Below are positions 1 to 64,000 of a stretch of DNA of 64,000 bases, piece by piece (within the stretch, counting starts at the first letter, position 1; each line of letters starts with the position of its first letter). The notes under the pieces were generated by a model. It was not told where the DNA came from. It saw nothing but the letters and a program-made list of their open reading frames with translations, and did no database searches. The translations under genes were made by a program, and so were the position numbers. Source of the DNA: Streptomyces uncialis (GTDB lineage: Bacteria; Actinomycetota; Actinomycetes; Streptomycetales; Streptomycetaceae); NCBI RefSeq assembly GCF_036250755.1, contig NZ_CP109583.1, positions 2,418,001 to 2,482,000 on the forward strand. The letters run 5' to 3'.

Positions 1-1
1 C

Positions 2-3000
2 GGCGAGGGCTGCGGCGTCCTGGTGCTGATGCGCGAGCGGGACGCCGACGCCGCCGGTCTTGAGGGCCGCGCCGTGCTGACGGGGTGGGGGGTCTCCAGC
101 GACGGCGCGGGCAGCATCACCCGCCCCACGGCCGAGGGGCATCTGCTGGCCGTCCACCGGGCCTACACACTGGCCGGGTACGCGCCCGGGTCCGTCGGCT
201 GCTTCGAGGGGCACGGGACGGGCACCAAGGTCGGTGACACCACGGAACTGGGCGCCCTGTCCACCGCGCACGGCACGGACGGGCCGCCCGCGGTCATCGG
301 CTCGGTCAAGGCCAACATCGGTCACACCAAGGCCGCCGCGGGGGTCGCGGGACTCATCAAGGCGGTCCAGGCGGTACGGCACCGCGTGCTGCCGCCCGCG
401 ACCGGGGTGCGGCTGCCCCATTCGCTGCTGACCGCGCGGGGCCGGTCGCTGCGGCTCGCGGAGCGGCCGGAGGAGTTCCCCGCGGGCCCGGTCCGGGCCG
501 GGGTCTCCGCCATGGGTTTCGGGGGGATCAACACCCATGTCGCCGTCGAGGCGGCCGGGCCGCGTCCGGCGGCCCGTACGGTGGTGCCGCTCGCGGCCCG
601 TACCCCCCAGACGTCCGAACTGCTGGTCCTCGCCGCGGCGGACGGCCCGGCGCTGCGGGAGCGGTGTCTGCGGCTCGCCGCCCTGACCGCGCGGATGTCG
701 TACGCGGAACTCACCGATCTCGCCGCCACCCTGGCCGCCGGGCACAGCGGCCCGGCGCACGGGGCGCGGGGCGCCGTCGTCGCGGCCACCCCCCGGGAGG
801 CGGGCGCCCGGCTGACCCGGCTCGCGGACCTCGCCGTCTCCGGGGCCGGTCAGGTCGTGGACCCGTCGGGCGGGGTGTTCCTCGGCCAGGGCTCCGGACG
901 GCCACGGATCACCCTGCTGCTGCCCGGCCAGGGCGCCCGCGGCGCGGGACAGGCGTTCCGGGCGCGTTTCGACCGGGTGTGGGCCGAGGTCGCGGCCCTC
1001 GGCGGGGCCGGTGTCCAGGACGGCGCGGACACCCGGGTGGCACAGCCGCGCATCGTGTCCGCGTCCCTGGCCGCGCTGCGGGTGCTGACCGGGGTGGGGG
1101 TCGAGGCGGACACCGCGATCGGGCACAGCCTCGGGGAACTGACCGCGCTGCACTGGGCGGGGAGCTTCGACGCCGCGACCCTGCTGCGGCTCGTCGGGCA
1201 CCGCGCGGAGCTCATGGCCGCGGCGCCCGGGGGCGCGGGCGCGATGACCGCGCTGAACGCGGCGGCCGACCGGGTGGAGGAGTGGGCCAAGGGCACCGGG
1301 GCGGTGGTGGCGGCGCTGAACGGGCCCCGGCAGACCGTGGTGTCCGGGCCGCCGCCGGAGGTCGCGGCCGTCACGGCCGCGGCGCGGCGGGAGGGGGTGG
1401 ACGCCACCGCGCTCCAGGTGTCGCACGCGTTCCACTCACCGCAGATGGCCGGGGCCGCGCGGGCCCTCCCGGACGCCCTGGCCGGCGAGCCGGTCGGTCC
1501 TGCGCGGCGGCCGGTCGTCTCCACCGTCACGGGGCGGCTGCTGGGACCCGGCGACGATCTCTCCGCCCTGCTCGCCCGGCAGTTGGTCTCCCCCGTGCTG
1601 TTCGCGCGGGCGGTGGGCGCGGTGGCCGACACCACCGAACTGTTCGTCGAGGCGGGTCCCGGCCACTCCCTCGCGGCGTTCGCCGCGGCATGCGCCCCCG
1701 GGGTGCCGGTGGTCAGCGTCGCCACGGACGCCGCCTCCGTACGGGGGCTGCTGGACGTGGTGGCCGCGGCCCACGCGCTCGGTGCCCCGGTACGGCCGCG
1801 GGTCCTGTTCGACGACCGGCTGACCCGGCCGTTCCCCCTCGACCGGACGTTCCGGTTCCTGACCAACCCCTGCGAGGAGGTACCGCCCGCCCCCGTCGGC
1901 CATGAGCCCCCGCCGAGCGCCGCGGACGGCACGCCCGGGAAGGCCGAGGGCCCGGCGGCCGGGATCGCGGACGCCCCCGCCGACGCGCTCACCGCGCTGC
2001 GGGCGCGTGTCGCGGAGCGGGCGGAGCTGCCGGTGGCGGCGATCGGCCCGGAGCTGGCGCTCCTCGACGACCTCCATCTGAGCTCCATCACGGTCGGTCA
2101 GATCGTGGCGCGCACGGCGGCGGACATCGGTGTGGATCCGCCGGTGGAGATGACCCCGATGGCCACGGCGACGGTCGGCGAGATCGCCGCGCTGCTCTCC
2201 GCCGGGCCGGAGCGCGCCGACGAGGCCGCCTCCGCGCCGGTCCCCGGGGTGGGTTCCTGGGTACGCGGGTACCGGATGGACTGGGCGGCGGACCCGCTGC
2301 CCGCCACCGGCCCGGACACGGAACCGGACACCGCGCCCACCGGTACCGAAGGCTGGCAGGTCGTCGCGGACCCGCGCGACGCGTTGGCCGGTGTGCTGCC
2401 GGCCGCGCTGGCCCGGGTGTCCCGGTCCGGCGGCACCCTGCTGTGCCTGCCCGCACGCGCCGGCGCCGGGACGGCCGGGCTGCTCCTGGCCGCGGCCGGC
2501 GCGGTCAAGGACGACGGTCTGCTGGTCGTGGTCCAGCGCGGCCCGGTGGGCGGCGGCTTCGTCAAGTCGCTGCACCTCGAACGTCCGGCCACCACCGTCT
2601 GTCTGATCACCGTCCCCGGGATCCCGGACGGCGAGCTGCGCGGGGAGCGGTGGGTGTCGCGGCTCGCGGCCGAGACCGCGGCGGCGCGGGGCTTCACCGA
2701 GGCGCGCTATCGCGCCGACGGCACCCGGCTGACCCCCGCGCTGGCCCCGGTCCCGCTCCCGGCCGCGCCGGGGCCCGCGCTCAGCGCCGACGATGTCGTC
2801 CTCGTCACCGGGGGCGGCCGGGGGATCACCGCCGAGTGCGCCCGGATGCTGGCCGCGGGGAGCGGCGGAGCCCGGATCGCCGTCCTGGGACGTACCCGGC
2901 CCGAGGACGACGAATCGCTGCGGGAGAACCTCGCCCGGCTCGGCCCGGACGTGCGGTACACGCGCGCCGATGTCACCGACCCCGAGGCCGTCAGGTCCGC

Positions 3001-5029
3001 CGTCCGCGGCATCCGGGCCGCCCTCGGTCCGGTCACCGTGGTGGTGCACGGCGCGGGACGCAATGTGCCGACCGCGCTGCGGTATCTGGACGAGGAGGAG
3101 TTCGACGCCACCGTCCGCCCGAAGGTGGACGGACTGCGGCTGGTCCTGGACGCCCTCGGCGACCGGGCCCCGCGGCTGCTGCTCGCCTTCGGCAGTGTCA
3201 TCGGCCGTTCCGGGCTGCGCGGTGAGGCGCACTACGCCGCCGCGAACGAGTGGCTGCGCGCCTTCGTCGACGACTACCGCCGTGACCGGCCCGGCTGCCG
3301 GGGCCTGACCCTGGAGTGGTCGGTGTGGTCCGGCACCGGGATGGGCGACCGGCTGGGGGTCCTCGACTCGCTCGCGCGGCAGGGCGTCAGCCCGCTCACC
3401 GTGGACGACGGACTCGATGCCCTGGGCCGGGTGCTGGCCGATCCGGCGCTGGCAGGTCCGGTGATCCTCGCTTCCCGGACCGGCACCCCGGCGACCCTCG
3501 CGTACCGGGACCGGACCGAGCGGGACGGACGGTTCGCGGAGCGTGTGCTGGTGGACTGCCCCGGCGCCGAACTGATCACCGAGGCGGAACTGTCCCTGGG
3601 CACCGACCCGTACCTCCAGGACCATGTGCTGGAGGGCCAGGCGCTGCTGCCGGGGGTGATGGCCCTGGAGGCGATGGCCCAGACGGCGACCGCGGTCCGC
3701 GGGCCGTCCCGGGTCACGGCGCTGACCGATGTCGTGTTCCACCGGGCGGTCACGGTCGCCGAGCGCGGCACCACGGTCCTGCGCATCGCGGCGCTCGCCC
3801 GGCACGACGGCACGGTCGACGTGGTGATCCGCGGCGACGGGACGGGGTTCGCGGTCGACCATATGAGCGGCACGGTCCAGTTGAGCTGGACCGGCGATCC
3901 GGCCGCCGTCGCGGAACCGGAACCGGCGCCCGTACGGGAGATGCCGGCCGGCCCGGTCTCCGACGGCCGCGGACCGGCGCTGGACCCGGGGCGCGATCTG
4001 TACGGCGGCCCGCTGTTCCAGAGCGGCCGCTTCCGGCGGGTGCTGCGGTACCGGGAGATCGCCGCCCGCGGTTGTGCCGCGGTGATCTCCACGGCGGACG
4101 ACGGCGACTGGTTCGGGATGTTCCACCCGCGGACGCTCGTGCTCGGTGACCCGGGCGCGCGGGACGCCTTCCTGCACGCCGTGCAGGTCTGTGTGCCCCA
4201 TCGGACGCTGCTGCCCGTCTCGGTGGGCCGGATCACCTTCGGGCGGACCGCCCGGGCGGCGGGAGAACTGCTGCTGACGGCGAGGGAGACGGCGCACGAC
4301 GGCGACGAGTTCGTCTACCGGCTCACCGTCACCGACAGCTCGGGCCGGGTGGTCGAGCGCTGGGACGACCTGGTGCTGCACGCCGTCCGCGCACCGCGTC
4401 GCGCCGGAGGCCCGCGGCCCTGGCCCGCCGCGCTGCTGCCCCCGCTGCTCACCAGGGCGTGGGGGCCCGCCGGGCCCGGTCCACGGGTCCTGGTGGAGCG
4501 CACGGGGGGCCCGGGCCGGGGTAGTTCACGGGATGTCCTCGCCCGGCTCACCGGGGGCGGCCTCCCCGGTACCCGCCGCCCGGACGGCAGGCCGGACCCC
4601 GAGGACGGCGGCCCGCACGTCAGCGCGTCCCACGGCGCCGGACTCACCCTCGCGCTCGCGGCGGACCGACCGGTGGGCTGCGACATCGAGGAGGTCGCCC
4701 ACCGGGACGAGCCGGACTGGGCCGGGCTGCTGGGCCCGGGCGGCACGGCGCTGGCCGCCGCCCTGGTCACGGCCGGCTGGCCCGCCGCCGCGCTGCCCGC
4801 CGACCACGCGCGGACGGCCGTCTGGGCGGTGGCCGAGGCCCTGCAGAAGGCCGGTGGCGGTCGCGGCGACCGCCCCCATCTGCGGCGGGTCCGCGACGAC
4901 GGCGGCGCCGAGTTCACGGCGGGCCGGTTCACGGCTCTCGCCTATCCGGTCGTCACCAGGACCGGGCCGGACGGGACGGTGCCCTGTGTGGTCGCCGTCG
5001 CTCATGAGGAAAGGGAGGGTCATGCCTGA
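2..5029 (+). CDS. pksE: Enediyne-type iterative type I polyketide synthase (3' part)
   Basis: The reading frame is open from base 2, so the 5' end, including most of the KS, lies outside the window. Visible domains in order: KS C-terminal half (HGTGT and NIGHTKAAAG), AT (GQG near nt 925, active-site GHSLGE near nt 1121), ACP with the serine in DLHLSSITV (near nt 2075), KR (VLVTGGGRGI near nt 2800, YxxxN near nt 3235), DH (QDHVLEGQALLPG near nt 3620) and a C-terminal phosphopantetheinyl transferase (GCDIEEV near nt 4678, WAVAEALQKAGG near nt 4828). KS-AT-ACP-KR-DH-PPTase is the diagnostic order of enediyne PKSs, which build a linear polyene released by the partner thioesterase. It overlaps the next gene by 8 nt. 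What final product the cluster makes cannot be told from this end; an enediyne-like non-warhead polyene is possible. Confidence 0.93.
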   Translation, partial: GEGCGVLVLMRERDADAAGLEGRAVLTGWGVSSDGAGSITRPTAEGHLLAVHRAYTLAGYAPGSVGCFEGHGTGTKVGDTTELGALSTAHGTDGPPAVIGSVKANIGHTKAAAGVAGLIKAVQAVRHRVLPPATGVRLPHSLLTARGRSLRLAERPEEFPAGPVRAGVSAMGFGGINTHVAVEAAGPRPAARTVVPLAARTPQTSELLVLAAADGPALRERCLRLAALTARMSYAELTDLAATLAAGHSGPAHGARGAVVAATPREAGARLTRLADLAVSGAGQVVDPSGGVFLGQGSGRPRITLLLPGQGARGAGQAFRARFDRVWAEVAALGGAGVQDGADTRVAQPRIVSASLAALRVLTGVGVEADTAIGHSLGELTALHWAGSFDAATLLRLVGHRAELMAAAPGGAGAMTALNAAADRVEEWAKGTGAVVAALNGPRQTVVSGPPPEVAAVTAAARREGVDATALQVSHAFHSPQMAGAARALPDALAGEPVGPARRPVVSTVTGRLLGPGDDLSALLARQLVSPVLFARAVGAVADTTELFVEAGPGHSLAAFAAACAPGVPVVSVATDAASVRGLLDVVAAAHALGAPVRPRVLFDDRLTRPFPLDRTFRFLTNPCEEVPPAPVGHEPPPSAADGTPGKAEGPAAGIADAPADALTALRARVAERAELPVAAIGPELALLDDLHLSSITVGQIVARTAADIGVDPPVEMTPMATATVGEIAALLSAGPERADEAASAPVPGVGSWVRGYRMDWAADPLPATGPDTEPDTAPTGTEGWQVVADPRDALAGVLPAALARVSRSGGTLLCLPARAGAGTAGLLLAAAGAVKDDGLLVVVQRGPVGGGFVKSLHLERPATTVCLITVPGIPDGELRGERWVSRLAAETAAARGFTEARYRADGTRLTPALAPVPLPAAPGPALSADDVVLVTGGGRGITAECARMLAAGSGGARIAVLGRTRPEDDESLRENLARLGPDVRYTRADVTDPEAVRSAVRGIRAALGPVTVVVHGAGRNVPTALRYLDEEEFDATVRPKVDGLRLVLDALGDRAPRLLLAFGSVIGRSGLRGEAHYAAANEWLRAFVDDYRRDRPGCRGLTLEWSVWSGTGMGDRLGVLDSLARQGVSPLTVDDGLDALGRVLADPALAGPVILASRTGTPATLAYRDRTERDGRFAERVLVDCPGAELITEAELSLGTDPYLQDHVLEGQALLPGVMALEAMAQTATAVRGPSRVTALTDVVFHRAVTVAERGTTVLRIAALARHDGTVDVVIRGDGTGFAVDHMSGTVQLSWTGDPAAVAEPEPAPVREMPAGPVSDGRGPALDPGRDLYGGPLFQSGRFRRVLRYREIAARGCAAVISTADDGDWFGMFHPRTLVLGDPGARDAFLHAVQVCVPHRTLLPVSVGRITFGRTARAAGELLLTARETAHDGDEFVYRLTVTDSSGRVVERWDDLVLHAVRAPRRAGGPRPWPAALLPPLLTRAWGPAGPGPRVLVERTGGPGRGSSRDVLARLTGGGLPGTRRPDGRPDPEDGGPHVSASHGAGLTLALAADRPVGCDIEEVAHRDEPDWAGLLGPGGTALAAALVTAGWPAAALPADHARTAVWAVAEALQKAGGGRGDRPHLRRVRDDGGAEFTAGRFTALAYPVVTRTGPDGTVPCVVAVAHEEREGHA

Positions 5030-5456
5030 TTTCTTCGAGTACCGGCACATCGTGGGCTTCGAGGACACCAACCTCGTCGGCAATGTCTACTTCGCCCACT
5101 ACGTGTCCTGGCAGGGGCGCTGCCGGGAGAGCTTCCTGAAGGAACACGCGCCCACGGTGCTCGACGAACTGCGTGCGGGACTGAGGCTGTTCACCGTGAG
5201 CTGCCGTTGCGAGTACTTCCGGGAGCTGACCGCCTTCGACACCGTCGCCGTCCGGTTGCGGCTGGATGAACTCCTCAGCACCCAGGTCGGCTTCAGCTTC
5301 GACTACGTCCTTCTCGACGCGGAGGGCGAACACCTGGTGGCACGTGGTACCCAGCGGGTGGCCTGTCTGCGCAGCGACGGCCGGGAGACGGTACCCGTAC
5401 CGGTGCCCGCCGCGCTGCGCGCCGCCCTGGAGCCGTTCCGCCGGATACCGGCGTGA
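5022..5456 (+). CDS. Enediyne-type hotdog thioesterase (E10/CalE7 family)
   Basis: A 144-aa single hotdog-fold protein, the usual length for the thioesterases that release the nascent polyene from enediyne PKSs. The stretch around residues 15-36 (DTNLVGNVYFAHYVSWQG, then RCRE) matches the active-site region of CalE7/DynE7. By position Asn17, Tyr27 and Arg35 correspond to the residues known to stabilise the intermediate in that family. The ATG at 5022 follows an AAGGGAGGG ribosome binding site located inside the end of the PKS gene, so translation is probably coupled. The stop overlaps the GTG start of the exporter gene (GTGA). PKS plus this thioesterase is the minimal enediyne polyene cassette. 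Confidence 0.93.
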   Translation: MPDFFEYRHIVGFEDTNLVGNVYFAHYVSWQGRCRESFLKEHAPTVLDELRAGLRLFTVSCRCEYFRELTAFDTVAVRLRLDELLSTQVGFSFDYVLLDAEGEHLVARGTQRVACLRSDGRETVPVPVPAALRAALEPFRRIPA

Positions 5457-7132
5457 GGGGCCCCCGCAGGTCAGGGAGCATCACCTTCCGCCGACCGGTG
5501 GTCTTCTGGACCGGGACGGCCCTGGGCACCCTGGGTGCCGCACTGCATCTGCCCATGTACATCGAGGCGCGGTCCATGGACTACCACATGGCCGGGATGC
5601 GCCCCGACGCCACGATGAACATCGGTATGGCCGTCATCGTCCTCGGGGTCGGGCTGGTCCTGTGGGGTCTGCTGCCGCCGCGCCGGGAGAAGCCGGCCCC
5701 CGCCGACCTGCGCGTCCGTCCGCTGGACGACTCACGGCTGCGCCCCGCGCACATGGGTCTGATCATCGTGCTGACGCTCGCCGTCACCATCGACGTGATG
5801 AAACCGACCACCCTCTCCTTCGTCGCACCGGGGATGGCGGCCGAGTACCACCTCACCTCGCCGCTGCACCCCGACGGAGGTCTCCCGGTGGCGCTGCTGC
5901 CGTTCTTCGGACTTCTGGGCACGGTGGTGGGCTCGCTGCTGTGGGGCACCCTCGCGGACCGCATCGGGCGGCGTCCGGCCATCCTCTTCGCGGGCGTGCT
6001 GTTCATCACCACGTCGGTCTGCGGGGCGATGCCCTCGTTCACCGGGAACCTGGTGATGTGCTTCTTCATGGGTGTCAGCGCGGGCGGCATGCTCCCGGTG
6101 ACCTTCACCCTGCTGGCGGAGACGGTGCCCACCCGTCACCGCGGCTGGCTGCTCGTCCTCATCGGCGGGAACGCCGCCCTCGCCTACGCGATCACCAGTC
6201 AGCTCGCGGAGTCCCTGATGCCGCAGTACGGCTGGCGCATCCTGTGGCTGGTCGGCATGCCCACCGGGGTACTCCTGCTCCTGCTCAACCGGTGGATACC
6301 GGAGTCCCCCCGCTATCTGCTGCTGGCGGGCCGCGCCGACGAGGCCCGCGCGGTGATGGAGCGGTTCGGATCGGCGGCCGTCACCCCGGCGCGGACCGGG
6401 CCACCGGCCGGGCCGCGCACGGCGGAGCCCGGACCGCGTACGGAGTCCGGTACGAGGGCGGCGCCGGGGAGCGGAGCGGGAACCGGATCGCGAGCGGGGG
6501 CCGGCCACCAGGGCGGGCCGCTGCTGCTGGCCGGACTGCTGCTGCTGGCGCTCAGCGTCGGCATCGTCACCTACGGCTTCCAGTTGTGGGTACCGACCGA
6601 CCTCCAGCGCATGGGCATCAAGGACATGGACGCCGACCGCATCCTGCGCAACGCGGCGCTGTTCGGACTGCCGCTGAACGTCGTGGCCGCGCTGGCCTAC
6701 GGGTTCTGGAGTTCGAAGTGGACAGCCGTGGGACTGAGCGCCCTGACGGTGGTGCCGCTGGTCTGCTTCACCGTGCTCGGTGACGGGGTCGCCGACCGGC
6801 GCGGACTGCTGATGGCCCTGCTGGCGGTACCCATCGCCAGCATCTACGCCCTGGGGGCGATCACGATCGCCTACGCCGCGGAGATCTTCCCCACCGCCCG
6901 CCGCGGGGGCGCCACCGGACGGGTCGCCGGTCTCACCAAGTTCGGCGGGGTGGCGATGCTGGTGCTCACCCTGCTGTCCCTCACCGCACCGGAGTTGGGG
7001 GTCACGGCGGCGGCGGGCGCGATCCCCCTGGCCGCCGCCGTGCTGCTGCTGGCGGTGGCGGGGGTGGAGACCCGGCACCGCGCGATCGACGAACCCCTCG
7101 ACGTACGACCCCGCCCGGTCGAAGTGCCGTAG
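5453..7132 (+). CDS. MFS transporter, probable polyketide exporter
   Basis: A 559-aa integral membrane protein of the major facilitator superfamily. The classic loop motif is seen as GTLADRIGRRPA near residue 165. Two extra hydrophobic segments (about residues 15-35 and 55-78) precede the conserved core, suggesting 14 rather than 12 membrane spans. A 40-residue Gly/Ala/Thr/Pro/Arg-rich linker (about residues 304-345) forms the central cytoplasmic loop. The GTG start overlaps the thioesterase stop by 4 nt, placing it in the same transcript as the PKS and thioesterase. That position fits export of, or self-resistance to, the cluster product. The sugar-porter-like motif (PESPRYLL) also allows a broader substrate range. 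Confidence 0.85.
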   Translation: MRGPRRSGSITFRRPVVFWTGTALGTLGAALHLPMYIEARSMDYHMAGMRPDATMNIGMAVIVLGVGLVLWGLLPPRREKPAPADLRVRPLDDSRLRPAHMGLIIVLTLAVTIDVMKPTTLSFVAPGMAAEYHLTSPLHPDGGLPVALLPFFGLLGTVVGSLLWGTLADRIGRRPAILFAGVLFITTSVCGAMPSFTGNLVMCFFMGVSAGGMLPVTFTLLAETVPTRHRGWLLVLIGGNAALAYAITSQLAESLMPQYGWRILWLVGMPTGVLLLLLNRWIPESPRYLLLAGRADEARAVMERFGSAAVTPARTGPPAGPRTAEPGPRTESGTRAAPGSGAGTGSRAGAGHQGGPLLLAGLLLLALSVGIVTYGFQLWVPTDLQRMGIKDMDADRILRNAALFGLPLNVVAALAYGFWSSKWTAVGLSALTVVPLVCFTVLGDGVADRRGLLMALLAVPIASIYALGAITIAYAAEIFPTARRGGATGRVAGLTKFGGVAMLVLTLLSLTAPELGVTAAAGAIPLAAAVLLLAVAGVETRHRAIDEPLDVRPRPVEVP

Positions 7133-7422
7133 TCCCGCCGCTCCCGGGAGCGGACGGACGGCCGGACGGTGTCGTACGGGTCCCTGGCCGGCCGCTCCCG
7201 AACGCGCGGACGCCCTGGCCGTTCCGCTGGGCCGACCGGGGGACCCGCTCTGCCGGGTGCGCCGGAGGGGCCAGGCCGGGATCGGCCCACGAACAAACAA
7301 CGACTATACGATTCTTAAGCTTCACCCTCGTGCCAACGCCCCCGCGCGGACCGGTCGGACGAGTTCCGGCCCGGTCCGCGCTGGAGCACCTGTCCGACGC
7401 CGGAACCAGCCGAGGAGACACG
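7133..7422 (+). promoter_or_regulatory. Intergenic region with perfect palindrome and AT-rich promoter-like tract
   Basis: A perfect 16-bp palindrome (CCGCTCCCGGGAGCGG, 7138-7153) lies 6 nt after the exporter stop and may serve as a processing or termination signal. A locally AT-rich stretch at 7290-7320 (containing CTATACGATTCTTAAG) stands out against the GC-rich background and is the likely promoter of the kinase gene at 7423. No coding sequence was recognised here. Confidence 0.4.
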
Positions 7423-8733
7423 ATGGCCGTGCACACCCCGTCCGGAGCGCGAGCCGACGCGGCGCCGCCAGGGCCCTCCCCTGTCGGCTGGCCCCGTCGG
7501 TCCGGCCGCCTGCTGTCCCTCACCGCGGTGGCCGCGCGGCATCTCGCCGCCGGGGCCGCCGACCGGCTGGCCCGCCCCGGGCGACGGGGCCGGCCGCCGG
7601 AGCGGCTGCCCCGGCTCCTCGGCGACCTGGGCCCCACCTATGTCAAGGGCGCCCAACTCCTCAGCACCCGCGCGGATCTGCTGTCCCCGGCGGTCTGCGA
7701 CGCGCTGGGACGGCTGCACGACCGGGTCCCCGGGATGAGCGCGGCGCAACTGGACCGCGCCCTGTCCGAGGCGTACCCGGACGGCTCCGCATGGCCGTTC
7801 CGGACGTTCGACCGGACGGCCGTCGCCGGGGGCAGCATCGCCTGTGTGTACCGGGCGGCCCTGCTGGACGGCACCGACGTGGCCGTGAAGCTGCTGCGGC
7901 CGGGGGTGCGCCGGGCGATGGAGACCGACTTCGCGCTGCTGGCGTCCGGCGCGCGCCTGGCCGAACGGCTGCCGCCGCTGCGCGGGGTCCCGGCCCGCAG
8001 GGTGGTCCGGCAGCTCGGCGACGCGCTGCTGCGCCAGGTCGACCTCGCACGGGAGGCGGACTCCCTGGCCCTGCTGCGGGCCAACCTCGCCGATCTGCCG
8101 TTCGTGCGGGTGCCCGCGCCGTTCCCCGCCGCCGCGGGTCCGGGCGCGCTGGTGATGGAGTACGTCGAGCGTCTCGAACGCTTCGCCCCGGGCGACTTCG
8201 GCAAGGAGGACCGCAGACAGATCGTCAGGAACGTGCTCCGGTGCGTGTACCGGATGCTGTTCATCGACGGTCTCGTCCACTGCGACATGCATCCGGGCAA
8301 TCTGTATCTCGGCCCGGACGGCTCCATGGTGCTTCTCGACGCCGGGTTCGTGGTCCGGCTGGAGCCCCGGGTGCGGCTGCTGTTCGCCCGGTTCTTCATG
8401 AACCTCTCGCTCGGCCGGGCGGCGGAGGCGGCCGAGTCGGTGCTGCGGAGCGCCGAGCACGTACCGGCCGGCTGCGACCTCGACGCGTTCCGGGCCGAGA
8501 TCGGCGCCCTGGTGGAGGAGAGCGCCGGGCGGACGGCCGGCCAGTTCAGGCTCGCGCCGTTCGCGACCAGGCTGTTCGACATCCAGCGCCGCAGCGGGGT
8601 GGCGGCGGCCCCCGAGTTCGTCTTCCCGCTGATGTCGCTGCTGGTGCTCGAAGGCATGATCAACGACTTCGACGTGGACGTCGACTTCCAGGGCGAGGCC
8701 ATCCCCACCCTGCTCGCCGCCCTGAACCGCTGA
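7423..8733 (+). CDS. UbiB/AarF (ABC1)-like atypical kinase
   Basis: A 436-aa protein of the ABC1/UbiB/AarF family. The N-terminal family signature region reads GPTYVKGAQLLSTR, so the usual KxGQ has become KGAQ. The nucleotide-binding lysine is in DVAVKLL (near residue 155), the catalytic loop is HCDMHPGNLYL (near residue 286) and the metal-binding site is LLDAGFV. Family members are ATPases or kinases tied to isoprenoid-quinone metabolism or small-molecule modification. No membrane segments are obvious. The ATG at 7423 has GAGGAG 7 nt upstream. It lies 33 nt before the split ketoreductase gene, which suggests an operon. Its role in an enediyne-type cluster is unknown. Confidence 0.8.
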   Translation: MAVHTPSGARADAAPPGPSPVGWPRRSGRLLSLTAVAARHLAAGAADRLARPGRRGRPPERLPRLLGDLGPTYVKGAQLLSTRADLLSPAVCDALGRLHDRVPGMSAAQLDRALSEAYPDGSAWPFRTFDRTAVAGGSIACVYRAALLDGTDVAVKLLRPGVRRAMETDFALLASGARLAERLPPLRGVPARRVVRQLGDALLRQVDLAREADSLALLRANLADLPFVRVPAPFPAAAGPGALVMEYVERLERFAPGDFGKEDRRQIVRNVLRCVYRMLFIDGLVHCDMHPGNLYLGPDGSMVLLDAGFVVRLEPRVRLLFARFFMNLSLGRAAEAAESVLRSAEHVPAGCDLDAFRAEIGALVEESAGRTAGQFRLAPFATRLFDIQRRSGVAAAPEFVFPLMSLLVLEGMINDFDVDVDFQGEAIPTLLAALNR

Positions 8734-8766
8734 CGACCGCCCGCCGATCCCGGAAGAGGCACCGCG

Positions 8767-9279
8767 ATGGACGAACTCGCCGTACACCGGTACGCGCCGG
8801 GACCCCGGGCCCGGCTGGGCAGCGGTCCGCCCCGCTCCTGGTCCGTGCTCGGGGAACCCTCCACCGCCGCCGAGCGGATGCACCGGGCCCGGGTGAGCGG
8901 CGCCGCGCCGGCCGTCGCCGTCGTGCTCGGCGAGCACTACGGGCGGCACGCGGACCGCGCGCTGCTCCAGGGACTCGCCCTGCGCCGGACGCACGGCTGG
9001 CCCCTGGTCCTGGTGCACCGGGGCGCGGGTGGCGGGAGCCTGCTGCGGGCCGTGGCGCTGGAGGAACCCGGCCCGCCGCTGGCCACGGTGGAACTTACGT
9101 GCGCCGGGGCCGAGGCGACAGTGGCCGAGGTCGCCCGCGCGGCGCTCGGCGACACCCGCTGGCCGGACCCGCCGGGAAGCCGCCGGGACGTACTGGCCGG
9201 CGCGGACGGGCGCACAGCCTTCGCCCGCTGGCGGCCGTCGGCGCTCCCCGCGGCGCGCCCGCCGACGGGCCCGTGCTGA
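8767..9279 (+). CDS. Ketoreductase structural (N-terminal) half, split from catalytic half
   Basis: A 170-residue frame starting at ATG 8767 behind GGAAGAGG. Its sequence parallels the structural subdomain of the KR in the upstream PKS: LVLVHRGAGGGSLLRAVALE here against LVVVQRGPVGGGFVKSLHLE there. The frame ends at TGA 9277-9279, exactly where the catalytic NAD(P)H-binding half begins in the -1 frame. The last codons (CCG ACG GGC CCG TGC TGA) contain G_GGC_CCG in the phase expected for a -1 ribosomal slip. Slippage would give a continuous 422-residue KR. Otherwise this is either a two-subunit KR with coupled translation, a real frameshift mutation, or a sequencing error. Confidence 0.7.
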   Translation: MDELAVHRYAPGPRARLGSGPPRSWSVLGEPSTAAERMHRARVSGAAPAVAVVLGEHYGRHADRALLQGLALRRTHGWPLVLVHRGAGGGSLLRAVALEEPGPPLATVELTCAGAEATVAEVARAALGDTRWPDPPGSRRDVLAGADGRTAFARWRPSALPAARPPTGPC

Positions 9280-10034
9280 TCACGGGCGGACTCGGGGGCC
9301 TCGGACTGCGGATCGCGGCGGTGCTGGCGGCGGCCGGTGCCGACGACATCACCCTGCTCGACGTGACGCCCCCGGGCGCGCTGCCCCGCGCGGACGCCGC
9401 GGTGCTGGGAAGGCTGCGGGCCCGGGTCCCAGGGCTGCGTGTGCTGACCGCCGACGTGACCGATCGCGCGGCGGTGGCCCGGACGCTGGCCGGGGCACGG
9501 CCGGTGACCGTGGTGCACTGCGCGGGCCGGGTCGCCGGGGCCCCGGTGAGCGACTGCGCGCCCGGCGATCTCGCGGCGCTGCGCGGGCCGAAGTCCACCG
9601 GGCTGTCCCATGTCCTCGCCGCGGTACGGCACTCGTCGTTGCGCGCCCTGCTGTGTTTCGGCTCGGTGACGTCCCACCGCGCGCACCGGATGATGGGGGG
9701 ATACGGGCTCGCCAACGAGATCCTGCGCAGAAGGGCGCTGGCCGTCGCCCCCCGGCTGCCCGGCTGCGCCGTGGTGGTGGCCGAGTGGTCGCTGTGGAGC
9801 GGTGCGGGGCAGGCCCATCGGATGGGCGTGGTCGCCGGGGCGGCCCGTCAGGGCATGGCCCCCATACCGCTGCGGACGGGGCTGGACGCGGTGACCCGGC
9901 TGTTGGCGTGGCCCCGGGGTCCGGAGCACGCCGCCGCCCTGCTGCTCACTCCCGTCGCTTACGGCGCTCTGCCCACGGCGGTGGTCGACGAGGGCGACAC
10001 GGCGGGGCACTCCGGCAGGCGTGCCAATCTCTGA
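9273..10034 (+). CDS. Ketoreductase catalytic half (SDR-type PKS KR)
   Basis: The frame begins in phase with VLITGGLGGLG, the Rossmann glycine-rich motif of PKS-type ketoreductases, and contains the catalytic serine (CFGSVTSHR) and tyrosine/asparagine (GYGLANE). It is a complete catalytic subdomain of 254 residues if the GTG at 9273 is used as start. That GTG overlaps the stop of the preceding frame and has only a weak possible ribosome binding site. Starting exactly at the first beta strand would be abnormal, so fusion with the preceding 169 residues by a -1 frameshift is attractive. It is paralogous to the KR domain of the PKS at the window start and probably reduces a polyketide intermediate in trans. 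Confidence 0.75.
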   Translation: MLITGGLGGLGLRIAAVLAAAGADDITLLDVTPPGALPRADAAVLGRLRARVPGLRVLTADVTDRAAVARTLAGARPVTVVHCAGRVAGAPVSDCAPGDLAALRGPKSTGLSHVLAAVRHSSLRALLCFGSVTSHRAHRMMGGYGLANEILRRRALAVAPRLPGCAVVVAEWSLWSGAGQAHRMGVVAGAARQGMAPIPLRTGLDAVTRLLAWPRGPEHAAALLLTPVAYGALPTAVVDEGDTAGHSGRRANL

Positions 10035-10107
10035 GAAGCGCTCCCCACCTTCCCTCACTTAATTTGTCTATAACGACCAGCCGACTACATGGTAGGGAAG
10101 GACTGGT
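10035..10107 (+). promoter_or_regulatory. Probable promoter of the HEAT-repeat gene
   Basis: An AT-rich stretch (CACTTAATTTGTCTATAAC) in a GC-rich context. TATAAC at 10059-10064 is a good -10 hexamer; no clear -35 hexamer is seen. The ribosome binding site GGGAAGGA precedes ATG 10108. Confidence 0.45.
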
Positions 10108-11427
10108 ATGGCCATCGACTTGCGCCGAAAGTCACCGGCAGATCTGGCGGAGGGCCGGGCGAACGGCTGGGCCGATACGGTCGAGGACCCGGTACTGCTG
10201 GAGGACCTCGGCACCGAACAACGCGAAGCGCTGAACTTCGCCTACCGGACCACGCTCAGCAATGTGGACCCCCGGTTCGTCGCCGGTGACCCCGCCGCGT
10301 GGGCGAGCGACTTCGGGTACGCCCTGGACCGGGTGGCGATCCGACTGGACAACCGCAGCAACGAGGAGCTGCGCCGTGCGGCCCTCCAGCACGCCGACCC
10401 CGCGATGCGGGAGCAGGCGCTGTTCGAGTACGCGGACCGTGACCACGCGGACGCGATCGAGCTGCTGGCCCAGGCGATCAGGCAGGACACCGACCGTCAG
10501 GTCCGCTGGGACGCGCTGTGGGCGGTCGAGAAGCTGGGCGGCCCCGAAGCCATCGCGGCGCTGCGGCAGTTCCTCGACGACCCCGACCCGGAGATCGCGG
10601 AGTGGTCGAAGCTGTTCATCAGCGAGTTGCAGACCGGCGACCCGGCCTTCGACGACCGTGAAGGCAGCTTCACCCCCGGCCGGACGTTCGACGAGACGAT
10701 CTTCCTGCTGATCCACTGCGATCTGTATGTGCGGCTCGACCCGTCGAACCAGCACTGGGGCAAGATCTCCCTGGCCCCGCAGGGTCTGGCGCGCATCTAC
10801 GGGCAGGCGCACGCGTGCCCGAACGTCGCCACGCGTGAGAAGCAACTGGTCATCGCGAAGACGATCGAGGGGCTGCACGCCGACGGCACCCCGCACGTGG
10901 ACAACTATCTGTTCCGCGGGTTCACCGAGCGCAGCCGGCGGGACCGCGGCAACTTCTTCTTCGAGTCGCTGGTGCCCCGGCCGTTCTTCAAGTCCGGCCG
11001 CGCCGACGACCCGTCGGAAGGTGTCCGGGAGGCGAACATCGGCTTCGCCCGGTACGGGACCTGGCATCTCGACCCCAAGTTCCAGGTGCGCGGCGAGGCC
11101 GCCATCCGGTACGTACGCGGTCGCTTCCAGGGCTGGGGGCACGTCAATCTCTCCCGGATCGCCGGGCGCTCGCTGGAAGAGATCCTGGTCCCGGGCAACG
11201 GCGTCCTGTCGACCCTGCACGACGAGGAGGTCGGTCCGATGACCAACGCCTTCATCCTCGGCACGTTCAAGGGCAAGCTCAACGACTGGGACGGCGACGG
11301 GGTCATCGACCTCAACTCCCGGGACGTGTACTCGACGGCCGATGGGGACATCGACACCGACCAGGACGGGATCCCCGACCAGGCCGGACTCACCTGCTGC
11401 GACTGGACCACCCAGCAACTTCCGTGA
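10108..11427 (+). CDS. HEAT-repeat protein with C-terminal Ca-binding-like loops
   Basis: A 439-aa protein with no signal peptide or membrane span. Residues about 85-170 form HEAT-like helical repeats (REQALFEYADRDHADAIELL, then RQVRWDALWAVEKLGGPEAI). The central 200 residues are unrecognised. The C-terminal tail (residues about 390-430) has two acidic DxDxDG loops (DWDGDGVIDLNSRD and DTDQDGIPDQ), like the calcium loops of EF-hand, dockerin or thrombospondin type 3 repeats, followed by vicinal cysteines. Such loops are usual in secreted proteins, so their presence without a signal peptide is odd. It is followed 43 nt later by another unknown gene, and the pair sits at the edge of the enediyne-type locus. 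The function is not known. Confidence 0.7.
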   Translation: MAIDLRRKSPADLAEGRANGWADTVEDPVLLEDLGTEQREALNFAYRTTLSNVDPRFVAGDPAAWASDFGYALDRVAIRLDNRSNEELRRAALQHADPAMREQALFEYADRDHADAIELLAQAIRQDTDRQVRWDALWAVEKLGGPEAIAALRQFLDDPDPEIAEWSKLFISELQTGDPAFDDREGSFTPGRTFDETIFLLIHCDLYVRLDPSNQHWGKISLAPQGLARIYGQAHACPNVATREKQLVIAKTIEGLHADGTPHVDNYLFRGFTERSRRDRGNFFFESLVPRPFFKSGRADDPSEGVREANIGFARYGTWHLDPKFQVRGEAAIRYVRGRFQGWGHVNLSRIAGRSLEEILVPGNGVLSTLHDEEVGPMTNAFILGTFKGKLNDWDGDGVIDLNSRDVYSTADGDIDTDQDGIPDQAGLTCCDWTTQQLP

Positions 11428-11470
11428 GCGGCCGCCGGTTGCCACCTCCCAACGACGAAAGGCAATTGAG

Positions 11471-12124
11471 ATGACCGACTCGTCATCCCGGCCCACCACC
11501 GTGTACGGCCGTCCGGTCACCACGGACGGTGTTCCCAACCTGTACGAGGGCACCGCGGTGGCCCCGTGGACACCTCCGGCGCCCGGTATCGACAATCTGG
11601 GCATCACCTCGGTCGACACCTTCGCCGTCCCGGGTGTCGGTGAGTACACCGTCGACTTCAGCGGCTATGTCCGGGTGGTGCGGTCCGAACCGACCTCCGA
11701 GGAATGGTCCAGCGCCGAGGTCTACACCAACCTGATCGAGATGAAGATGGTCGGTGAGTGCGCCGAACTCGGGCGCATCACCGTCACCCTCAACCCGGAC
11801 TGCCTGTCGACGGGCCAGATCCGTACCCCGTTCGACCCCTACGCGGGTGAGGGTCCGGCCGCCAAGGCGTGCCGGATGGCGGTGGGAGCCATCTTCGACA
11901 TGCCGAAGCTCGGTCTGCGGCTGGCGAACAAGGAACCCATCATCCTCACCATCGACGATGTGCGGCAGATCCCGCCCGCCGGTTCCCCCGGCAAGGGCCA
12001 GATCTACCGGATGCTGCCGCTGCACGACGTCCAGCGGCTCGACGACTCCCCGGTGGCCTATGTGACCAGCCTGCGCTTCACCATGGGCGGGTACACCACG
12101 GTGGAGGCCATGGCCGCACGGTGA
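11471..12124 (+). CDS. Conserved actinobacterial protein of unknown function (possibly DUF6073-like)
   Basis: A 217-aa soluble protein rich in beta-strand-like sequence, without signal peptide or membrane segment. I cannot name its family with confidence; it resembles proteins I recall as DUF6073. It directly follows the HEAT-repeat gene, with AAAGG about 6 nt before ATG 11471, and is the last gene before a double hairpin, so the two are probably one transcript. No catalytic motif is apparent. A structural or partner role to the HEAT protein is only an inference from adjacency. Confidence 0.6.
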   Translation: MTDSSSRPTTVYGRPVTTDGVPNLYEGTAVAPWTPPAPGIDNLGITSVDTFAVPGVGEYTVDFSGYVRVVRSEPTSEEWSSAEVYTNLIEMKMVGECAELGRITVTLNPDCLSTGQIRTPFDPYAGEGPAAKACRMAVGAIFDMPKLGLRLANKEPIILTIDDVRQIPPAGSPGKGQIYRMLPLHDVQRLDDSPVAYVTSLRFTMGGYTTVEAMAAR

Positions 12125-12144
12125 CGGCCGCCCGCGTCAAGGGG

Positions 12145-12175
12145 CGGGCAGGGGCCGGCTCCCGGCCTCTGCCCG
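12145..12175. terminator. Hairpin terminator 1 of convergent pair
   Basis: 14-nt arms (12145-12158 and 12162-12175) pair with a single wobble around a 3-nt loop, 20 nt after the stop of the plus-strand gene. No U-tract is present, as is common in streptomycetes. Confidence 0.65.
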
Positions 12176-12227
12176 TCGGGGCGCCCGGGCTTCCCTCCGC
12201 CCGGCGCCCATACCGCGGGCGGCACCA

Positions 12228-12260
12228 GGGTGCCGGACCCCGGCCCGGGGTCCGGCACCC
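12228..12260. terminator. Hairpin terminator 2 of convergent pair
   Basis: A perfect 14-bp inverted repeat (12228-12241 with 12247-12260) and a 5-nt loop, 20 nt beyond the stop of the minus-strand MetE-like gene. With the previous hairpin it insulates the enediyne-type operon from the convergent gene. Confidence 0.75.
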
Positions 12261-12280
12261 GTCGCGGGTGCGCTACCGCT

Positions 12281-13345
12281 TCAGAGTCCGAGGGCCTCGG
12301 CGGCCAGGGCGGTCCCCCGTACCCGCGCGTCGATCTTCGCGAAGGCCACGTCGCGCGAGGTGGAAGTGTCGTCGGCGAACGGCGAGAAGCCGCAGTCGTC
12401 GCAGGTGCCCAACTGCTCCACCGGGAGGTGACGGGCCGCGAGCAGCACCCGGTCACGTACTTCCTCCGGGGTCTCCACCCTAGGGTCGATCGGATCGGTC
12501 ACGCCCACGAACACCCGCACACCGGGCGGCAGATGCTCGGCGATGATGCCGAGGACGCGTTCGGGGTCGGGCTCGCTGGCGAGCTGGACGTAGAAGTTGC
12601 CCGCCTTCAGCTGGAAGAGCTTCGGCAGCAGGCCCGCGTAGTCGACATCGAGGCTGTGGGTGGAGTCGAGGTCGCCGCCGGGGCAGGTGTGCACCCCGAT
12701 CCGGGCCCGGTCGGCCTCGTCGAACCGGCCGAGGACCTCATTGTTCAGGGCGATGAAGCCGTCGAGCAGGGCGCCGCCCGGGTCCAGCTTGAGTGCCAGA
12801 CGGCCTTCGGTGAAGTCGAGCTGCACCACATGCGCGCCCGCTTCCAGACAGCCGCGGATGTCGGCCTCGGCCTCGTCGGCCAGATCGCTCAGGAACGCCT
12901 CGCGGGAGTATCCGTCGATGGCGTCGGCCGGGTACAGCAGGCTGAGCGCCGAAGGCGCGATGACCGCCTGCTTGAGGGGACGACCGGTGTGCCGCCGGGC
13001 GTCACGCAGATACGAGTCCGCGCGGACCTGGTAGCGGAAGGGGCCCTCGGTCAGATGCGGCAGCTGCCGGACATGGCCGTCGGCGAAGGGGAGGGTGACG
13101 CCGTGCGGGTCGAGGGTGGCCAGACCCGCGACCGGGTAAGTGGCGAAGCTCGGCTTGGACTGCTCGCCGTCGACCAGGACCGGGCAGCCGAGCGCCTCCA
13201 GACGGGCGAGCGTGTCCACCGTCGCCCGCTGCTGAAGCTCCGTCAACTTCCCTTCGCTTAGGCGTCCTTGGGCGTGCTCACCGAGCGCCTCCTGGAGGGC
13301 GCGGGGCCGGGGGATGCTGCCGACAGGTTCTGTGGGGATGCTCAT
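12281..13345 (-). CDS. MetE-like (cobalamin-independent methionine synthase family) methyltransferase
   Basis: A 354-aa protein matching the C-terminal catalytic barrel of cobalamin-independent methionine synthase. That core transfers a methyl group to a zinc-bound thiol. The first motif is GVHTCPGGDLDS and the second is GTCDDCGFSPF near the C-terminus; in the family His and Cys residues from these regions bind zinc. It lacks the N-terminal duplicate half of full MetE (about 750 aa), so it belongs to the short archaeal/actinobacterial type whose methyl donor is unclear. The ATG at 13345 begins MSIPTEPVGSIPRP, the expected start of the barrel. It appears monocistronic. Confidence 0.8.
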   Translation of the reverse strand: MSIPTEPVGSIPRPRALQEALGEHAQGRLSEGKLTELQQRATVDTLARLEALGCPVLVDGEQSKPSFATYPVAGLATLDPHGVTLPFADGHVRQLPHLTEGPFRYQVRADSYLRDARRHTGRPLKQAVIAPSALSLLYPADAIDGYSREAFLSDLADEAEADIRGCLEAGAHVVQLDFTEGRLALKLDPGGALLDGFIALNNEVLGRFDEADRARIGVHTCPGGDLDSTHSLDVDYAGLLPKLFQLKAGNFYVQLASEPDPERVLGIIAEHLPPGVRVFVGVTDPIDPRVETPEEVRDRVLLAARHLPVEQLGTCDDCGFSPFADDTSTSRDVAFAKIDARVRGTALAAEALGL

Positions 13346-13905
13346 GCGCGGACCATAGGAAGCCTCCCTCCTCCCACGCAAGGCAGCGTGACCGGGTCGA
13401 GCGGTCGTACTCCCGGGCGGCGGTCCGGGGCGGGCGGACCTCCGGACGCCGTATCGCCCCAGGTCACCGAGTTCCTCGCGGCGCGACCGCCCGCCGGTAC
13501 GCACCGTGGACCGGCCCGCGCGACGAACCATGGGCCTTGGCGGGTTCACCGGTTCTGAGTACTTCCCCCGGTGCCGGACGGCGGCGGAGCGTGGCCCCGG
13601 ATCGGAACCGCCGACAGCTCCGCCGCAGCACCGACGCCGCCCACGGGGAGCCCGCGCGCCTCGCGTCCGGACCGGGCGGCGCCGGGGTTCACGCCAAAGC
13701 CCGGCGGGGGCGTGCGCGGGCGGCGGCGGGGTGGTACCCCGGTTCCTCGTCGCAGGTGGGAGGTCCGGGCGCGGTGACACGGGAACGCCACAGAAATCGG
13801 ACATGTCTTCTTGTTGTGGGGTATTCGGGGTGGTGCGGCGCTGCCAGAATCCCGCTCCGGCTGGGGCTTACCCGGGCTTCAGGGCCTTCGAGAGGAGAGC
13901 GTGTC
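13346..13905. other. 560-bp divergent intergenic region
   Basis: This separates the divergent MetE-like and metalloprotease genes. An open plus-strand frame extends through it, but its content is Arg/Pro/Gly-rich with no start signal, so I do not call it coding. The last 100 nt before 13906 are less GC-rich and should hold the metalloprotease promoter; no clear hexamers were identified. No RNA gene was recognised. Confidence 0.4.
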
Positions 13906-16653
13906 ATGGGGTTCATGCGGTTCAAGACGACGGGCTACAACTGGGTGCAGGCGTATCCGGCGGGCGGTGAGTGGCGGCTGCTGTTCGGGCGGGGCAAGGA
14001 GGGTGCCCTGGTCAGTGAGCAGCGCCTGCTGAGCCAGGAGTGGCTCAGCACGATCGTGCCGAAGCTGGTCCACGCCCAAGGGCTGTACGCGAGTGACTGC
14101 GCGCTGCTGCTGTCCCGTCCCGGGGAGTCCCTGCGGAGCCTGTTCCTCCGGGGCGACACCTACGAGTGGTTCGACTGGGAGCAGGGGAGGGTCCTGAGCG
14201 AGGGGCCGTGGGCCGGGCTGGAGAACTGGGGCGCCGCGCTCCCGGCCGGCTGGCGTTCGCAGATCGACGCCCTGTTCCCGGCGCCCGACGCGGCGGACGG
14301 GGCGCGGCAGACGTACTTCTTCAAGGGGAACCGGGTCCTCACCCTGAACTCGTCCACCGGGGTGGTGCGCGAGGCGCTGATCACCGACGGTCCGGACGCC
14401 TCGGACTGTGCGGGCTGGGCGCGGTTACCGGAGGAGTTCCGCCAGGACCTGGATCATGTCGCGGCGTACAAGGCGGCGTCCGACGGGACCCGGCAGAGTC
14501 TGCTGATCAAGGGCACCCAGGGTGTTCTGCTGAACTGGAGGACCGGGTTACTGGCCTCCGGCGCTCTCGACCGCCTCGGGATACCCGGCCTGGCGGCGCT
14601 CCCGGAGCGGTTCCGCGTTCCCTACCGTCCGGTCACCGGTCGCTGGACCGGTGCCGTCGGCAACCAGCGGATCGAGCTCCGGGTCGATCTGGAGGGCGAG
14701 CGTCCGCTGGGCGTCGTCAGCGGTGATCTGTTCACCGGCGACACCTGGACCGACTCCTTCCGCACCAGCGGCACTCTGATCGTCACACCGAGTGTCAACA
14801 GGTTCACCCTCATCCAGTCGGGTCTGTCCTGGGCGAACAACTCACCGCTGACCGACCTCTTCCTCACGCTCCCCCGGACCGCCGTGACCAGCCCCGAAGG
14901 CAGCAACGCCAGCCTGATCCTCCACGGCGCCGGCGCCGGCCAGGAACTGAACCTCGGCTGCTACTACGCCGGTCCGGCGCTGCGGTCGGTGGAGATGGAG
15001 ACCGACGCCCTGGCGGGCACCCAGGTCTTCCAGCAGTACGACACCTCCCGGGGCAATGCCCCGCGGGGCTACCGCCACCGGAGCCTGACCGTCGCCTCCG
15101 CCTACGCCGAGGCGGGCGTCGAGCTCAAGAACGCGGGGCAGGTCAATGTGGTCGCCAATACCTCGGGCGACGACCTGCGGTGGTCGGAGGCGGAGCTGCA
15201 TGCCGCGATGACGGCCAACTTCAGTCTGCACCGCGAGGTGGAGCAGTGGAAGATCTGGACCTTCGTCGCCACCCGCTACACCCTCGACGGCGCCGCCGGG
15301 CTCATGTTCGACCAGATGGGCAGGGAACGTCAGGGCATGGTCGTCTTCCACGACACCCTGCGGGACTACGGTCTCATCGGCGACTCCATGGAGCTGTTCT
15401 GCTACGTCCACGAACTCGGGCATGTCTTCAACATGCTCCACGCCTGGGAGAAGAACATTGCCAAACCGCCCGCCCCGCTGGGGCCGAACAGCGGCTTCGG
15501 CGAACTGTCGTGGATGAACTACCCGCAGGCGTACAACAACGGTGACCGGGCCGGAGGACAGCACTTCTGGCAGGACTTCCCCTACCAGTTCAGCGACAAC
15601 GAACTGCGCCATCTGCGCCACGGCTACTACCGTCATATCGTCCCCGGCGGTGACAACGCCCTCACCAACGCCGCCCTTGACCTCAGCGCCACCGCACAGG
15701 CGTTCATCCTCCCGTCGGCCGGTGAGGACCCGGGGCTCTCCCTCTCCCTCGGGGGGAAGCAGGTCTTCGGCTACGGCGAACCGGTCATGGCCGAACTCCG
15801 GCTCTCCCGTACCGGTGTGACCGGGGACGCGACAGTGGCCGCGAGCATCGGCCCGAAGGGCGAACGCACCACCATCGTGATCAGCGACCCCTACGGCCGT
15901 ACCCGCGCCTTCCGCCCCGTCGCCCGCGCCTGCACCGGCCACGGCGACGCCGAACGGACGGTCACCCTCACCGAGGACCGGCCGTCGGTGTACGAGACCG
16001 CCTACCTCGGATACGGCAGCGACGGACTGTACTTCGCCGAACCCGGCACCTACCGGGTCACCGCCGTCCACACCGGACTCGACGGCGCCCGCACCGTCTC
16101 CGCCACCCGCACCCTCCGGGTCCGGACCCCGCTGGACCGCGCGGACCAGGAGGTCGGTGAACTCCTCACCGGCGACCAACAGGGCACCCTGCTCGCCTTC
16201 CTCGGCTCCGACGCCCCCCATCTCACCAGCGGCAACGACGCCCTCCAGGAACTGATCGAACGCCACGGCGACCACCCGCTCGCCGCCTACGCCCGCCTCG
16301 CACACGGCGCCAACGCCGGACGCCACTTCCAGACCATCGGTGACGGACAACTCCATGTCCGCCAACCCGACATCACCACATCGGTCACCCAGCTCACCGA
16401 GGCCATCGCCACGTCGCGCACCGACCAGGACACCGGACTCGACAACCTCACCCTCAACGCCGCCCTGCGCCGTCTCGCCACCGTCCACGCCAAGGCCGGT
16501 GACCTCGAACGCGCCGACGCCACCCTCGACACCCTCGTCACCCACTTCCACGACCAGGGCGTCCCGGCCCACGTCGAGCAGCGCATCCAGCAGCAGGCCG
16601 ACGAGACCCGCGCCCGGATCCACGAAGCGGCCGGAGAACCCACGGCTCCCTGA
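13906..16653 (+). CDS. Large metzincin-like zinc metalloprotease with N-terminal hemopexin-like repeats
   Basis: A 915-aa protein. The zinc site is YVHELGHVFNMLHAW near residues 500-512: HExxHxxxxxH, with Asn where metzincins normally have Gly. The N-terminal third carries three similar beta-type repeats (LFLRGDTYEWFDWEQGRV, TYFFKGNRVLTLNSSTG, LLIKGTQGVLLNWRTG) reminiscent of hemopexin blades. The C-terminal third contains an Ig-like or beta-sandwich region and a helical, TPR-like tail. No signal peptide is present, so it is either cytoplasmic or exported by an unusual route. The ATG at 13906 has AGAGGAG 6 nt upstream. The next gene encodes a secreted lectin, possibly a separate transcript. 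Confidence 0.75.
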   Translation: MGFMRFKTTGYNWVQAYPAGGEWRLLFGRGKEGALVSEQRLLSQEWLSTIVPKLVHAQGLYASDCALLLSRPGESLRSLFLRGDTYEWFDWEQGRVLSEGPWAGLENWGAALPAGWRSQIDALFPAPDAADGARQTYFFKGNRVLTLNSSTGVVREALITDGPDASDCAGWARLPEEFRQDLDHVAAYKAASDGTRQSLLIKGTQGVLLNWRTGLLASGALDRLGIPGLAALPERFRVPYRPVTGRWTGAVGNQRIELRVDLEGERPLGVVSGDLFTGDTWTDSFRTSGTLIVTPSVNRFTLIQSGLSWANNSPLTDLFLTLPRTAVTSPEGSNASLILHGAGAGQELNLGCYYAGPALRSVEMETDALAGTQVFQQYDTSRGNAPRGYRHRSLTVASAYAEAGVELKNAGQVNVVANTSGDDLRWSEAELHAAMTANFSLHREVEQWKIWTFVATRYTLDGAAGLMFDQMGRERQGMVVFHDTLRDYGLIGDSMELFCYVHELGHVFNMLHAWEKNIAKPPAPLGPNSGFGELSWMNYPQAYNNGDRAGGQHFWQDFPYQFSDNELRHLRHGYYRHIVPGGDNALTNAALDLSATAQAFILPSAGEDPGLSLSLGGKQVFGYGEPVMAELRLSRTGVTGDATVAASIGPKGERTTIVISDPYGRTRAFRPVARACTGHGDAERTVTLTEDRPSVYETAYLGYGSDGLYFAEPGTYRVTAVHTGLDGARTVSATRTLRVRTPLDRADQEVGELLTGDQQGTLLAFLGSDAPHLTSGNDALQELIERHGDHPLAAYARLAHGANAGRHFQTIGDGQLHVRQPDITTSVTQLTEAIATSRTDQDTGLDNLTLNAALRRLATVHAKAGDLERADATLDTLVTHFHDQGVPAHVEQRIQQQADETRARIHEAAGEPTAP

Positions 16654-16814
16654 ACCGGCAAGGCACCCGCCCCGGCAGCGGGGCCGTCACCCGAACGGCT
16701 GAACTGACGGCCTCGGCTGTTTCCCTCGGTCTCCGCTGGCAAGCCATCAGCTTGCCAGCGGGGCGGGCATGTCACGGCGCCCCGTCCGAGACGCAGAGGA
16801 ACCGAGGTGTCGTC

Positions 16815-17351
16815 ATGCGCACACGTCACAAGGCGCTGACCGCTCTGGCCGTACTGGCCGCCGCCCTGGGCGCCGTCACCGGTCCGGCTGCCCTGGCCGC
16901 ACCCGAAGCCGCGGCGCCCGCCGAGCCGCCGGGCACCCAGGTCTCCATCGAGACCTTCGCCGCCAAATGCCTCGACGTGCAGACCCCGGACAGCGGCGCG
17001 CCGCTCGTCCAGGCCGACTGCGACAACACCTCCCGTACCCAGCGGTTCTGGGTGAACACCGTCGCCGGGGGTGTGGAGATCCGCACCGCCGACAACCTGT
17101 GTCTCGATCTGGAGGCCGCGAAGCGCGGCAACGGGACACGGATCATCCAGTACCCCTGCGGAACGCTTCCCAGGTTCTCCCAGACCTTCCTCACCTTCCC
17201 GGCCGCCGGGGACGCGACCTTGTCCACGATCCACACCATCGACCTCAGGTGCTTCGACGTCGCGAACGCCGACGAGGCGGCCGGCGCGGGCATCATCCAG
17301 TTCACGTGCAGCGGCGACTCCAACCAGAGCTTCAGGCTCCGCGAGGTCTAG
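16815..17351 (+). CDS. Secreted ricin-type beta-trefoil lectin domain protein
   Basis: A 178-aa protein. Residues 1-30 form a Sec-type signal peptide (MRTRHKALTALAVLAAALGA, ending near AALAAPEA). The rest is one ricin B-type trefoil: three repeats each with a CLD/CFD core (AKCLDVQ, NLCLDLE, LRCFDVA) followed by Q-x-W/F elements (QRFWV, QTFLTF, QSFRL). Such domains bind galactose-type sugars. Without a catalytic domain it may act as a free adhesin or inhibitor. Four cysteines beyond the signal peptide suggest disulfide bonds. It converges with the hydrolase gene. Confidence 0.85.
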   Translation: MRTRHKALTALAVLAAALGAVTGPAALAAPEAAAPAEPPGTQVSIETFAAKCLDVQTPDSGAPLVQADCDNTSRTQRFWVNTVAGGVEIRTADNLCLDLEAAKRGNGTRIIQYPCGTLPRFSQTFLTFPAAGDATLSTIHTIDLRCFDVANADEAAGAGIIQFTCSGDSNQSFRLREV

Positions 17352-17417
17352 CCGGGCTGTCGCGCCAGGCCGGGGGCGTGACCTGACACCGGCAGGCGGC
17401 GATCACTCCGGTCCGCG

Positions 17418-18212
17418 TCAGCGTTCCAGGTGGTCCAGGAAGTCCGTGATGAGCCCCAGCCATGCTTCGGGACGCTCGGCGAAGGGCAGATGGCCGGTCG
17501 GTATCCCGACGAGCCGGGCCCCGGGGATCCCCTCGGCCACCTCGTGGTGCAGCTCGGGACCGACCATGAAGTCCTCGGTCGTGGAGATCACGAGGACCGG
17601 CACCGCGATCCGGGCCAGATCCTCGCGGACGTCGGTCCGGACGACCAGGTCGGCGTGATCGCCGCCGCCCGGCGGGAGGGATCGCGCGGTCTCCCTCACC
17701 AGGGCGTCGAGCTCGTCCGAGCTCATGGCCGCCAGCGCCGACGTGCCGAGCGCCAGAGGTGTGAGGTAGCGGGCCAGCGGCACATGGGCGCCGGAGGTGT
17801 GGAGGTGCCGCCAGCGTTCGGCGAGACGGCGCAGCGCGGCGTCGGGCCGGGCCACCGGAGCGGTCAGCACCAGGGCGGTGACCCGCTCCGGGTGCCGGAC
17901 GGCGGCCCGTATCGCGACGGCGGTACCCAGGGAGTAGCCGACGACCGCGAAGGTCTCCAGCCCCTCGGCGACCGCGGCGGCCACCAGCTGGTCGGCCAGC
18001 CCGTCCAGGGTGAGGGGTGCGGCCGAACGGGGGGTCGCCCCGGTACCGGGGTAGTCGGCACCGACGACGGTGCGGTTCGCGGCGAGCCCGTCGAGGATCG
18101 GTCCGTAGTTGCCCGCGACGCTTCCGCCCGCGCCGTGGGCGAGGAGCAGCCCCGGCCCGGCACCTTGGACGCTGCGGGCGAAAACCGGTACGGGCAGCGC
18201 GATTTCGGGCAC
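17418..18212 (-). CDS. Alpha/beta hydrolase
   Basis: A 264-aa alpha/beta hydrolase fold protein. It shows the oxyanion-hole segment HGAGGS near residue 26, nucleophile elbow GYSLG near residue 93, acid residue in STTEDFMV near residue 213 and catalytic histidine in GHLPFAERPE near residue 241. The start is GTG 18212 with AGGAG 7 nt upstream. It is divergently transcribed from a TetR regulator across an 82-bp gap containing two similar palindromes, the standard arrangement for a TetR protein controlling its neighbour. The substrate is unknown; esterase, lipase or C-C hydrolase activity are all possible. Confidence 0.85.
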   Translation of the reverse strand: MPEIALPVPVFARSVQGAGPGLLLAHGAGGSVAGNYGPILDGLAANRTVVGADYPGTGATPRSAAPLTLDGLADQLVAAAVAEGLETFAVVGYSLGTAVAIRAAVRHPERVTALVLTAPVARPDAALRRLAERWRHLHTSGAHVPLARYLTPLALGTSALAAMSSDELDALVRETARSLPPGGGDHADLVVRTDVREDLARIAVPVLVISTTEDFMVGPELHHEVAEGIPGARLVGIPTGHLPFAERPEAWLGLITDFLDHLER

Positions 18213-18234
18213 GGGGATCTCCTCAGATGTTCTG

Positions 18235-18286
18235 TAGCGATCACTAGCAATCCGACGGTAGCAGGTTTCTTAGCGAGCGCTATAAA
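18235..18286. promoter_or_regulatory. Twin TetR operator candidates and tetR -10 box
   Basis: Two related 12-bp palindromes, TAGCGATCACTA (18235-18246) and TAGCGAGCGCTA (18271-18282), lie 36 bp centre to centre between the divergent hydrolase and TetR genes. The second overlaps TATAAA (18281-18286), a good -10 box whose transcript would start at or within a few bases of the TetR ATG (18295), implying a leaderless mRNA. Confidence 0.6.
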
Positions 18287-18294
18287 ATGCCTCC

Positions 18295-18945
18295 ATGACG
18301 AAGACCGGAGGCCGCCCCAGGAGCTTCGACCGTGAGGTCGCCCTGGAGCGCGCGCTCACCGAGTTCTGGCTGCACGGCTACGAGGCCACCTCGATCGCCG
18401 CGCTCACCGCGGCGATGGGGATCAACGCACCCAGCCTGTACGGAGCCTTCGGGGACAAGCGGAGGCTCTTCCGTGAGGCGATCGGCCGGTACCGGGTGAC
18501 CTACGGCGCGTTCGGTGGACGGGCGCTGGCGGAGGAGACGACGGCGTTCCTGGCGATCCGGCGGGTGCTGCGCGAGGCCGCCCACGAGTACACCGACCCG
18601 GGCCATCCGCCCGGCTGCATGATCATCACCGCCGCGACCAACTGCACCCCGGCGGCCGACGAGGTCAAGGCCGAACTGCGCGCCCTGCGCGAAGCGGGCA
18701 GGGACGCGCTCCAGGAGAGGATCGCCGCCGACGCGCGGGCCGGGCGCCTGGCCCCCTCGGTCGACGTCCCCGCGCTCGCCATGTTCTACGCGGCCACGCT
18801 TCAGGGCATGTCCACCCAGGCGTGCGACGGTGTCGGCCGCGAAGCCCTGGAACGGGTCGCCGACATCGCCATGACCGCCTGGCCCGACGGGGCCGGGGCC
18901 AACCGGGCCGGTACTGGTACCGACCGGGCCGGGGCGGTGCGGTAG
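18295..18945 (+). CDS. TetR/AcrR family transcriptional regulator
   Basis: A 216-aa protein. The N-terminal TetR DNA-binding domain (FDREVALERALTEFWLHGYE, then IAALTAAMGINAPSLYGAFG) is followed by an all-helical ligand-binding domain with a central CMIITAATNC segment, as in the YxaF/AcuR-like branch, where cysteines may sense electrophiles. It probably represses itself and the divergent hydrolase through the two palindromes in the 82-bp gap. The last 20 residues are a low-complexity Gly/Ala/Arg/Thr tail. There is no ribosome binding site, consistent with leaderless translation. Confidence 0.85.
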   Translation: MTKTGGRPRSFDREVALERALTEFWLHGYEATSIAALTAAMGINAPSLYGAFGDKRRLFREAIGRYRVTYGAFGGRALAEETTAFLAIRRVLREAAHEYTDPGHPPGCMIITAATNCTPAADEVKAELRALREAGRDALQERIAADARAGRLAPSVDVPALAMFYAATLQGMSTQACDGVGREALERVADIAMTAWPDGAGANRAGTGTDRAGAVR

Positions 18946-19248
18946 CGGTCCGGGCGCAATGGTGGGGCGCGGCGGCGGGGCCGGGGCGGCGCGGGGTACC
19001 AGGGGCGCGGCGGCAATGCCGGTGCTGGGCGGTGCCGGGGCGGGGCAGGGCTGGGCCGGTGCCGACGCGCGGTCGGCGGGGCCGGGGCGGGGCGGCACCC
19101 GGTCCCGGAACGGTGCGGCGGCGGTACCGGGCGAGGGGTCCCACCTGGGGTGGAGGGCGTGGGGGCGCCCTGCCGTCGGTGGGGCGGGGGCACCCCGTAC
19201 CATTTCCTTGGTTGACGGCAGAACCATTCTCGCCCGATCGGATTCGCC
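18946..19248. other. 303-bp G-rich non-coding stretch with possible promoter
   Basis: Extremely G-rich on the plus strand (many GGGGC/GGCGG runs at 18960-19140), with G-quadruplex potential and no convincing gene. TTGACG at 19212-19217 looks like a -35 box for the downstream ATP-binding gene; a matching -10 is not clear. Confidence 0.35.
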
Positions 19249-19683
19249 TTGTACGAGCATTCCGCTCCCGCCTCCTGGCGTATCGCGTTGCCGCATTCCG
19301 CGGCCGCGGTGCCGGTGGCACGTGCGCTCGTACGGACCGCGCTCGCGGACATCGAGCACGCCGCCGACTGCGACACTGCGGAACTCCTCACGGCGGAGCT
19401 GGTGGCGAACGCCGTGGAGCACACCTCGGGCGACGACCCGATAGAGCTGGTGGTCGAGCTGCGGTCGGGCGGCTGTCAGGTCGAGGTGCACGATCCCGAC
19501 CCGTGTCCGCCGGGCAGTCTCACCCGGCCCGATCCGGCGGGACCGCCGGACCCCTGGCAGGAGCACGGACGGGGACTGCTGCTGATCCGCGCGCTGAGCT
19601 CGTCCTGCGGGCACCGCCCCACCGAGTCCGGCAAGGCGGTGTGGTTCACACTGCCCGCGCTCCCCCGCCCGCGGCCCGCCTGA
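19249..19683 (+). CDS. ATP-binding regulatory protein (RsbW-like HATPase)
   Basis: A 144-aa single-domain GHKL ATPase of the anti-sigma/RsbW type that is very abundant in streptomycetes. The N-box is ELLTAELVANAVEHT near residue 48. Downstream G-boxes are degenerate (VHDPDP, then HGRGLLLIRAL). The start is uncertain: TTG 19249 gives MYEHSAPASW before the expected first strand, and no ribosome binding site is visible. No cognate sigma or anti-anti-sigma gene is adjacent, so it is an orphan that may sequester a sigma factor elsewhere. Confidence 0.75.
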   Translation: MYEHSAPASWRIALPHSAAAVPVARALVRTALADIEHAADCDTAELLTAELVANAVEHTSGDDPIELVVELRSGGCQVEVHDPDPCPPGSLTRPDPAGPPDPWQEHGRGLLLIRALSSSCGHRPTESGKAVWFTLPALPRPRPA

Positions 19684-19764
19684 CGCGACGGCCCCCGCCG
19701 CGGGACGACCGGCCCGGAACCGCGACGCGCCGTCGCCGGTGCGTCACCCGAGGTCGCCGGTGCG

Positions 19765-21039
19765 TCACCCGAGGCAGTCCCGGACGGCCTTGACCAGGTT
19801 CGCCGCCCGGGGGTCGTCCGGCCGGAAGTTCCAGAGGTTGGTGACATAGCCGAAACCGACACCGGCGTCGGGGTCCGCGAAGCCGATCGATCCGCCGGAG
19901 CCCGGGTGACCGAACGACCCCGGCCCGAGCATCGGCATCGGCGGGCAGGCCCGCCAGAACCCGAGCGACATGTTGAAGGAGCGTTCCGCCGGGATGTCGA
20001 GTCCCGGCGGCAGCCCATGCATCCGGGTGCCGCCCGTCTGGACGGCCGTCGCCCGCTCGACCGCCGGCGGATCGAGCAGCCGGACACCGTCCACGTCACT
20101 CACCGTGGCGGCGTACATCCGGGCCACCGAGCGCGCGTCCGAGAGCATGTTGGCCGCCGGGAACTCCGCCTCGCGCCAGGCCCGGGTGGTGTAGTAGTCG
20201 GAGGTGTTGTCCAGCGCGCCACCGAGCTCGCCGCTGCGGGCCTGGACCGAGTCGGCGCCCCACACGGCCTCGACCCACGCGACGACCGTGTCCGGGTCCA
20301 GCCCGGTCGCCGCGGCCATCCCGGCGATCAGCTCCTCCAGACCGAACGGCGCGGCGGCCGCGATCCGGGCCACCCGGTCCTCCTGCTCCTCGGGCAGCCC
20401 GATCCAGGCGCTCAGTCCGAGCGGGGCGGCCACCTCCTCGGCGAAGAACGTACCGAGCGACCTGCCGGAGATCCGGCGCACGACCTCGCCGACCAGGAAC
20501 CCGTACGTGACGCTGTGGTAGACGTGCTCCGTACCCGGCCGCCACAGCGGCTCCTGCGTTTCGAGCGCGCGGATCACCGGGTCCCAGTCGCATGCCTGCT
20601 CGAACGTCAGCGGTCCGTCGACGAGCGGCAGTCCGGCCTGGTGCGACAGCAGCCAGCGCACCGATATCCGTTCCTTGCCCGCGGCACCGAACTCCGGCCA
20701 GTACCGGACCACCGGGGCGTCCAGATCCAGCTCACCGCGCTGCGCCAGCATATGGGCGCAGATCGCGGTGGCACCCTTCGTCGTGGACGCCACCTGGACG
20801 ATGGTGTCCCCGCGCCACGGCCGGTTCGCCTCGCGGTCGGCGAGGCCGCCCCACAGATCGACGACGGGCCGCCCGCCCACGTAGACACCACAGGCCGCAC
20901 CGACCTCGCCGGGCTCCCCCGCGAAGTTCGCGCGGAACACGTCGGCGACCTTTCCCCAGCCGTCCTCGACCCCGTGCCCGGCCACCCCGTACCCGGCGTC
21001 CTCGCTCAGCGCGGGGGTCCCGTTCGTCGTGTTCTCCAT
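19765..21039 (-). CDS. Serine hydrolase (class C beta-lactamase/esterase fold)
   Basis: A 424-aa penicillin-binding-protein-like serine hydrolase. The SxxK motif is VASTTKGA near residue 85, the second motif is YHSVTYG near residue 170 and a late HPGSGGS segment replaces the KTG box. This pattern fits EstB-like esterases more than true beta-lactamases. There is no signal peptide, so it is probably cytoplasmic. The ATG at 21039 has GGAGAGGA upstream. No operon partner is apparent. Confidence 0.85.
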   Translation of the reverse strand: MENTTNGTPALSEDAGYGVAGHGVEDGWGKVADVFRANFAGEPGEVGAACGVYVGGRPVVDLWGGLADREANRPWRGDTIVQVASTTKGATAICAHMLAQRGELDLDAPVVRYWPEFGAAGKERISVRWLLSHQAGLPLVDGPLTFEQACDWDPVIRALETQEPLWRPGTEHVYHSVTYGFLVGEVVRRISGRSLGTFFAEEVAAPLGLSAWIGLPEEQEDRVARIAAAAPFGLEELIAGMAAATGLDPDTVVAWVEAVWGADSVQARSGELGGALDNTSDYYTTRAWREAEFPAANMLSDARSVARMYAATVSDVDGVRLLDPPAVERATAVQTGGTRMHGLPPGLDIPAERSFNMSLGFWRACPPMPMLGPGSFGHPGSGGSIGFADPDAGVGFGYVTNLWNFRPDDPRAANLVKAVRDCLG

Positions 21040-21252
21040 GCTGTGTCCTCTCCGGCGCGGTGACGGCTCCGCGCTCCCCTGGTCCCTCGGTGTGAAGAAC
21101 ATCAGGTACCGCTCGACAGCGTCGACCGACCGGTGGGAGTTGTCGGGAAGCCGCCTGACGCGTGCCTTGCACACACGCCGCCACCGCTGAATGCCGCTCC
21201 ACCGGCGAGCGGTGGGACGGGCCAGAGCCAGGGCCAGGGTCAGAGTCAGGAC

Positions 21253-21276
21253 GGGTACGGGTACGGGTACGGGTAC
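21253..21276. repeat. GGGTAC hexamer, 4 tandem copies
   Basis: Four perfect copies of GGGTAC, preceded by imperfect GGCCAG/GGTCAG repeats, between the serine hydrolase and argF. It lies just beyond the argF stop (21317). Confidence 0.85.
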
Positions 21277-21316
21277 CGGGACCGGGATGCGGGCAGCCGG
21301 GAGAAGCCGCCGCCCG

Positions 21317-22351
21317 TCAGCTGCCGGACCGGGCCTCCGCCGGGTCGGACAGGGTCGCCACCAGGACGGCCTTGATGGTGTGCAGGCGGTTCTCCGCCTC
21401 GTCGAAGACGACGGAGTGGGACGACTCGAAGACCTCGTCGGTGACCTCCAGCGACTCCAGTCCGTGCCGCTCGTACAGATCACGGCCCACCTGGGTGCCG
21501 AGGTCGTGGAAGGCCGGAAGGCAGTGCAGAAAGCGGACGTCCGCGTTGCCGGTGGCGCGCAGCACGTCCATGGTCACGGCGTACGGGCCGAGCGCGGCGA
21601 TCCGCTCGTCCCACACCTCCTTGGGCTCACCCATCGACACCCACACATCGGTCGCGACAAAGTCGGCGCCGCGCACGCCCTGCCCGATGTCCTCGGTCAG
21701 GGTGACGGTGGCACCGCTGGCCGCGGCCAGCTCGCGGGCACGGGCGACGACTGCGGGCGCTGGCCAGTACGCCTCGGGCGCCACGATCCGGACGTCCATA
21801 CCGAGCAGCGCGCCCGTGACGAGGTACGAGTTGCCCATGTTGAAGCGGGCGTCACCGAGGTAGGCGAAGGCGACCCGGTCGAGCGGCTTGGCGGTGTGCT
21901 CGGTCATGGTGAGCACATCGGCGAGCATCTGGGTGGGGTGCCAGTCGTCCGTCAGCCCGTTGTAGACGGGGACACCCGCGTACGCGGCGAGTTCCTCGAC
22001 CGCGGGCTGGCTGTCGCCGCGGTACTCGATCGCGTCGTACATCCGGCCGAGCACCCGGGCGGTGTCCTTGACCGACTCCTTGTGCCCCATCTGGGAGCCG
22101 GACGGGTCGAGGTAGGTGGTGGCGGCCCCCTGGTCGGCGGCGGCGACCTCGAAGGCGCAGCGGGTGCGGGTCGAGGTCTTCTCGAAGATGAGGGCGATGT
22201 TCCGGCCGCGCAGCAGGGGGGTCTCGGTGCGCGCCCGCTTCGCCGCCTTCAGCTCTGCGGCCAGGGTGACCAGGGCCCGGAACTCGTCGGCGGTGAAGTC
22301 CACCTCCTTGAGGAAGTGACGGCCGGTGAAACCGGTCGGGACAGTCACCAT
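21317..22351 (-). CDS. argF: Ornithine carbamoyltransferase
   Basis: A 344-aa enzyme converting ornithine and carbamoyl phosphate to citrulline. The carbamoyl phosphate site is FEKTSTRTR, the ornithine loop region includes DDWHPTQ and the catalytic cysteine is in LHCLPAFHD. It lies downstream of arginine deiminase on the same strand, separated by 353 bp with its own AT-rich promoter region, so the two need not be co-transcribed. The enzyme is reversible, so it could serve arginine synthesis or, with the deiminase, the ADI pathway. A carbamate kinase is not seen here, which favours the anabolic role. The ATG at 22351 gives the usual length. Confidence 0.95.
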
Positions 22352-22403
22352 GCTGAGCTCCAGGGGCGTGGACGGCTGACGAAGAGGTGGGAGGACTTGG
22401 AAG

Positions 22404-22430
22404 TCTATACGACAGGTCACATTTCTATGC
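22404..22430 (-). promoter_or_regulatory. argF promoter region with direct repeats (candidate arginine-repressor site)
   Basis: The only AT-rich stretch upstream of argF. Read on the minus strand it contains TTGCATAGA and, 20 bp (two helical turns) further on, GTATAGA. Plus-strand copies are TCTATAC (22404-22410) and TCTATGC (22424-22430). Position and composition fit an ArgR-type ARG box, but the match to a consensus was not computed. Confidence 0.4.
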
Positions 22431-22607
22431 AAGCACCCCGGTCCCCTGCCGCCCCTGGTCCCCTGGTGTCCGCCGGCCTCCTCGGTCCTCTGGTCTCCTG
22501 ATGCGCTGATGCTCTTGGTCTCCCGGTCCCCGGGTGTCCCGGTCCCTCGGTCCCTCGGTCTCCCGGTCCTCGCGTGCCCGGGCAGCGGGCCCGCACCCCG
22601 CCCGGCC

Positions 22608-22707
22608 CGGTCACGCGGTCACGCGGTCACGCGGTCACGCGGTCACGCGGTCACTCAGTCCACCCCGGTCACCCCGGTCACCCCGGTCACCTCGGTCACC
22701 CCGGTCA
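22608..22707. repeat. Compound tandem repeat running into the arginine deiminase stop codon
   Basis: Six 8-nt units (CGGTCACG type, 22608-22655) are followed by five 9-nt units (CCCCGGTCA type, 22663-22707). The TCA ending the last unit is the complement of the TGA stop codon of arginine deiminase. Both arrays share a CGGTCA core. Looser CCCTCGGT/TCCCGGT repeats continue at 22500-22580. Confidence 0.9.
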
Positions 22708-23937
22708 CGCGGGGTCCCGTTGCAGGGGGCAGCTCATGCAGCGCGGGCCGCCCCGGCCCCGGCCCAGCTCGCTGCCGAGGATCTCGATGACCTCGATGCC
22801 CTGCTTGCGCAGATGCGTGTTGGTCGTGGCGTTGCGCTCGTACGCGACGACGACCCCCGGTTCGACGGCGAGGACGTTGCAGCCGTCGTCCCACTGCTCC
22901 CGCTCCGCCGCGTGCACGTCCTGGGTGGCGGTGAGCACCCGGATCTCGCTGAGGCCGAGGGCGGCGGCAATCGCCCGGTGCATCTGCTCCGGCGGATGGT
23001 CGGTGACCTTCAGTTCGTGCGCCGCGTCGCCCGGTTCGATGGTGTACGAGCGGAGCATCCCGAGACCGGCGTACTGGGTGAAGGTGTCGGCGTCGACCAT
23101 CGTCATCACCGTGTCGAGGTGCATGAAGGCACGCCGCTTGGGCATGTCCAGCGCCACGATGGTGCGCGCGGAACCGGCCGCGAAGAGCCGCTGCGCCAGC
23201 ATCTCGACGGCCTGCGGGGTGGTGCGCTCGCTCATCCCGATGAGGACCGCGCCGTTGCCGATGACCAGGACGTCCCCGCCCTCGATCGTGGACGGGTAGT
23301 CGGTCTGCCCCTCGGACCAGATGTGGAACGGGCCCGCCGAGGCGGGCCGGAACAGCGGATGGTGCCGGTAGATCGCCTCGAAGTGGACGGTCTCGCGGCG
23401 CCGCGCGGGCCAGCGCATCGCGTTGATGGAGACCCCGTCGTAGATCCACGCGGAGGTGTCCCGGGTGAAGAGGTGGTTGGGCAGCGGGTCCAGCAGGAAG
23501 TCGTCCAGCTCCATCACATGGAAGCGGACGGAGACGGGCTCGGCGTGCCGCTCCAGGAACTCACGCTTCGTCATCCCGCCCACCAGCGCCTCGCACAGCT
23601 CCGCCGACGGCAGCCGCGCGAACGCGGCCCGCAGATGATCGGTGGCGAGCGGACCGTACTCCTTCTCGTCGAAGACCCGGTCCAGGACCAGCTCCCGGGC
23701 CTCCGGCACCTCCAGCGACTCGGTGAGCAGGTCACCGAACAGATGGACGCTCACACCCCGGTCGCGCAGGACGTCCGCGAACCCGTCGTGCTCCTGGCGG
23801 GCCCGGCGCACCCACAGGACGTCGTCGAAGAGGAGGGCGTCGCGGTTGCTGGGCGTGAGCCGTTTCAGCTCCAGGTCGGGCCGGTGCAGTATGACGTGGC
23901 GCAGCCGTCCGGTCTCGGAGTCGACGTGGAATCCCAT
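22705..23937 (-). CDS. arcA: Arginine deiminase
   Basis: A 410-aa guanidine-modifying enzyme hydrolysing arginine to citrulline and ammonia. Characteristic motifs in order: [30 protein letters not shown] and the C-terminal catalytic cysteine in [12 protein letters not shown]. Length and motifs match typical ADI enzymes (about 410 aa). The ATG at 23937 has GGAAGGA upstream; an upstream in-frame extension is less likely. It precedes argF on the same strand, giving two of the three ADI pathway steps. The stop codon lies inside a tandem repeat array. Confidence 0.95.
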
Positions 23938-24082
23938 GGAGCCATCCTTCCCCGACGCGGCGCATCGGGCGCGGCGTTCGCTCATCCGCCGACGGTAGCC
24001 CGCCCGGCCCGTGGAGGAGGGGCGCTCGTCGGCGGCGGCGCCGCGCGGGTCGCCGCCGTCGCTCGGGCGCCGGTCGGGCGCC

Positions 24083-24115
24083 GCTCGGGTTCGGCTCGGG
24101 TTCGGCTCGGGTTCG
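24083..24115. repeat. 11-bp direct repeat, 3 copies
   Basis: Three perfect tandem copies of GCTCGGGTTCG, in the gap between the truncated response regulator and arginine deiminase. The rest of the 218-bp gap shows no gene. Confidence 0.8.
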
Positions 24116-24155
24116 GCTGGGGCTCAGCTCGGCTCAGGCCCTGCTCGGGCGGCGC

Positions 24156-24480
24156 TCAGGCGCGCAGGTATGTGAGGACGGCGAGTACCCGGCGGTGGGT
24201 GTCTCCGGCGGGCGGCAGGTCGAGCTTGGCGAGGATGTTGCCGATGTGCTTGACCACGGCCGCCTCGGAGACCACGAGTTCCCGGGCGACCGAACCGTTG
24301 GACCGGCCCTCGGCGACGAGCGCCAGCACCTCGCGCTCACGCGGCGTCAGCCGTTCCAGCGGGTCACGGCGGCGGCGCAGCAACTGGCGGACGACCTCGG
24401 GGTCGACGACCGTGCCCCCGCCCGCGACGGTCCGCAGGGCGTCCAGGAACTGCTCGACCTGACCGATCCGGTCGGGAGGG
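24156..24480 (-). pseudogene. Truncated NarL/FixJ-type response regulator (C-terminal LuxR HTH only)
   Basis: The minus-strand frame encodes only the last ~108 residues of a response regulator: the linker ([20 protein letters not shown]) and LuxR-type HTH ([34 protein letters not shown]). The phospho-receiver domain is missing. Upstream the homologous sequence stops near 24480, precisely where a copy of the dispersed 86-bp repeat begins, and no start codon with a ribosome binding site is present. It is most simply a decayed regulator truncated at the repeat. Expression of a free HTH domain from a start inside the repeat cannot be excluded. Confidence 0.75.
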
Positions 24481-24577
24481 GAACCGCGCACCCATGAACG
24501 ACCCGCACAGGAACAAGTGCGCCCGCACGAGAGGACCCGGAGGCGCAAGCGAAGGCGCCCCGCGGGGAACCGCGCAC
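24478..24577. repeat. Dispersed 86-bp repeat, copy D
   Basis: One full unit plus the start of a second: GGGGAACCGCGCAC occurs at 24478-24491 and again 86 bp later at 24564-24577. Internal landmarks (CGACCCGCACAGGAACAAGT, then GGCGCAAGCGAAGGCG) match copies at 55.5-56.0 kb. It borders the truncated response regulator. Confidence 0.8.
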
Positions 24578-24600
24578 ACCCGGCACAGGCCCACGGGACC

Positions 24601-24620
24601 CTGGGACCCCGGGGCCCCAG
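24601..24620 (-). terminator. Possible terminator of the sortase operon
   Basis: A 20-nt near-palindrome with one mismatched pair (CTGGGACCCC paired with GGGGCCCCAG), 33 nt after the sortase stop on the minus strand. Confidence 0.4.
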
Positions 24621-24652
24621 GGACCCAAGAACCCCTGACCCGCCGGAAGGCT

Positions 24653-25408
24653 TCAGCGGACTCCGCTGAGGGTCGCGAAGACGACCACGTTGGCGTCGTA
24701 GCCCGCCTCACCGGTGAACGTCCCACCGCAGGTGATGAGGCGGAGTTCGGCGCGCCCCAGATCGCCGTAGACCCGCTCGGAGGGGAACCCGTCGCGCTTG
24801 AGGACCTCGATCCCGTACACGGTGAACAGGGCGGTCCGGCCGTCCGCGCGGGGCACCTCGACGGTCGCGCCCTTGTCCAGGGCGCCGAGCGGGTAGAAGA
24901 CCGCCGGGCCGGTGCGGGTGTCCACATGGCCGGTGATCACGGCGGTGCCCCGTTCGCCCGGGGTGGGGCCCTGGGCGAACCAGCCCGCGAGGTCCGGCCG
25001 GTCGGGCGGCGGCGCCGCGATCTGCCCGCGCGGGTCGTACCCGATGTCCTGGAGCGGCGCGTCCACCCCGACGGCCGGGACGAGGACCCGGGCGGGGCGG
25101 CTGACGGCGAGGGGGGCGTGGGCGCTCCGGGCGGCCGGGCCGGAGGGTGCCGCCCGGACGGCCGCGGCGGGCGTGGGCCGTGGCGGCTCGGCGGGCGGCT
25201 CGCCCTGCACCAGCCGGATTCCGACGAGGACCGCGAGCGCCATCGAGGACCAGCCCACGCGCAGCCGTCTGCCGGTCTCGGCGCGGCTCGCCCGCTCATG
25301 GGCCGCGAGGGCCGCCCGCAGCACCTCGCCCTCGTCACGGCCCTGTTCCGTACCACCCGCAACGGCCGGAACACCCGCACGGCCCGAACCGCCCGTATAC
25401 CGATCCAT
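24653..25408 (-). CDS. Class F-type sortase
   Basis: A 251-aa membrane-anchored transpeptidase. One N-terminal membrane segment ([14 protein letters not shown], near residue 55) is followed by a Pro/Ala-rich linker and a sortase beta barrel. Catalytic histidine is in AVITGHVDT and cysteine in [10 protein letters not shown]. The catalytic arginine expected on the last strand is not obvious: the segment reads [11 protein letters not shown]. Actinobacterial class F sortases attach or process surface proteins. The gene follows a secreted membrane-anchored protein gene by 60 nt, a common sortase-substrate pairing, though no LPxTG-like signal is clear in that partner. The ATG at 25408 has GAGGAGGG upstream. 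Confidence 0.85.
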
Positions 25409-25468
25409 ACCGAACCCTCCTCGTCACCCGCCGCGCACAGCCCCCCGACCGCCCCCGGGCGGCGGACC

Positions 25469-26044
25469 TCAGACGGCCTGCCGCACCCGCCGCAGCCGGT
25501 ACAGGTATCCGCCGCCGAGCGCGGCCCCGGTGATCAGTACGGCTCCGGCACCGGTCGCCACCGCGGAGCCGTCCCGGTCACCGCCGAACCCCGCGTGGGA
25601 GCCGCCCGAGGGCACGACCTCCAGCACTCCGGTGAGACGCGCGCCGCTGTCGCACGTCCCGTGGACGTTGTAGCGGCCGGGGCGGGTGTTCCAGGGCACG
25701 TCGAGGCGTCCGCTCAGCTCGTCGCGTCCCCCGAGCTGCTGGCCGCGCCCGGCGTCCTGGTCACGGCCGTCGCCGCCGCGGCCGTCCCGGGTGAGCCGGA
25801 CATGGCGTCCGCCGAGCGACTCCGTGTTGACCGTCGCGGACCGGCTGTTGCCGCAGGAGAAGGTGCGGACCGTCGTGTGGTTCCCGGCCCGGACCGGGTT
25901 CGGCGAGAACGACAGCGTTTCCGCGCCGGGCCGCGGTCCCGGCTCCCCGCCCGCCGGGGTGCCGGTGGCGAAGGCGAGCGGCGCGGTGAGGGCGACCGTG
26001 GCCGCGGCCACCCCGGCCGAGGCCAGCATGCGTCGAGCGTTCAT
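25469..26044 (-). CDS. Secreted, membrane-anchored protein paired with sortase
   Basis: A 191-aa protein with a signal peptide (residues 1-27, ending FATGTPAGG), an Ig-like extracellular region with two cysteines (TFSCGNS and HGTCDSG) and a C-terminal hydrophobic segment (VATGAGAVLITGAALGGGYL) followed by an Arg-rich tail. That tail resembles a cell-wall sorting signal, but no recognisable LPxTG pentapeptide precedes it, so it may simply be membrane-anchored. It is probably the partner of the downstream sortase. The ATG at 26044 has a strong GGAGG and is preceded by a structured leader. Confidence 0.75.
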   Translation of the reverse strand: MNARRMLASAGVAAATVALTAPLAFATGTPAGGEPGPRPGAETLSFSPNPVRAGNHTTVRTFSCGNSRSATVNTESLGGRHVRLTRDGRGGDGRDQDAGRGQQLGGRDELSGRLDVPWNTRPGRYNVHGTCDSGARLTGVLEVVPSGGSHAGFGGDRDGSAVATGAGAVLITGAALGGGYLYRLRRVRQAV

Positions 26045-26053
26045 TTGATCCTC

Positions 26054-26097
26054 CGTCAGGCGCCAGCCGCGTGCGGGGCCTTGCCCGCACGCTGACG
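26054..26097 (-). promoter_or_regulatory. Structured 5' leader of the sortase-partner operon
   Basis: On the minus strand the leader reads CGTCAG, then CGTGCGGG-loop-CCCGCACG, then a 10-nt bulge and CTGACG, ending 1 nt before the GAGGA ribosome binding site. The nested 6- and 8-bp stems form one bulged hairpin. A second nested pair lies further upstream (26099-26107 with 26153-26161, enclosing 26111-26118 with 26136-26143). These may regulate translation or belong to a shared terminator or promoter region. Confidence 0.5.
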
Positions 26098-26386
26098 AGA
26101 GCCGGTGCCGTCGCACCCTCATGTGACGGTCCGTCGGGTGCGAGCGCATCTCCACCGGCTCCCCGCACCAGCGGGGCGGCCCGCCCCACCGCCCCGTCCG
26201 CAGGGGATCACCGCAGGTCACCGCCGCCCGCGCCGGGCCACTCAGGTGATCTTCCGGCGGTACGTCCGCGCGGGTGGCCCGGCCCCGTACGGCGCACTCC
26301 CCCTCGCGGGTCCGGCCGGGCGGGAGCAGGGTGTACGCGGGAAAAGTCCCTCGCTCCGGACGGGCGGCGGGGGAATACTCGTACAG

Positions 26387-27973
26387 GTGCTTCTCACCGT
26401 CACCACCACCGGTACCCCCGAGCGTCCCGCGACCGACCTGGGATTCCTGCTGCACAAGCACCCGGACGGCTGCCAGGCGTTCTCCACGTCCCATGGCACC
26501 GCGCACGTCTTCTACCCGGAGGCGGCGCCCGGGCGCTGCACGGCGGCGCTGCTGCTGGAGGTCGACCCCGTGGCGCTGGTCCGCAGGAGCAAGGGCCCGG
26601 GGGGCTCCCCCGATCCGACGCACGCGAGCTATGTGAACGACCGTCCGTACGCGGCGACCTCGCTGCTCGCGGTGGCCCTCGCCCGGGTGTTCTCCAGCGC
26701 GCTGAGCGGTCGGTGCAAGGCGATGCCCGAGCGGGCCGCGCAGCCGCTGCCGCTGCGGATCGAGGTGCCCTCGCTGTCCGCGCGGGGCGGCCCCGAGCTG
26801 GTGCGCGCGCTGTTCGCGCCGCTCGGCTGGACGGTCACCGCGACCCCGGTGCCGCTGGACGAGCGGTTCCCCGAGTGGGGCGACTCCCGCTGTGTGGACC
26901 TGGTCCTGGAGGGCACGGAACACACTCTCGGCCAGGCCCTGCGGCATCTGTACGTACTGATGCCGGTGCTGGACGACGCCAAGCACTACTGGGTGTCGCC
27001 GGACGAGGTCGACAAACTGCTGCGCGCCGGGGAGGGCTGGCTGGCCGGCCACCCGGAGCAGCAGGTCATCGTGGGCCGCTATCTGTCGCACCGGGGGGCC
27101 CTGGCGCGTACCGCGCTGGAACGGCTGGCGCTGGAGCGGCTCGCCGAGAGCGACGGCACCGGGATCGAGGAGATCGACAACGCCGTCGACGAGGCCACGG
27201 ACACCGAGGAGAAGCCCGTGCCGCTGGCGGTGGCCCGCCGGGAGGCGATCACGGCCGCGCTGCGTGAGAGCGGCGCGGCGCGGGTCGTGGATCTGGGCTG
27301 CGGTCAGGGACAGCTGGTGCAGGCCCTGCTGAAGGACCCGCGCTTCACGCGGATCGCGGGGGTCGATGTGTCGACCCGGGCGCTCGCGGTCGCCGCGCGG
27401 CGGTTGCGGCTGGACCGGATGGGCGAGCGGCAGGCGGCGCGGGCGACGCTGTTCCAGGGCTCGCTCACGTACACGGACCCCAGGCTGGAGGGGTACGACG
27501 CGGCCGTGCTGTGCGAGGTGATCGAGCATGTCGACCCGGCGCGGCTGCCCGCGCTGGAGTACGCCGTGTTCGGAGCCGCGCGCCCCGGGACGGTCGTGGT
27601 GACGACCCCGAACTCCGAGTACAACGTGCGCTGGGAGTCGCTGCCCGCGGGCCAGGTACGCCACCGCGACCACCGGTTCGAGTGGCGCCGCGACGAGTTC
27701 CGGGAGTGGGCAGGCTCGGTGGCCCGGCGCCACGGCTACACCGTGGAGCTGCGACAGGTCGGACCGGACGACCCGGAGGTGGGCCCGCCCACCCAGCTCG
27801 CCCTGTTCCAGCGGGACGACGAAGCGAGCGCGACAGCGCGTACGGCCGAGCGGGCGGGTACGGGCACTGTCGCGGGCACAGGCACAGGCACAGGCACTCT
27901 CGCGAACGCGGGCAATGTCTCGCACACGGGCAACGCGCCCACCGACGCGGTGAGGGAGGACGGAGCGGCATGA
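26387..27973 (+). CDS. hen1: 3' terminal RNA ribose 2'-O-methyltransferase Hen1
   Basis: A 528-aa bacterial Hen1. The N-terminal half is the ligase-activating domain (LLTVTTTGTPERPATDLGFL, then LHKHPDGCQAF). The C-terminal half is a Rossmann methyltransferase: SAM motif VVDLGCGQGQLVQALL and metal-binding EVIEHVDPARL. It methylates the 3'-terminal ribose of cleaved RNA so that Pnkp1-mediated religation yields a protected junction. The start is taken as GTG 26387 because homologues begin at this LLT segment; no good ribosome binding site is present and AATACT lies just upstream, so the mRNA may be leaderless. The C-terminal 60 residues are a Thr/Gly/Ala-rich tail. The stop overlaps the Pnkp ATG (ATGA). 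Confidence 0.93.
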   Translation: MLLTVTTTGTPERPATDLGFLLHKHPDGCQAFSTSHGTAHVFYPEAAPGRCTAALLLEVDPVALVRRSKGPGGSPDPTHASYVNDRPYAATSLLAVALARVFSSALSGRCKAMPERAAQPLPLRIEVPSLSARGGPELVRALFAPLGWTVTATPVPLDERFPEWGDSRCVDLVLEGTEHTLGQALRHLYVLMPVLDDAKHYWVSPDEVDKLLRAGEGWLAGHPEQQVIVGRYLSHRGALARTALERLALERLAESDGTGIEEIDNAVDEATDTEEKPVPLAVARREAITAALRESGAARVVDLGCGQGQLVQALLKDPRFTRIAGVDVSTRALAVAARRLRLDRMGERQAARATLFQGSLTYTDPRLEGYDAAVLCEVIEHVDPARLPALEYAVFGAARPGTVVVTTPNSEYNVRWESLPAGQVRHRDHRFEWRRDEFREWAGSVARRHGYTVELRQVGPDDPEVGPPTQLALFQRDDEASATARTAERAGTGTVAGTGTGTGTLANAGNVSHTGNAPTDAVREDGAA

Positions 27974-30732
27974 ACGACGCAGTGAACACCGGCGCGGGGT
28001 CCACGTCGGACACCGGATCGCGGGCAGCACGGGACACCGACCGGGCCACGCCCCAGGACGCCTCACGTGACACGACGCGGGACGCCCCACCGGCCACCGC
28101 ACCGGACACCGGACCGGACATCGCTCGGCACGCCGCGCAGGTAGCCACACCGAACACCACACCGGACACCGCACCGGACACCGCGCTCGTCACCGCGCCG
28201 GGGGCTCCCGCCCGCACGCTGCCGGTCACCGATCTGTCCCTCGTGGTGCTCGTCGGAGCGTCCGGCTCCGGCAAGTCGACCTTCGCCCGCAGACACTTCC
28301 GGCCGACCGAGGTGCTCTCCAGCGACTTCTGCCGGGGGCTGGTCGCGGACGACGAGAACGACCAGTCGGCGTCCGGCGACGCCTTCGACGTGCTCCACTA
28401 CATCGCGGGCAAGCGTCTCGCGGCGGGCCGCCGGACCGTCGTGGACGCCACCAATGTGCAGTCCTCGGCGCGGGCCGGGCTGATCCGGCTGGCCCGGGAG
28501 CACGATGTCCTGCCCATCGCGATCGTGCTCGACGTGCCCGAGGCGGTGTGCGCGCGGCGCAACGCCGAGCGGGCCGACCGCGCGGACATGCCCGCGCATG
28601 TGATCCGCCGTCACCAGCGCGAACTGCGGTGTTCGCTGCGGGGACTGGAGCGCGAGGGCTTCCGCAAGGTCCATGTGCTGCGGGGGACCGAGGAGATCGA
28701 CGCGGCCCGGATCGTCACCGAGAAGCGGTACAACGACCTGTCCCACCTCACCGGACCGTTCGACCTGATCGGGGACGTCCATGGCTGCCGCTCCGAGCTG
28801 GAGACACTGCTCACCGCGCTCGGCTACGCCGACGGGGTCCACCCCGAGGGCCGTACGGCCGTCTTCGTGGGCGACCTGGTCGACCGGGGACCGGACAGTC
28901 CCGGGGTGCTGCGCCGGGTCATGGGCATGGTCTCCGCAGGGAGCGCGCTGTGCGTGCCCGGCAACCACGAGAACAAGCTGGGCCGCTGGCTGAAGGGCCG
29001 CAAGGTGCGGCTCACCCATGGGCTGCCGGAGACGGTGGCGCAGCTGGAGCGCGAGAGCGAGGAGTTCCGGGCGGAGGTCGCCGCGTTCGTGGACGGGCTG
29101 GTCGGCCACTATGTGCTGGACGGCGGCAGGCTCGTCGTCTCGCACGCGGGTCTGCCGGAGAAGTACCACGGCCGTACCTCGGGCCGGGTGCGTTCGCACG
29201 CGCTGTACGGGGACACCACCGGGGAGACCGACGAGTTCGGGCTGCCGGTGCGCTACCCGTGGGCAGAGGAGTACCGGGGCGCCGCGGCCGTCGTGTACGG
29301 CCACACCCCGGTGCCGCAGGCCCGCTGGCTGAACAACACCCTGTGCCTGGACACCGGCTGTGTGTTCGGCGGGAAGCTGACGGCGCTGCGCTATCCGGAG
29401 CGCGAGCTGGTGGACGTCCCGGCCGAGCGGGTCTGGTACGAGCCGGTCCGGCCGCTGGTCGCCGAGGTGCCCGGCGGGCACGACGGACGGCCCCTGGCCC
29501 TGTCCGACGTGCACGGCCGCCGGACCGTGGAGACCCGGTACGGGGGCCGGGTCGCGGTGCGCGAGGAGAACGCGGCGGCGGCGCTGGAGGTCATGAGCCG
29601 GTTCGCGGTCGACCCCCGGCTGATGCCGTATCTGCCGCCGACGATGGCCCCGACCGCCACCTCCCGGGAGGACGGCTTCCTGGAGCACCCGGCGGAGGCG
29701 TTCGCCCAGTACGCGGCCGACGGGGTGGCGCGGGTGGTGTGCGAGGAGAAGCACATGGGCTCCCGGGCGGTGGTCCTGGTCTGCCGGGACGCGGCGGCGG
29801 CCCGTGAGCGGTTCGGGGTCGACGGTCCCACCGGCTCCCTCTACACCCGGACGGGTCGCCCTTTCCTGGACGACGCGGCGCTCACCGAGGAACTTCTGGG
29901 ACGGCTGCGGACGGCCGCGGGCAAGGCCGGGCTCTGGGAGGCGCTGGACACCGACTGGCTGCTGCTCGACGCGGAGCTGATGCCCTGGTCGCTGAAGGCG
30001 TCCGGGCTGCTGCGCGCGCAGTACGCGGCGGTCGGCGCCGCCGCGGGCGCGGCCCTGCCGAGGGCGGTCGCGGCCCTGGAGGCCGCCGCCGCGCGGGGTG
30101 TCGACGTCGGCGGGCTGGCGGACGCGCAGCGCGGACGGGCCGTGGACACCGCCGCGTTCACCGAGGCGTACCGACGGTACTGCCGGCCGACCGACGGTCT
30201 CGACGGGGTACGGCTCGCGCCGTTCCAGATCCTCGCGGTACGTGGCCGGTCGCTGGCCGGGCTGCCGCACGACGAACAGCTCGCCCTCCTCGACCGGCTG
30301 GTGGAGCACGACCCGACCGGGCTGCTCCAGGGCACCCGGCGCCTCATGGTGGACACCGGGGACGAGGAGTCGGTGCGCGCGGGTGTCGATTGGTGGCTGG
30401 AGCTGACCGGCGCCGGGGGCGAGGGCATGGTGGTCAAGCCGCTCCAGGCGCTGGTGCGGGGCGCGCGGGACCGGCTCGTGCAGCCCGGCGTCAAATGCCG
30501 GGGCCGTGAGTACCTGCGGATCGTCTACGGACCCGAGTACACCCGTCCCGAACACCTGGAACGGCTGCGCTCGCGGCACCTCGGGCACAAGCGCTCGCTG
30601 GCACTGCGTGAGTACGCGCTGGGGCTGGAGGCGCTGGAACGGCTGGCCGAGGGGGAGCCGCTGTGGCGGGTCCACGAGGCGGTGTTCGCGGTCCTGGCCC
30701 TGGAGTCGGAGCCGGTCGACCCCCGGCTGTGA
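27970..30732 (+). CDS. pnkp: Polynucleotide kinase-phosphatase with ligase-like domain (Pnkp)
   Basis: A 920-aa RNA-repair enzyme. The first ~80 residues are a low-complexity Asp/Thr/Pro/Ala linker (repeated TPDT/APDT units). It is followed by the 5' kinase (P-loop GASGSGKSTF near residue 97), a metallophosphatase (GDVHGCRSE, GDLVDRGPDS, GNHEN) and a nucleotidyltransferase domain with the AMP-accepting lysine in EEKHMGSRAVV near residue 594. It acts with Hen1, encoded immediately upstream with a 4-bp overlap, to heal and seal RNAs cut by ribotoxins. The N-terminal extension is not part of the enzymatic core and is probably disordered. A strong hairpin follows the stop. Confidence 0.95.
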   Translation: MNDAVNTGAGSTSDTGSRAARDTDRATPQDASRDTTRDAPPATAPDTGPDIARHAAQVATPNTTPDTAPDTALVTAPGAPARTLPVTDLSLVVLVGASGSGKSTFARRHFRPTEVLSSDFCRGLVADDENDQSASGDAFDVLHYIAGKRLAAGRRTVVDATNVQSSARAGLIRLAREHDVLPIAIVLDVPEAVCARRNAERADRADMPAHVIRRHQRELRCSLRGLEREGFRKVHVLRGTEEIDAARIVTEKRYNDLSHLTGPFDLIGDVHGCRSELETLLTALGYADGVHPEGRTAVFVGDLVDRGPDSPGVLRRVMGMVSAGSALCVPGNHENKLGRWLKGRKVRLTHGLPETVAQLERESEEFRAEVAAFVDGLVGHYVLDGGRLVVSHAGLPEKYHGRTSGRVRSHALYGDTTGETDEFGLPVRYPWAEEYRGAAAVVYGHTPVPQARWLNNTLCLDTGCVFGGKLTALRYPERELVDVPAERVWYEPVRPLVAEVPGGHDGRPLALSDVHGRRTVETRYGGRVAVREENAAAALEVMSRFAVDPRLMPYLPPTMAPTATSREDGFLEHPAEAFAQYAADGVARVVCEEKHMGSRAVVLVCRDAAAARERFGVDGPTGSLYTRTGRPFLDDAALTEELLGRLRTAAGKAGLWEALDTDWLLLDAELMPWSLKASGLLRAQYAAVGAAAGAALPRAVAALEAAAARGVDVGGLADAQRGRAVDTAAFTEAYRRYCRPTDGLDGVRLAPFQILAVRGRSLAGLPHDEQLALLDRLVEHDPTGLLQGTRRLMVDTGDEESVRAGVDWWLELTGAGGEGMVVKPLQALVRGARDRLVQPGVKCRGREYLRIVYGPEYTRPEHLERLRSRHLGHKRSLALREYALGLEALERLAEGEPLWRVHEAVFAVLALESEPVDPRL

Positions 30733-30739
30733 GCGGTAC

Positions 30740-30773
30740 GCGCTCCGCGCCCCGGCCCCGGGGCGCGGAGCGC
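30740..30773 (+). terminator. Terminator of the hen1-pnkp operon
   Basis: A perfect 14-bp stem (30740-30753 with 30760-30773), 6-nt loop, 8 nt after the pnkp stop. Confidence 0.8.
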
Positions 30774-30855
30774 CCGCCGTGCCGGGGCACCCCGCTGACC
30801 AGCGGTGACGTCCCCGGTCCGGGCCGGACCGGGGGGCGGCGGGCATGATGGGGGC

Positions 30856-31779
30856 ATGGATCTTCGAGTTTTCACCGAGCCCCAGCAGGGCGCCACGTAC
30901 GACACGCTGCTCCGGGTGGCGCGGACCGCGGAGGAACTGAACTACAGCGCGTTCTTCCGGTCGGACCACTATCTCCACATGGGGGCGGTGGACGGGCTGC
31001 CCGGTCCCACGGACGCGTGGACCACCCTGGCCGGTCTGGCCCGGGAGACCGAGCGGATCAGGCTCGGGACCCTGATGACCGCGGGCACGTTCCGGCTGCC
31101 CGGTGTGCTGGCGATCCAGGTGGCGCAGGTCGATCAGATGTCCGGCGGCCGGGTCGAGCTGGGCCTGGGCTCCGGCTGGTACGAGGAGGAGCACACGGCG
31201 TACGGCATCCCCTTCCCGAAGGAGAAGTTCGGACGGCTGGAGGAGCAGCTGGAGATCCTGACGGGGCTGTGGAACACGCCCGTCGGTGAGCGCTTCGACT
31301 TCGACGGCACCTACTACCAGCTCAAGGACTCCCCCGCGCTGGCGAAGCCCCGGCAGTCCCCGCTGCCGATCCTCATCGGCGGGCACGGGGCGAAGCGCAC
31401 CCCCGCGCTCGCCGCGCGCTTCGCCCATGAGTTCAACATCCCCTTCGCCTCGATCGAGGACAGCGAGCGGCAGTTCGGCCGGGTGCGGGCCGCCACCGAG
31501 GAGGCCGGGCGGGCCCCCTCCGAGCTGGTGTACTCCAACGCGCTGGTGGCTTGTGTGGGCCGCACCGACAAGGAGGTCGCCCGGCGGGCGGCGGTGATCG
31601 GCCGTGAGGTGGACGAGCTGAAGGCCAACGGGCTCGCGGGCTCCCCGGCCGAGGTCGTGGAGAAGCTGGGCCGGTACGCCGCGGTCGGCTCGCAGCGGGT
31701 GTACCTCCAGATGCTGGACCTGGACGACCTGGACCATCTGGAGCTGATCGCCGCCGAGGTCATGCCGCACGTGGCGTGA
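30856..31779 (+). CDS. LLM-class F420-dependent oxidoreductase
   Basis: A 307-aa luciferase-like TIM-barrel protein of the F420-using group. It begins MDLRVFTEPQQGATYDTLLR and contains AFFRSDHYL, the RIRLGTLMTAGTFRLPG strand and GGRVELGLGSGWYEEEH. The predicted cofactor is F420, with an unknown substrate. The ATG at 30856 was chosen because the barrel begins immediately; an upstream ATG at 30846 is out of frame. It stands alone between two terminator-like or repeat regions. Confidence 0.85.
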   Translation: MDLRVFTEPQQGATYDTLLRVARTAEELNYSAFFRSDHYLHMGAVDGLPGPTDAWTTLAGLARETERIRLGTLMTAGTFRLPGVLAIQVAQVDQMSGGRVELGLGSGWYEEEHTAYGIPFPKEKFGRLEEQLEILTGLWNTPVGERFDFDGTYYQLKDSPALAKPRQSPLPILIGGHGAKRTPALAARFAHEFNIPFASIEDSERQFGRVRAATEEAGRAPSELVYSNALVACVGRTDKEVARRAAVIGREVDELKANGLAGSPAEVVEKLGRYAAVGSQRVYLQMLDLDDLDHLELIAAEVMPHVA

Positions 31780-31831
31780 GCCGCACCGGGTACGGGCGCG
31801 CCCAAGGGCCGCCCGTACCCGGCCTCGCACA

Positions 31832-31921
31832 CCCGGGCCCCGCGCACCCCGCCCCACACACCAGCGGCTCCGCGCACCCGGGCCCCGCACATCCCACCCC
31901 ACACACCAGCGGCTCCGCGCA
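31832..31921. repeat. 45-bp tandem duplication
   Basis: Two adjacent 45-bp units (31832-31876 and 31877-31921) starting CCCGGGCCCCGC and ending CAGCGGCTCCGCGCA, with a few differences. They occupy much of the 248-bp gap between convergent genes; nothing else is seen there. Confidence 0.85.
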
Positions 31922-32027
31922 CCCCGTCCCGCCCGCCACCGGCTTCCCGCGTCCCACAGCCCGCGTGCCCGACGGACCGCCCGCCCGACAAGGCCGCGTA
32001 CCCCACGCCATGTGCCCTCGGCCGCCG

Positions 32028-32510
32028 CTACCACCTCTGCGCGCCCAGGTCCCGGCCCGGCAGGGTGCGGTCCGGGGGCGGGAGGCGGCGGATCATCTCC
32101 AGGACGCGGTCACGGCATTCGTCGGCCGCGTCGATCGCCTCCATGCACTGCCAGTACGCCCCCTGGTCCTCCGCCGCGCTGGCGATGCCGACCAGGGCGA
32201 TGCCGACCTCGCCCAGCAGATCGCCGAGGGCGTGGAGGGTGACATGGACGTCCGCGATCCCGGTGAGCCGCGCGGCGCGTATGCCGTCGGGGCCCAGGGA
32301 CGGGATGTGCAGCGCGGAGCAGCCCCGGCCGCCGATCTCGCTCAGCCCCAGCGCCTCGCCCCGCAGCTCGGACAGCCCCGTGACGGCGAGTCTGCTGCCC
32401 ACCGCCTGGGCCAGCGCCTGGGCCTGCCAGGACTCGACCATGACCTCTGCGGCGTCCTCGCTCGCCGCCAGTGCCCCGCCGGTCGCCTTGATGAGTCGCA
32501 CCGCGTCCAT
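32028..32510 (-). CDS. Conserved Streptomyces protein of unknown function (DUF6099-like)
   Basis: A 160-aa protein, mainly helical and soluble, starting MDAVRLIKATGGALAASEDA. From memory it resembles the DUF6099 family, whose function is unknown; this assignment is tentative. Downstream features include a conserved ELRGEALGLSEIG stretch and a C-terminal acidic helix (DAADECRDRVLEMIRRL). It has no operon partner. A longer in-frame N-terminus (to 32561) is possible but is Gly/Pro-rich. Confidence 0.6.
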   Translation of the reverse strand: MDAVRLIKATGGALAASEDAAEVMVESWQAQALAQAVGSRLAVTGLSELRGEALGLSEIGGRGCSALHIPSLGPDGIRAARLTGIADVHVTLHALGDLLGEVGIALVGIASAAEDQGAYWQCMEAIDAADECRDRVLEMIRRLPPPDRTLPGRDLGAQRW

Positions 32511-32674
32511 AGCGCTGCCCCCGCCTTCCTGGATACCGGGAGGCAGAACACCTCCTGGCACCTCTCCTCAGTTCATTACCCAGAGTGAGCGCATCTGAGA
32601 CGAAGAACCAGAGGAAGGCCGAAATCTGTGGACAACCAGTCGATTCACGCACCGCCCACCACTCCGGAGAGTGA

Positions 32675-33172
32675 CTAATAGGGAGGAGTGTGCTCCGGTT
32701 CGTCCACAGGTGCGGGGCGGCCCGTGCCGTCGGAACGGCCGGGCGTGGGGGCCGGGAACCGCTGCTCGTTGCGTTCGATCTTCGCGGCCAGCGCCGTCAG
32801 CGGGTCCACGCCCACGGCCGCGCAGAACTGGAGCAGATAGGCGAGCACGTCCGCGACCTCGTCCCTGACCCGGTGTGCCTGCCCCGGATCGTCCATCACC
32901 CGCGCGGACTCCTCGGGGGTCGACCACTGGAAGATCTCCACCAGTTCCGACGCCTCGACGCTCAGCGCGGCGACCAGGTTCTTCGGGGTGTGGAACGGCT
33001 GCCAGTGGCGGGCCTCGGCGAACGCGACCAGCCGGCGGCCCAGTTCCGCCGCCGAGGGCCCGTCGCCGTCACCGTCGGGTCCCGGCCATCCGGGCGCGGG
33101 CGGTACGGCGGACGGCCCCGCGCCGGGGTGGCGGGGGTGCGGGGAACCGGGGGGCTGAGGGGTCGTCGGCAT
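32675..33172 (-). CDS. MazG-like nucleotide pyrophosphohydrolase
   Basis: A 165-aa all-alpha NTP pyrophosphatase. The metal-binding EExxE-type and ExxD motifs are seen as VEASELVEIFQW and RDEVADVLAYLL, near residues 78 and 112. Length and the preceding HTPKNLVAAL segment match the RS21-C6/MazG-like dNTPases that clear modified nucleotides. About 45 Pro/Gly-rich residues precede the core. The ATG at 33172 overlaps the TGA of the upstream ATPase gene, implying coupled translation. A GTG at 33175 would also overlap. A second MazG-like gene lies 2.2 kb away. Confidence 0.85.
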   Translation of the reverse strand: MPTTPQPPGSPHPRHPGAGPSAVPPAPGWPGPDGDGDGPSAAELGRRLVAFAEARHWQPFHTPKNLVAALSVEASELVEIFQWSTPEESARVMDDPGQAHRVRDEVADVLAYLLQFCAAVGVDPLTALAAKIERNEQRFPAPTPGRSDGTGRPAPVDEPEHTPPY

Positions 33173-34479
33173 CACCGTCCCAGGTCTACCACGGTGAGCA
33201 TCCCGGCCTCCGACCCGTGTCCGCCCTCGGACCGGTATCCGTCACCGGCCCCGTATCCGTCACCGGCCGGGTGGTGTCCGTCCGCGGCCGTTCCGGCGGC
33301 GGCGACGCCCTCCCGGACCGCCGTGGCGTCCCGTACCGAGCCCACCAGCCGCACATGGCCGCGTGCGCACATCGACGCGGCGAGCCGGGCCAGCGCCCGG
33401 GTCTGCCGGTTGTCCAGACAGCGGTCGAAGTCGTCGGCGAGGACCGTGAGGCACTGGAACGCGGCCGGGACCTCGGCCACCGGGTCCACGTCGAGCACCC
33501 CGGGCCCGGTGAGCAGTACCAGGGCCAGGGCGAGATAGCGCAACTCGCCGTCCCCGAGCCGGTGCAGCGGCGTGAGATGGCCGTCCCCCCGGTCCAGCAC
33601 CGCGCGGACCGTGCCGTCGGGCCGGTCCTCGGTCCGGACATCGGCCACCGGACCGGCGCATCCCGCGCGGGCGGCGGCGACGAACCTGGCGTGCCGCTGG
33701 GGGCATTCCGCGCGGGTGCGGCGCAGCACCGCGGCGAGGTTCCCGCAGTCGGTCCGCAGCCGTCCGTGCTCCGGACCCGGACGCGTTCCGGCACGGCCGG
33801 GCGCGGTGGCGGGGGTCGCGGTGGCAAGGGCGCGCATCCGGTCGGGGCGCGGATCGCAGACGAACACCGAGCGCAGGGCGACGACGAGTTGTTCGGCCGC
33901 GGCGAGCACCAGCCGTTGTCCTTCGGTGCTGCCCGCGACCCGCAGCGGCAGCAGGGCCGTGCCCAGCCGGTCGTCGGGGAGCGGGGCATGGGTCACCCGG
34001 GCGCCGCCGCCGGTGTGCCAGGCGGCCTGCACGGTGCGGCGGCGCGGATCGCGCAGCGCGCTGCTGAGCAGGACGGTGCCGTCGGCGGTGGTCAGCCGTT
34101 CGGCCACGAGCCGCAGTTCGGGTTCCGCCTGGATCGTGAGGTCGAGCCGCACCGGACCGGCCGGGCCTGCGGTGGTGCAGCCGAGCCGGAACCCCCGGCG
34201 CCGCTGCGGGTCGGGGCGGGCGCGTTCCGGTACCCAGGCGCCGGGGTCGGGGAACGTCTCGTCGAGCGGGGCACCGCCGCCGAGCCGCGCGAGTGCCTCG
34301 TACCCGCGCAGGGCGCTCGTACGGCCGCTGCCGCTCGGGCCGCTGAGGAACGTCAGCGGGCCGCATCCGAAGGTGGTGCCCAGATGCGCGGCGCACGCGG
34401 TGAGACGCAGTTCGGTGAGGCCGGGCCGCACCGGCGGTCGCAGGACCGGGGCGGCCCCGGCAAGGGTGAGCGGGGTCAT
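33172..34479 (-). CDS. RecF/SMC-like ATPase with altered Walker A lysine
   Basis: A 435-aa ABC-type ATPase of the RecF/SMC-like group (AAA_21-like). The P-loop reads GPSGSGRTSAL near residue 47, with Arg replacing the catalytic Lys. A signature-like segment LGDGELRYLALALVLL and a Walker B-like LTVLADDFDRCLDNRQ are present near residues 318 and 350. No coiled coil of SMC length is seen. The C-terminal 50 residues are Gly/Asp-rich, with GDGYGAGDGYR repeats. It is in an operon with the MazG-like gene (1-3 nt overlap). K-to-R in the P-loop usually weakens ATP hydrolysis, so it may be a binding-only sensor. Confidence 0.7.
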   Translation of the reverse strand: MTPLTLAGAAPVLRPPVRPGLTELRLTACAAHLGTTFGCGPLTFLSGPSGSGRTSALRGYEALARLGGGAPLDETFPDPGAWVPERARPDPQRRRGFRLGCTTAGPAGPVRLDLTIQAEPELRLVAERLTTADGTVLLSSALRDPRRRTVQAAWHTGGGARVTHAPLPDDRLGTALLPLRVAGSTEGQRLVLAAAEQLVVALRSVFVCDPRPDRMRALATATPATAPGRAGTRPGPEHGRLRTDCGNLAAVLRRTRAECPQRHARFVAAARAGCAGPVADVRTEDRPDGTVRAVLDRGDGHLTPLHRLGDGELRYLALALVLLTGPGVLDVDPVAEVPAAFQCLTVLADDFDRCLDNRQTRALARLAASMCARGHVRLVGSVRDATAVREGVAAAGTAADGHHPAGDGYGAGDGYRSEGGHGSEAGMLTVVDLGR

Positions 34480-34619
34480 CCCTGGACGGTAGGGACCGTC
34501 GGTGGCGGCGAACCGTTACCTCCGTACGGCTTTCCTACGAACGGGGGAACGCCGGGCCGGGGGCTGCCGGATCAGTTCCGGCAGCACCCGGCCCGGCGGC
34601 CGTCGGCGCGGTGGCCTGG

Positions 34620-35003
34620 TCAGGGGAACGACGCGCCCGCGACCAGGCCCTTGATCTCCGTGCCGGGCGGGGCCAGCAGGAAGACGTTCCGGTCGACCCG
34701 GTGCATCCCGCTGCCCAGGCCGAACACCACCCCGCTGCTGAAGTCCAGCACCCGCTTGGCGACATCCGTCTCCGCGCCGGTGAGGTCCAGCAGCACCGGG
34801 ATGCCGGACATCAGGGTCTCGGCGACCTCTCGGGCGTCCGAGAAGACATTGACCCGCAGTACCACGAAACGGCGTCTGGGTTCGGTCTCGGGTTCGCGTT
34901 CGGCCCGGTGGCCCGGCCATGAGGGCCACTCGTCCCGCCCCCGGAGCGGAACGACCTGGGCGAGCCCCTCCCACTGTTCATCTGTGACGTCGTGGCTGTT
35001 CAA
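34620..35003 (-). CDS. SepF-like cell-division protein (SflB type)
   Basis: A 127-aa protein carrying the SepF fold: VLRVNVFSDAREVAETLMSG, IPVLLDLTGAETDVAKRVLD and FSSGVVFGLGSGMHRVDRNV. SepF proteins polymerise and link FtsZ to the membrane; streptomycetes have additional SepF-like paralogues (SflA, SflB), and this one fits SflB by size and neighbourhood. The classical N-terminal membrane-binding helix is not evident. The start is TTG 35003, with GGACGG/GGGGTGGG upstream, because no ATG or GTG is available before the fold. Confidence 0.8.
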   Translation of the reverse strand: MNSHDVTDEQWEGLAQVVPLRGRDEWPSWPGHRAEREPETEPRRRFVVLRVNVFSDAREVAETLMSGIPVLLDLTGAETDVAKRVLDFSSGVVFGLGSGMHRVDRNVFLLAPPGTEIKGLVAGASFP

Positions 35004-35371
35004 CGGCCCACCCCGTCCTGGCTCGCACTCGTCTTACGCACCACACCATTCTTACGTCACCTCACCCGATCGGCCCAACAGCGACACGGGTGGGAGTCGA
35101 CCGCCGACGGAAATCCGACGGTCGTACGAAGGACGTACCCCGCGACCGGGGCACGGAAATCCTCCTTGGCGGGGTGTCTCGCGCGGACCTGGACGGACGG
35201 GTGTCCGTGCTCGGCCGCACCGCGGGCGGCTGAACGACTGGCCTGCCGACGGGGCCGGCCGGGTCCCGTCGGCTGAGGGGCGGTCAACTCCCCGCGACAT
35301 GGCCGAACCGCGTCGCGCCGCGCGGGAACTCACCTGGTACGGCGCGACGTTGGACGGTACGCGGTAGGTGC
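35004..35371. promoter_or_regulatory. 368-bp gap with direct repeats upstream of the SepF-like gene
   Basis: Two copies of TCTTACG (35032-35038 and 35050-35056), 18 bp apart, lie 30-50 bp upstream of the SepF-like start. On the minus strand they read CGTAAGA and could include -10-type sequence or a regulator site. The remainder contains no convincing gene. Confidence 0.35.
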
Positions 35372-35869
35372 TCAGCCTTCGGTGGGGCGGTCCCCGGCCG
35401 GGTCCCAGCCCTGGCCGCGCAGGACCGCCGACACATCGGGGGCCACGTAGTGGTCGCCCTTGAGGACCTTGCCGTCGGCGCGTACCTGGGGTGTGCCGTC
35501 GGGGCCGAGCTTGGTCATGTTGGCGCGATGGATCTCGGCGATCACCTGGTCGAGGTCGATACCGTGGACCAGGGCGGTGCCGTAGGCGATGTAGACCACG
35601 TCCGCCAGTTCATGGGCGATCTTGTCGAGCGGTCCGTCCACGGCGACCTCCGCCACCTCGGCGACCTCCTCGGCCAGCAGGTCGTGCCGGTGGGCGGCGA
35701 GCGTCGGCGGGACCTCGGTGGGAACGCTGCCGGTTTCGAGCCCGAACGCCCGGTGGAACTCCCGGACGAACCGCGCGGGCGACGGGGCGGAGGACGCGGC
35801 GGGGCCGGTGGGGCCGGTGGGGCCGGTGGAACCGATGGGGCCGGTGGGGTCAGCAGATGATGTACGCAC
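35372..35869 (-). CDS. MazG-like/PRA-PH-type NTP pyrophosphohydrolase
   Basis: A 165-aa all-alpha pyrophosphohydrolase. Metal-binding helices are LLAEEVAEVAEVAV and LAHELADVVYIAYG, followed by the conserved HRANMTKLGPDG and ADGKVLKGDHY segments, typical of phage and actinobacterial MazG-like dNTPases. The N-terminus holds a collagen-like Gly-Pro-Thr/Ile/Ala run encoded by a GGGGCCGGT tandem repeat. The start is taken as GTG 35869; a GTG at 35923 would add 18 residues. Together with the gene at 32675 it makes two MazG-like enzymes in 3.2 kb, suggesting nucleotide-pool cleaning here. Confidence 0.85.
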   Translation of the reverse strand: MRTSSADPTGPIGSTGPTGPTGPAASSAPSPARFVREFHRAFGLETGSVPTEVPPTLAAHRHDLLAEEVAEVAEVAVDGPLDKIAHELADVVYIAYGTALVHGIDLDQVIAEIHRANMTKLGPDGTPQVRADGKVLKGDHYVAPDVSAVLRGQGWDPAGDRPTEG

Positions 35870-35977
35870 GGAACGGGAATCTACCGGGACGCGACCACGG
35901 CCGTCGCCGGGCCGGGGAAGCACCCCGACGCCCCATGGGGGCCGAGGGGCGGGAGGGGTGGACGGCGGTACCGAGCG

Positions 35978-36409
35978 CTAGCGGAGCCGTCGTTCGATCT
36001 CCGTGAAGAACGCGGCCGCCAGCCGGACGAAGTCCGCCTCGCGCAGCCGGACCCGGTCCCCCGCGGCGAGCCCCAGCACCGAGGACTGCCGGTCCGCACC
36101 GGGGTCGGCGCGCAGTGTGCCGTCCCCCGTCAGCAGGGCCTCGCTCAGCAGCCGTACCTCTTCGAGGGGGTCGCCGTAGGCGTCGCGGGGTCCGGGCGCG
36201 CGGTGGGCGAAGTGGAGTTCCAGGGCGAGCAGCAGATCGTTGAAGAAGACCGGCTCGAACGCGAGCAGCGAGGTCTGGAAGGCGATCTTCGCCTCCCCGC
36301 CCAGCTCGGCGGCGGTCGCCGCGAGCCGCCGGTACGACGCGACGCGGGCGGCGATCCGGGCGCGGCTGCCGTCGATGTACTCCTGGCCGTAGTGCTGGAC
36401 GCTGGGCAT
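35978..36409 (-). CDS. Conserved hypothetical protein
   Basis: A 143-aa soluble helical protein starting MPSVQHYGQEYIDGSRARIA. I recognise it only as a conserved streptomycete protein without assigned function. It is predicted to be mostly alpha helical, with a middle segment (AFQTSLLAFEPVFFNDLLLA) and no cysteine, signal peptide or membrane span. It lies 108 nt upstream of the MazG-like gene on the same strand. No motif supports a catalytic role. Confidence 0.6.
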   Translation of the reverse strand: MPSVQHYGQEYIDGSRARIAARVASYRRLAATAAELGGEAKIAFQTSLLAFEPVFFNDLLLALELHFAHRAPGPRDAYGDPLEEVRLLSEALLTGDGTLRADPGADRQSSVLGLAAGDRVRLREADFVRLAAAFFTEIERRLR

Positions 36410-36850
36410 GGCGGGCGCCGCCTCCCGTACGGTGACGGACTGCTGGGCCGGGCCCGGGGAGATCCGTCGGCACGCCCCGGACCGGGGGACACCTTCCGTT
36501 GTACACCGCGCGGGCCCGCCGTACCCGTGGCGGCACGGCGGGGTACTGCGGGGTACTGCGGGCGGGGTCCGGAGCGCGGGTCCGGCGGCGTGCGTCCAGG
36601 GGCGCGTGCTCAGGCCGTGCCGGGCGGGGCGGGGCGGGGCGGGTCCGACGGGAGCCCGGGGCGGGGGACGTTCCGTACGCGCACGGTCCCGCACCGCGAG
36701 CGGCACAGGCGCGCGGCGGGCCCCGGTGCGGGCCGCCCGGGAGGACGAAATCGGACTCCAGGGCCGTGTCCGCAGGTCGGGGCGGACGTTGACCGGCATG
36801 TGGATCGCGAGGAGCGCGGACCACATGTCCGAATCTGCTGGAGGTAGACG
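36410..36850. other. 441-bp divergent intergenic region with G-rich tract
   Basis: This lies between the minus-strand hypothetical and the plus-strand secreted protein. It contains a run of GGGGC units at about 36622-36643 with clear G-quadruplex potential and a duplicated GGGGTACTGC. GGAGGTAGAC before 36851 is the ribosome binding site of the next gene. No gene was recognised. Confidence 0.45.
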
Positions 36851-37834
36851 GTGTCACATCGGTGTCGGAGGCTGGGAGTACTGGCCACCGCGGCTCTCGT
36901 TCTGTTGGGTCCCTCGGTCACGCCGACCGCCGTCGCGGCCCCTCGGCCCCTCGGCGGCGCGCACGGGCAGGCCGTCGGTGCGGGTACGGCCGTCGAGGCG
37001 GACCCCGGCTTCGCCGAGCGGCGCCGGGCGGCGCAGAGCGCGGGGCTCATCGACGCCGACGGCAGGGTCCCGGGAAGTCAGCGCGCGGGACTCCGCGCGT
37101 GGCCGCGCGACGACACGGGGTACCGCGTCCGGACCCGGGACCTGGCGTTCCTCGGGCTGAAGTGGCGGCAGGTCGACTGGTGGCGCCGCTACCAGGCGCC
37201 CTTGGGCACCACTCCGCAGCAGTTCAAGGACATGTCGTCGTCCCTGTACACGGCGCTGTGCGGGGCCTGCGAACGTCCCCAGGACTACGACGTACGGCTC
37301 CAGGGATCCTGGGCGTTCTTCTTCTCGGGCCGCCACAAGAACTTCCCGACCGAGCAGGAGCTGGCGGGGCAGCCGGTGGCGCTGGAGCGGTTCCGGGAGT
37401 GGATGGGTTCCACCCCGCCCGCCGAGCGGCCGGCCCGCCGTCCCTTCGAGACGCTGTACAAGCTGGGGGCGCTCGACGAGAAGGGGAAGCCGGTCGGCCC
37501 CAGCGACGGTGACCTCCATGTGTCGTCCGATGTGCTGGTGACCGAGGCCCGTAAGAAGTGGGACGAGCTGAAGAACGACGGAAAGCTGACCGCTGACGAG
37601 CTCCGGACGGGGTTCATCCACCCGAAGTACAGCTTCGTCAACCGGACCGCGGTCCGGGAGGCGTTCCCGGATCTCGCGAAGTGGGCGACCGGGTGGAAGG
37701 AGCGGCTGGGACGTCCTGTCGCGCCCTCGCTGTTCCCCAGCTCCGGACCGCCGGACAAGTCCCAGGAGGGGACCGGGGTGTCCACCCACTACCGGGACTC
37801 CGACTGGGTGGTGGCGTACTCGCCGCAGTCCTGA
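36851..37834 (+). CDS. Secreted protein of unknown function
   Basis: A 327-aa protein starting at GTG 36851 with an excellent GGAGG site. Residues 1-29 form a signal peptide (RRLGVLATAALVLLGPSV, cleavage near AVAAPRP). The mature part has two close cysteines (ALCGACERPQDY) and a repeated type of acidic-basic helical segments in the C-terminal half. I do not recognise the family and see no catalytic motif. It appears monocistronic and ends at a very strong terminator. Confidence 0.65.
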   Translation: MSHRCRRLGVLATAALVLLGPSVTPTAVAAPRPLGGAHGQAVGAGTAVEADPGFAERRRAAQSAGLIDADGRVPGSQRAGLRAWPRDDTGYRVRTRDLAFLGLKWRQVDWWRRYQAPLGTTPQQFKDMSSSLYTALCGACERPQDYDVRLQGSWAFFFSGRHKNFPTEQELAGQPVALERFREWMGSTPPAERPARRPFETLYKLGALDEKGKPVGPSDGDLHVSSDVLVTEARKKWDELKNDGKLTADELRTGFIHPKYSFVNRTAVREAFPDLAKWATGWKERLGRPVAPSLFPSSGPPDKSQEGTGVSTHYRDSDWVVAYSPQS

Positions 37835-37868
37835 TCCCGATCCTGGTCCTGTTCCTGTTCCTGTTCCC

Positions 37869-37914
37869 GGACCGCCGGTGCCCCGAGACCTTGACCTCGG
37901 GGCACCGGCGGTCC
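37869..37914 (+). terminator. Strong 19-bp hairpin terminator
   Basis: Perfect 19-bp arms (37869-37887 and 37896-37914) with an 8-nt loop, between convergent genes, 35 nt after the secreted-protein stop. Confidence 0.85.
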
Positions 37915-37937
37915 GCGCCCACCCGCCTCCGGCGGAC

Positions 37938-37986
37938 GGCTACCGGCTACCGGCTACCGGCTACCGGCTACCGGCTACCGGCTACC
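37938..37986. repeat. Heptamer GGCTACC, 7 tandem copies, containing the M64 peptidase stop
   Basis: Seven perfect copies of GGCTACC. The CTA of the last copy (37982-37984) is the complement of the TAG stop codon of the M64 peptidase gene, so the repeat covers the 3' end of that gene. Confidence 0.9.
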
Positions 37987-39328
37987 GGGCCATGGTCCAG
38001 GTCACCGTGCTGCTCGCGGCTTCCCGTACCTGCGGGTCGCGGATCGCGGAGGTCGTGTCGACCGCCCTCGCCGTGATCGTCCTGCCGTGCCAGTGGCCCC
38101 GGTGCTTGCGGACGCCCAGCTCACGGGGTGTCACCACGCGTTCCCCGCGTGCCTTGCGGACCTCGGCCCCGTCCACGTACCAGCGCAGTTCCACCCGGGC
38201 GATGCCCTTGCGGTCGAAGTCGGCGAGCCGGGCGCGCAGCCGCTGGTCCGACCGGACCGGGCGGTCCGTGGGTGTGGTGGTGGTGAGTGCCTTGGCGTAG
38301 CGGTAGAAGCCGTTGATCATGCCTTCGCGGCCGACGTGGTTGAAGGCGTCGGTGTCGAGCTTGCGCATCAGGGAGTTCTCGGTGGGCCGGTACAGGCCCT
38401 GGGGGTGGTAGCCGCTGCCCTCGTAGGTGCCGACCGTGCCGCCGGCCGGGTCCTGCTCGCCCATCCAGCGCCACCATTTGACGCGGTTGGCGAGCTGGTG
38501 GGGCGCCTGGTGGACGGAGGAGTTGCGGTCGGCGGGCTCGGCGCCCTGGTAGCGGCCGTAGCTGTCGTACGTGTACTCGTCGGCGAGATGGCCGATGGAG
38601 TGGCCGAGTTCGTGGGCCCCGATCAGGGTGGCGCGGTCGTTGTCGGAGGACATGGTGGCGATGCCGTCGTAGCCCACGTCGTTCTGGACGCCGCTGTAGC
38701 CCGCGCCGCCGTACATCGTGGTGTTCGCGAGGACGAAGACGATGTCGGCGGCCGGGGCCCGCGCGGCGTGCGCGCTGACCTTGTCGATGTCGACGCACAG
38801 CAGCCGCTCGATGTCACCGCACCAGAAGTACGAGGACAGCGCCGTGTTCCGTACGACGCCCTTGGTGGGGTCGCCGGACACCCCGGACTCCTGGGAGACG
38901 GCGTCCACGACCCAGATGTTGAACAGGTCGCGGTAGCTCTTGTACGGCTCGATCTGGAAGACGGCCTCGACCTTGGCCCTGGCGTCGGCCTGGAAGTCCC
39001 CCTGCTGGTCGGCGGTGTAGCCGTCGCCCATCACGACGAGGTCCAGCCGGGCGTCGGTGGGGCCGGTGTCCTGGATCGCGCCCACGGCCGCCCGGGCGGG
39101 GGCCCGGTCCGGCGCGGACCGCTTCTGGGCGGTGAGCCTGCCGGGCGCGGAGGCCGGGACCTCGGTGTACCTGCCCTCGGCGTCCGGCGAGGGGAAGTAC
39201 TCGACGGACACCTTCCCGGCGCCCGCGCCGGACGGTTCGGGGGCGGCGGCCGCCGGGCCGGCCGCGGTGGCGGCGACACAGAGCAGCGCGGTCGCGCCGA
39301 CGGCGGCGACGCGGGGACGTATGCGCAC
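37982..39328 (-). CDS. Secreted M64-family zinc metallopeptidase
   Basis: A 448-aa secreted protease. A GTG start at 39328 (AGGAGA upstream) gives a signal peptide (residues 1-28, RVAAVGATALLCVAATAAG). The catalytic domain begins at RLDLVVMGDGYTADQQGDF; the zinc site is GAHELGHSIGHLADEY (HExxHxxGxxxD) near residue 230, as in IgA peptidase M64 enzymes. The C-terminal ~100 residues are a beta-sandwich-like domain. Substrates of streptomycete M64 enzymes are unknown. The stop lies in a heptamer repeat. An AT-rich region with an inverted repeat lies 180 bp upstream, between this gene and the divergent HTH-TPR regulator. Confidence 0.9.
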   Translation of the reverse strand: MRIRPRVAAVGATALLCVAATAAGPAAAAPEPSGAGAGKVSVEYFPSPDAEGRYTEVPASAPGRLTAQKRSAPDRAPARAAVGAIQDTGPTDARLDLVVMGDGYTADQQGDFQADARAKVEAVFQIEPYKSYRDLFNIWVVDAVSQESGVSGDPTKGVVRNTALSSYFWCGDIERLLCVDIDKVSAHAARAPAADIVFVLANTTMYGGAGYSGVQNDVGYDGIATMSSDNDRATLIGAHELGHSIGHLADEYTYDSYGRYQGAEPADRNSSVHQAPHQLANRVKWWRWMGEQDPAGGTVGTYEGSGYHPQGLYRPTENSLMRKLDTDAFNHVGREGMINGFYRYAKALTTTTPTDRPVRSDQRLRARLADFDRKGIARVELRWYVDGAEVRKARGERVVTPRELGVRKHRGHWHGRTITARAVDTTSAIRDPQVREAASSTVTWTMAR

Positions 39329-39732
39329 GGGAGTCTCCTGGGTGCGTGGATCGGGGCGGGGCGTTGCGGGGGGCGGCCACCGGGGTGGCGCGGTCCGGGT
39401 CCGTCCGGGTGGCGGGCGGACCGGACCGCGCCCGGCCGTGGTGAGGCCGGTTGAGGAGCCGGATCGGGCAGGGGGTACGGCCGGGGACGGTACGGGCCGT
39501 ACAGTGCTTAACTGCGTTCTTAAACGCAGTTGAATCACGGCTTAACTTAGAATCGCCGGACGCCGGGCGCAAGGCCCGGAGCGGGTACGGCACGGGGAAG
39601 CACCGTCAGGAACGGTTGGCCCAGGGGAGGTTCCGCCCGGTCCGGAGGGTCGGTCGCGAGAGTGGCCGTCCCGTCGGGCGCGCGGGCCGGGCATCCGTGC
39701 GGCCCTAGGCTGGTGGGGCGTGACGGCACGTC
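39329..39732. promoter_or_regulatory. Divergent promoter region with 9-bp inverted repeat
   Basis: A strikingly AT-rich tract at 39505-39552. It contains a perfect inverted repeat AACTGCGTT-CTTA-AACGCAGTT (39510-39531) and a direct repeat of GCTTAACT on either side. It lies between the divergent M64 peptidase and HTH-TPR genes and is the best candidate operator/promoter for both. Confidence 0.5.
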
Positions 39733-41391
39733 ATGGGCCTGATCGTGGGACGACGGAGCGGGGAGAGGTCGGCAGTGGCGCAGAGGGCGACAGGCAGACG
39801 AACGGCGGACGGACCATCCGGCGGCGGCCCCGCACCGCACCACCCGCCCGGCACGGCCCCGGACACCGCCGGGGACCTCACCGGGGCGGCCGGGGAAGCC
39901 CCGGACACCCCCGACACCGCGCCCGCGCCCGCCGCGGACACCCCGGACACCACGACCGTGACCACTGCGGACACCCCGTACACCCCGAACGACCCGAGCA
40001 ACCCGGAAGCCCCAGCCGCCGCCGACACCCCAGCCGCCCCCGCCGCCCCGGACGGCTCCCCCGGGGCCATCGGCCGCCGGGTGCACCGGCTGCGCGCCGC
40101 GCTCGGGCTGACCCAGCGCCAGCTCGCCGAGCCCGCGTACACCGCCGCGTACATCTCCACCCTGGAGGCCGGGCGGGTCCAGCCCTCCGAGAGGGCGTTG
40201 CGTCATCTCGCCGAACGGCTGGGCAGCAGCTACGAGGAGCTGGCCACCGGACGTCCCGCCCATCTCGCGACCGGGCTGCGGCTGCGGCTCACCGAGGCGC
40301 AGCGCGTCCTCGCCACCCAGGACCCGGCGCGGGCCGCCGAACGGTACGCGGAGCTGGCCAGGGAGGCCGGACGGCACGGGCTGGACCAGGAACGCGCGAC
40401 CGCCCTGGTCGGTCTCGGCCAGTGCGCGCTGGAGACCGGCGAGCTCGACGCGGCCCGTGAGCACTTCGAGGCGGCGGAAGCCGTCCTGACCGGGCTCGGG
40501 GTGCCGCTGCCGCGGCGGGTGCCCGCGATCCGGGGCCGCGCTCTGGCGCATCTGCTGGCCGGAGAACTCCGCTACGCCTGCTACCTGGTCGAGAACGCGC
40601 TCGACGAGCTGAACGCGTCCGGGCTGCACGACCCCGACGCGCTGGTGCTGCTGTACACGGCGGCCATCGGCCCGTACATGGACCTCGGCGCCCACGCGCG
40701 GGCCGCCCAGGCGGCGGAACTCGCGCTCGCGCTCGCCCCCCGGGTGTCGGACCCGGCCCTGGTCGCCCGGATGCACCGGGGGGTCGCCCGTACGCTGATC
40801 GCGGAGGGCCGGGCCGCCGAGGCTGACGCCTCACTGGCCAAGGCCGCCGCCTACTACCAGCAGCTCCAGATCGGCGCGGAGCTCGCCCTGTGCCACTGGA
40901 TGCGCGGCTATGTCCGGGCCCAGGACGGCGATCTGGAGCGTGCGGAGGCCGAACTGCGCACCGCGCGGGACATGCTGACGGCCCGCCGGGCCACCCTCTA
41001 CACCCATCAGGTCGGGGTGGAGCTGGCCGGGGTGCTACACCGGCGCGGCAAGGACACCGAGGCGCAGGCGCTGCTCGGGGAACTGCTCGGGGGGCTGAGC
41101 CCGGAGCGGGGTTCGGTCCACGCGGGCGGCGCGCACCGGCTGCTCGGGCTCATCGCGCAGCGGCGCGGGGACACGGAGAGCGCCGAGGAGCACTACGTAC
41201 GGGCGCTCGCCCTGCTCGAACACGCGGGTGCGGCGGGCGATCTGGCGGACATCTGCCGGCTGCTCGGGGATCTGCTGCGCCGCGCGGGCCGTACCGAGGC
41301 CGCGCTGGACGCGTACCGTACCGGGCTCGGGCATCGCGCGGCCCCCGGCACCACCACTCTCGGGCCCCCGCCCGCGAGCCCTCCGCTGTGA
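39733..41391 (+). CDS. XRE-family HTH regulator with TPR domain
   Basis: A 552-aa protein. Residues about 1-110 are a low-complexity Asp/Thr/Pro/Ala region (repeats of TPDT, TADTP). An XRE-type HTH follows (IGRRVHRLRAALGLTQRQLA and YISTLEAGRVQPSERALRHL). The rest, from about residue 180, is tandem TPR helices (for example AAERYAELAREAGRHGLDQE). This HTH-TPR architecture occurs in quorum-type and secondary-metabolism regulators in streptomycetes. The ATG at 39733 has no strong ribosome binding site, and an internal start is possible since the N-terminal tail is not conserved sequence. It is divergent from the M64 peptidase gene, which it may control. Confidence 0.8.
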   Translation: MGLIVGRRSGERSAVAQRATGRRTADGPSGGGPAPHHPPGTAPDTAGDLTGAAGEAPDTPDTAPAPAADTPDTTTVTTADTPYTPNDPSNPEAPAAADTPAAPAAPDGSPGAIGRRVHRLRAALGLTQRQLAEPAYTAAYISTLEAGRVQPSERALRHLAERLGSSYEELATGRPAHLATGLRLRLTEAQRVLATQDPARAAERYAELAREAGRHGLDQERATALVGLGQCALETGELDAAREHFEAAEAVLTGLGVPLPRRVPAIRGRALAHLLAGELRYACYLVENALDELNASGLHDPDALVLLYTAAIGPYMDLGAHARAAQAAELALALAPRVSDPALVARMHRGVARTLIAEGRAAEADASLAKAAAYYQQLQIGAELALCHWMRGYVRAQDGDLERAEAELRTARDMLTARRATLYTHQVGVELAGVLHRRGKDTEAQALLGELLGGLSPERGSVHAGGAHRLLGLIAQRRGDTESAEEHYVRALALLEHAGAAGDLADICRLLGDLLRRAGRTEAALDAYRTGLGHRAAPGTTTLGPPPASPPL

Positions 41392-41460
41392 GGTGACCCC
41401 CGGCGGGCCAGAAGAGGACGCCCGGCCGGTCGGCCGGCCCGGCGCCCTCGGGAGCGGGTG

Positions 41461-42258
41461 TCAGACGGTCTCGCCGGGCCGCGCGTGGTACCGGGCACCG
41501 ACCACCGCGGCCAGCAGCTCCGCGTCCAGGCCCGTGGGGTCCGCGAGCCGGGTCGGCGCCGTGTACGAGGTGAGCATCGCCTTGGTGATCCGCAGGGCCA
41601 TCGCGGGGCGGCGCACGATCGGCCCGGCCCAGGCCCGTACCGCGGCGTCCAGCGACTCCTCCGGCACCACCTTCTGGAGCACGGACAGCCGGTGGGCCTC
41701 CTCGGCGCGGAACACGCGAGCCGTGAGGACGAGTTCCCGTACCCGTGCCGCGCCGATCTCGTGCAGCAGCCGCGGCAGCGCGCCGCCCCACGCGGTGGGC
41801 ATCCCGAGGGCGAGTTCCGGCAGCCGGAAGGTGGCCGTCTCGGCGCCGACGCGCAGGTCGCAGGCGAGGGCGAGGGCGAGTCCCGCGCCGATGGCCCGTC
41901 CCTGCACCCGGGCGATGGTGACGGCGGGGCTGTCCGTGAGGGCCTCGACCACCCGGCGGGCCTTGGTCCCCATCCGCTGCACCTGACGCCCCGTGGGGTC
42001 GCCCTCCGCCAGGAGTCCGAACTCAGCGCGGTCCCCGCCGAGGCAGAAGTCGTCGCCGGCCGCGGACAGCACGATGACCCGGACCTCGGGGTCCGGGTCC
42101 ACGAGGGCGGCCAGGAGTTCGTCCAGCATCGCCTCGGACACCGCGTTGCCGTTGCCAGGGCTGTCGAGCCGTACCGTGAGAACGGCGTCGTCACGGGTGA
42201 CGGCGACACACCCGGTCCGTGCGGCGGGCGGGAGGGGCGCAGCGATCGCCTCGCTCAT
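41461..42258 (-). CDS. Enoyl-CoA hydratase/isomerase family protein
   Basis: A 265-aa crotonase-fold protein. Its oxyanion-hole strands are DDFCLGGDRAEFG and GRAIGAGLALALACDLR. The glutamate at the usual first catalytic position is at ATFRLPELALGMPTAWGG, and the second position appears non-acidic, so the exact reaction is uncertain. The ATG at 42258 overlaps the P450 stop (ATGA). It is the last gene of the conservon-P450 operon, implying a role linked to P450 chemistry. Confidence 0.85.
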   Translation of the reverse strand: MSEAIAAPLPPAARTGCVAVTRDDAVLTVRLDSPGNGNAVSEAMLDELLAALVDPDPEVRVIVLSAAGDDFCLGGDRAEFGLLAEGDPTGRQVQRMGTKARRVVEALTDSPAVTIARVQGRAIGAGLALALACDLRVGAETATFRLPELALGMPTAWGGALPRLLHEIGAARVRELVLTARVFRAEEAHRLSVLQKVVPEESLDAAVRAWAGPIVRRPAMALRITKAMLTSYTAPTRLADPTGLDAELLAAVVGARYHARPGETV

Positions 42259-43511
42259 ACCGACACGCCCATGGAGGCCACCCGGCGGATCGCCATCCGC
42301 GGCTCGTAGACGGGGGGCGAGGTGACCCGCAGTCCGGGGAAGCGTTTCAACAGTCCGACGAGGAGCGCCCTGGCCTCCAGCCGGGCGAGGGCGGGGCCCA
42401 TGCAGTAGTGGGATCCCGCGCCGAAGCTCAGATGGCTGCCCTGGCGGAGCATGTCGAAGGAGTGCGGGTCCTCGTTGCGCCGGGGGTCGTGGCTGGCCGC
42501 GCCGTACATCACATGCACCATGCTGTCCTTCGGTATCGGTACGCCCGCCAGGACGATGTCCTCCTGGGCGTAGCGGGTGTTGAAACGTATGGGCGGGTCG
42601 TAGCGCAGGACCTCCTCCAGGGCGTGGTCGATGTGTTCGGGGTGGTCGGCGAGCCAGGACCACCGGCCGGGTTCGCGCAGCAGTTGCCAGACCATGCTGG
42701 AGAGGTACGTCGCCGTCGTCTCCAGCGAGGCCAGGGCGATGAAGAAGGTCAGCGCGCGGAGCATCTCGTCGACCACCTCCCGGTCGGGTTCCGCGGCGTC
42801 GAGATCCCGTATCCAGTGGGACACGGTGTCGTCGGCGGGGGCGGCCCGGCGCTCGTCGACGAGTGCGGCGAAGAAGTCCCAGAGTTCCGCGCTGGCGTCG
42901 CAGGCGTCGGCGAGCTGGACCGGGGAGGGCAGGAGTTCCTGCGAGTAGGCCTGGACATGGGCGAGCCGGACCAGCTTCGGGTGGGACTCGGCCGGGATGC
43001 CCAGCCAGCCGCCGACGGTGCTGATCGGGAGCCGTTCCCCGACCAGGTCCGCGTAGTCGGCCTCACCGTGGGCCAGGGCGTCCGACAGCCCGTCGAGCAG
43101 CCGCCCGACGTCCTTCTCGACCTGGTCGGTCAGCGTGTTCATGGTGTCCCGGCCGAAGAGATTGCCCAGGCAGCGTCGCTGGAGCGGGTGGTCGGGGGCG
43201 TTGAGCCGGGTGAGCGTCTTGTTCATGTCCGACGATGCCCGGTTGTGCCAGCGGTAGTTCTCGGGCTGGCGCTCCTGCCACGCGGCGTCGAGCGCGAGCC
43301 AGTTCCTGCCGCGCAGCACCTGGCTGCACGCCTCGTAGCCGGTGACGAGATAGGCGTTCCACGGGGCGGGGACGACGTCGCCCATCGCGTGCAAAGCGTC
43401 GTAGATCCCCGCGGGGTTTGCCTGCCCTTCGGGTGACCGCAGTCGTCGCATCAGGGACACGACGGCACGGCGATCAGATGATATGTCGACTCTTTCACCC
43501 ACGGAAGTCAC
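42255..43511 (-). CDS. Cytochrome P450
   Basis: A 418-aa soluble bacterial P450. Heme ligand loop LSFGAGSHYCMGPALAR near residue 350, K-helix ExxR in ALEEVLRYDPP, and an I-helix with ALASLETTAT in the oxygen-binding groove (acidic/threonine pair shifted by Leu-Glu). The GTG at 43511 has AGGAG 8 nt upstream. It lies 148 nt downstream of the CYP157-like gene. Conservon-linked P450s commonly occur in such pairs (CYP154 or CYP156 with CYP157); which family this one belongs to was not computed. The substrate is unknown. Confidence 0.92.
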   Translation of the reverse strand: MTSVGERVDISSDRRAVVSLMRRLRSPEGQANPAGIYDALHAMGDVVPAPWNAYLVTGYEACSQVLRGRNWLALDAAWQERQPENYRWHNRASSDMNKTLTRLNAPDHPLQRRCLGNLFGRDTMNTLTDQVEKDVGRLLDGLSDALAHGEADYADLVGERLPISTVGGWLGIPAESHPKLVRLAHVQAYSQELLPSPVQLADACDASAELWDFFAALVDERRAAPADDTVSHWIRDLDAAEPDREVVDEMLRALTFFIALASLETTATYLSSMVWQLLREPGRWSWLADHPEHIDHALEEVLRYDPPIRFNTRYAQEDIVLAGVPIPKDSMVHVMYGAASHDPRRNEDPHSFDMLRQGSHLSFGAGSHYCMGPALARLEARALLVGLLKRFPGLRVTSPPVYEPRMAIRRVASMGVSV

Positions 43512-43659
43512 TCAGGGGCTCCTTGAACTGGGAGGGGAGGGGGGCGGGCGAAACCTACCCACCCTCCTACCCAAGTCATGAGCCTCTGAGTGTTGCCTGT
43601 GTCACCTTCCCGGAGAATAGTCGCAGGGCCTCCGTGGATGTGCCCTTCTTGTGCGCTTC

Positions 43660-45033
43660 CTACATACGGAAGACATCAAGGAAGGAACTCCACCAGCCCT
43701 TCTGCTTCCGCGGTTCGGTCCTGGCGCCCTGGGGGCCGGGCATCATGCCGTCGGCGGCGCGGGCCGGGGCCGCGGGCCGGGGCGGGACCCGGCGGGCCGG
43801 CACCGGGCTGAAGTGCACCGGCATCGAGACGAGGGCCCGGTGGAAGGGGCCGGGGCGCCATTCCAGCTTCTCCTCGGGCACCGCGAGGGCGAGGTCCGGC
43901 AGGGCGTTGAGGATGCGCTCGATGGCCGCGATGGCGATCACCCGGGCCGGGGACTTCGCCGGGCAGGTGTGCGGCCCCGCGCCGAACGCCAGATGGGCGC
44001 CCTTGCTGAGGGTGAGCCGGGCGTCGGTGAGGCTGGGGTCCGTGTTGGCCGCGGCGAAGCTGATGACGACCGGGTCGTTGGCCCGCAGGGTGATGTCCCC
44101 GAGCATGATGTCCTGGACCGGGAAGTGCGTCGCGTAGTTGGCGAGCGGCGAGTTGTTCCACAGGACGTTGTCGAGGGCGTCCTCGACCAGCAGTCCGGTG
44201 CCTCTGCCGTGCCCGGTGCCGCTTCCGTTCAGCAGCAGGAGCACGGCGCTGCATATCAGGCTGCTCTGTGGCTCGATGCCGGCCGCCATCATGGTGACGA
44301 GCTGGTCCTTGAGCTCCTCGTCGGTGAGTCCGGCGTGGTGCTGGATCATCCAGGTCGTCACGTCCTCGCCGGGGCTGCGCCGCTTCAGTGCGACGAGTTC
44401 CAGCAGGGCCGAGGTCAGTTCCTCGTTGGCGCGGATCGCGTCCTGGCCGCCGTCGAAGATCCCGGCGATCCCCCGGGTCATCCGGTCACCGATGTCGGCG
44501 GGGCAGCCGAAGAGCTGGTTGAACAGCAGCATCGGGAGGATCTTGGCGTAGTCCCGGAGCAGATCGGCGCCGCCCCGCTCGCTGAACTGGTCGATCAGAT
44601 AGTCGGCGACGCGCTCGACGTCCCGGGTGAGCCGGTTCATGTTGAGCTGGTTGAGGCTGTCGGTGGCCGCCTTGCGCAGCCTCAGATGCTCGGCGCCGTC
44701 GGAGAACAGGCAGTTGGGCCGGTAGTACATCATCGGCAGCACCGGGCTGTCGAGCGGCACCCGCCCTTCGTTCAGGGCCCGCCACCGCCGGGAGTCCCGG
44801 ACGAACAGCGCGGGGTTCTGGAGGACCCGCAGGGCGGCCTCGTGCTGGATGACCAGCGTGGCGTCCACACCCGGCGCCAGTTCGACCGGCACCGCGGGGC
44901 CCTGGGCCCGCATCCGGTCGTACGTCCCGTACGGGTCCGCGGCGAACTCCTCCCCGTACAGGGGTGTCCGCCCCTGGTGCATCGGGCACCCGGGAGGAGG
45001 GGTCTGCGGGGTGGACCCCGAATGTGCGTCCAT
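43660..45033 (-). CDS. Cytochrome P450, CYP157-like, lacking the ExxR motif
   Basis: A 457-aa P450 with heme-binding loop LAFGAGPHTCPAKSPAR near residue 370. Where the invariant ExxR should be, the K-helix region reads LLVEDALDNVLWNNSPLANY: the motif is replaced by a DNVLW-type sequence. Known CYP157 proteins likewise lack ExxR (for example EQSLW). The C-terminal 45 residues form a basic Pro/Arg tail absent from most P450s. It sits 73 nt downstream of cvnD, so it is part of the conservon operon. Whether it is catalytically active is not established by the sequence. Confidence 0.9.
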   Translation of the reverse strand: MDAHSGSTPQTPPPGCPMHQGRTPLYGEEFAADPYGTYDRMRAQGPAVPVELAPGVDATLVIQHEAALRVLQNPALFVRDSRRWRALNEGRVPLDSPVLPMMYYRPNCLFSDGAEHLRLRKAATDSLNQLNMNRLTRDVERVADYLIDQFSERGGADLLRDYAKILPMLLFNQLFGCPADIGDRMTRGIAGIFDGGQDAIRANEELTSALLELVALKRRSPGEDVTTWMIQHHAGLTDEELKDQLVTMMAAGIEPQSSLICSAVLLLLNGSGTGHGRGTGLLVEDALDNVLWNNSPLANYATHFPVQDIMLGDITLRANDPVVISFAAANTDPSLTDARLTLSKGAHLAFGAGPHTCPAKSPARVIAIAAIERILNALPDLALAVPEEKLEWRPGPFHRALVSMPVHFSPVPARRVPPRPAAPARAADGMMPGPQGARTEPRKQKGWWSSFLDVFRM

Positions 45034-45106
45034 GCGTGTTTCCTCAGGGTGATCCCGGGGCCCACGCGGGGGCCCCGGGCGGTGGATGACGAAGTGCCGT
45101 GGGGGG

Positions 45107-45697
45107 TCAGGACGTCCGGGCGAGCAGGTGCTGGACGAGCGTGATCAGTGCCTGGGCCGACGAGTTCTGGTCACGTGCGTCACAGAACACGACGGGGGTG
45201 TGCGGCAGCAGATCCAGCGCTTCGCGCAGTTCCTCCTCGGCATGCCCGTTGTCCGCTTCGAAGCTGTTGACCGCGATCGCGTACTCAAGGCCGTACTTCT
45301 CGATCAGGTCGATGACAGGGAACGACTCGGTGAGCCGTGACGGGTCGACCAGGAGCAGCGCTCCCAGCGCTCCCCGCGCCATGTCCTCCCACAACTGCAT
45401 GAACCGCTGCTGGCCGGGTGTACCGAACAGGTACAGCACCAGCTCCTCGCTCAGCGTCAGCCGCCCGAAGTCCAGGGCGACCGTGGTGGTCTCCTTGCCG
45501 GTGACCCCCCGCAGATCGTCGACGTGCGCCGACGCCTGCGTCATCTTCTCCTCGGTGCGCAGCGGTGTGATCTCCGACAGCGTGCCGATGAACGTCGTCT
45601 TGCCCACGGCGAAGTGGCCGACGACGAGGATCTTCGCGGCCGTGCGTACCGCCTCCGGTACGTAGACGCTCTCAGCCGAACCGGCGTTGGAGTCCAT
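45107..45697 (-). CDS. cvnD: Conservon GTPase CvnD
   Basis: A 196-aa small GTPase of the conservon type. P-loop GHFAVGKTT near residue 27, switch region LDFGRLTL, DxxG-like LFGTPGQQRF and the base-recognition AVNSF segment in place of NKxD. Conservon GTPases work with CvnA-C in a eukaryote-like membrane-associated signalling complex controlling development and secondary metabolism. Its ATG (45697) lies within the end of cvnC (26-nt overlap), a hallmark of cvn operons. Confidence 0.93.
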   Translation of the reverse strand: MDSNAGSAESVYVPEAVRTAAKILVVGHFAVGKTTFIGTLSEITPLRTEEKMTQASAHVDDLRGVTGKETTTVALDFGRLTLSEELVLYLFGTPGQQRFMQLWEDMARGALGALLLVDPSRLTESFPVIDLIEKYGLEYAIAVNSFEADNGHAEEELREALDLLPHTPVVFCDARDQNSSAQALITLVQHLLARTS

Positions 45698-46046
45698 GCA
45701 GCACCTCTTCGAGGATCTTCCGGTCGACGAGCTTGGCGGCGGGGGGCGCCGCGCGGCGGAGCAGATGGCCCTGGTCGGCGAGGTCGGTCAGCAGCAGCCT
45801 GACCACCCCGACCGGCAGCCCGAGCCGGCCCGCCACCTCGGCGACCGACAGATAGCCGCCCACGCACAGGGTCCAGATGGCCTGGACCTCCGGGCTGGGA
45901 CGGGCCGGAGGCGTCCGGTCGGCGCCGATGGTCACCAGGGTGACCAGGGACAGCTCCTCGGCGTCGGGCAGGGTCCGCCCGCCGGTGATGACGTAGGAAC
46001 GGATGAAGCCGCCGCTGACCGGCTGCTCCTCGCCCGGCGCGGTCAT
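45672..46046 (-). CDS. cvnC: Conservon DUF742 protein CvnC
   Basis: A 124-aa DUF742 protein: IRSYVITGGRTLPDAEELSL followed by an HTH-like helical segment (YLSVAEVAGRLGLPVGVVRL). CvnC proteins are thought to be winged-helix-like adaptors in the conservon complex. The ATG at 46046 overlaps the cvnB stop by 4 nt, and the 3' end overlaps cvnD. Confidence 0.93.
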   Translation of the reverse strand: MTAPGEEQPVSGGFIRSYVITGGRTLPDAEELSLVTLVTIGADRTPPARPSPEVQAIWTLCVGGYLSVAEVAGRLGLPVGVVRLLLTDLADQGHLLRRAAPPAAKLVDRKILEEVLHGLQRRFG

Positions 46047-46447
46047 ATGTCGCTGCCCGCGTTCTGGCGCGGCGGCGAGGTCATCGCCTTGCCGAGGGCG
46101 CCCACCTGCTGCTGCATCCGGAACGACATGGACTCCATGTCCACGTCGGCGGAGGCGGCCGCCGCGAGGTAGGCACCGCTGCCCGCCGCGATGAGGAAGA
46201 TCCAGCCGTCCTCGTACTCCAGGAGGGTCTGCCGCCAGCGGCCCGTGGTCCCGCCCCCGATGAACGGCGCGACGGCCCGGCTCAGCGACTGCATCGAGCT
46301 CATGGCGGCGGCGACGGTCTCCGCGTCGTCGCGGCCGATCGCGCTGGAGTGCTCCAGCAGGAGACCGTCGGCCGATACGAGGATCGCGTGCCGCGCCCCG
46401 CGCACCTGGAGCACGTCGTTGAGCACCCACGACAGATCGGGGTTCAC
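46043..46447 (-). CDS. cvnB: Conservon roadblock/LC7 protein CvnB
   Basis: A 134-aa roadblock/LC7-fold protein: LSWVLNDVLQVRGARHAILV, LLLEHSSAIGRDDAETV and the conserved strand IFLIAAGSGAYLAAAA. In conservons CvnB acts as a GTPase-activating partner of CvnD. The start is GTG 46447, overlapping the cvnA stop by 4 nt. Confidence 0.93.
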   Translation of the reverse strand: MNPDLSWVLNDVLQVRGARHAILVSADGLLLEHSSAIGRDDAETVAAAMSSMQSLSRAVAPFIGGGTTGRWRQTLLEYEDGWIFLIAAGSGAYLAAAASADVDMESMSFRMQQQVGALGKAMTSPPRQNAGSDI

Positions 46448-47685
46448 TGGTGGTCAGGTCCTTCCGTGGTCGACTTCGTATCGCGCCCGGTCAGCGTGCC
46501 GCGCTGGAAGGCGCCCAGCAGTGAGGCGGTCTCCTCCTGGCTGCGGGGCGGCTCGGCGGTGGCCGCCGGCTGCGGTACCACCGCGACCGACCGCTGCCTG
46601 CGGCGCTTGGGCAGACCACCGGCGGTGGTACCGCGTCCCGGGTACGCCTCTGATCCGGGGACCGAGGAGAAGAGAGGGGTGGGCTGGGCCTGCGGAGGCT
46701 CGGCCGGGGCCCTGCGCTGCGAGATCTGCGGGACACCGTCCTGCGCCTCGTAGCCGACGACGGCCGGCGCGGGCGGCGCGTCGCTGGTGAGGAGTTCGTC
46801 GGGCAGCAGGATCACCGCGCGTACACCTCCGTACGGGGACACGGAGTCGACGGACACCTTGAAGCCGTAACGGGCGGCGAGCATGCCGGAGACGGCGAAC
46901 CCGAACTGCGGCGGATTGCCGAGCCCGGATATATGGATCGGGGACTGCGGGGAGAGGAGGGCGGACGCCCGGTCCTTCTCCTCCTGGCCCATTCCGAGGC
47001 CCGCGTCGTCGACGATCAGACAGACGCCCTTGGGGACGGCCTGGATGTTGATCTCGACGGGGGCGCCGGGGGCGGAGTAGTTGGTCGCGTTGGCGAGCAG
47101 CTCCGCGAGGACGACCGCCACGGGTTCGACGACCTTGCTGACGACCGAGAAGTTGACCTGGGCATGGATCTGGACCCGGTCGAACTGCCGTATTCGGCCC
47201 TGGGCGCTGCGGGCCACGTCGTAGACGGAGGCGACCGTCTCACGGCGCCCCAGCCAGCCGCCGCACAGCACCGCGATGCCCTGGGCCCGGCGCCCGAACT
47301 GGCTGTTGGTGTGGTCGATGGACATCAGGTCGACGAGCATCTCCGGGTCGTCCCCGTACTTCGTCTGCACCTTCTCGATGACGAGCTGCTGCTCGTCGGC
47401 GAGCCCCTGAAGGGTGCGCATGGCCGACTTGAGTACCGCCTTGGTCTCCTCCTCCGCGTCCTTGCGGACCTCTGCCAGCTCGCTGGCGTGGCTGTTGCGC
47501 AGACCGCTGTGCGCCGCTCCGAGTTCGTTGCGCTGGCGTAGCAGCGTCTCGTTCTCGTTCTTGAGGTTGGCATTGCGTCTGCGCAGCCCGATGTTCGTTT
47601 GCCGTGCCCGCAGGACCCCGCCTATGGCGGCCAGCACTACGGTGACCAGGACCCAGAAGAAAGGGTCCTGCACAAATGACGTCAT
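46444..47685 (-). CDS. cvnA: Conservon sensor histidine-kinase-like protein CvnA
   Basis: A 413-aa sensor. An N-terminal membrane segment (FFWVLVTVVLAAIGGVL) leads into a coiled coil (residues about 30-85), a dimerisation-type region and a GHKL ATPase domain (ELLANATNYSAPGAPVEI N-box, VDDAGLGMGQEEKD). No conserved phospho-acceptor histidine motif is clear, as in other CvnA proteins. The C-terminal 110 residues are a Pro/Arg-rich tail. The ATG at 47685 has GAAGAGAG upstream; ATG 47706 or GTG 47745 would extend the N-terminus. It is the first gene of the cvnABCD-P450-P450-hydratase operon. Confidence 0.92.
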   Translation of the reverse strand: MTSFVQDPFFWVLVTVVLAAIGGVLRARQTNIGLRRRNANLKNENETLLRQRNELGAAHSGLRNSHASELAEVRKDAEEETKAVLKSAMRTLQGLADEQQLVIEKVQTKYGDDPEMLVDLMSIDHTNSQFGRRAQGIAVLCGGWLGRRETVASVYDVARSAQGRIRQFDRVQIHAQVNFSVVSKVVEPVAVVLAELLANATNYSAPGAPVEINIQAVPKGVCLIVDDAGLGMGQEEKDRASALLSPQSPIHISGLGNPPQFGFAVSGMLAARYGFKVSVDSVSPYGGVRAVILLPDELLTSDAPPAPAVVGYEAQDGVPQISQRRAPAEPPQAQPTPLFSSVPGSEAYPGRGTTAGGLPKRRRQRSVAVVPQPAATAEPPRSQEETASLLGAFQRGTLTGRDTKSTTEGPDHQ

Positions 47686-48304
47686 GAGACTCTCTTCGAG
47701 TGACATCCCGGCAGGAGCGGTCGCTTCTTCCCCGGCCGGGGGCACCCCCCGCGACTCGTAGAGACGCGGACCGTGCCGTCCGGTGCGGAGAACGTTCCTC
47801 CGGGACGGGGCCCGAGCGGCTGATTCCCCCGGGCGCGTCTAACGCGCCGTCAGCCCACATGGAAGATCACACACTGTACCAGCGGGGCACATCCCGCACG
47901 CAAGTGTCCACGGGCCCCGGGAGCACGCTGCGCACCCGGACAGTTACCGCATCCAGGACCTTCCGGCACCTACTCATGTATATGCCAATCACCTCGGCGG
48001 CCGGGGCCGCGGGGACCACCCCGGGACCCCGGCGGAGGAACCACCGCACCGCCCGCACCGCACGGCGTACCGCCCGGGGCGCCCGCCACCTCGCCTTTTT
48101 CTGCGAGGACATGACAGAGCAGCAGAGAACCGGAATCTGTCATTCCGATCAAGGAGAGCGAAACTTCCCGGCCGCACCCGGCGCCACATCCACCACAAGA
48201 TGAACACTTTGCGAAGAGATCGTGCGAGTGCCACGATCACCGGCGGATTCCAGCCGATCACGGACCACTCCGGCCCCGCCCCGCGAACCAGGTCCGCACT
48301 ACCC

Positions 48305-48327
48305 GAAGGTGACGCAGCGTCACCTTC
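48305..48327. promoter_or_regulatory. Perfect 11-bp inverted repeat (operator-like)
   Basis: GAAGGTGACGC and its exact complement flank a single A. In a region without genes, a perfect 23-bp palindrome of this kind suggests a dimeric regulator site or a hairpin. No associated gene is obvious. Confidence 0.55.
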
Positions 48328-48427
48328 ACCCCAGCACGCCCTCCCGCTCCCCCGGGCAAACGCATCGGGCCGGGGCCACCCCCGCACCGCCACGATCAGG
48401 GTGGCGCGGTCACCGTGGCGGGCGGCG

Positions 48428-48493
48428 GCGCGCCGACCGGACGCTCACCGGGCCGGGGCCGCGCGCCGACCGGACACGCACCGGGCCGGGACC
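48428..48493. repeat. 33-bp tandem duplication
   Basis: Two 33-bp units beginning GCGCGCCGACCGGAC (48428 and 48461) with near-identical CACCGGGCCGGG continuations, just beyond the anti-sigma factor stop. Confidence 0.75.
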
Positions 48494-48561
48494 GCGAACC
48501 CGCCGCGGCCCCGGCCCCTGACCCGGAACCCGGGGCCCCTCCGGCCCCGGGGTGGATCACG

Positions 48562-49272
48562 TCAGACGATGTGCGCCGAAACGTACTGTTTGCCCTTGTC
48601 GTTCTCCACCAGGATCTCCTTGACGTCCTCCGGGGGCACCGCCGCCGAGCCGTCGAGATTGGCGCCCTTCTCCGCGCCCGCCACGAGCCAGCTCCCGGCG
48701 ATCTCCCGGGTGCCGTCCCCGGCGACGACGACCAGCCGGCAGCGCTCCCCGGCGGGAATCCCGCTGACCGCCGCGTTCACCCGGACCCAGCCGACGGCCG
48801 GGGTCATCCGGACGGCGATCCGGGCACCGGTCCCGGGGTCGGTGGCCGAGGCGAACCGGGTGCCCTCGACGGGCAGCGTCGCCGTCGGCACCGCCCCCCG
48901 GTCCGGCTCCGCCACCTCATGGTCCGCGGTGCCCCGGCCGAACAGGAACCCGCCGCCGAGGACCGCCGCCGCGGCCACCGCCGCGACCGCGCCGACGACC
49001 GCCCGGCGCCGCGCACCCGCCCGGGTCCGCTCGGCGTCCGCCTGCCGCAGCGTGCGGCCCAGCAGCAGTTCGCCCCCTTCCGGGGGCCCCTCCAGGAACG
49101 CCTCGGGCGGGACCTCGCCGAGGGTGGACTCCATCTCCTCCAGCGCCGCCAGCTCAAGGCGGCAATCCCCGCACGCCTCCACATGTTCGTCGACCGTGCG
49201 CACCTCCCGCTCGTCCAGGGCGCCGAGCACATAGGCGCCGAGCAGTGTGTTGTCATGCTGCTGGATGCTCAT
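48562..49272 (-). CDS. Zinc-binding anti-sigma factor (ZAS family)
   Basis: A 236-aa membrane anti-sigma factor. The N-terminal ZAS domain has the His-x3-Cys-x2-Cys core in DEHVEACGDCRLEL (residues about 27-42), a single membrane segment (AVVGAVAAVAAAAVLGGGFL) near residue 95 and an extracytoplasmic domain. It should bind and inhibit the ECF sigma factor encoded immediately upstream. The ATG at 49272 overlaps the sigma gene stop (ATGA). A redox-sensing or envelope-sensing role is possible but not shown. Confidence 0.9.
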   Translation of the reverse strand: MSIQQHDNTLLGAYVLGALDEREVRTVDEHVEACGDCRLELAALEEMESTLGEVPPEAFLEGPPEGGELLLGRTLRQADAERTRAGARRRAVVGAVAAVAAAAVLGGGFLFGRGTADHEVAEPDRGAVPTATLPVEGTRFASATDPGTGARIAVRMTPAVGWVRVNAAVSGIPAGERCRLVVVAGDGTREIAGSWLVAGAEKGANLDGSAAVPPEDVKEILVENDKGKQYVSAHIV

Positions 49273-49835
49273 GCCGCCGCCTCCTTCACCACGGCCAGCT
49301 TCGCTGTCCCGGGTCTCTCCGTGCAGAGCTGTCTCAACGCCTTCAAGGCATAGTGTGAACGGGATTTGACGGTACCCGCCGGTATCCCCAGGGACTTCGC
49401 GGTCTCCGCTACGGTCCGCCCCCGGAAGTAGATCTCCACCAGGACGTCGCGGTGCTCCGCGGAGAGCTGGTCGAGTGCCTCCATCACGACCATCGAGTCC
49501 ACGACCGCCTCGGCGTGGTCCCGTTCCACCGGACCGGTGCCGGGCGACTCCGCGACCTCGGTGGGCCGCGCCGCCTTCGCCCGGTACCGGTCCGTCACGA
49601 TGTTGCGGGCGACGGTCAGCAGCCAGCCGCGCACGGAGCCCTTGCCGTTCACCATGATCTCGGGGTGGCGCCAGGCCCGGATCAGCGTCTCCTGCACCAC
49701 GTCCTCCGCGGCGCCGCGGTCCCCGGTGAGCCGCCCGGCGTACGCGAGCAGGGCTCTGCCGTGTTCCTCGTAGAGAGCCCTGATCAGTACCTCGTCACTC
49801 GTCCGCTGCCGAGTGCGCGACCACAGTGTCGCCAT
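49269..49835 (-). CDS. ECF sigma factor
   Basis: A 188-aa extracytoplasmic-function sigma factor. Region 2 is seen as LIRALYEEHGRALLAYAGRL and GAAEDVVQETLIRAWRHPEI; region 4 as LSAEHRDVLVEIYFRGRTVA and GIPAGTVKSRSHYALKALRQ. It is in an operon with its anti-sigma factor and likely transcribes the neighbouring DUF1996 gene or its own operon. The ATG at 49835 gives a typical N-terminus (MATLWSRTRQRTSDEVLIRA). Confidence 0.93.
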   Translation of the reverse strand: MATLWSRTRQRTSDEVLIRALYEEHGRALLAYAGRLTGDRGAAEDVVQETLIRAWRHPEIMVNGKGSVRGWLLTVARNIVTDRYRAKAARPTEVAESPGTGPVERDHAEAVVDSMVVMEALDQLSAEHRDVLVEIYFRGRTVAETAKSLGIPAGTVKSRSHYALKALRQLCTERPGTAKLAVVKEAAA

Positions 49836-49894
49836 CCACTCACTCCGTCCTGGCCTGTCCGACGCGTTCAACACGGACGGCGGGTGCGGCCGGT

Positions 49895-50890
49895 TCACCC
49901 GGAGGCGCCCGGTGCCCCCGGACGGACCGCGCGGCAGCGCCGGCCCTCGTTGACGCAGTCCGTGAGCGCGGCGCGGCGCGCGTCGCTGAGGACGCCGATG
50001 AACATCGCGTGGTCGGTGACGGGCGCACGCCGCTGCTCGGGGAACGAGTCGACCGCGAACCGCACCCCGGCCGGGATGTCGTAGGTGAGGGTGAGCCGCA
50101 GCCTCGGCACCGGGAAGGTCGCCCGGGGGCAACCGCCGTCCGCGAGGGGGAACACGATGTGCGAGCGGTGGTCGGGGCTGTCCGTATGCAACCCGTTCCA
50201 GCAGCTCGGGAAGTCGAACGTACGGGTGACGCCGCTGCCCGCCGGACAGGTGGGGTAGTCCGTGGTGAAGCGTTCCGGATGGCCGGAGCAGCCCCACTGG
50301 GCGCGGGCCAGGCCGCGGTCGGTGGTCGCCGCCACCGGATCACCCGTGATCATCCGCAGCCCCTTCGGCGGGACGAGCACCTGGCTCACCGGACTGCCGT
50401 GGAACTCCACCCGGACCGCCGACGGGACAAGGATCTCCCCGGTGTTGCCGTGTCTGCCGCCGCCATGGGCGTCGGCGTCCGGCCCGTGCCGGTCCAGGCG
50501 GCGCAGCACGGGCCAGTAGTAGGCGGAGCGGTCGCCGCCCGCGCAGGTCGTCGCGGCGGCGGCCAGGCTCCGGTCGGTGGACAGCGCGTCGGTGGACACA
50601 TTGCCCACATAGTCGTGCGTGTGGTGCGCGCCGCCGACCAGACCGGGCGAGACCACAACGTTGTCAGTGTTGCGGTGGCCGCGTTCGTTGCGTCCGCAGT
50701 CCACCGACAGCGAGCCGGTGGCCGCGTCCGGCCCGGGGCGCGGCAGGGGCGCCGGGTCCGGGATGTCCGCGAGGGCCGTGTAGGAGCCCTCCGGCGGCGA
50801 GGCGGGCGGCCCGGCCGGCCGGTTGGCCACGACACCCGTGACGACAAGTCCGAGGCACAGCGCCAACAGCGCTGACCTCATCGTCAACAT
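49895..50890 (-). CDS. Secreted DUF1996 protein
   Basis: A 331-aa protein with a signal peptide (SALLALCLGLVVTGVVANRP) and a DUF1996 domain: GGAHHTHDYVGN, SAYYWPVL, a conserved FDFPSCWNGLHTDSPDHRSH and FPLADGGCP. DUF1996 is found in fungal and actinobacterial secreted proteins of unknown function, with conserved His and Cys residues suggestive of metal or carbohydrate binding. It lies 59 nt upstream of the ECF sigma gene on the same strand, so the three genes may form one transcript. The ATG at 50890 is chosen for the start; ATG 50881 is an alternative. Confidence 0.88.
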   Translation of the reverse strand: MLTMRSALLALCLGLVVTGVVANRPAGPPASPPEGSYTALADIPDPAPLPRPGPDAATGSLSVDCGRNERGHRNTDNVVVSPGLVGGAHHTHDYVGNVSTDALSTDRSLAAAATTCAGGDRSAYYWPVLRRLDRHGPDADAHGGGRHGNTGEILVPSAVRVEFHGSPVSQVLVPPKGLRMITGDPVAATTDRGLARAQWGCSGHPERFTTDYPTCPAGSGVTRTFDFPSCWNGLHTDSPDHRSHIVFPLADGGCPRATFPVPRLRLTLTYDIPAGVRFAVDSFPEQRRAPVTDHAMFIGVLSDARRAALTDCVNEGRRCRAVRPGAPGASG

Positions 50891-50949
50891 GCCCCTGATA
50901 GAAGGGAGTTGCCTCACCACAATGTCAGCGTTCCAGCTTTCACCCAGGT

Positions 50950-50970
50950 GTTCAACAACGGTGGTTGAAC
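50950..50970. promoter_or_regulatory. Inverted repeat GTTCAAC-N7-GTTGAAC
   Basis: Perfect 7-bp arms (50950-50956 and 50964-50970) about 60 bp upstream of the DUF1996 start, in an AT-richer patch. A plausible dimeric operator or extended sigma-factor-dependent promoter element. Confidence 0.45.
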
Positions 50971-51151
50971 CTTTTCGTACCGCCGTCCGTGCCCGGGGTG
51001 AGGCGGGTTCCGCCCGCCCTTCCGCGCGGTCAGGAGGGCCGATGGCCGAGATCGACGCTTCCGGTGACGACGAGCGGCCCACGGCCGCGCCGCCCGGACG
51101 AACGGGCGAACCGACCGGTATGAGGGCGGCCCGAAGCGGCGGAGGCATGGG

Positions 51152-52006
51152 GTGACCAGGGCACGTGGGGTGGTCGCGGTGCGGGGAGCGGGCCGGATGT
51201 GCGGGGGGACCGGGGTGGGTGATGTGCGCGAGTCGGGCGAGGGGACCGGGGTGCGCGGGGCCGGTGATGTGGCCGGAGTGGGTAGGGCGAACGGTGTGAC
51301 CAAGGCGCTCGGGGCGGGTGGTGCGACCGGAGTGCCCGGGGCGGGTGGTGAGCCGGATTCCTTCGGTATCGCGGTTCCCGGGACATGGACGCGGTACGAC
51401 CTGCCGGAGGACGGGACTCCCCCGGCTTGCGCGGAGATCCGGCGCGGGACGGCGGTGAGCGGGCCGGGCGGGTTGGACGGAAGAGGTAGGCCGGGTGGGG
51501 TGCCAGGCGGGCCTGGCGGGGGCCGGTCCGACGAAGGGGTCAGCGGCGCCCTGCGCATCCTGGAGGGCGCGCGGCGGCGCGGGGCGCTGTACGCGGCGGG
51601 CACCACGCCGTCGGACGGGAGCGAGCCCCTGACGGCCGGGGTGATGATCTTCAGCGTCACCCCGCCGCCCGGGAAGGCGGCTTCCGCGCACGCGCTGGCC
51701 AGGCGGTTTCCGGCGGCGGGGCGGCAGTGGGCGAGGGGCGGCGCCCGGACCTTCAGCACGGAGACACTGCCCCGGGTCGGGCCCGTCCGACGGCTGATGG
51801 GAGTGGAGGAGGGCGAGCTGGCCGACGGGGCCCCGTACCGGTTGCTGGTCATGCACACCGTGGTGCCGGTGCCGGGCTCCCGGCGGGTGCTCGTCGTGCT
51901 GTGCTTCAGCCCGGACCTGCCGCTGGTCGTGCGCGTGCACGAGCTGTTCGACACGGTGACCGCGACGTTCTCCTTCGGGTACGGGCCGCCGACGGCGACC
52001 GGCTGA
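51152..52006 (+). CDS. Hypothetical protein with C-terminal conserved domain
   Basis: A 284-aa protein starting at GTG 51152 behind GGAGG. The first ~65 residues are a Gly/Val/Arg-rich low-complexity stretch (GVGDV, GAGDVAG repeats). The conserved part begins near PDSFGIAVPGTWTRYDLP and continues to VLVVLCFSPDLPLVVRVHEL. A domain with this VPxTWxxxDL opening recurs in streptomycete genes near type VII secretion or surface proteins, as far as I recall. No signal peptide or membrane span. It precedes the LysM-like gene by 391 nt; function unknown. Confidence 0.5.
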   Translation: MTRARGVVAVRGAGRMCGGTGVGDVRESGEGTGVRGAGDVAGVGRANGVTKALGAGGATGVPGAGGEPDSFGIAVPGTWTRYDLPEDGTPPACAEIRRGTAVSGPGGLDGRGRPGGVPGGPGGGRSDEGVSGALRILEGARRRGALYAAGTTPSDGSEPLTAGVMIFSVTPPPGKAASAHALARRFPAAGRQWARGGARTFSTETLPRVGPVRRLMGVEEGELADGAPYRLLVMHTVVPVPGSRRVLVVLCFSPDLPLVVRVHELFDTVTATFSFGYGPPTATG

Positions 52007-52018
52007 GACGGGGATGCC

Positions 52019-52075
52019 GGCCGGGGTGCGGAGGTTGGCGGGGGTGGGGATGCTGGCCGGGGTGCGGAGGTTGGC
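52019..52075. repeat. 36-bp-period direct repeat
   Basis: GGCCGGGGTGCGGAGGTTGG occurs at 52019 and again at 52055, in a G-rich segment after the stop of the preceding gene. A third degenerate copy follows. Confidence 0.7.
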
Positions 52076-52205
52076 CGGGGTGCGTGTGATCGCCGGGATG
52101 CCGGGGGCGGGGCGGAACCCTCGTCGGGGGCGGGGCTGGAGCCGGGGCGGGGATCAACGGGCCTCCTGGGCAAGGGGTCGGCCCCTCGCCTCCGACACGT
52201 GCACA

Positions 52206-52228
52206 ACTGAAGCACGGTTCAGTATCGT
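52206..52228 (+). promoter_or_regulatory. Inverted repeat overlapping possible -10 box upstream of the LysM-like gene
   Basis: ACTGAA-GCACGG-TTCAGT (52206-52223) overlaps TATCGT (52223-52228), a -10-like hexamer about 170 nt upstream of ATG 52398. The surrounding 52076-52397 region contains no gene. Confidence 0.35.
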
Positions 52229-52397
52229 CTCGGGCCGAACGCCCGTGAAATCCCTTCGGCGAACCGTTGAACCGAACCGGGCCCACCGTCCGTGTGCTCC
52301 CCGACGTGAGCCGTACGGCGCGCGTACGGCGCGGCGGGCGGACCCGGCACGGCCTGCCCGGCGGCCCGGGAATCCGGCGGAGAAGGAGACGGGGAAG

Positions 52398-54491
52398 ATG
52401 CGAGACGCGCCCAGGAGGACGACCGCGCCTGCCACCGTTCGACGGCAGGGGAACCGGAACGGGAACACCCGGTCACTCGCCCATCGGCTGGGATCGGTAC
52501 GGGGTCCCGCCGCGCGGCCGGTGGCACTGTACGGGGTGGCGCTCGGCGCCGCCCTCGCCGGACTGCTGGCGCTGCCCACGGAGGCCCACGCGCGGCCGGG
52601 CGCTCCGGCGGCCAGGGAACTGGAGCTACCGGCTGCGACAGGCCCGGGGACACGGACGGGCCTGGGACCGGGGGTCCGGACGGGCCTGGAGCCGGGGACT
52701 TGGACGGCCGCAGAACCGAGGGTGCGGACGGCCGTGGCCCCGAAGGCACAGGCAGGGGTGGAGCCGGGGGTGCGGGCCGCGGGGGTCGGCCGGATCTCCG
52801 CGCGGGCACCCGGGGCCCTACCCGCAGTCGACGAACTGAGCAAGTTCTATGTCGTCAAGGCGCCCGAGGACAACGGCGGCAGGGCCGAAACCCTGGTCGG
52901 CATCGCGGCCCGGACCCTGGGCGACGGCGACCGCGTCCAGGAGATCCTGGTGCTGAACACGGGGCGGGTGCTGCCGGACGGTGAGGTGTTCGCCGGAGCG
53001 GAACAGGTCGCGCCCGGCTTCGCCTTGCGGCTGCCCGTGGACGCGGAGGGACCCGGCGTCCGCTTCGGGGTGCTGCCCGACGGGCCAGGGGCCACCGGAC
53101 CGGACGCCGGTCGGGCGGATGTCGCGCCGCACGTGCAGGTCGCGGTGGAGGGCAGGTCCGCCGGTCCGTCGACGTCCGGCGGCGACCCGGTCCCGTTCCC
53201 CGTGCTCGTCGGCGGGACGGCGGGCGTCGCGGCGCTGGCCCTGGCGGTCCTCGTCCGCCGGAACCCGGCCCCGGTGCCGGTGTCGGTGCCGCGCGGGGCG
53301 GGGGCGTCGGGGGCGGTCCTGGTCGGATCGGGCGCGGCGTGGGCCGTGGGGTCGGCGGGGGCAGTGGGTGTCGGCCGGGGGCGGGCGTCGGGGACGGGTG
53401 GGGCGTCGGGGACGGGTGGGGCGTGGGGTCCGGGAGCGGGTACGGGCCGAGCGGTTCGGGCTTCCGGGACGGGCATGTCGCGGGTGGCGCGGGGGCCGGG
53501 GAAGGGAGCGGCGGGCGCAACGCGGGGTCCGGCGGCGAACGTGGCCGGAATGGCGCGGGTGTCACGTCCCCGGTTGCCGCGGAGCATGGCGCTGGCCGTG
53601 GTGCGCCGTCGCCGGGGCGCGCTGGCCAGACAGCTCGCGGCGGACATCCGCACCCCGGTGGTGGTCCGGCACGCGCTGGAGGAGCTGATGACGGCGGGTA
53701 CTCCCGACGCGCCGGTCCGCGTCCACACGGTGCTCGCGGAAGGTGACCGGCTGCGTGCCTGTGTGTCGGGTCCGCCGACCGGTACCGCGCCGGAGCCCTG
53801 GACCGTCGTCGACACCACGCACTGGCAGCGGGACGGACTGCCGCCGGCCCTCGGCCCCGCGCCGCCCGACCCGGTCCTGCCGCTGCCGCATCTGGCGCGG
53901 CTCGGGGTGGACGGCCGGGGTGCCCAGGTGATGGTCGGCCTCGGCCAGCTCGACGGCGCGCTGAGCGTGCGGGGGGATCTGCGGGTGGCACGGGACACCG
54001 TCGCGGCCCTGGCCCTCGGGCTGCTGGAACCGCCCTGGCAGAACACCGTGGTGGTGATCGTCGGCCCACCGGCGGGTGTGCTGCCCGGACAGCACGGGCT
54101 GGTACGTATCCCCTCGGTGAGCGATGTCCGCGACCGCGCCCCCGCGGAGGTCTTCGCGACGGCGGAGGATCTCGGCATCGGACCCGTCCTCGGCTCGGCC
54201 CGTTCCGGCGGGGTGACCGGCTTCCTCCTGATGCTCCAGCCCCCGGGGCCCGAGGAGGCAAGGGCGCTCACCGAACTGGCCGCGCCGCACGGCGGCTGGA
54301 CGGTCCTCACGGTCGGCGACGTCCCAGGCGCCCACTGGCGCTGGTACGCGGAGCCCGGGGGCACCGTGGATCTGGGGCTGCTGGGCCTGCGGGTGACGGT
54401 CCCGGCCCACTGCCCCGCCGACGCGAGGACGGCCACGCCCGTACGGGATTCCCGTCCCAGGAATTCGAGAACACTCCCCACCGGAATCTGA
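52398..54491 (+). CDS. Membrane protein with LysM-like domain
   Basis: A 697-aa protein. An N-terminal hydrophobic segment (VALYGVALGAALAGLLALPT) acts as signal or anchor. It is followed by a low-complexity Pro/Gly/Thr/Ala stretch, then a LysM-like domain (KFYVVKAPEDNGGRAETLVG, then RVQEILVLNTGRVLPDGE), a second membrane segment (FPVLVGGTAGVAALALAVLV) near residue 275 and a Gly/Ala/Arg-rich linker. The C-terminal ~300 residues form a globular domain with no recognised motif. It resembles LysM membrane proteins linked to type VII secretion in streptomycetes. The ATG at 52398 has GGAGAAGGAG upstream. I infer an envelope role. Confidence 0.65.
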   Translation: MRDAPRRTTAPATVRRQGNRNGNTRSLAHRLGSVRGPAARPVALYGVALGAALAGLLALPTEAHARPGAPAARELELPAATGPGTRTGLGPGVRTGLEPGTWTAAEPRVRTAVAPKAQAGVEPGVRAAGVGRISARAPGALPAVDELSKFYVVKAPEDNGGRAETLVGIAARTLGDGDRVQEILVLNTGRVLPDGEVFAGAEQVAPGFALRLPVDAEGPGVRFGVLPDGPGATGPDAGRADVAPHVQVAVEGRSAGPSTSGGDPVPFPVLVGGTAGVAALALAVLVRRNPAPVPVSVPRGAGASGAVLVGSGAAWAVGSAGAVGVGRGRASGTGGASGTGGAWGPGAGTGRAVRASGTGMSRVARGPGKGAAGATRGPAANVAGMARVSRPRLPRSMALAVVRRRRGALARQLAADIRTPVVVRHALEELMTAGTPDAPVRVHTVLAEGDRLRACVSGPPTGTAPEPWTVVDTTHWQRDGLPPALGPAPPDPVLPLPHLARLGVDGRGAQVMVGLGQLDGALSVRGDLRVARDTVAALALGLLEPPWQNTVVVIVGPPAGVLPGQHGLVRIPSVSDVRDRAPAEVFATAEDLGIGPVLGSARSGGVTGFLLMLQPPGPEEARALTELAAPHGGWTVLTVGDVPGAHWRWYAEPGGTVDLGLLGLRVTVPAHCPADARTATPVRDSRPRNSRTLPTGI

Positions 54492-54579
54492 ACCCCACTC
54501 ACCGGACCGCTACTCATTCCCGCACCGGCAAGCGGTCGAAGAACCCAGGCAATTCCATGAACGGGAAACAGGAGCAGTC

Positions 54580-55512
54580 ATGCGGAACCCACGGAAAACG
54601 CGGAGCGCGACGGTCACGGCGGCCGGGACGGCGACCGCTCTCGCCCTGCTGAGCGCTTGCGGGAGCGGCCAGGGCGAGCCGGGTTCGGTGCGGTCGACGG
54701 TCGCCGCGTCGCCCGGGACGGCGGAGAGGGATACGGCGTCCCCGGACGCGGGGAGCGGACCGTCGGCGGCGGGGAAGCTGGGTGTGCGGACGGGCGGGGC
54801 ACTCGGGAAGGTGGTGACGGACAGCGAGGGCCGCACGCTGTACCGCTTCGACAACGACGCCGCGAGGCCGTCCAACTCCACGTGCGACGGCGGCTGCGCG
54901 CAGATGTGGCCCCCGGTCCTCGCCACGGGCGCCCGGGCGGCGCGGGGCATGGACCCGGCCCTGCTCGGCGAGGTGACCCGCGCCGACGGTTCCCAGCAGC
55001 TCACGCTGGACGGCTGGCCGCTGTACCGCTTCGCCGAGGACACGGCGCCCGGCCGGGCCAAGGGGCAGGGGGTGGGCGGCACCTGGTTCGCGGCGGCCCC
55101 GGACGGCACGAAGGCCGGCGCCCCGGCCCCGGCGCCCGTCGAGCCCCTGCCCGCGCTGTCGACACGTGACGACGCGAAGCTGGGCGAGATCGTCAGGGAC
55201 GCCGAGGGCCGCACGCTGTACCGCTTCACCAAGGACAGGGCCTCGCCGAAGAAGCCCGCTTGCGCGGACTCCTGCCTCAAGAAGTGGAAGCCCGCGAAAA
55301 TGCTGGCAAGGGCGGCGTTGAAGAACGCGAAGGATATCGATCCGAAGCTCATCATTCCGTACCGGCGCCCGGACGACGGCGGGGTACAACTCACCATCGA
55401 CGGCTGGCCGCTCTATTGGTTCACCGGCGACCTGAATCCGGGTGACACGAATGGCCAGGGCGTGGGCGGAACATGGTTCGCGATACGAAAGACCGGCAAC
55501 CTGGCGAAGTAG
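54580..55512 (+). CDS. SCO0930-family lipoprotein
   Basis: A 310-aa lipoprotein. The lipobox LALLSACGSG near residue 27 marks a lipid-modified cysteine. The mature part contains duplicated modules: VVTDSEGRTLYRFDNDAARP, LDGWPLYRFAEDTAPG and the second IVRDAEGRTLYRFTKDRA, IDGWPLYWFTGDLNPG, each ending GQGVGGTWFA. That duplication is typical of SCO0930-type lipoproteins (COG4315-like repeats), whose function is unknown. It ends beside the 86-bp repeats. Confidence 0.88.
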   Translation: MRNPRKTRSATVTAAGTATALALLSACGSGQGEPGSVRSTVAASPGTAERDTASPDAGSGPSAAGKLGVRTGGALGKVVTDSEGRTLYRFDNDAARPSNSTCDGGCAQMWPPVLATGARAARGMDPALLGEVTRADGSQQLTLDGWPLYRFAEDTAPGRAKGQGVGGTWFAAAPDGTKAGAPAPAPVEPLPALSTRDDAKLGEIVRDAEGRTLYRFTKDRASPKKPACADSCLKKWKPAKMLARAALKNAKDIDPKLIIPYRRPDDGGVQLTIDGWPLYWFTGDLNPGDTNGQGVGGTWFAIRKTGNLAK

Positions 55513-55559
55513 CCCTGGGGGCCCCTCGCGGTACTCGTTCAGGTCGCCCGTCCAGTACA

Positions 55560-55735
55560 GGTCGCCTTCGCTCGCGCCCCTGGGTCTCCTGTGCGGGGCG
55601 TACTTGTCCCGGTGCCGTCGCTCGTGGGGTGCGCAGTTCCCCGCAGGTCGCCTTCGCTTGCGCTTCCCAGGTCTGTCCGGCTGGGCGCACTTGTCCCTGT
55701 GCGGGTCGCTCGTGGGGTGCGCAGTTCCCCGCGCC
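55560..55735. repeat. Dispersed 86-bp repeat, copies A and B (tandem)
   Basis: Two tandem units starting GGTCGCCTTCGCT at 55560 and 55646 (period 86) and ending with GTCGCTCGTGGGGTGCGCAG and TTCCCCGC. They are the reverse complement of the copy at 24478 and share its period. Confidence 0.85.
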
Positions 55736-55927
55736 CCTTTGGGGGCGCCCCCTGATGTTGTTCTTCACACTCCTCCCCGTGCAGTCGCAGGACTCGCGTA
55801 AGGGGGTGGGCGGGAATCTCTGCCCGCAGACTCCGACGCCACCAGTACGGCCACTGGACGTCGTACCGAGCGCGTTGAGCGAGGACGGAGAATCCCGACC
55901 GGCACCGACCCGAAGAACAAACCGGAT

Positions 55928-56032
55928 GCGCCCCAAAGGGGCGCGGGGAACTGCGCGAAACCACCGAACGACCTGCACAGAAACGAAGTACGCCCAGCAC
56001 AGGAAACCTCGGAAGCGCAAGCGAAGGCGACC
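55928..56032. repeat. Dispersed 86-bp repeat, copy C (inverted)
   Basis: Inverted relative to copies A/B and in the same orientation as the copy at 24478. Landmarks are GGGGCGCGGGGAACTGCGCG, CGACCTGCACAGAAACGAAG and GGAAGCGCAAGCGAAGGCG. It directly precedes the truncated helicase. Confidence 0.8.
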
Positions 56033-56061
56033 ACAGCGGACCCCGTCGCCCTCCCTTCCCC

Positions 56062-57534
56062 GTGGCGGCAGCGAACGGCACGGCGGACGCGGACCCGGCG
56101 GCCGACCCGAGCGCGACTCCCGCCCCGGCCGCCGCACCCAGCGCGCTTCTGCGGTTCATGACGTGGCTCGGCCGCAGTGCGGAACTGTTGCACGGGGACA
56201 CGAAGGAATCGCGCCGGCGCCGAATCCGGACCGACCCGCCGGACATCCTGCTCACCACCCCGGAGTCGCTGGAGGCCATGCTCATCGGGGTGAAGACCGA
56301 CCACGCCCAACTGCTCGGCGGTGTATGGGCGGTCGTGGTGGACGAGGTGCACGCCTTCGCCGGGGACGACCGCGGCTGGCATCTGCTGGCCGTACTGGAG
56401 CGGCTGGAACGGGTCACGGGACGCCCCATCCAGCGGATCGGACTCTCCGCCACCGTCGGCAACCCCGAGCGGCAGATGACCTGGCTGCAGGGGGCGGGCG
56501 CGGGGAAGCGTCCGGGCCGGGCCATCGCCCCCGGCCTCGCCGGTCCGGGCGACGCCGGAGGGACCGCCGCGCCGCCCCCGGGCAAGGTGGAACCGCACCG
56601 TCGCCTCGTTCCTCCAGCGCATCGGTGGACCGGAAGGCGGCCGGGCAGTACGCGCAACTGTCTGCTGCTCGCCACCACGAAGGACACCCTGCTCCAAGCC
56701 GCCGCGCTGCTGCTCCGGGGCCGGGGCTGGGTCGAGGCGGTGACACCGCCGCCCGAGCCCCGCCACCTCGTGGCGCAGCAGCTCCTGGCGGCGACCTTGC
56801 AGGAGCACCGGGTGGGCGACCAGCTGTGGCCCGCGCAGTTCACGGTGCTGGCGGGCCGCAAGGAGATCGGGCAGACCGCCCCTTCCGTCCTGACCGAGGA
56901 ACGGCCGGGTCCCCGGGGGCTGCTGCTCGGCGGGCGGAGCTGGCAGGTGACGTTCGTCGACTGGGGCCGCAAGCGCGTCTTCGTCGAGCCGGCCGACGGC
57001 GGCGGGGTCGCCAAGTGGACGAGCGGATCGGTGGCCGGACTGTCTCACACCCTGGCCCGGGCCATGCGCGAGGTGCTCCTCGGGGCGGACCCGCCGGTGT
57101 CGCTCACCGGCTGGGCCCGGGCGGGCCTGGAGCAGTGGCGCGACGAGGACGCTCCTGAGACGGTCCATCCCGGCGGGAGCCTGGTCACCCGCCACGGAAC
57201 CGATGTGCGCTGGTGGACCTGGGCGGGCCATCGTGCGAACGCGACCCTCGCGGCGACACTCCCGTCCGTCTCGGACCCGGTCCAGCGGCCGACCGACTGC
57301 TGGGTGCGTCTGCGCGAGGACGCGACCCCCGAGCTGTGGCGCGCGGCCCGTGAAGGGGCCGAGGGAGGCAACGCTCTGGTGCTCCCGGACGTCGACCCGC
57401 GCGCGGTGCGGGGGCTGAAGTTCTCGGCGGCCCTCTCCCAGCGGCTCGCGGTGTCCACGCTCGCCGCCAGGCTCGCCGACTTCGAAGGAGTACGGGCGGC
57501 GCTCGCCGAGCCGGTGCGGTTCGAGAGCCGCTGA
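56062..57534 (+). pseudogene. Decayed Lhr/DEAD-box-type helicase
   Basis: A frame with helicase remnants. Recognisable parts are the DEVH box (AVVVDEVHAFAGDDRGWHLL, near nt 56330), the SAT motif (RIGLSATVGNPERQMTWL, near nt 56440) and the Lhr-like region TGRRPGSTRNCLLLATTKDT with AALLLRGRGWVEAVTPPPEP. The N-terminal Walker A portion is missing (the sequence starts right after repeat copy C). The stretch from 56490 to 56587 replaces most of helicase domain 2. In a neighbouring frame (56588-56629) sequence WNRTVASFLQRIG supplies the missing motif VI, so a frameshift separates it from the continuation. Deletion plus frameshift plus truncation show it is inactive. Confidence 0.8.
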
Positions 57535-57594
57535 CCGCTCCGGGACCCGCCGCGGGCAGCCCCCGGCCGACGGCCCGGCGTCGAGGACTGGTTC

Positions 57595-57707
57595 TAGAAT
57601 GACGGGAACCTACTCAGCGGCCCGACAGGCTTCCGCTCCACCCCGGTGGACTTCGAGGACACGCCCCCACCCGCACGAGTCACTTCGTGCTGCCTGGGGG
57701 CGATCTC
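57595..57707 (+). promoter_or_regulatory. Promoter and conserved hairpin leader of DUF2075 gene 1
   Basis: TAGAAT (57595-57600) is a good -10 box. The ~107-nt leader contains GCGGCCCGACAGGCTTCC (57618-57635) and a two-stem hairpin. In it GCCCCCA (57663-57669) pairs with TGGGGGC (57695-57701), and GCACGA (57673-57678) pairs with TCGTGC (57685-57690). TGGGGGC includes the ribosome binding site for the start at 57708. The same elements precede the second DUF2075 gene. Confidence 0.6.
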
Positions 57708-59579
57708 TTGCTGTTCCGTGAGTCCGCGACGTCCATCGCGGGACGTACCCGCCTCGAAGGACGACTCGCGGAGCTCCTCACCGAGAACTTCCTGCACAAG
57801 CACCGCCACCGGCCGCACCCTTCGGAGGTACGTTCCTGGGAGCGCAGCATCCCGGCGCTCACCAACGCGCTGGTCGAGGCCGGGCTCGGTGAGGTCGAGA
57901 TGCTGCTGGAGTACGCCCTGCCCCTGACCAGCAAGCGGGCGGACGTGATACTCGCCGGGGTGCATCCGGTCACGGGCGGTCCGTCGTACGTGGTGGTGGA
58001 GCTCAAGCAGTGGAGCGAGGCGCATCCGGAGGAGGATGATCCGCTGCGGTGCCGGATCGACGCGTACCCCGAGCCCGTCCTCAACCCCATCGAGCAGGTG
58101 CGGGGCTACTGCGACTACCTCCTGTCGTTCAACGGCGCGCTGGAGCACGTTCCCGAGTCGGTGGCCGGGGTGGCGTACCTGCACAACGCGACCGAGTTCG
58201 GAGTGACGGGGCTGCGCCTTGTCACGGAGGACCACCGGGGGCGGATGTATACCGGCGAGCAGCGTGGGGCCTTCCTGGACTATCTGCGCTCGCTGCTGGC
58301 GCCGAAGGCGGGGGCCGACGCGGCCGACGCGTTGCTCCAGGGCAAGGTCCGCCCGTCCCGGCAGCTGATGGCGGTCGCCGCCGAGGAGGTGCGCGACCGG
58401 GAACAGTTCGTCCTGCTGGCCGACCAGCGGCTCGCCTACGCGACGGTGATGTCGGCCGTCCAGAAGGCGCGGCGGTCCGACCACAAGGAAGTGGTGGTGG
58501 TGGCCGGCGGACCGGGTTCCGGCAAGAGCGTGATCGCGCTGTCCCTGCTCGGAGAGCTGTACCGGCGGGGGGTGCCCGCCCTGCACGCGACGGGATCGCA
58601 GTCGTTCACCAAGACGATGCGCAAGGTCGCCGGGGCCCGGAAGCCCGAGGTCCAGCGGCTCTTCCGTTACTTCAACAGCTTCATGGAGGCGGAGCCCAAC
58701 GACCTCGACGTGCTCGTCTGCGACGAGGCCCACCGGCTGCGCAAGACCTCCGTCAACCGCTACACCAAGGCCGAGCTGCGCACCGGCCGTCCGCAGGTGG
58801 CGGAGCTGATGGACGCTGCCCGGGTGCCGGTGTTCCTGCTGGACCAGCACCAGGTGGTGCGTCCTGGCGAGATGGGAACGGTGGAGCAGATCGAGGAGGC
58901 CGCCGCGGCGAAAGAGCTGAAGTGCACGGTCGTGCGTCTGGACAGCCAGTTCCGGTGCGGTGGCAGCGACGCGTATCTGGCGTGGGTCACGGGCCTGCTG
59001 GGCCTGGAGGGCGACGGGCCCGTCCTCTGGGAGCCGGACGGCAAGGTGGGGCTGCTGACCGTGGACGGCCCGCGGGAACTCGAGGAGTTCCTCGTCGCAC
59101 GACGGGCCGAGGGCTACGGGGCCAGGATGTCGGCGGGTTACTGCTGGAAATGGACGACGAAGATCACTCCGGACATGACGGCACTGCCCGCCGACGTGGT
59201 CATCGGCGACTGGGCCAGGCCATGGAACCTGTACGGGGACCGCGCCTTGCTCGGTGCGCCACCCGCTCCCCTGTGGGCCACCGATCCCGCAGGTTTCGGA
59301 CAGGTGGGGTGCGTGTACACCGCGCAGGGCTTCGAGTACGACTGGTCCGGCGTGATCATGGGCCCGGATCTGGTCTGGCGGACCGACCGCTGGGTCGTGG
59401 ACCGCACCGCGTCCAAGGACCCCTCCTTCACCAAGGCGACCCCGGACGAGGACATCGACCGGCTGGTCCGCAACACCTACAAGGTACTGCTGACCCGGGG
59501 CATGATCGGAACGATCGTCTACTCGACCGACCCGGAGACCCGCGAGAAGCTCCGCTCGCTGATCCCTCCGGCCGGGTAA
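57708..59579 (+). CDS. DUF2075-type nuclease-helicase fusion 1
   Basis: A 623-aa protein if started at TTG 57708, which follows GGGGG by 7 nt. GTG 57687 would put the start inside the leader hairpin. The N-terminal domain has a PD-(D/E)xK-type core: SKRADVILAG and VVVELKQW (D...ExK). The C-terminal part is a superfamily 1-like NTPase/helicase of the DUF2075 family: Walker A AGGPGSGKSVIALSL, Walker B VLVCDEAHRL, DQHQVVRPGE, QFRCGGSDAYL, GCVYTAQGFEYDWSGVIMG and NTYKVLLTRG. Such fusions suggest a DNA/RNA-processing or defence role, not established. It is downstream of the decayed helicase and convergent with its paralogue. Confidence 0.85.
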   Translation: MLFRESATSIAGRTRLEGRLAELLTENFLHKHRHRPHPSEVRSWERSIPALTNALVEAGLGEVEMLLEYALPLTSKRADVILAGVHPVTGGPSYVVVELKQWSEAHPEEDDPLRCRIDAYPEPVLNPIEQVRGYCDYLLSFNGALEHVPESVAGVAYLHNATEFGVTGLRLVTEDHRGRMYTGEQRGAFLDYLRSLLAPKAGADAADALLQGKVRPSRQLMAVAAEEVRDREQFVLLADQRLAYATVMSAVQKARRSDHKEVVVVAGGPGSGKSVIALSLLGELYRRGVPALHATGSQSFTKTMRKVAGARKPEVQRLFRYFNSFMEAEPNDLDVLVCDEAHRLRKTSVNRYTKAELRTGRPQVAELMDAARVPVFLLDQHQVVRPGEMGTVEQIEEAAAAKELKCTVVRLDSQFRCGGSDAYLAWVTGLLGLEGDGPVLWEPDGKVGLLTVDGPRELEEFLVARRAEGYGARMSAGYCWKWTTKITPDMTALPADVVIGDWARPWNLYGDRALLGAPPAPLWATDPAGFGQVGCVYTAQGFEYDWSGVIMGPDLVWRTDRWVVDRTASKDPSFTKATPDEDIDRLVRNTYKVLLTRGMIGTIVYSTDPETREKLRSLIPPAG

Positions 59580-59868
59580 GCACCCGGCCGCGCAGGCCAC
59601 CGGCCCTCCGATGGGGGCCGACGGGAGTGCCGTCCGGGGCCGGCGGATGAGCTGCGGACCGGAGTTGTCCCCTCAACCGCAACTTTCCCTTGCGGTATCG
59701 TGAGTTCACGCTGCGCACCTTCCCGGAGGGTACGTCGGCGGAGTTCCGGTGCTGGTCCTCGGCCGTGACTGACGAGTGGTTTCCATCGCGTGCTTCACGT
59801 GGTGTGACTGCGGATGCCCGGTAGGGCTGTCCCTGCCATTCCCAGCTCACGCCAAGGAGTGGTCACGT
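59580..59868. promoter_or_regulatory. 289-bp region with inverted repeat upstream of small membrane protein
   Basis: ACCGCAA-CTTTCCC-TTGCGGT (59676-59696) is a perfect 7-bp stem with 7-nt loop, about 100 nt after the DUF2075 stop, serving as terminator or operator. The region upstream of 59869 is less GC-rich (TTGCGGTATCGTGAGTTCAC) and probably holds the promoter of the small gene. AAGGAG precedes its ATG. Confidence 0.45.
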
Positions 59869-59997
59869 ATGAACCCCGTTGAGTACAAGCCCGCACGTCG
59901 TCACCGGTTTCGCGAGATCCTGGTCGACGTCGCTGTCGGTGTCGTCGCCAATCTTGTGGTGGCGGCTCTGACCGTGGCAGCGCGCCTGGTCTTCTGA
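59869..59997 (+). CDS. 42-aa small membrane protein
   Basis: The ATG at 59869 has AAGGAG 9 nt upstream and encodes 42 residues: a basic N-terminal region (KPARRHRFREIL) followed by one hydrophobic helix (VDVAVGVVANLVVAALTVAA) and a short end (RLVF). The arrangement is that of a single-span membrane peptide with cytoplasmic N-terminus. It lies between two convergent DUF2075 nuclease-helicase genes and could be a toxin-like effector, an anchor or an unrelated peptide. No homologue is recognised; the coding call rests on the ribosome binding site and amphipathic/hydrophobic pattern. Confidence 0.55.
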   Translation: MNPVEYKPARRHRFREILVDVAVGVVANLVVAALTVAARLVF

Positions 59998-60052
59998 CCG
60001 GGCAGGTGGCGGGCCCGGCGAGCCCGCCACTCCCTCTCTTCCCGCCGCTCCG

Positions 60053-62173
60053 TCAGAACAGCCGCAGTTCGGGTTCCTGGGGACCGGACTGCCCACGGTT
60101 GCGGCGCGAGCGCCTTCCTCGCCTGGGCCTGGGCAGATGCGGGACGCGTGCTTCCTGAGGCAGGTTCTGCCAGGTGGGGCGAAGTCCGTGGATCTCGACC
60201 GGACCGACGAGCGTCCGCAGATGATCCCGGGTCTCCTCGTCCGTGGAGTAGAGCACCGTGGCGCGGCTCGCCCGGGTCATCAGCACGTGATAGGCGTGAC
60301 GGACGAGCCGGGCGAACTCCTGGTCGTCTACGCTTCCGGCCTTCACCTTGGGGTCGAACGAGCCGGGCCGGGCCACTCGCTTGGCGTCCGACTCAGGGTC
60401 CTTTCGGTCCTTGCCCCGGTTGAACACCCATCGGCCGTCGCGGCGCACCATGTCCTCACCCATGATGACGCCGCACCAGTCCCACTCGAGGCCCTGCGCC
60501 GTGTACACACAGCCGATCTGACCGAGACCGTTCTCGTGCACGGACCAGATCTTCGACGGGGGCGCGTCGTTCTCGCAGAAGCTCTCGCTGTCCGCGTTCC
60601 ACGGCCGGTGCCAGTCACCGATGCGGACATCGTCCTCCAGTCGCCTCTCCTCGCCCAGCGGCTTCGTCCAGGGCCAGCAGTATCCGGCGACCATACGGGC
60701 GGAGGCCCCGGCGAGGGCTTCGGTACGGATGATGTCCTCGAGCTCCGCCGGAGTCTCCGCCACCTCGATGTGCATCAGCCCGTCAGGAGTCCAAGGGTCC
60801 AGCACCTCGTCCGTCACACCGAGCAGCCCGCGTACCCAGCGGATGTAGGCGTCGCTGCCGCCGCATCGGTACTGCTCCCGGAGGCCGTACTCCACGACCC
60901 GGGCACCGCGCCGCTGGCCGGCGTCCTTGATCAGGCCGACGGTGCCGACCTCGTTCGGACGGACGCACTGCCCCTCGTCGAGGAAGAACACGGTCAGGCG
61001 CGACGCGTCGAGCAACTCGTCCACCTGAGGCTGTGTGCCCTGGTCCTCGGGCTTCCAGAAGCGGCTGGTGGACCGGTCACGCAGGCGGTGCGCCTCGTCG
61101 CAGATCAAGACGTCCAAGAGCGGGTCCGGCGGGGTGACGAAGCTGCTGAAGTAGGTGAACGTCTCCCTGAACTCCCGGTCGCCGTAGCCGACGTGTTCCT
61201 GGAGCGCACCGTTGAAGGCCCTGCTGCCGCTCGCGTACTTGACCGTCCGCCCCTGGCCCTCCAGCTCCGCCTTCACCTGGAGCCCGATGGCGCTCTTGCC
61301 GGTACCGGCGCCCCCGGTCACCAGGAAGATCACGCGCTGCTCGTCCGGGATCAAGGCGGGGTGGGTAGAGGACGGCAGGACTCGTTCGGCGGCGTTCAGG
61401 ATGTGGTCGGCGACTGTCTTCTGCCGCCCGCGCAGAGTGAACACGGTGTCGAGTCCCTCCGACCAGATCATGGCGTCCAGCAGGGGGGTGTTGCGCAGTC
61501 CCATCCTTCTCATGAGGCTCTCAGCGGCGGCGGCGCTGCCCTCCGGGGCGAAGTGCGTCCGCAGGTCGGCCAAGAGCTCTTCGCGCCGGTCACCCGTGTA
61601 CACGGGTGCATAGACGCCGGTCGGAGCGTCCACATCGGTCAGGGGCCGCGCGGAGGAGTCCGTGGCATTGTGCAGATAGGCGAATCCCCCGCACTCGAAG
61701 TCGCTCCCGTACAAGGGCCCTTTGTCGCTCGTGAAGGCTTCGAAGTACTCGCGCAACTGCAGTGCGGGATGCTTCTTGGCTCCCATTCCCTCCACATACA
61801 GCAGCTCCGCGGTGGCATGCTCCACCCTGGTCACCATCGACCAGCGTTTCAACTCGACAAGTTGTACGGACAGCCGATGTTCCAGCGGATGCTGTCCCAC
61901 GAGGACGACATCGATGAGACGAGGATCCCCCGGGCGGTCGGTCTCGTCGAGCGTGGCGGCGCACTCCACGATCATCTCGACGTTCCCACGGTCGGCGGCG
62001 ACCAGGTCCGAAGCGAGGCTCACCAGGCTCTCCGCCCACGCCGCGCGCTCGGTCTCCGAGGCATCCGCGCCTCTGAAGTGCCGCCATCTGGCGGCGAGAT
62101 GCGGCACCATACGATGCCTCGAGTTCAGGGTGAGCAGATCCTGCGCCGCCAATTTCAGCAGGAGCATGGACAC
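60053..62173 (-). CDS. DUF2075-type nuclease-helicase fusion 2
   Basis: A 706-aa paralogue of the gene at 57708. N-terminal PD-(D/E)xK-like core: PRLIDVVLVG and SVQLVELKRW. Helicase part: Walker A VTGGAGTGKSAIGLQ, Walker B VLICDEAHRLRD, DEGQCVRPNE, QYRCGGSDAYIRW, GCVYTAQGLEWDWCGVIMG and HAYHVLMTRASRA. The C-terminal 30 residues are a basic Arg-rich tail. The start is GTG 62173, 9 nt after GGGGGG; ATG 62167 is 6 nt further. Upstream lies the same leader hairpin as in gene 1. Despite similar architecture the two proteins are clearly divergent, so this is not a recent duplication. Confidence 0.85.
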   Translation of the reverse strand: MSMLLLKLAAQDLLTLNSRHRMVPHLAARWRHFRGADASETERAAWAESLVSLASDLVAADRGNVEMIVECAATLDETDRPGDPRLIDVVLVGQHPLEHRLSVQLVELKRWSMVTRVEHATAELLYVEGMGAKKHPALQLREYFEAFTSDKGPLYGSDFECGGFAYLHNATDSSARPLTDVDAPTGVYAPVYTGDRREELLADLRTHFAPEGSAAAAESLMRRMGLRNTPLLDAMIWSEGLDTVFTLRGRQKTVADHILNAAERVLPSSTHPALIPDEQRVIFLVTGGAGTGKSAIGLQVKAELEGQGRTVKYASGSRAFNGALQEHVGYGDREFRETFTYFSSFVTPPDPLLDVLICDEAHRLRDRSTSRFWKPEDQGTQPQVDELLDASRLTVFFLDEGQCVRPNEVGTVGLIKDAGQRRGARVVEYGLREQYRCGGSDAYIRWVRGLLGVTDEVLDPWTPDGLMHIEVAETPAELEDIIRTEALAGASARMVAGYCWPWTKPLGEERRLEDDVRIGDWHRPWNADSESFCENDAPPSKIWSVHENGLGQIGCVYTAQGLEWDWCGVIMGEDMVRRDGRWVFNRGKDRKDPESDAKRVARPGSFDPKVKAGSVDDQEFARLVRHAYHVLMTRASRATVLYSTDEETRDHLRTLVGPVEIHGLRPTWQNLPQEARVPHLPRPRRGRRSRRNRGQSGPQEPELRLF

Positions 62174-62268
62174 GAGGTGGTTCCCCCCAGGGCACGAGTG
62201 ATTCGTGCGGGTGGGGGCGTGTCCGTGTGAGGAAGCCCGTCGGGCCGCGACCGGTACCGATGATCTTA
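62174..62268 (-). promoter_or_regulatory. Promoter and conserved hairpin leader of DUF2075 gene 2
   Basis: On the minus strand a TAAGAT -10 box (62268-62263) is followed by GCGGCCCGACGGGCTTCC (62248-62231) and the hairpin. CCCCCA (part of 62218-62212) pairs with TGGGGG (62189-62184), and GCACGA (62208-62203) pairs with TCGTGC (62197-62192). TGGGGG is the ribosome binding site. The block GGACACGCCCCCACCCGCAC, continuing as GARTCACT, is shared with gene 1. Confidence 0.6.
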
Positions 62269-62419
62269 GGCAAACCGTCGCGGAAGCCGACAACGCCGTC
62301 CCGTCGCGGACCGGATCGGTGTGGTGGGTGGCTGGATCACGGGGTCGCGGATGGATGACCCCGCAGGGGCACCGGCCCGCGAGCGATGTGCCCCCTCGCG
62401 GCGTTGCGCCGGAGCCGCC

Positions 62420-62470
62420 GCTCCCGTCCTGTCCCGAGGCCGCCAGCACGGCATGGCACAGGACGGGAGC
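62420..62470. terminator. 13-bp inverted repeat, probable terminator
   Basis: GCTCCCGTCCTGT (62420-62432) pairs with ACAGGACGGGAGC (62458-62470), spacer 25 nt. It lies 93 nt beyond the reductase stop on the minus strand and probably ends the ferredoxin-reductase transcript. The remaining 389-bp gap has no gene. Confidence 0.5.
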
Positions 62471-62562
62471 CGTCCTGGCAGGTCCGGACCGGATCCGACC
62501 GGGCCCGCCACCGCCCGGCCACCGCCCGGGCGGGGTCCGATCACCGCCCGGGCGGAGGCCGG

Positions 62563-63837
62563 TCAGCCGACGGAGCCCGCGTAGCCTCCGCTGCGGTTCG
62601 CCACGTGGTCCTGGAGCGAGAAGCCCTCCCCCCTCGCCTCGTCGAGGGTCAGCCCGGCCCCCGGTTGCATGAGTCGGCGGGCCGCCAGATGGTCCACGGG
62701 GCGGTTGACGGATTCGACCGCCAGCAGGGTTCCGCCTCTGAACAGGAGGACGGAGAACGCCCTGGGGCCGTCGCCGAGCAACACCTCCTCGTCGTGGCCG
62801 TCGGCATGTCCCGCGATCTGGAGCGTCGTCGAGAACTGGTCGCTCCAGAACCAGGGCGCTTCCTCGTAGGAGCCCGGTGCGCCGGTCAGCCGGGCCGCGA
62901 CCAGCCGGGCGTGACCGACGGCGTTCTGGACCGATTCGAGCCGCCGCAGGTCTCCGGAGCGGACCTGCGGGAACGCCGCGCAGTCGCCGATGGCCGAGAT
63001 GTGGGAGTCGCCGGTCAGCAACCGGGAATCGACGGTGATGCCGTCGCCCACGGCGAGACCGGCCGCGGCGGCCAGTTCCGTGCGCGGGGTGACTCCGACA
63101 CCGATCAGGACGAGGTCGGCGGGGAGCCTTCGGCCGTCGGCCAGTTCCACCGCCGTCACCGCCCCGCGACGGTCCCCGTGCAGGGCCGCGACCCCCTGAC
63201 CGCACAGCAACCGGGTGCCCTTGCTCCGGTGCAACCGTGCGAAGTGCCCGGCGGTTCGCGCCGAGACGGTCCGGGCGAGCGGGCGGTCCAGCGCCTCGAC
63301 GACCGTCACCTCACAGCCCGACTCCCGCGCCGCCGCAGCGAATTCCAGCCCGATGAACCCGGCCCCCACCACGACCGCGTGCCGGGCGGAGGCGAGTGAC
63401 GCCCGCAGTGCGACGGCGTCTTCCGCGGTACGCAGGACATGCACTCCGCGCAGTCCGGCCCCCGGCACACCGAGTGTGCGCGGCCGGGCTCCGGTGGCGA
63501 GGACGAGATGGCCGTACCCGTACCCGGAGCCGTCGGCGAGACGGACCGTGCGGGCGACCGGGTCGATTCCCGTCACCGTGCCCCTGACCAGGTCGATCGA
63601 CCGGCGTACGTAGTACGTGGCGGGCCGCAGCCACAGCTGCGACTCGTCCGCCTCGCCCATGAGATACGTCTTGGAGAGCGGCGGGCGTTCGTAAGGAAGC
63701 GCGTCCTCGGCGCTGATGAGCGTGATGGGTCCCGGGTATCCGTGCTCGCGCAGGGACGCCGCTGTCTGGAACCCGCCCTGCCCCGCTCCCACCACGACGA
63801 CGGATTCCGGCCGCGTGGGCCGTGCGGCGGCCGTCAT
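62563..63837 (-). CDS. NAD(P)/FAD-dependent ferredoxin reductase
   Basis: A 424-aa flavoprotein of the putidaredoxin/rhodocoxin reductase family. FAD motif VVVVGAGQGGFQTA near residue 14, PPLSKTYLMG near residue 54, NAD(P) motif VVVGAGFIGLEFAAAA near residue 155 and a second FAD-binding segment SHISAIGDCAAFP near residue 285. It transfers electrons from NAD(P)H to a [2Fe-2S] ferredoxin, here encoded immediately upstream with a 1-nt overlap (TGATG). Such a pair usually serves a P450. The start is ATG 63837. Confidence 0.92.
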   Translation of the reverse strand: MTAAARPTRPESVVVVGAGQGGFQTAASLREHGYPGPITLISAEDALPYERPPLSKTYLMGEADESQLWLRPATYYVRRSIDLVRGTVTGIDPVARTVRLADGSGYGYGHLVLATGARPRTLGVPGAGLRGVHVLRTAEDAVALRASLASARHAVVVGAGFIGLEFAAAARESGCEVTVVEALDRPLARTVSARTAGHFARLHRSKGTRLLCGQGVAALHGDRRGAVTAVELADGRRLPADLVLIGVGVTPRTELAAAAGLAVGDGITVDSRLLTGDSHISAIGDCAAFPQVRSGDLRRLESVQNAVGHARLVAARLTGAPGSYEEAPWFWSDQFSTTLQIAGHADGHDEEVLLGDGPRAFSVLLFRGGTLLAVESVNRPVDHLAARRLMQPGAGLTLDEARGEGFSLQDHVANRSGGYAGSVG

Positions 63838-64000
63838 CAGTACTGCCGTTCGGGCAGGTGGACGATCAGGCCGTCCAGGGCGCCGGTCACCTTGAGCTGG
63901 CAGCTCAGCCGGCTGTTGGGCAGCCGGTCGGCGGCGGTGAAGCCGAGCATGTGCTCCTCCTCCGGCTGCGCCTGCTCCAGCGCGTCCAGGGAGGTCTCGT
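63837..64000 (-). CDS. [2Fe-2S] ferredoxin (3' part)
   Basis: The last ~53 residues are visible on the minus strand; the 5' end lies beyond the window. The sequence [20 protein letters not shown] followed by [20 protein letters not shown] and RQY is the typical C-terminal half of vertebrate-type/ISC-like [2Fe-2S] ferredoxins, with the final cluster cysteine in SRLSCQL. The stop overlaps the reductase ATG by 1 nt, so the two are coupled. It is the expected electron carrier for the reductase. Confidence 0.88.

Follow-up and report, generated by a model that had tools for sequence, protein, structure and literature searches.

Genes and leaders at the locus

Two genes of the Schlafen group 3 (SLFN-g3, DUF2075) family, here called A and B, lie in the window, i.e. 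the stretch of 64,000 nucleotides of Streptomyces uncialis DNA (contig NZ_CP109583.1) that was analyzed (Table 1). Their products scored 293 and 300 bits against the PF09848 profile (family cut-off 24), and no further match at E ≤ 0.001 was detected in the source genome. The original prediction had described the two genes as divergent. This is true of their sequences, with proteins that are only about 37% identical, but not of their orientation, as the genes converge. In gene A, D79 is invariant and E98 and K100 are nearly so; presumably these residues represent the PD-(D/E)XK nuclease motif. The helicase part carries the Walker A lysine K273 and the residues DE at 339-340. A structure predicted for gene A from 24 sequences (mean pLDDT 88.2) matched RecD2, SLFN11, and Dna2 with TM-scores of about 0.3, i.e. 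at the level of domains only, and a sequence search of solved structures with gene A returned no relative up to E = 0.01. These nucleases are predicted to act in anti-phage defence. Screening with PADLOC gave partial or weak matches only (PDC-S41, Nhi, AbiO, and mad8). A BrxHI-like helicase fragment adjoins the two genes.

Table 1. Coordinates of genes A and B and of the elements of their leaders (positions refer to the window)
Feature	Position	Strand	Description
Gene A	57708-59579	+	PD-(D/E)XK-like nuclease and SLFN-g3 (DUF2075) SF1 helicase; 623 aa from TTG; PF09848 E = 4.7 × 10−87
Gene B	62173-60053	-	SLFN-g3 (DUF2075) paralogue; 706 aa from GTG 62173; PF09848 E = 2.8 × 10−89
-10-like box TAGAAT, gene A	57595-57600	+	22 nt upstream of GCGG
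Leader A 5′ block GCGGCCCGAC(A/G)GGCTTCC	57617-57634	+	5′ strands of P1 GCGG, P2 GGC, P3 UCC
Leader A variable apical P3 region	57635-57656	+	Length varies; arms complementary across elements
Leader A 3′ block	57657-57674	+	3′ strands of P3, P2, P1; doubles as 5′ strand of the sequestering hairpin
Leader A 28-nt block GGACACGCCCCCACCCGCACGARTCACT	57657-57684	+	One difference between leaders
Leader A sequestering hairpin	57664-57700	+	CCCCCA 57664-57669/TGGGGG 57695-57700; inner GCACGA 57673-57678/TCGTGC 57685-57690
-10-like box TAAGAT, gene B	62268-62263	-	20 nt upstream of GCGG
Leader B 5′ block GCGGCCCGAC(A/G)GGCTTCC	62248-62231	-	Read from sequence
Leader B 3′ block	62224-62207	-	Read from sequence
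Leader B 28-nt block GGACACGCCCCCACCCGCACGARTCACT	62224-62197	-	One difference between leaders
Leader B sequestering hairpin	62217-62183	-	CCCCCA 62217-62212/TGGGGGG 62189-62183; inner GCACGA 62208-62203/TCGTGC 62197-62192

Both genes are preceded by the same layout, consisting of a -10-like box, the 5′ block, a spacer of varying length (22 nt in leader A, 6 nt in leader B), GGACACGCCCCCACCCGCACGARTCACT, a TGGGGG run, and the start codon. The features on which the original prediction was built, namely common blocks between -10 box and start codon, an inner stem GCACGA/TCGTGC, and an outer stem CCCCCA/TGGGGG, can be read directly from both leaders. The TGGGGG run looks like the ribosome-binding site of both genes; it ends 7 nt upstream of the TTG of gene A and, as TGGGGGG, 9 nt upstream of the GTG of gene B, in agreement with the predicted spacing of 7-9 nt. 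These starts are our reading of homologous leaders, which would place that of gene A at TTG 57708 and that of gene B at a GTG/TTG/ATG codon six bases before ATG. With one difference in 28 nt, set against about 37% identity of the proteins, the leaders are indeed far more similar than the genes that they precede.

The 28-mer occurred, with up to three mismatches, at exactly two sites in the 9.26 Mb genome, i.e. in the two leaders, while a reversed-pattern control gave no site. Exact copies of the 5′ block were likewise restricted to the two leaders. When two mismatches were allowed, 17 sites were found for this block and 31 for the control, so the remaining 15 inexact sites are background. No Rfam 15 family matched the region 57500-62400 of the window up to E = 1, or any of 10 diverse loci of the element up to E = 0.5.

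A TANNNT box was present 16-30 nt ahead of GCGG in 97.6% of 127 distinct upstream regions, nearly all of them from Streptomyces, and typically lay 20-22 nt before GCGG; shuffled sequences reached a mean of 9.6% and a maximum of 18.1%. Because the box is enriched ahead of the block, the leader is probably transcribed. Its spacing would put the 5′ end of the RNA a few bases upstream of the element.

Occurrence of the element in actinobacteria

The leader element is about 100 bases long. Within the genus, 53 of 295 genomes contained a 26-mer of it with up to three mismatches. A slightly broader pattern was present in 34 of 150 genomes of the family, representing 9 of 17 genera, and the reversed-pattern control gave no match among the listed genomes of genus and family. 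In the class, a covariance model (R1) identified the element in 41 of 394 genomes, from 24 of 137 genera. Two other orders were searched with a model restricted to the core (R2), which gave matches in 34 of 180 genomes of the first and 21 of 179 of the second; some of the weakest of these are chance. Searches over more than 40 genomes used stricter filters, by which weak matches are lost.

Several weak matches were set aside. A draw of 396 genomes from the phylum gave only two matches outside the class (E = 0.013 and 0.019). Both were taken as chance, since they overlap or adjoin reading frames that use the other strand or a different frame. Five matches at E = 0.003-0.05 (L248, L249, L250, L252, and L269) were judged from their context to be chance as well; the same range of E-values also includes matches that stand before DUF2075 or EVE-like genes. 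On viral contigs, eight loci contained one block only and scored 14-17 bits with the model or nothing. We do not claim a phage origin from the single match in a phage collection (MT836681), as the genes on this record look bacterial.

Genes behind the element

Copies for alignment were collected by the DNA element and not by the genes. The alignment comprises 118 copies from 100 of 274 loci; repeats, the five chance loci listed above, and many of the nearly identical loci of Streptomyces were omitted. A DUF2075 gene follows 100 copies, a gene for an EVE-like/HNH nuclease follows 11, and neither follows seven, of which two reach the end of the available sequence (L081 and L262) and five stand beside degraded or unrecognised genes. 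Three rows duplicate places (L207/L262 twice and L231/L274); the 115 distinct places divide into 99 with DUF2075 genes, 10 with EVE-like genes, and six with neither.

The association was also followed from the gene side in 80 genomes, i.e. the 41 with an R1 match and 39 hand-picked others outside the R1 match list. These contained 53 PF09848 matches of at least 190 bits, 48 of which lie behind an element by their coordinates. The other five are found in G775 (the only one of the 39 genomes without an element match to have such a gene), in G781 (three), and in G480 (one, cut by the contig end); rescanning the DNA ahead of these five with R2 revealed nothing. Matches to a covariance model thus precede DUF2075 genes, as the original prediction had anticipated. 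Like a translational riboswitch, the element stands before a functionally coherent set of genes.

The second gene family is of the HNH type: the Pfam domain HNH_2 was detected in three of six scanned sequences, and two of the other three are partial. In one member, the nuclease half (residues 152-234) matches chain 6yex_A with E = 1.4 × 10−4; we take 6yex to be VcaM4I. No EVE domain above the Pfam cut-off was found in the six sequences, one of which gave a sub-threshold match (E = 0.0035; 17.8 bits against a cut-off of 23). All 10 distinct EVE-type copies have a DUF2075 gene, or what remains of one, no more than about 2 kb away.

A gene for a MazG-like nucleotide pyrophosphohydrolase (Pfam) was found within 200 nt of 28 of the 74 DUF2075-type copies outside the Streptomycetaceae (19 divergent and nine co-oriented, with the place L207/L262 counted twice). 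At locus L204, the gene directly behind the DUF2075 gene encodes an AspBHI/Mrr-type modification-dependent enzyme.

A hairpin that can hide the ribosome-binding site

The hairpin regions of the two window leaders (56 and 61 nt) were predicted to be more stable than all of 200 shuffled sequences (z = -4.7 and -4.0). When the leaders were folded over 120 and 98 nt, the effect was weaker (z = -2.1 and -1.65), with six and 16 of 200 shuffles equalling them. Across 87 of 104 listed DUF2075-type leaders, aligned without structure, 88.9% of the cells were paired. The compensatory changes originally expected for this hairpin were observed: 21 cells were double-changed, compared to 5.7 after shuffling (0 of 500 shuffles), and six pairs contained a double change, compared to 3.5 (12 of 500). 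The closing A-U was paired in only 59%. In EVE-type leaders the hairpin is remade with different letters, e.g. GACAUGCCUC:GAGGUAUGUC (L272) and GACAUGCC:GGCAUGUC (L273).

A test in which every 3′ block was matched to its own or to foreign downstream sequence was weak (17.8 for own, 16.9 for foreign, and 15.3 for shuffled sequence), and only 11% of rows did better than 95% of the foreign partners, because C-runs pair with any G-run. An outer stem that would always pair with the start codon (AAGGAC/GTCCTT in A, GGACACG/CGTGTCC in B) was rejected; it occurs in many Streptomyces leaders but is not general.

A second, sensor-like fold

In a further fold, absent from the original prediction, the 5′ and 3′ blocks are paired with each other. 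It comprises three helices, i.e. P1 (GCGG:CCGC), P2 (GGC:GCC), and P3 (UCC:GGA), with a nearly invariant internal loop of the CGAC type and a P3 of variable length. An alignment of 42 sequences, made without structure, had 98.1% paired cells, and two-sided changes were seen in 5 of 10 pairs. An alignment of 118 sequences (114 distinct) fitted to the model, a procedure that leans toward the model, gave 98.2% paired cells, with seven of 10 pairs and 21 cells double-changed, compared to 1.1 after shuffling (0 of 500). Slid registers of the same pairing were only 31-60% paired in this alignment. Compensated pairs include (i) GGAC:GUCC in L138 and L178; (ii) GAGC:GCUC in L244; (iii) AAGC:GCUU in L241; and (iv) UCGG:CCGA in L184. 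In 46 longer P3 loops, the match between the two arms exceeded that obtained after permutation of the partners (0 of 300 permutations).

On a tree of 112 distinct rows, we counted 11 coincident substitutions that keep a pair, where 0.79 ± 0.89 were expected (0 of 300 simulations); this count is favored by an eleventh pair (columns 17-45), which was added after it had topped the per-pair ranking. The fraction paired on the same tree was 97.3%, compared to 89.6% in simulations (0 of 300), and 37 double-changed cells stood against 7.7 simulated, a value reached by three of 300 simulations. Tested pair by pair under two tree-simulated null models, no sensor pair was significant (all E > 1; best E = 1.5 and 3.1). 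Support from covariation is therefore found in the aggregate only and not in any single pair. As in riboswitches, a structured, covarying domain is kept in distant taxa, though no pair is significant alone.

The same data bear on a reading of the element as DNA, in which its palindromic parts would bind a transcription factor or form a site of recombination or insertion. Inverted repeats with a -10 box close by could serve as an operator, and the element occurs only sporadically, in roughly one genome in five, which suggests mobility. However, 111 of the 118 copies have a recognised gene, and each of these lies on the strand of its gene, directly ahead of it, as do the only two copies of the source genome, each at a gene. 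In addition, pairs survive through G-U and two-sided changes, P3 varies in length, and the pairing of the ribosome-binding site is remade with different letters ahead of EVE-like genes. An element acting as DNA thus appears very improbable.

Competition between the two folds

As the 5′ strand of the hairpin also supplies the 3′ side of P2 and P1, the two folds are mutually exclusive. In all 116 leaders compared, the fold in which the sensor was forced was less stable than the free fold, by a mean of 15 kcal/mol. This gap is too large for a ligand acting at equilibrium, and timing during transcription must therefore matter. With the sensor forced, 73 of 109 leaders gained more than 0.2 in accessibility of their first G-rich run; one showed a decrease, and 35 changed by at most 0.2. 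The leaders of the window belong to this last group and were freed only slightly, their sites moving from 0.00 to 0.15 (A) and from 0.09 to 0.11 (B). A putative expression platform that covers the ribosome-binding site and excludes the sensor, as in a riboswitch, is thus present, although the comparison of own with foreign helix arms was weak and the site was little freed in 36 of 109 leaders, including both of the window.

The stability of the hairpin, with a free fold that wins in 116 of 116 cases, would also suit a leader without any switch, in which the hairpin alone sets a low, possibly temperature-dependent rate of translation, as in an RNA thermometer, and the 5′ domain stays unbound. 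Such a static leader leaves the conservation of the 5′ block, which lies outside the hairpin, and its paired changes unexplained, and we regard it as improbable.

In our opinion, the leader is probably a two-state translational switch that is OFF by default and is opened by a signal binding to the sensor. While the signal is absent, the more stable hairpin would prevail, the ribosome-binding site would be hidden, and translation would be low. A binder would grip the P1-P3 sensor in the course of transcription; with the sensor held, the ribosome-binding site would be left free and the nuclease could be made. The binder would most likely be a small molecule, perhaps a nucleotide, that arises during infection or DNA stress. 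The sequences, the two pairings with their support in aggregate, and the links to genes are observations; formation of both folds in vivo, this direction of the switch, and binding of a small molecule instead of the encoded protein are inferred.

Conservation of the core would be explained equally well by binding of a protein. Possibly, the DUF2075 protein or a partner sets its own translation by binding to P1-P3 or to the hairpin in the mRNA that encodes it. The genes encode predicted nucleic-acid enzymes, one copy of the element stands before each gene at paired loci, the EVE-type copies all keep a DUF2075 gene or remnant close by, and leaders bound by the protein that they encode are a common kind according to PMC11109978. 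On the other hand, one core serves DUF2075 proteins that are only 37-44% identical to gene A, and the same core also serves the unrelated EVE-like/HNH nucleases; folding that is OFF by default would moreover suit activation better than repression. Autoregulation appears to us a possible but rather unlikely alternative to a switch opened by a small molecule.

Possible signal and significance

If the switch does read a small molecule, the company of its genes offers some indication of which. A nucleotide is an attractive guess, because the neighbors share a theme of modified DNA and nucleotides. One could speculate that the element represents a new actinobacterial class of riboswitch, an RNA immune sensor that would read an infection-linked nucleotide, e.g. 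a modified or unbalanced pyrimidine, and release nucleases against foreign modified DNA. The EVE-like/HNH copies, the AspBHI/Mrr-type enzyme at L204, and the MazG-like neighbors fit this reading. We consider it doubtful and put it forward as a tentative suggestion.

To our knowledge, discussions of how anti-phage genes are regulated, except at CRISPR loci, usually concern protein regulators. A leader RNA with two folds, found in dozens of actinobacterial genera and before two families of nucleases, would offer a testable route to understanding how such genes are kept silent until needed. The ligand, if there is one, would reveal the alarm signal. In addition, the leader groups the DUF2075, EVE-like/HNH, and MazG-like genes into a likely functional unit, and this should aid in finding the function of the system.

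Comparison with known systems

The helicase fold of gene A resembles that of Schlafen group 3 proteins (PF09848) and of the SF1 nuclease-helicases RecD2, SLFN11, and Dna2, although the latter three were matched at low TM-scores only. For the second family, the closest system is VcaM4I, an EVE-HNH modification-dependent restriction enzyme (PMC7897488). One member shares with it a nuclease half of the HNH type, whereas the modification-binding half of the family is only EVE-like, with a match below the cut-off in one of six sequences. Gene contexts of EVE domains are treated in PMC7641849, in whose main text a search by term found no mention of DUF2075, MazG, or riboswitches.

In line with the original prediction, which knew of no such element, no leader of this kind is described among the listed matches from the open-licence PMC literature, where five papers mention DUF2075, and no Rfam family matches. 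Comparative genomics of Streptomyces has yielded the candidate leader motifs dauA, livJ, pntA, and asfR, as described in PMC11109978. According to the same source, the dauA motif also embraces the Shine-Dalgarno site, like the element described here, but these motifs precede other genes; its main text contains no word beginning with "restriction", "defense", or "DUF".

The mechanism is thus of a known kind, a leader that hides the Shine-Dalgarno site, while the element itself is without an Rfam family. Translational riboswitches are metabolite-binding leaders that expose or hide this site. From those known, the element differs not only in that respect but also in preceding nuclease-type defence genes instead of genes for metabolism or transport. 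It resembles them in (i) a conserved 5′ sensor-like domain that shares a strand with the sequestering hairpin; (ii) a fixed position before a small set of genes; and (iii) a hairpin that is more variable in sequence than the sensor.

Occurrence of leader and gene

The conserved leader and the DUF2075 nuclease-helicase gene were also detected apart from each other. At five of the gathered loci, i.e. L017, L029, L103, L104 (6361, - strand), and L177 (393-487), leaders persist in an intact or partly decayed state without a recognised DUF2075-like gene following them. Because three further DUF2075 genes of a single genome (G781; loci L256, L257, and L258) have no leader, the DUF2075 family is not uniformly under its predicted control. 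At L129 and L130, paired leaders point apart, each with its own DUF2075-type gene behind it; this divergent layout adds to the tandem and convergent ones.

Copies of the leader were also found on DNA labelled as phage and on a plasmid. The record MT836681 looks like bacterial chromosomal DNA carrying a phage label. On plasmid p1, a gene for DrmB (DISARM) lies approximately 7 kb from the leader copy.

Coordinates of leaders and neighbouring genes
Feature	Location	Position	Strand	Remark
MazG-like, DUF2075 with leader, AspBHI/Mrr-type genes	L204, GenBank 'Bacteriophage sp.' MT836681	4585-8186
Leader copy	L205, S. fungicidicus large plasmid p1	7998-8062
Leader	L129	1457-1576	-
Leader	L129	2137-2253	+
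Leader	L130	1457-1558	-
Leader	L130	1701-1801	+
BrxHI-like DEAD-box helicase sequence	window	56062-57534	+	PADLOC E 2e-147
42-aa microprotein gene	window	59869-59994	+	MNPVEYKPARR...

Neighbours of the DUF2075 genes in the window

The best stretch of the BrxHI-like match spans only the C-terminal part of the PADLOC profile, and the sequence suggests a decayed BREX-type neighbour. The 42-aa microprotein, whose C-terminal half is hydrophobic, is present at 38 loci; at 37 of these, its gene and the closest DUF2075 gene converge, with the 3′ end of the latter facing it. This microprotein may be a small membrane-bound part of the system in its Streptomyces form.
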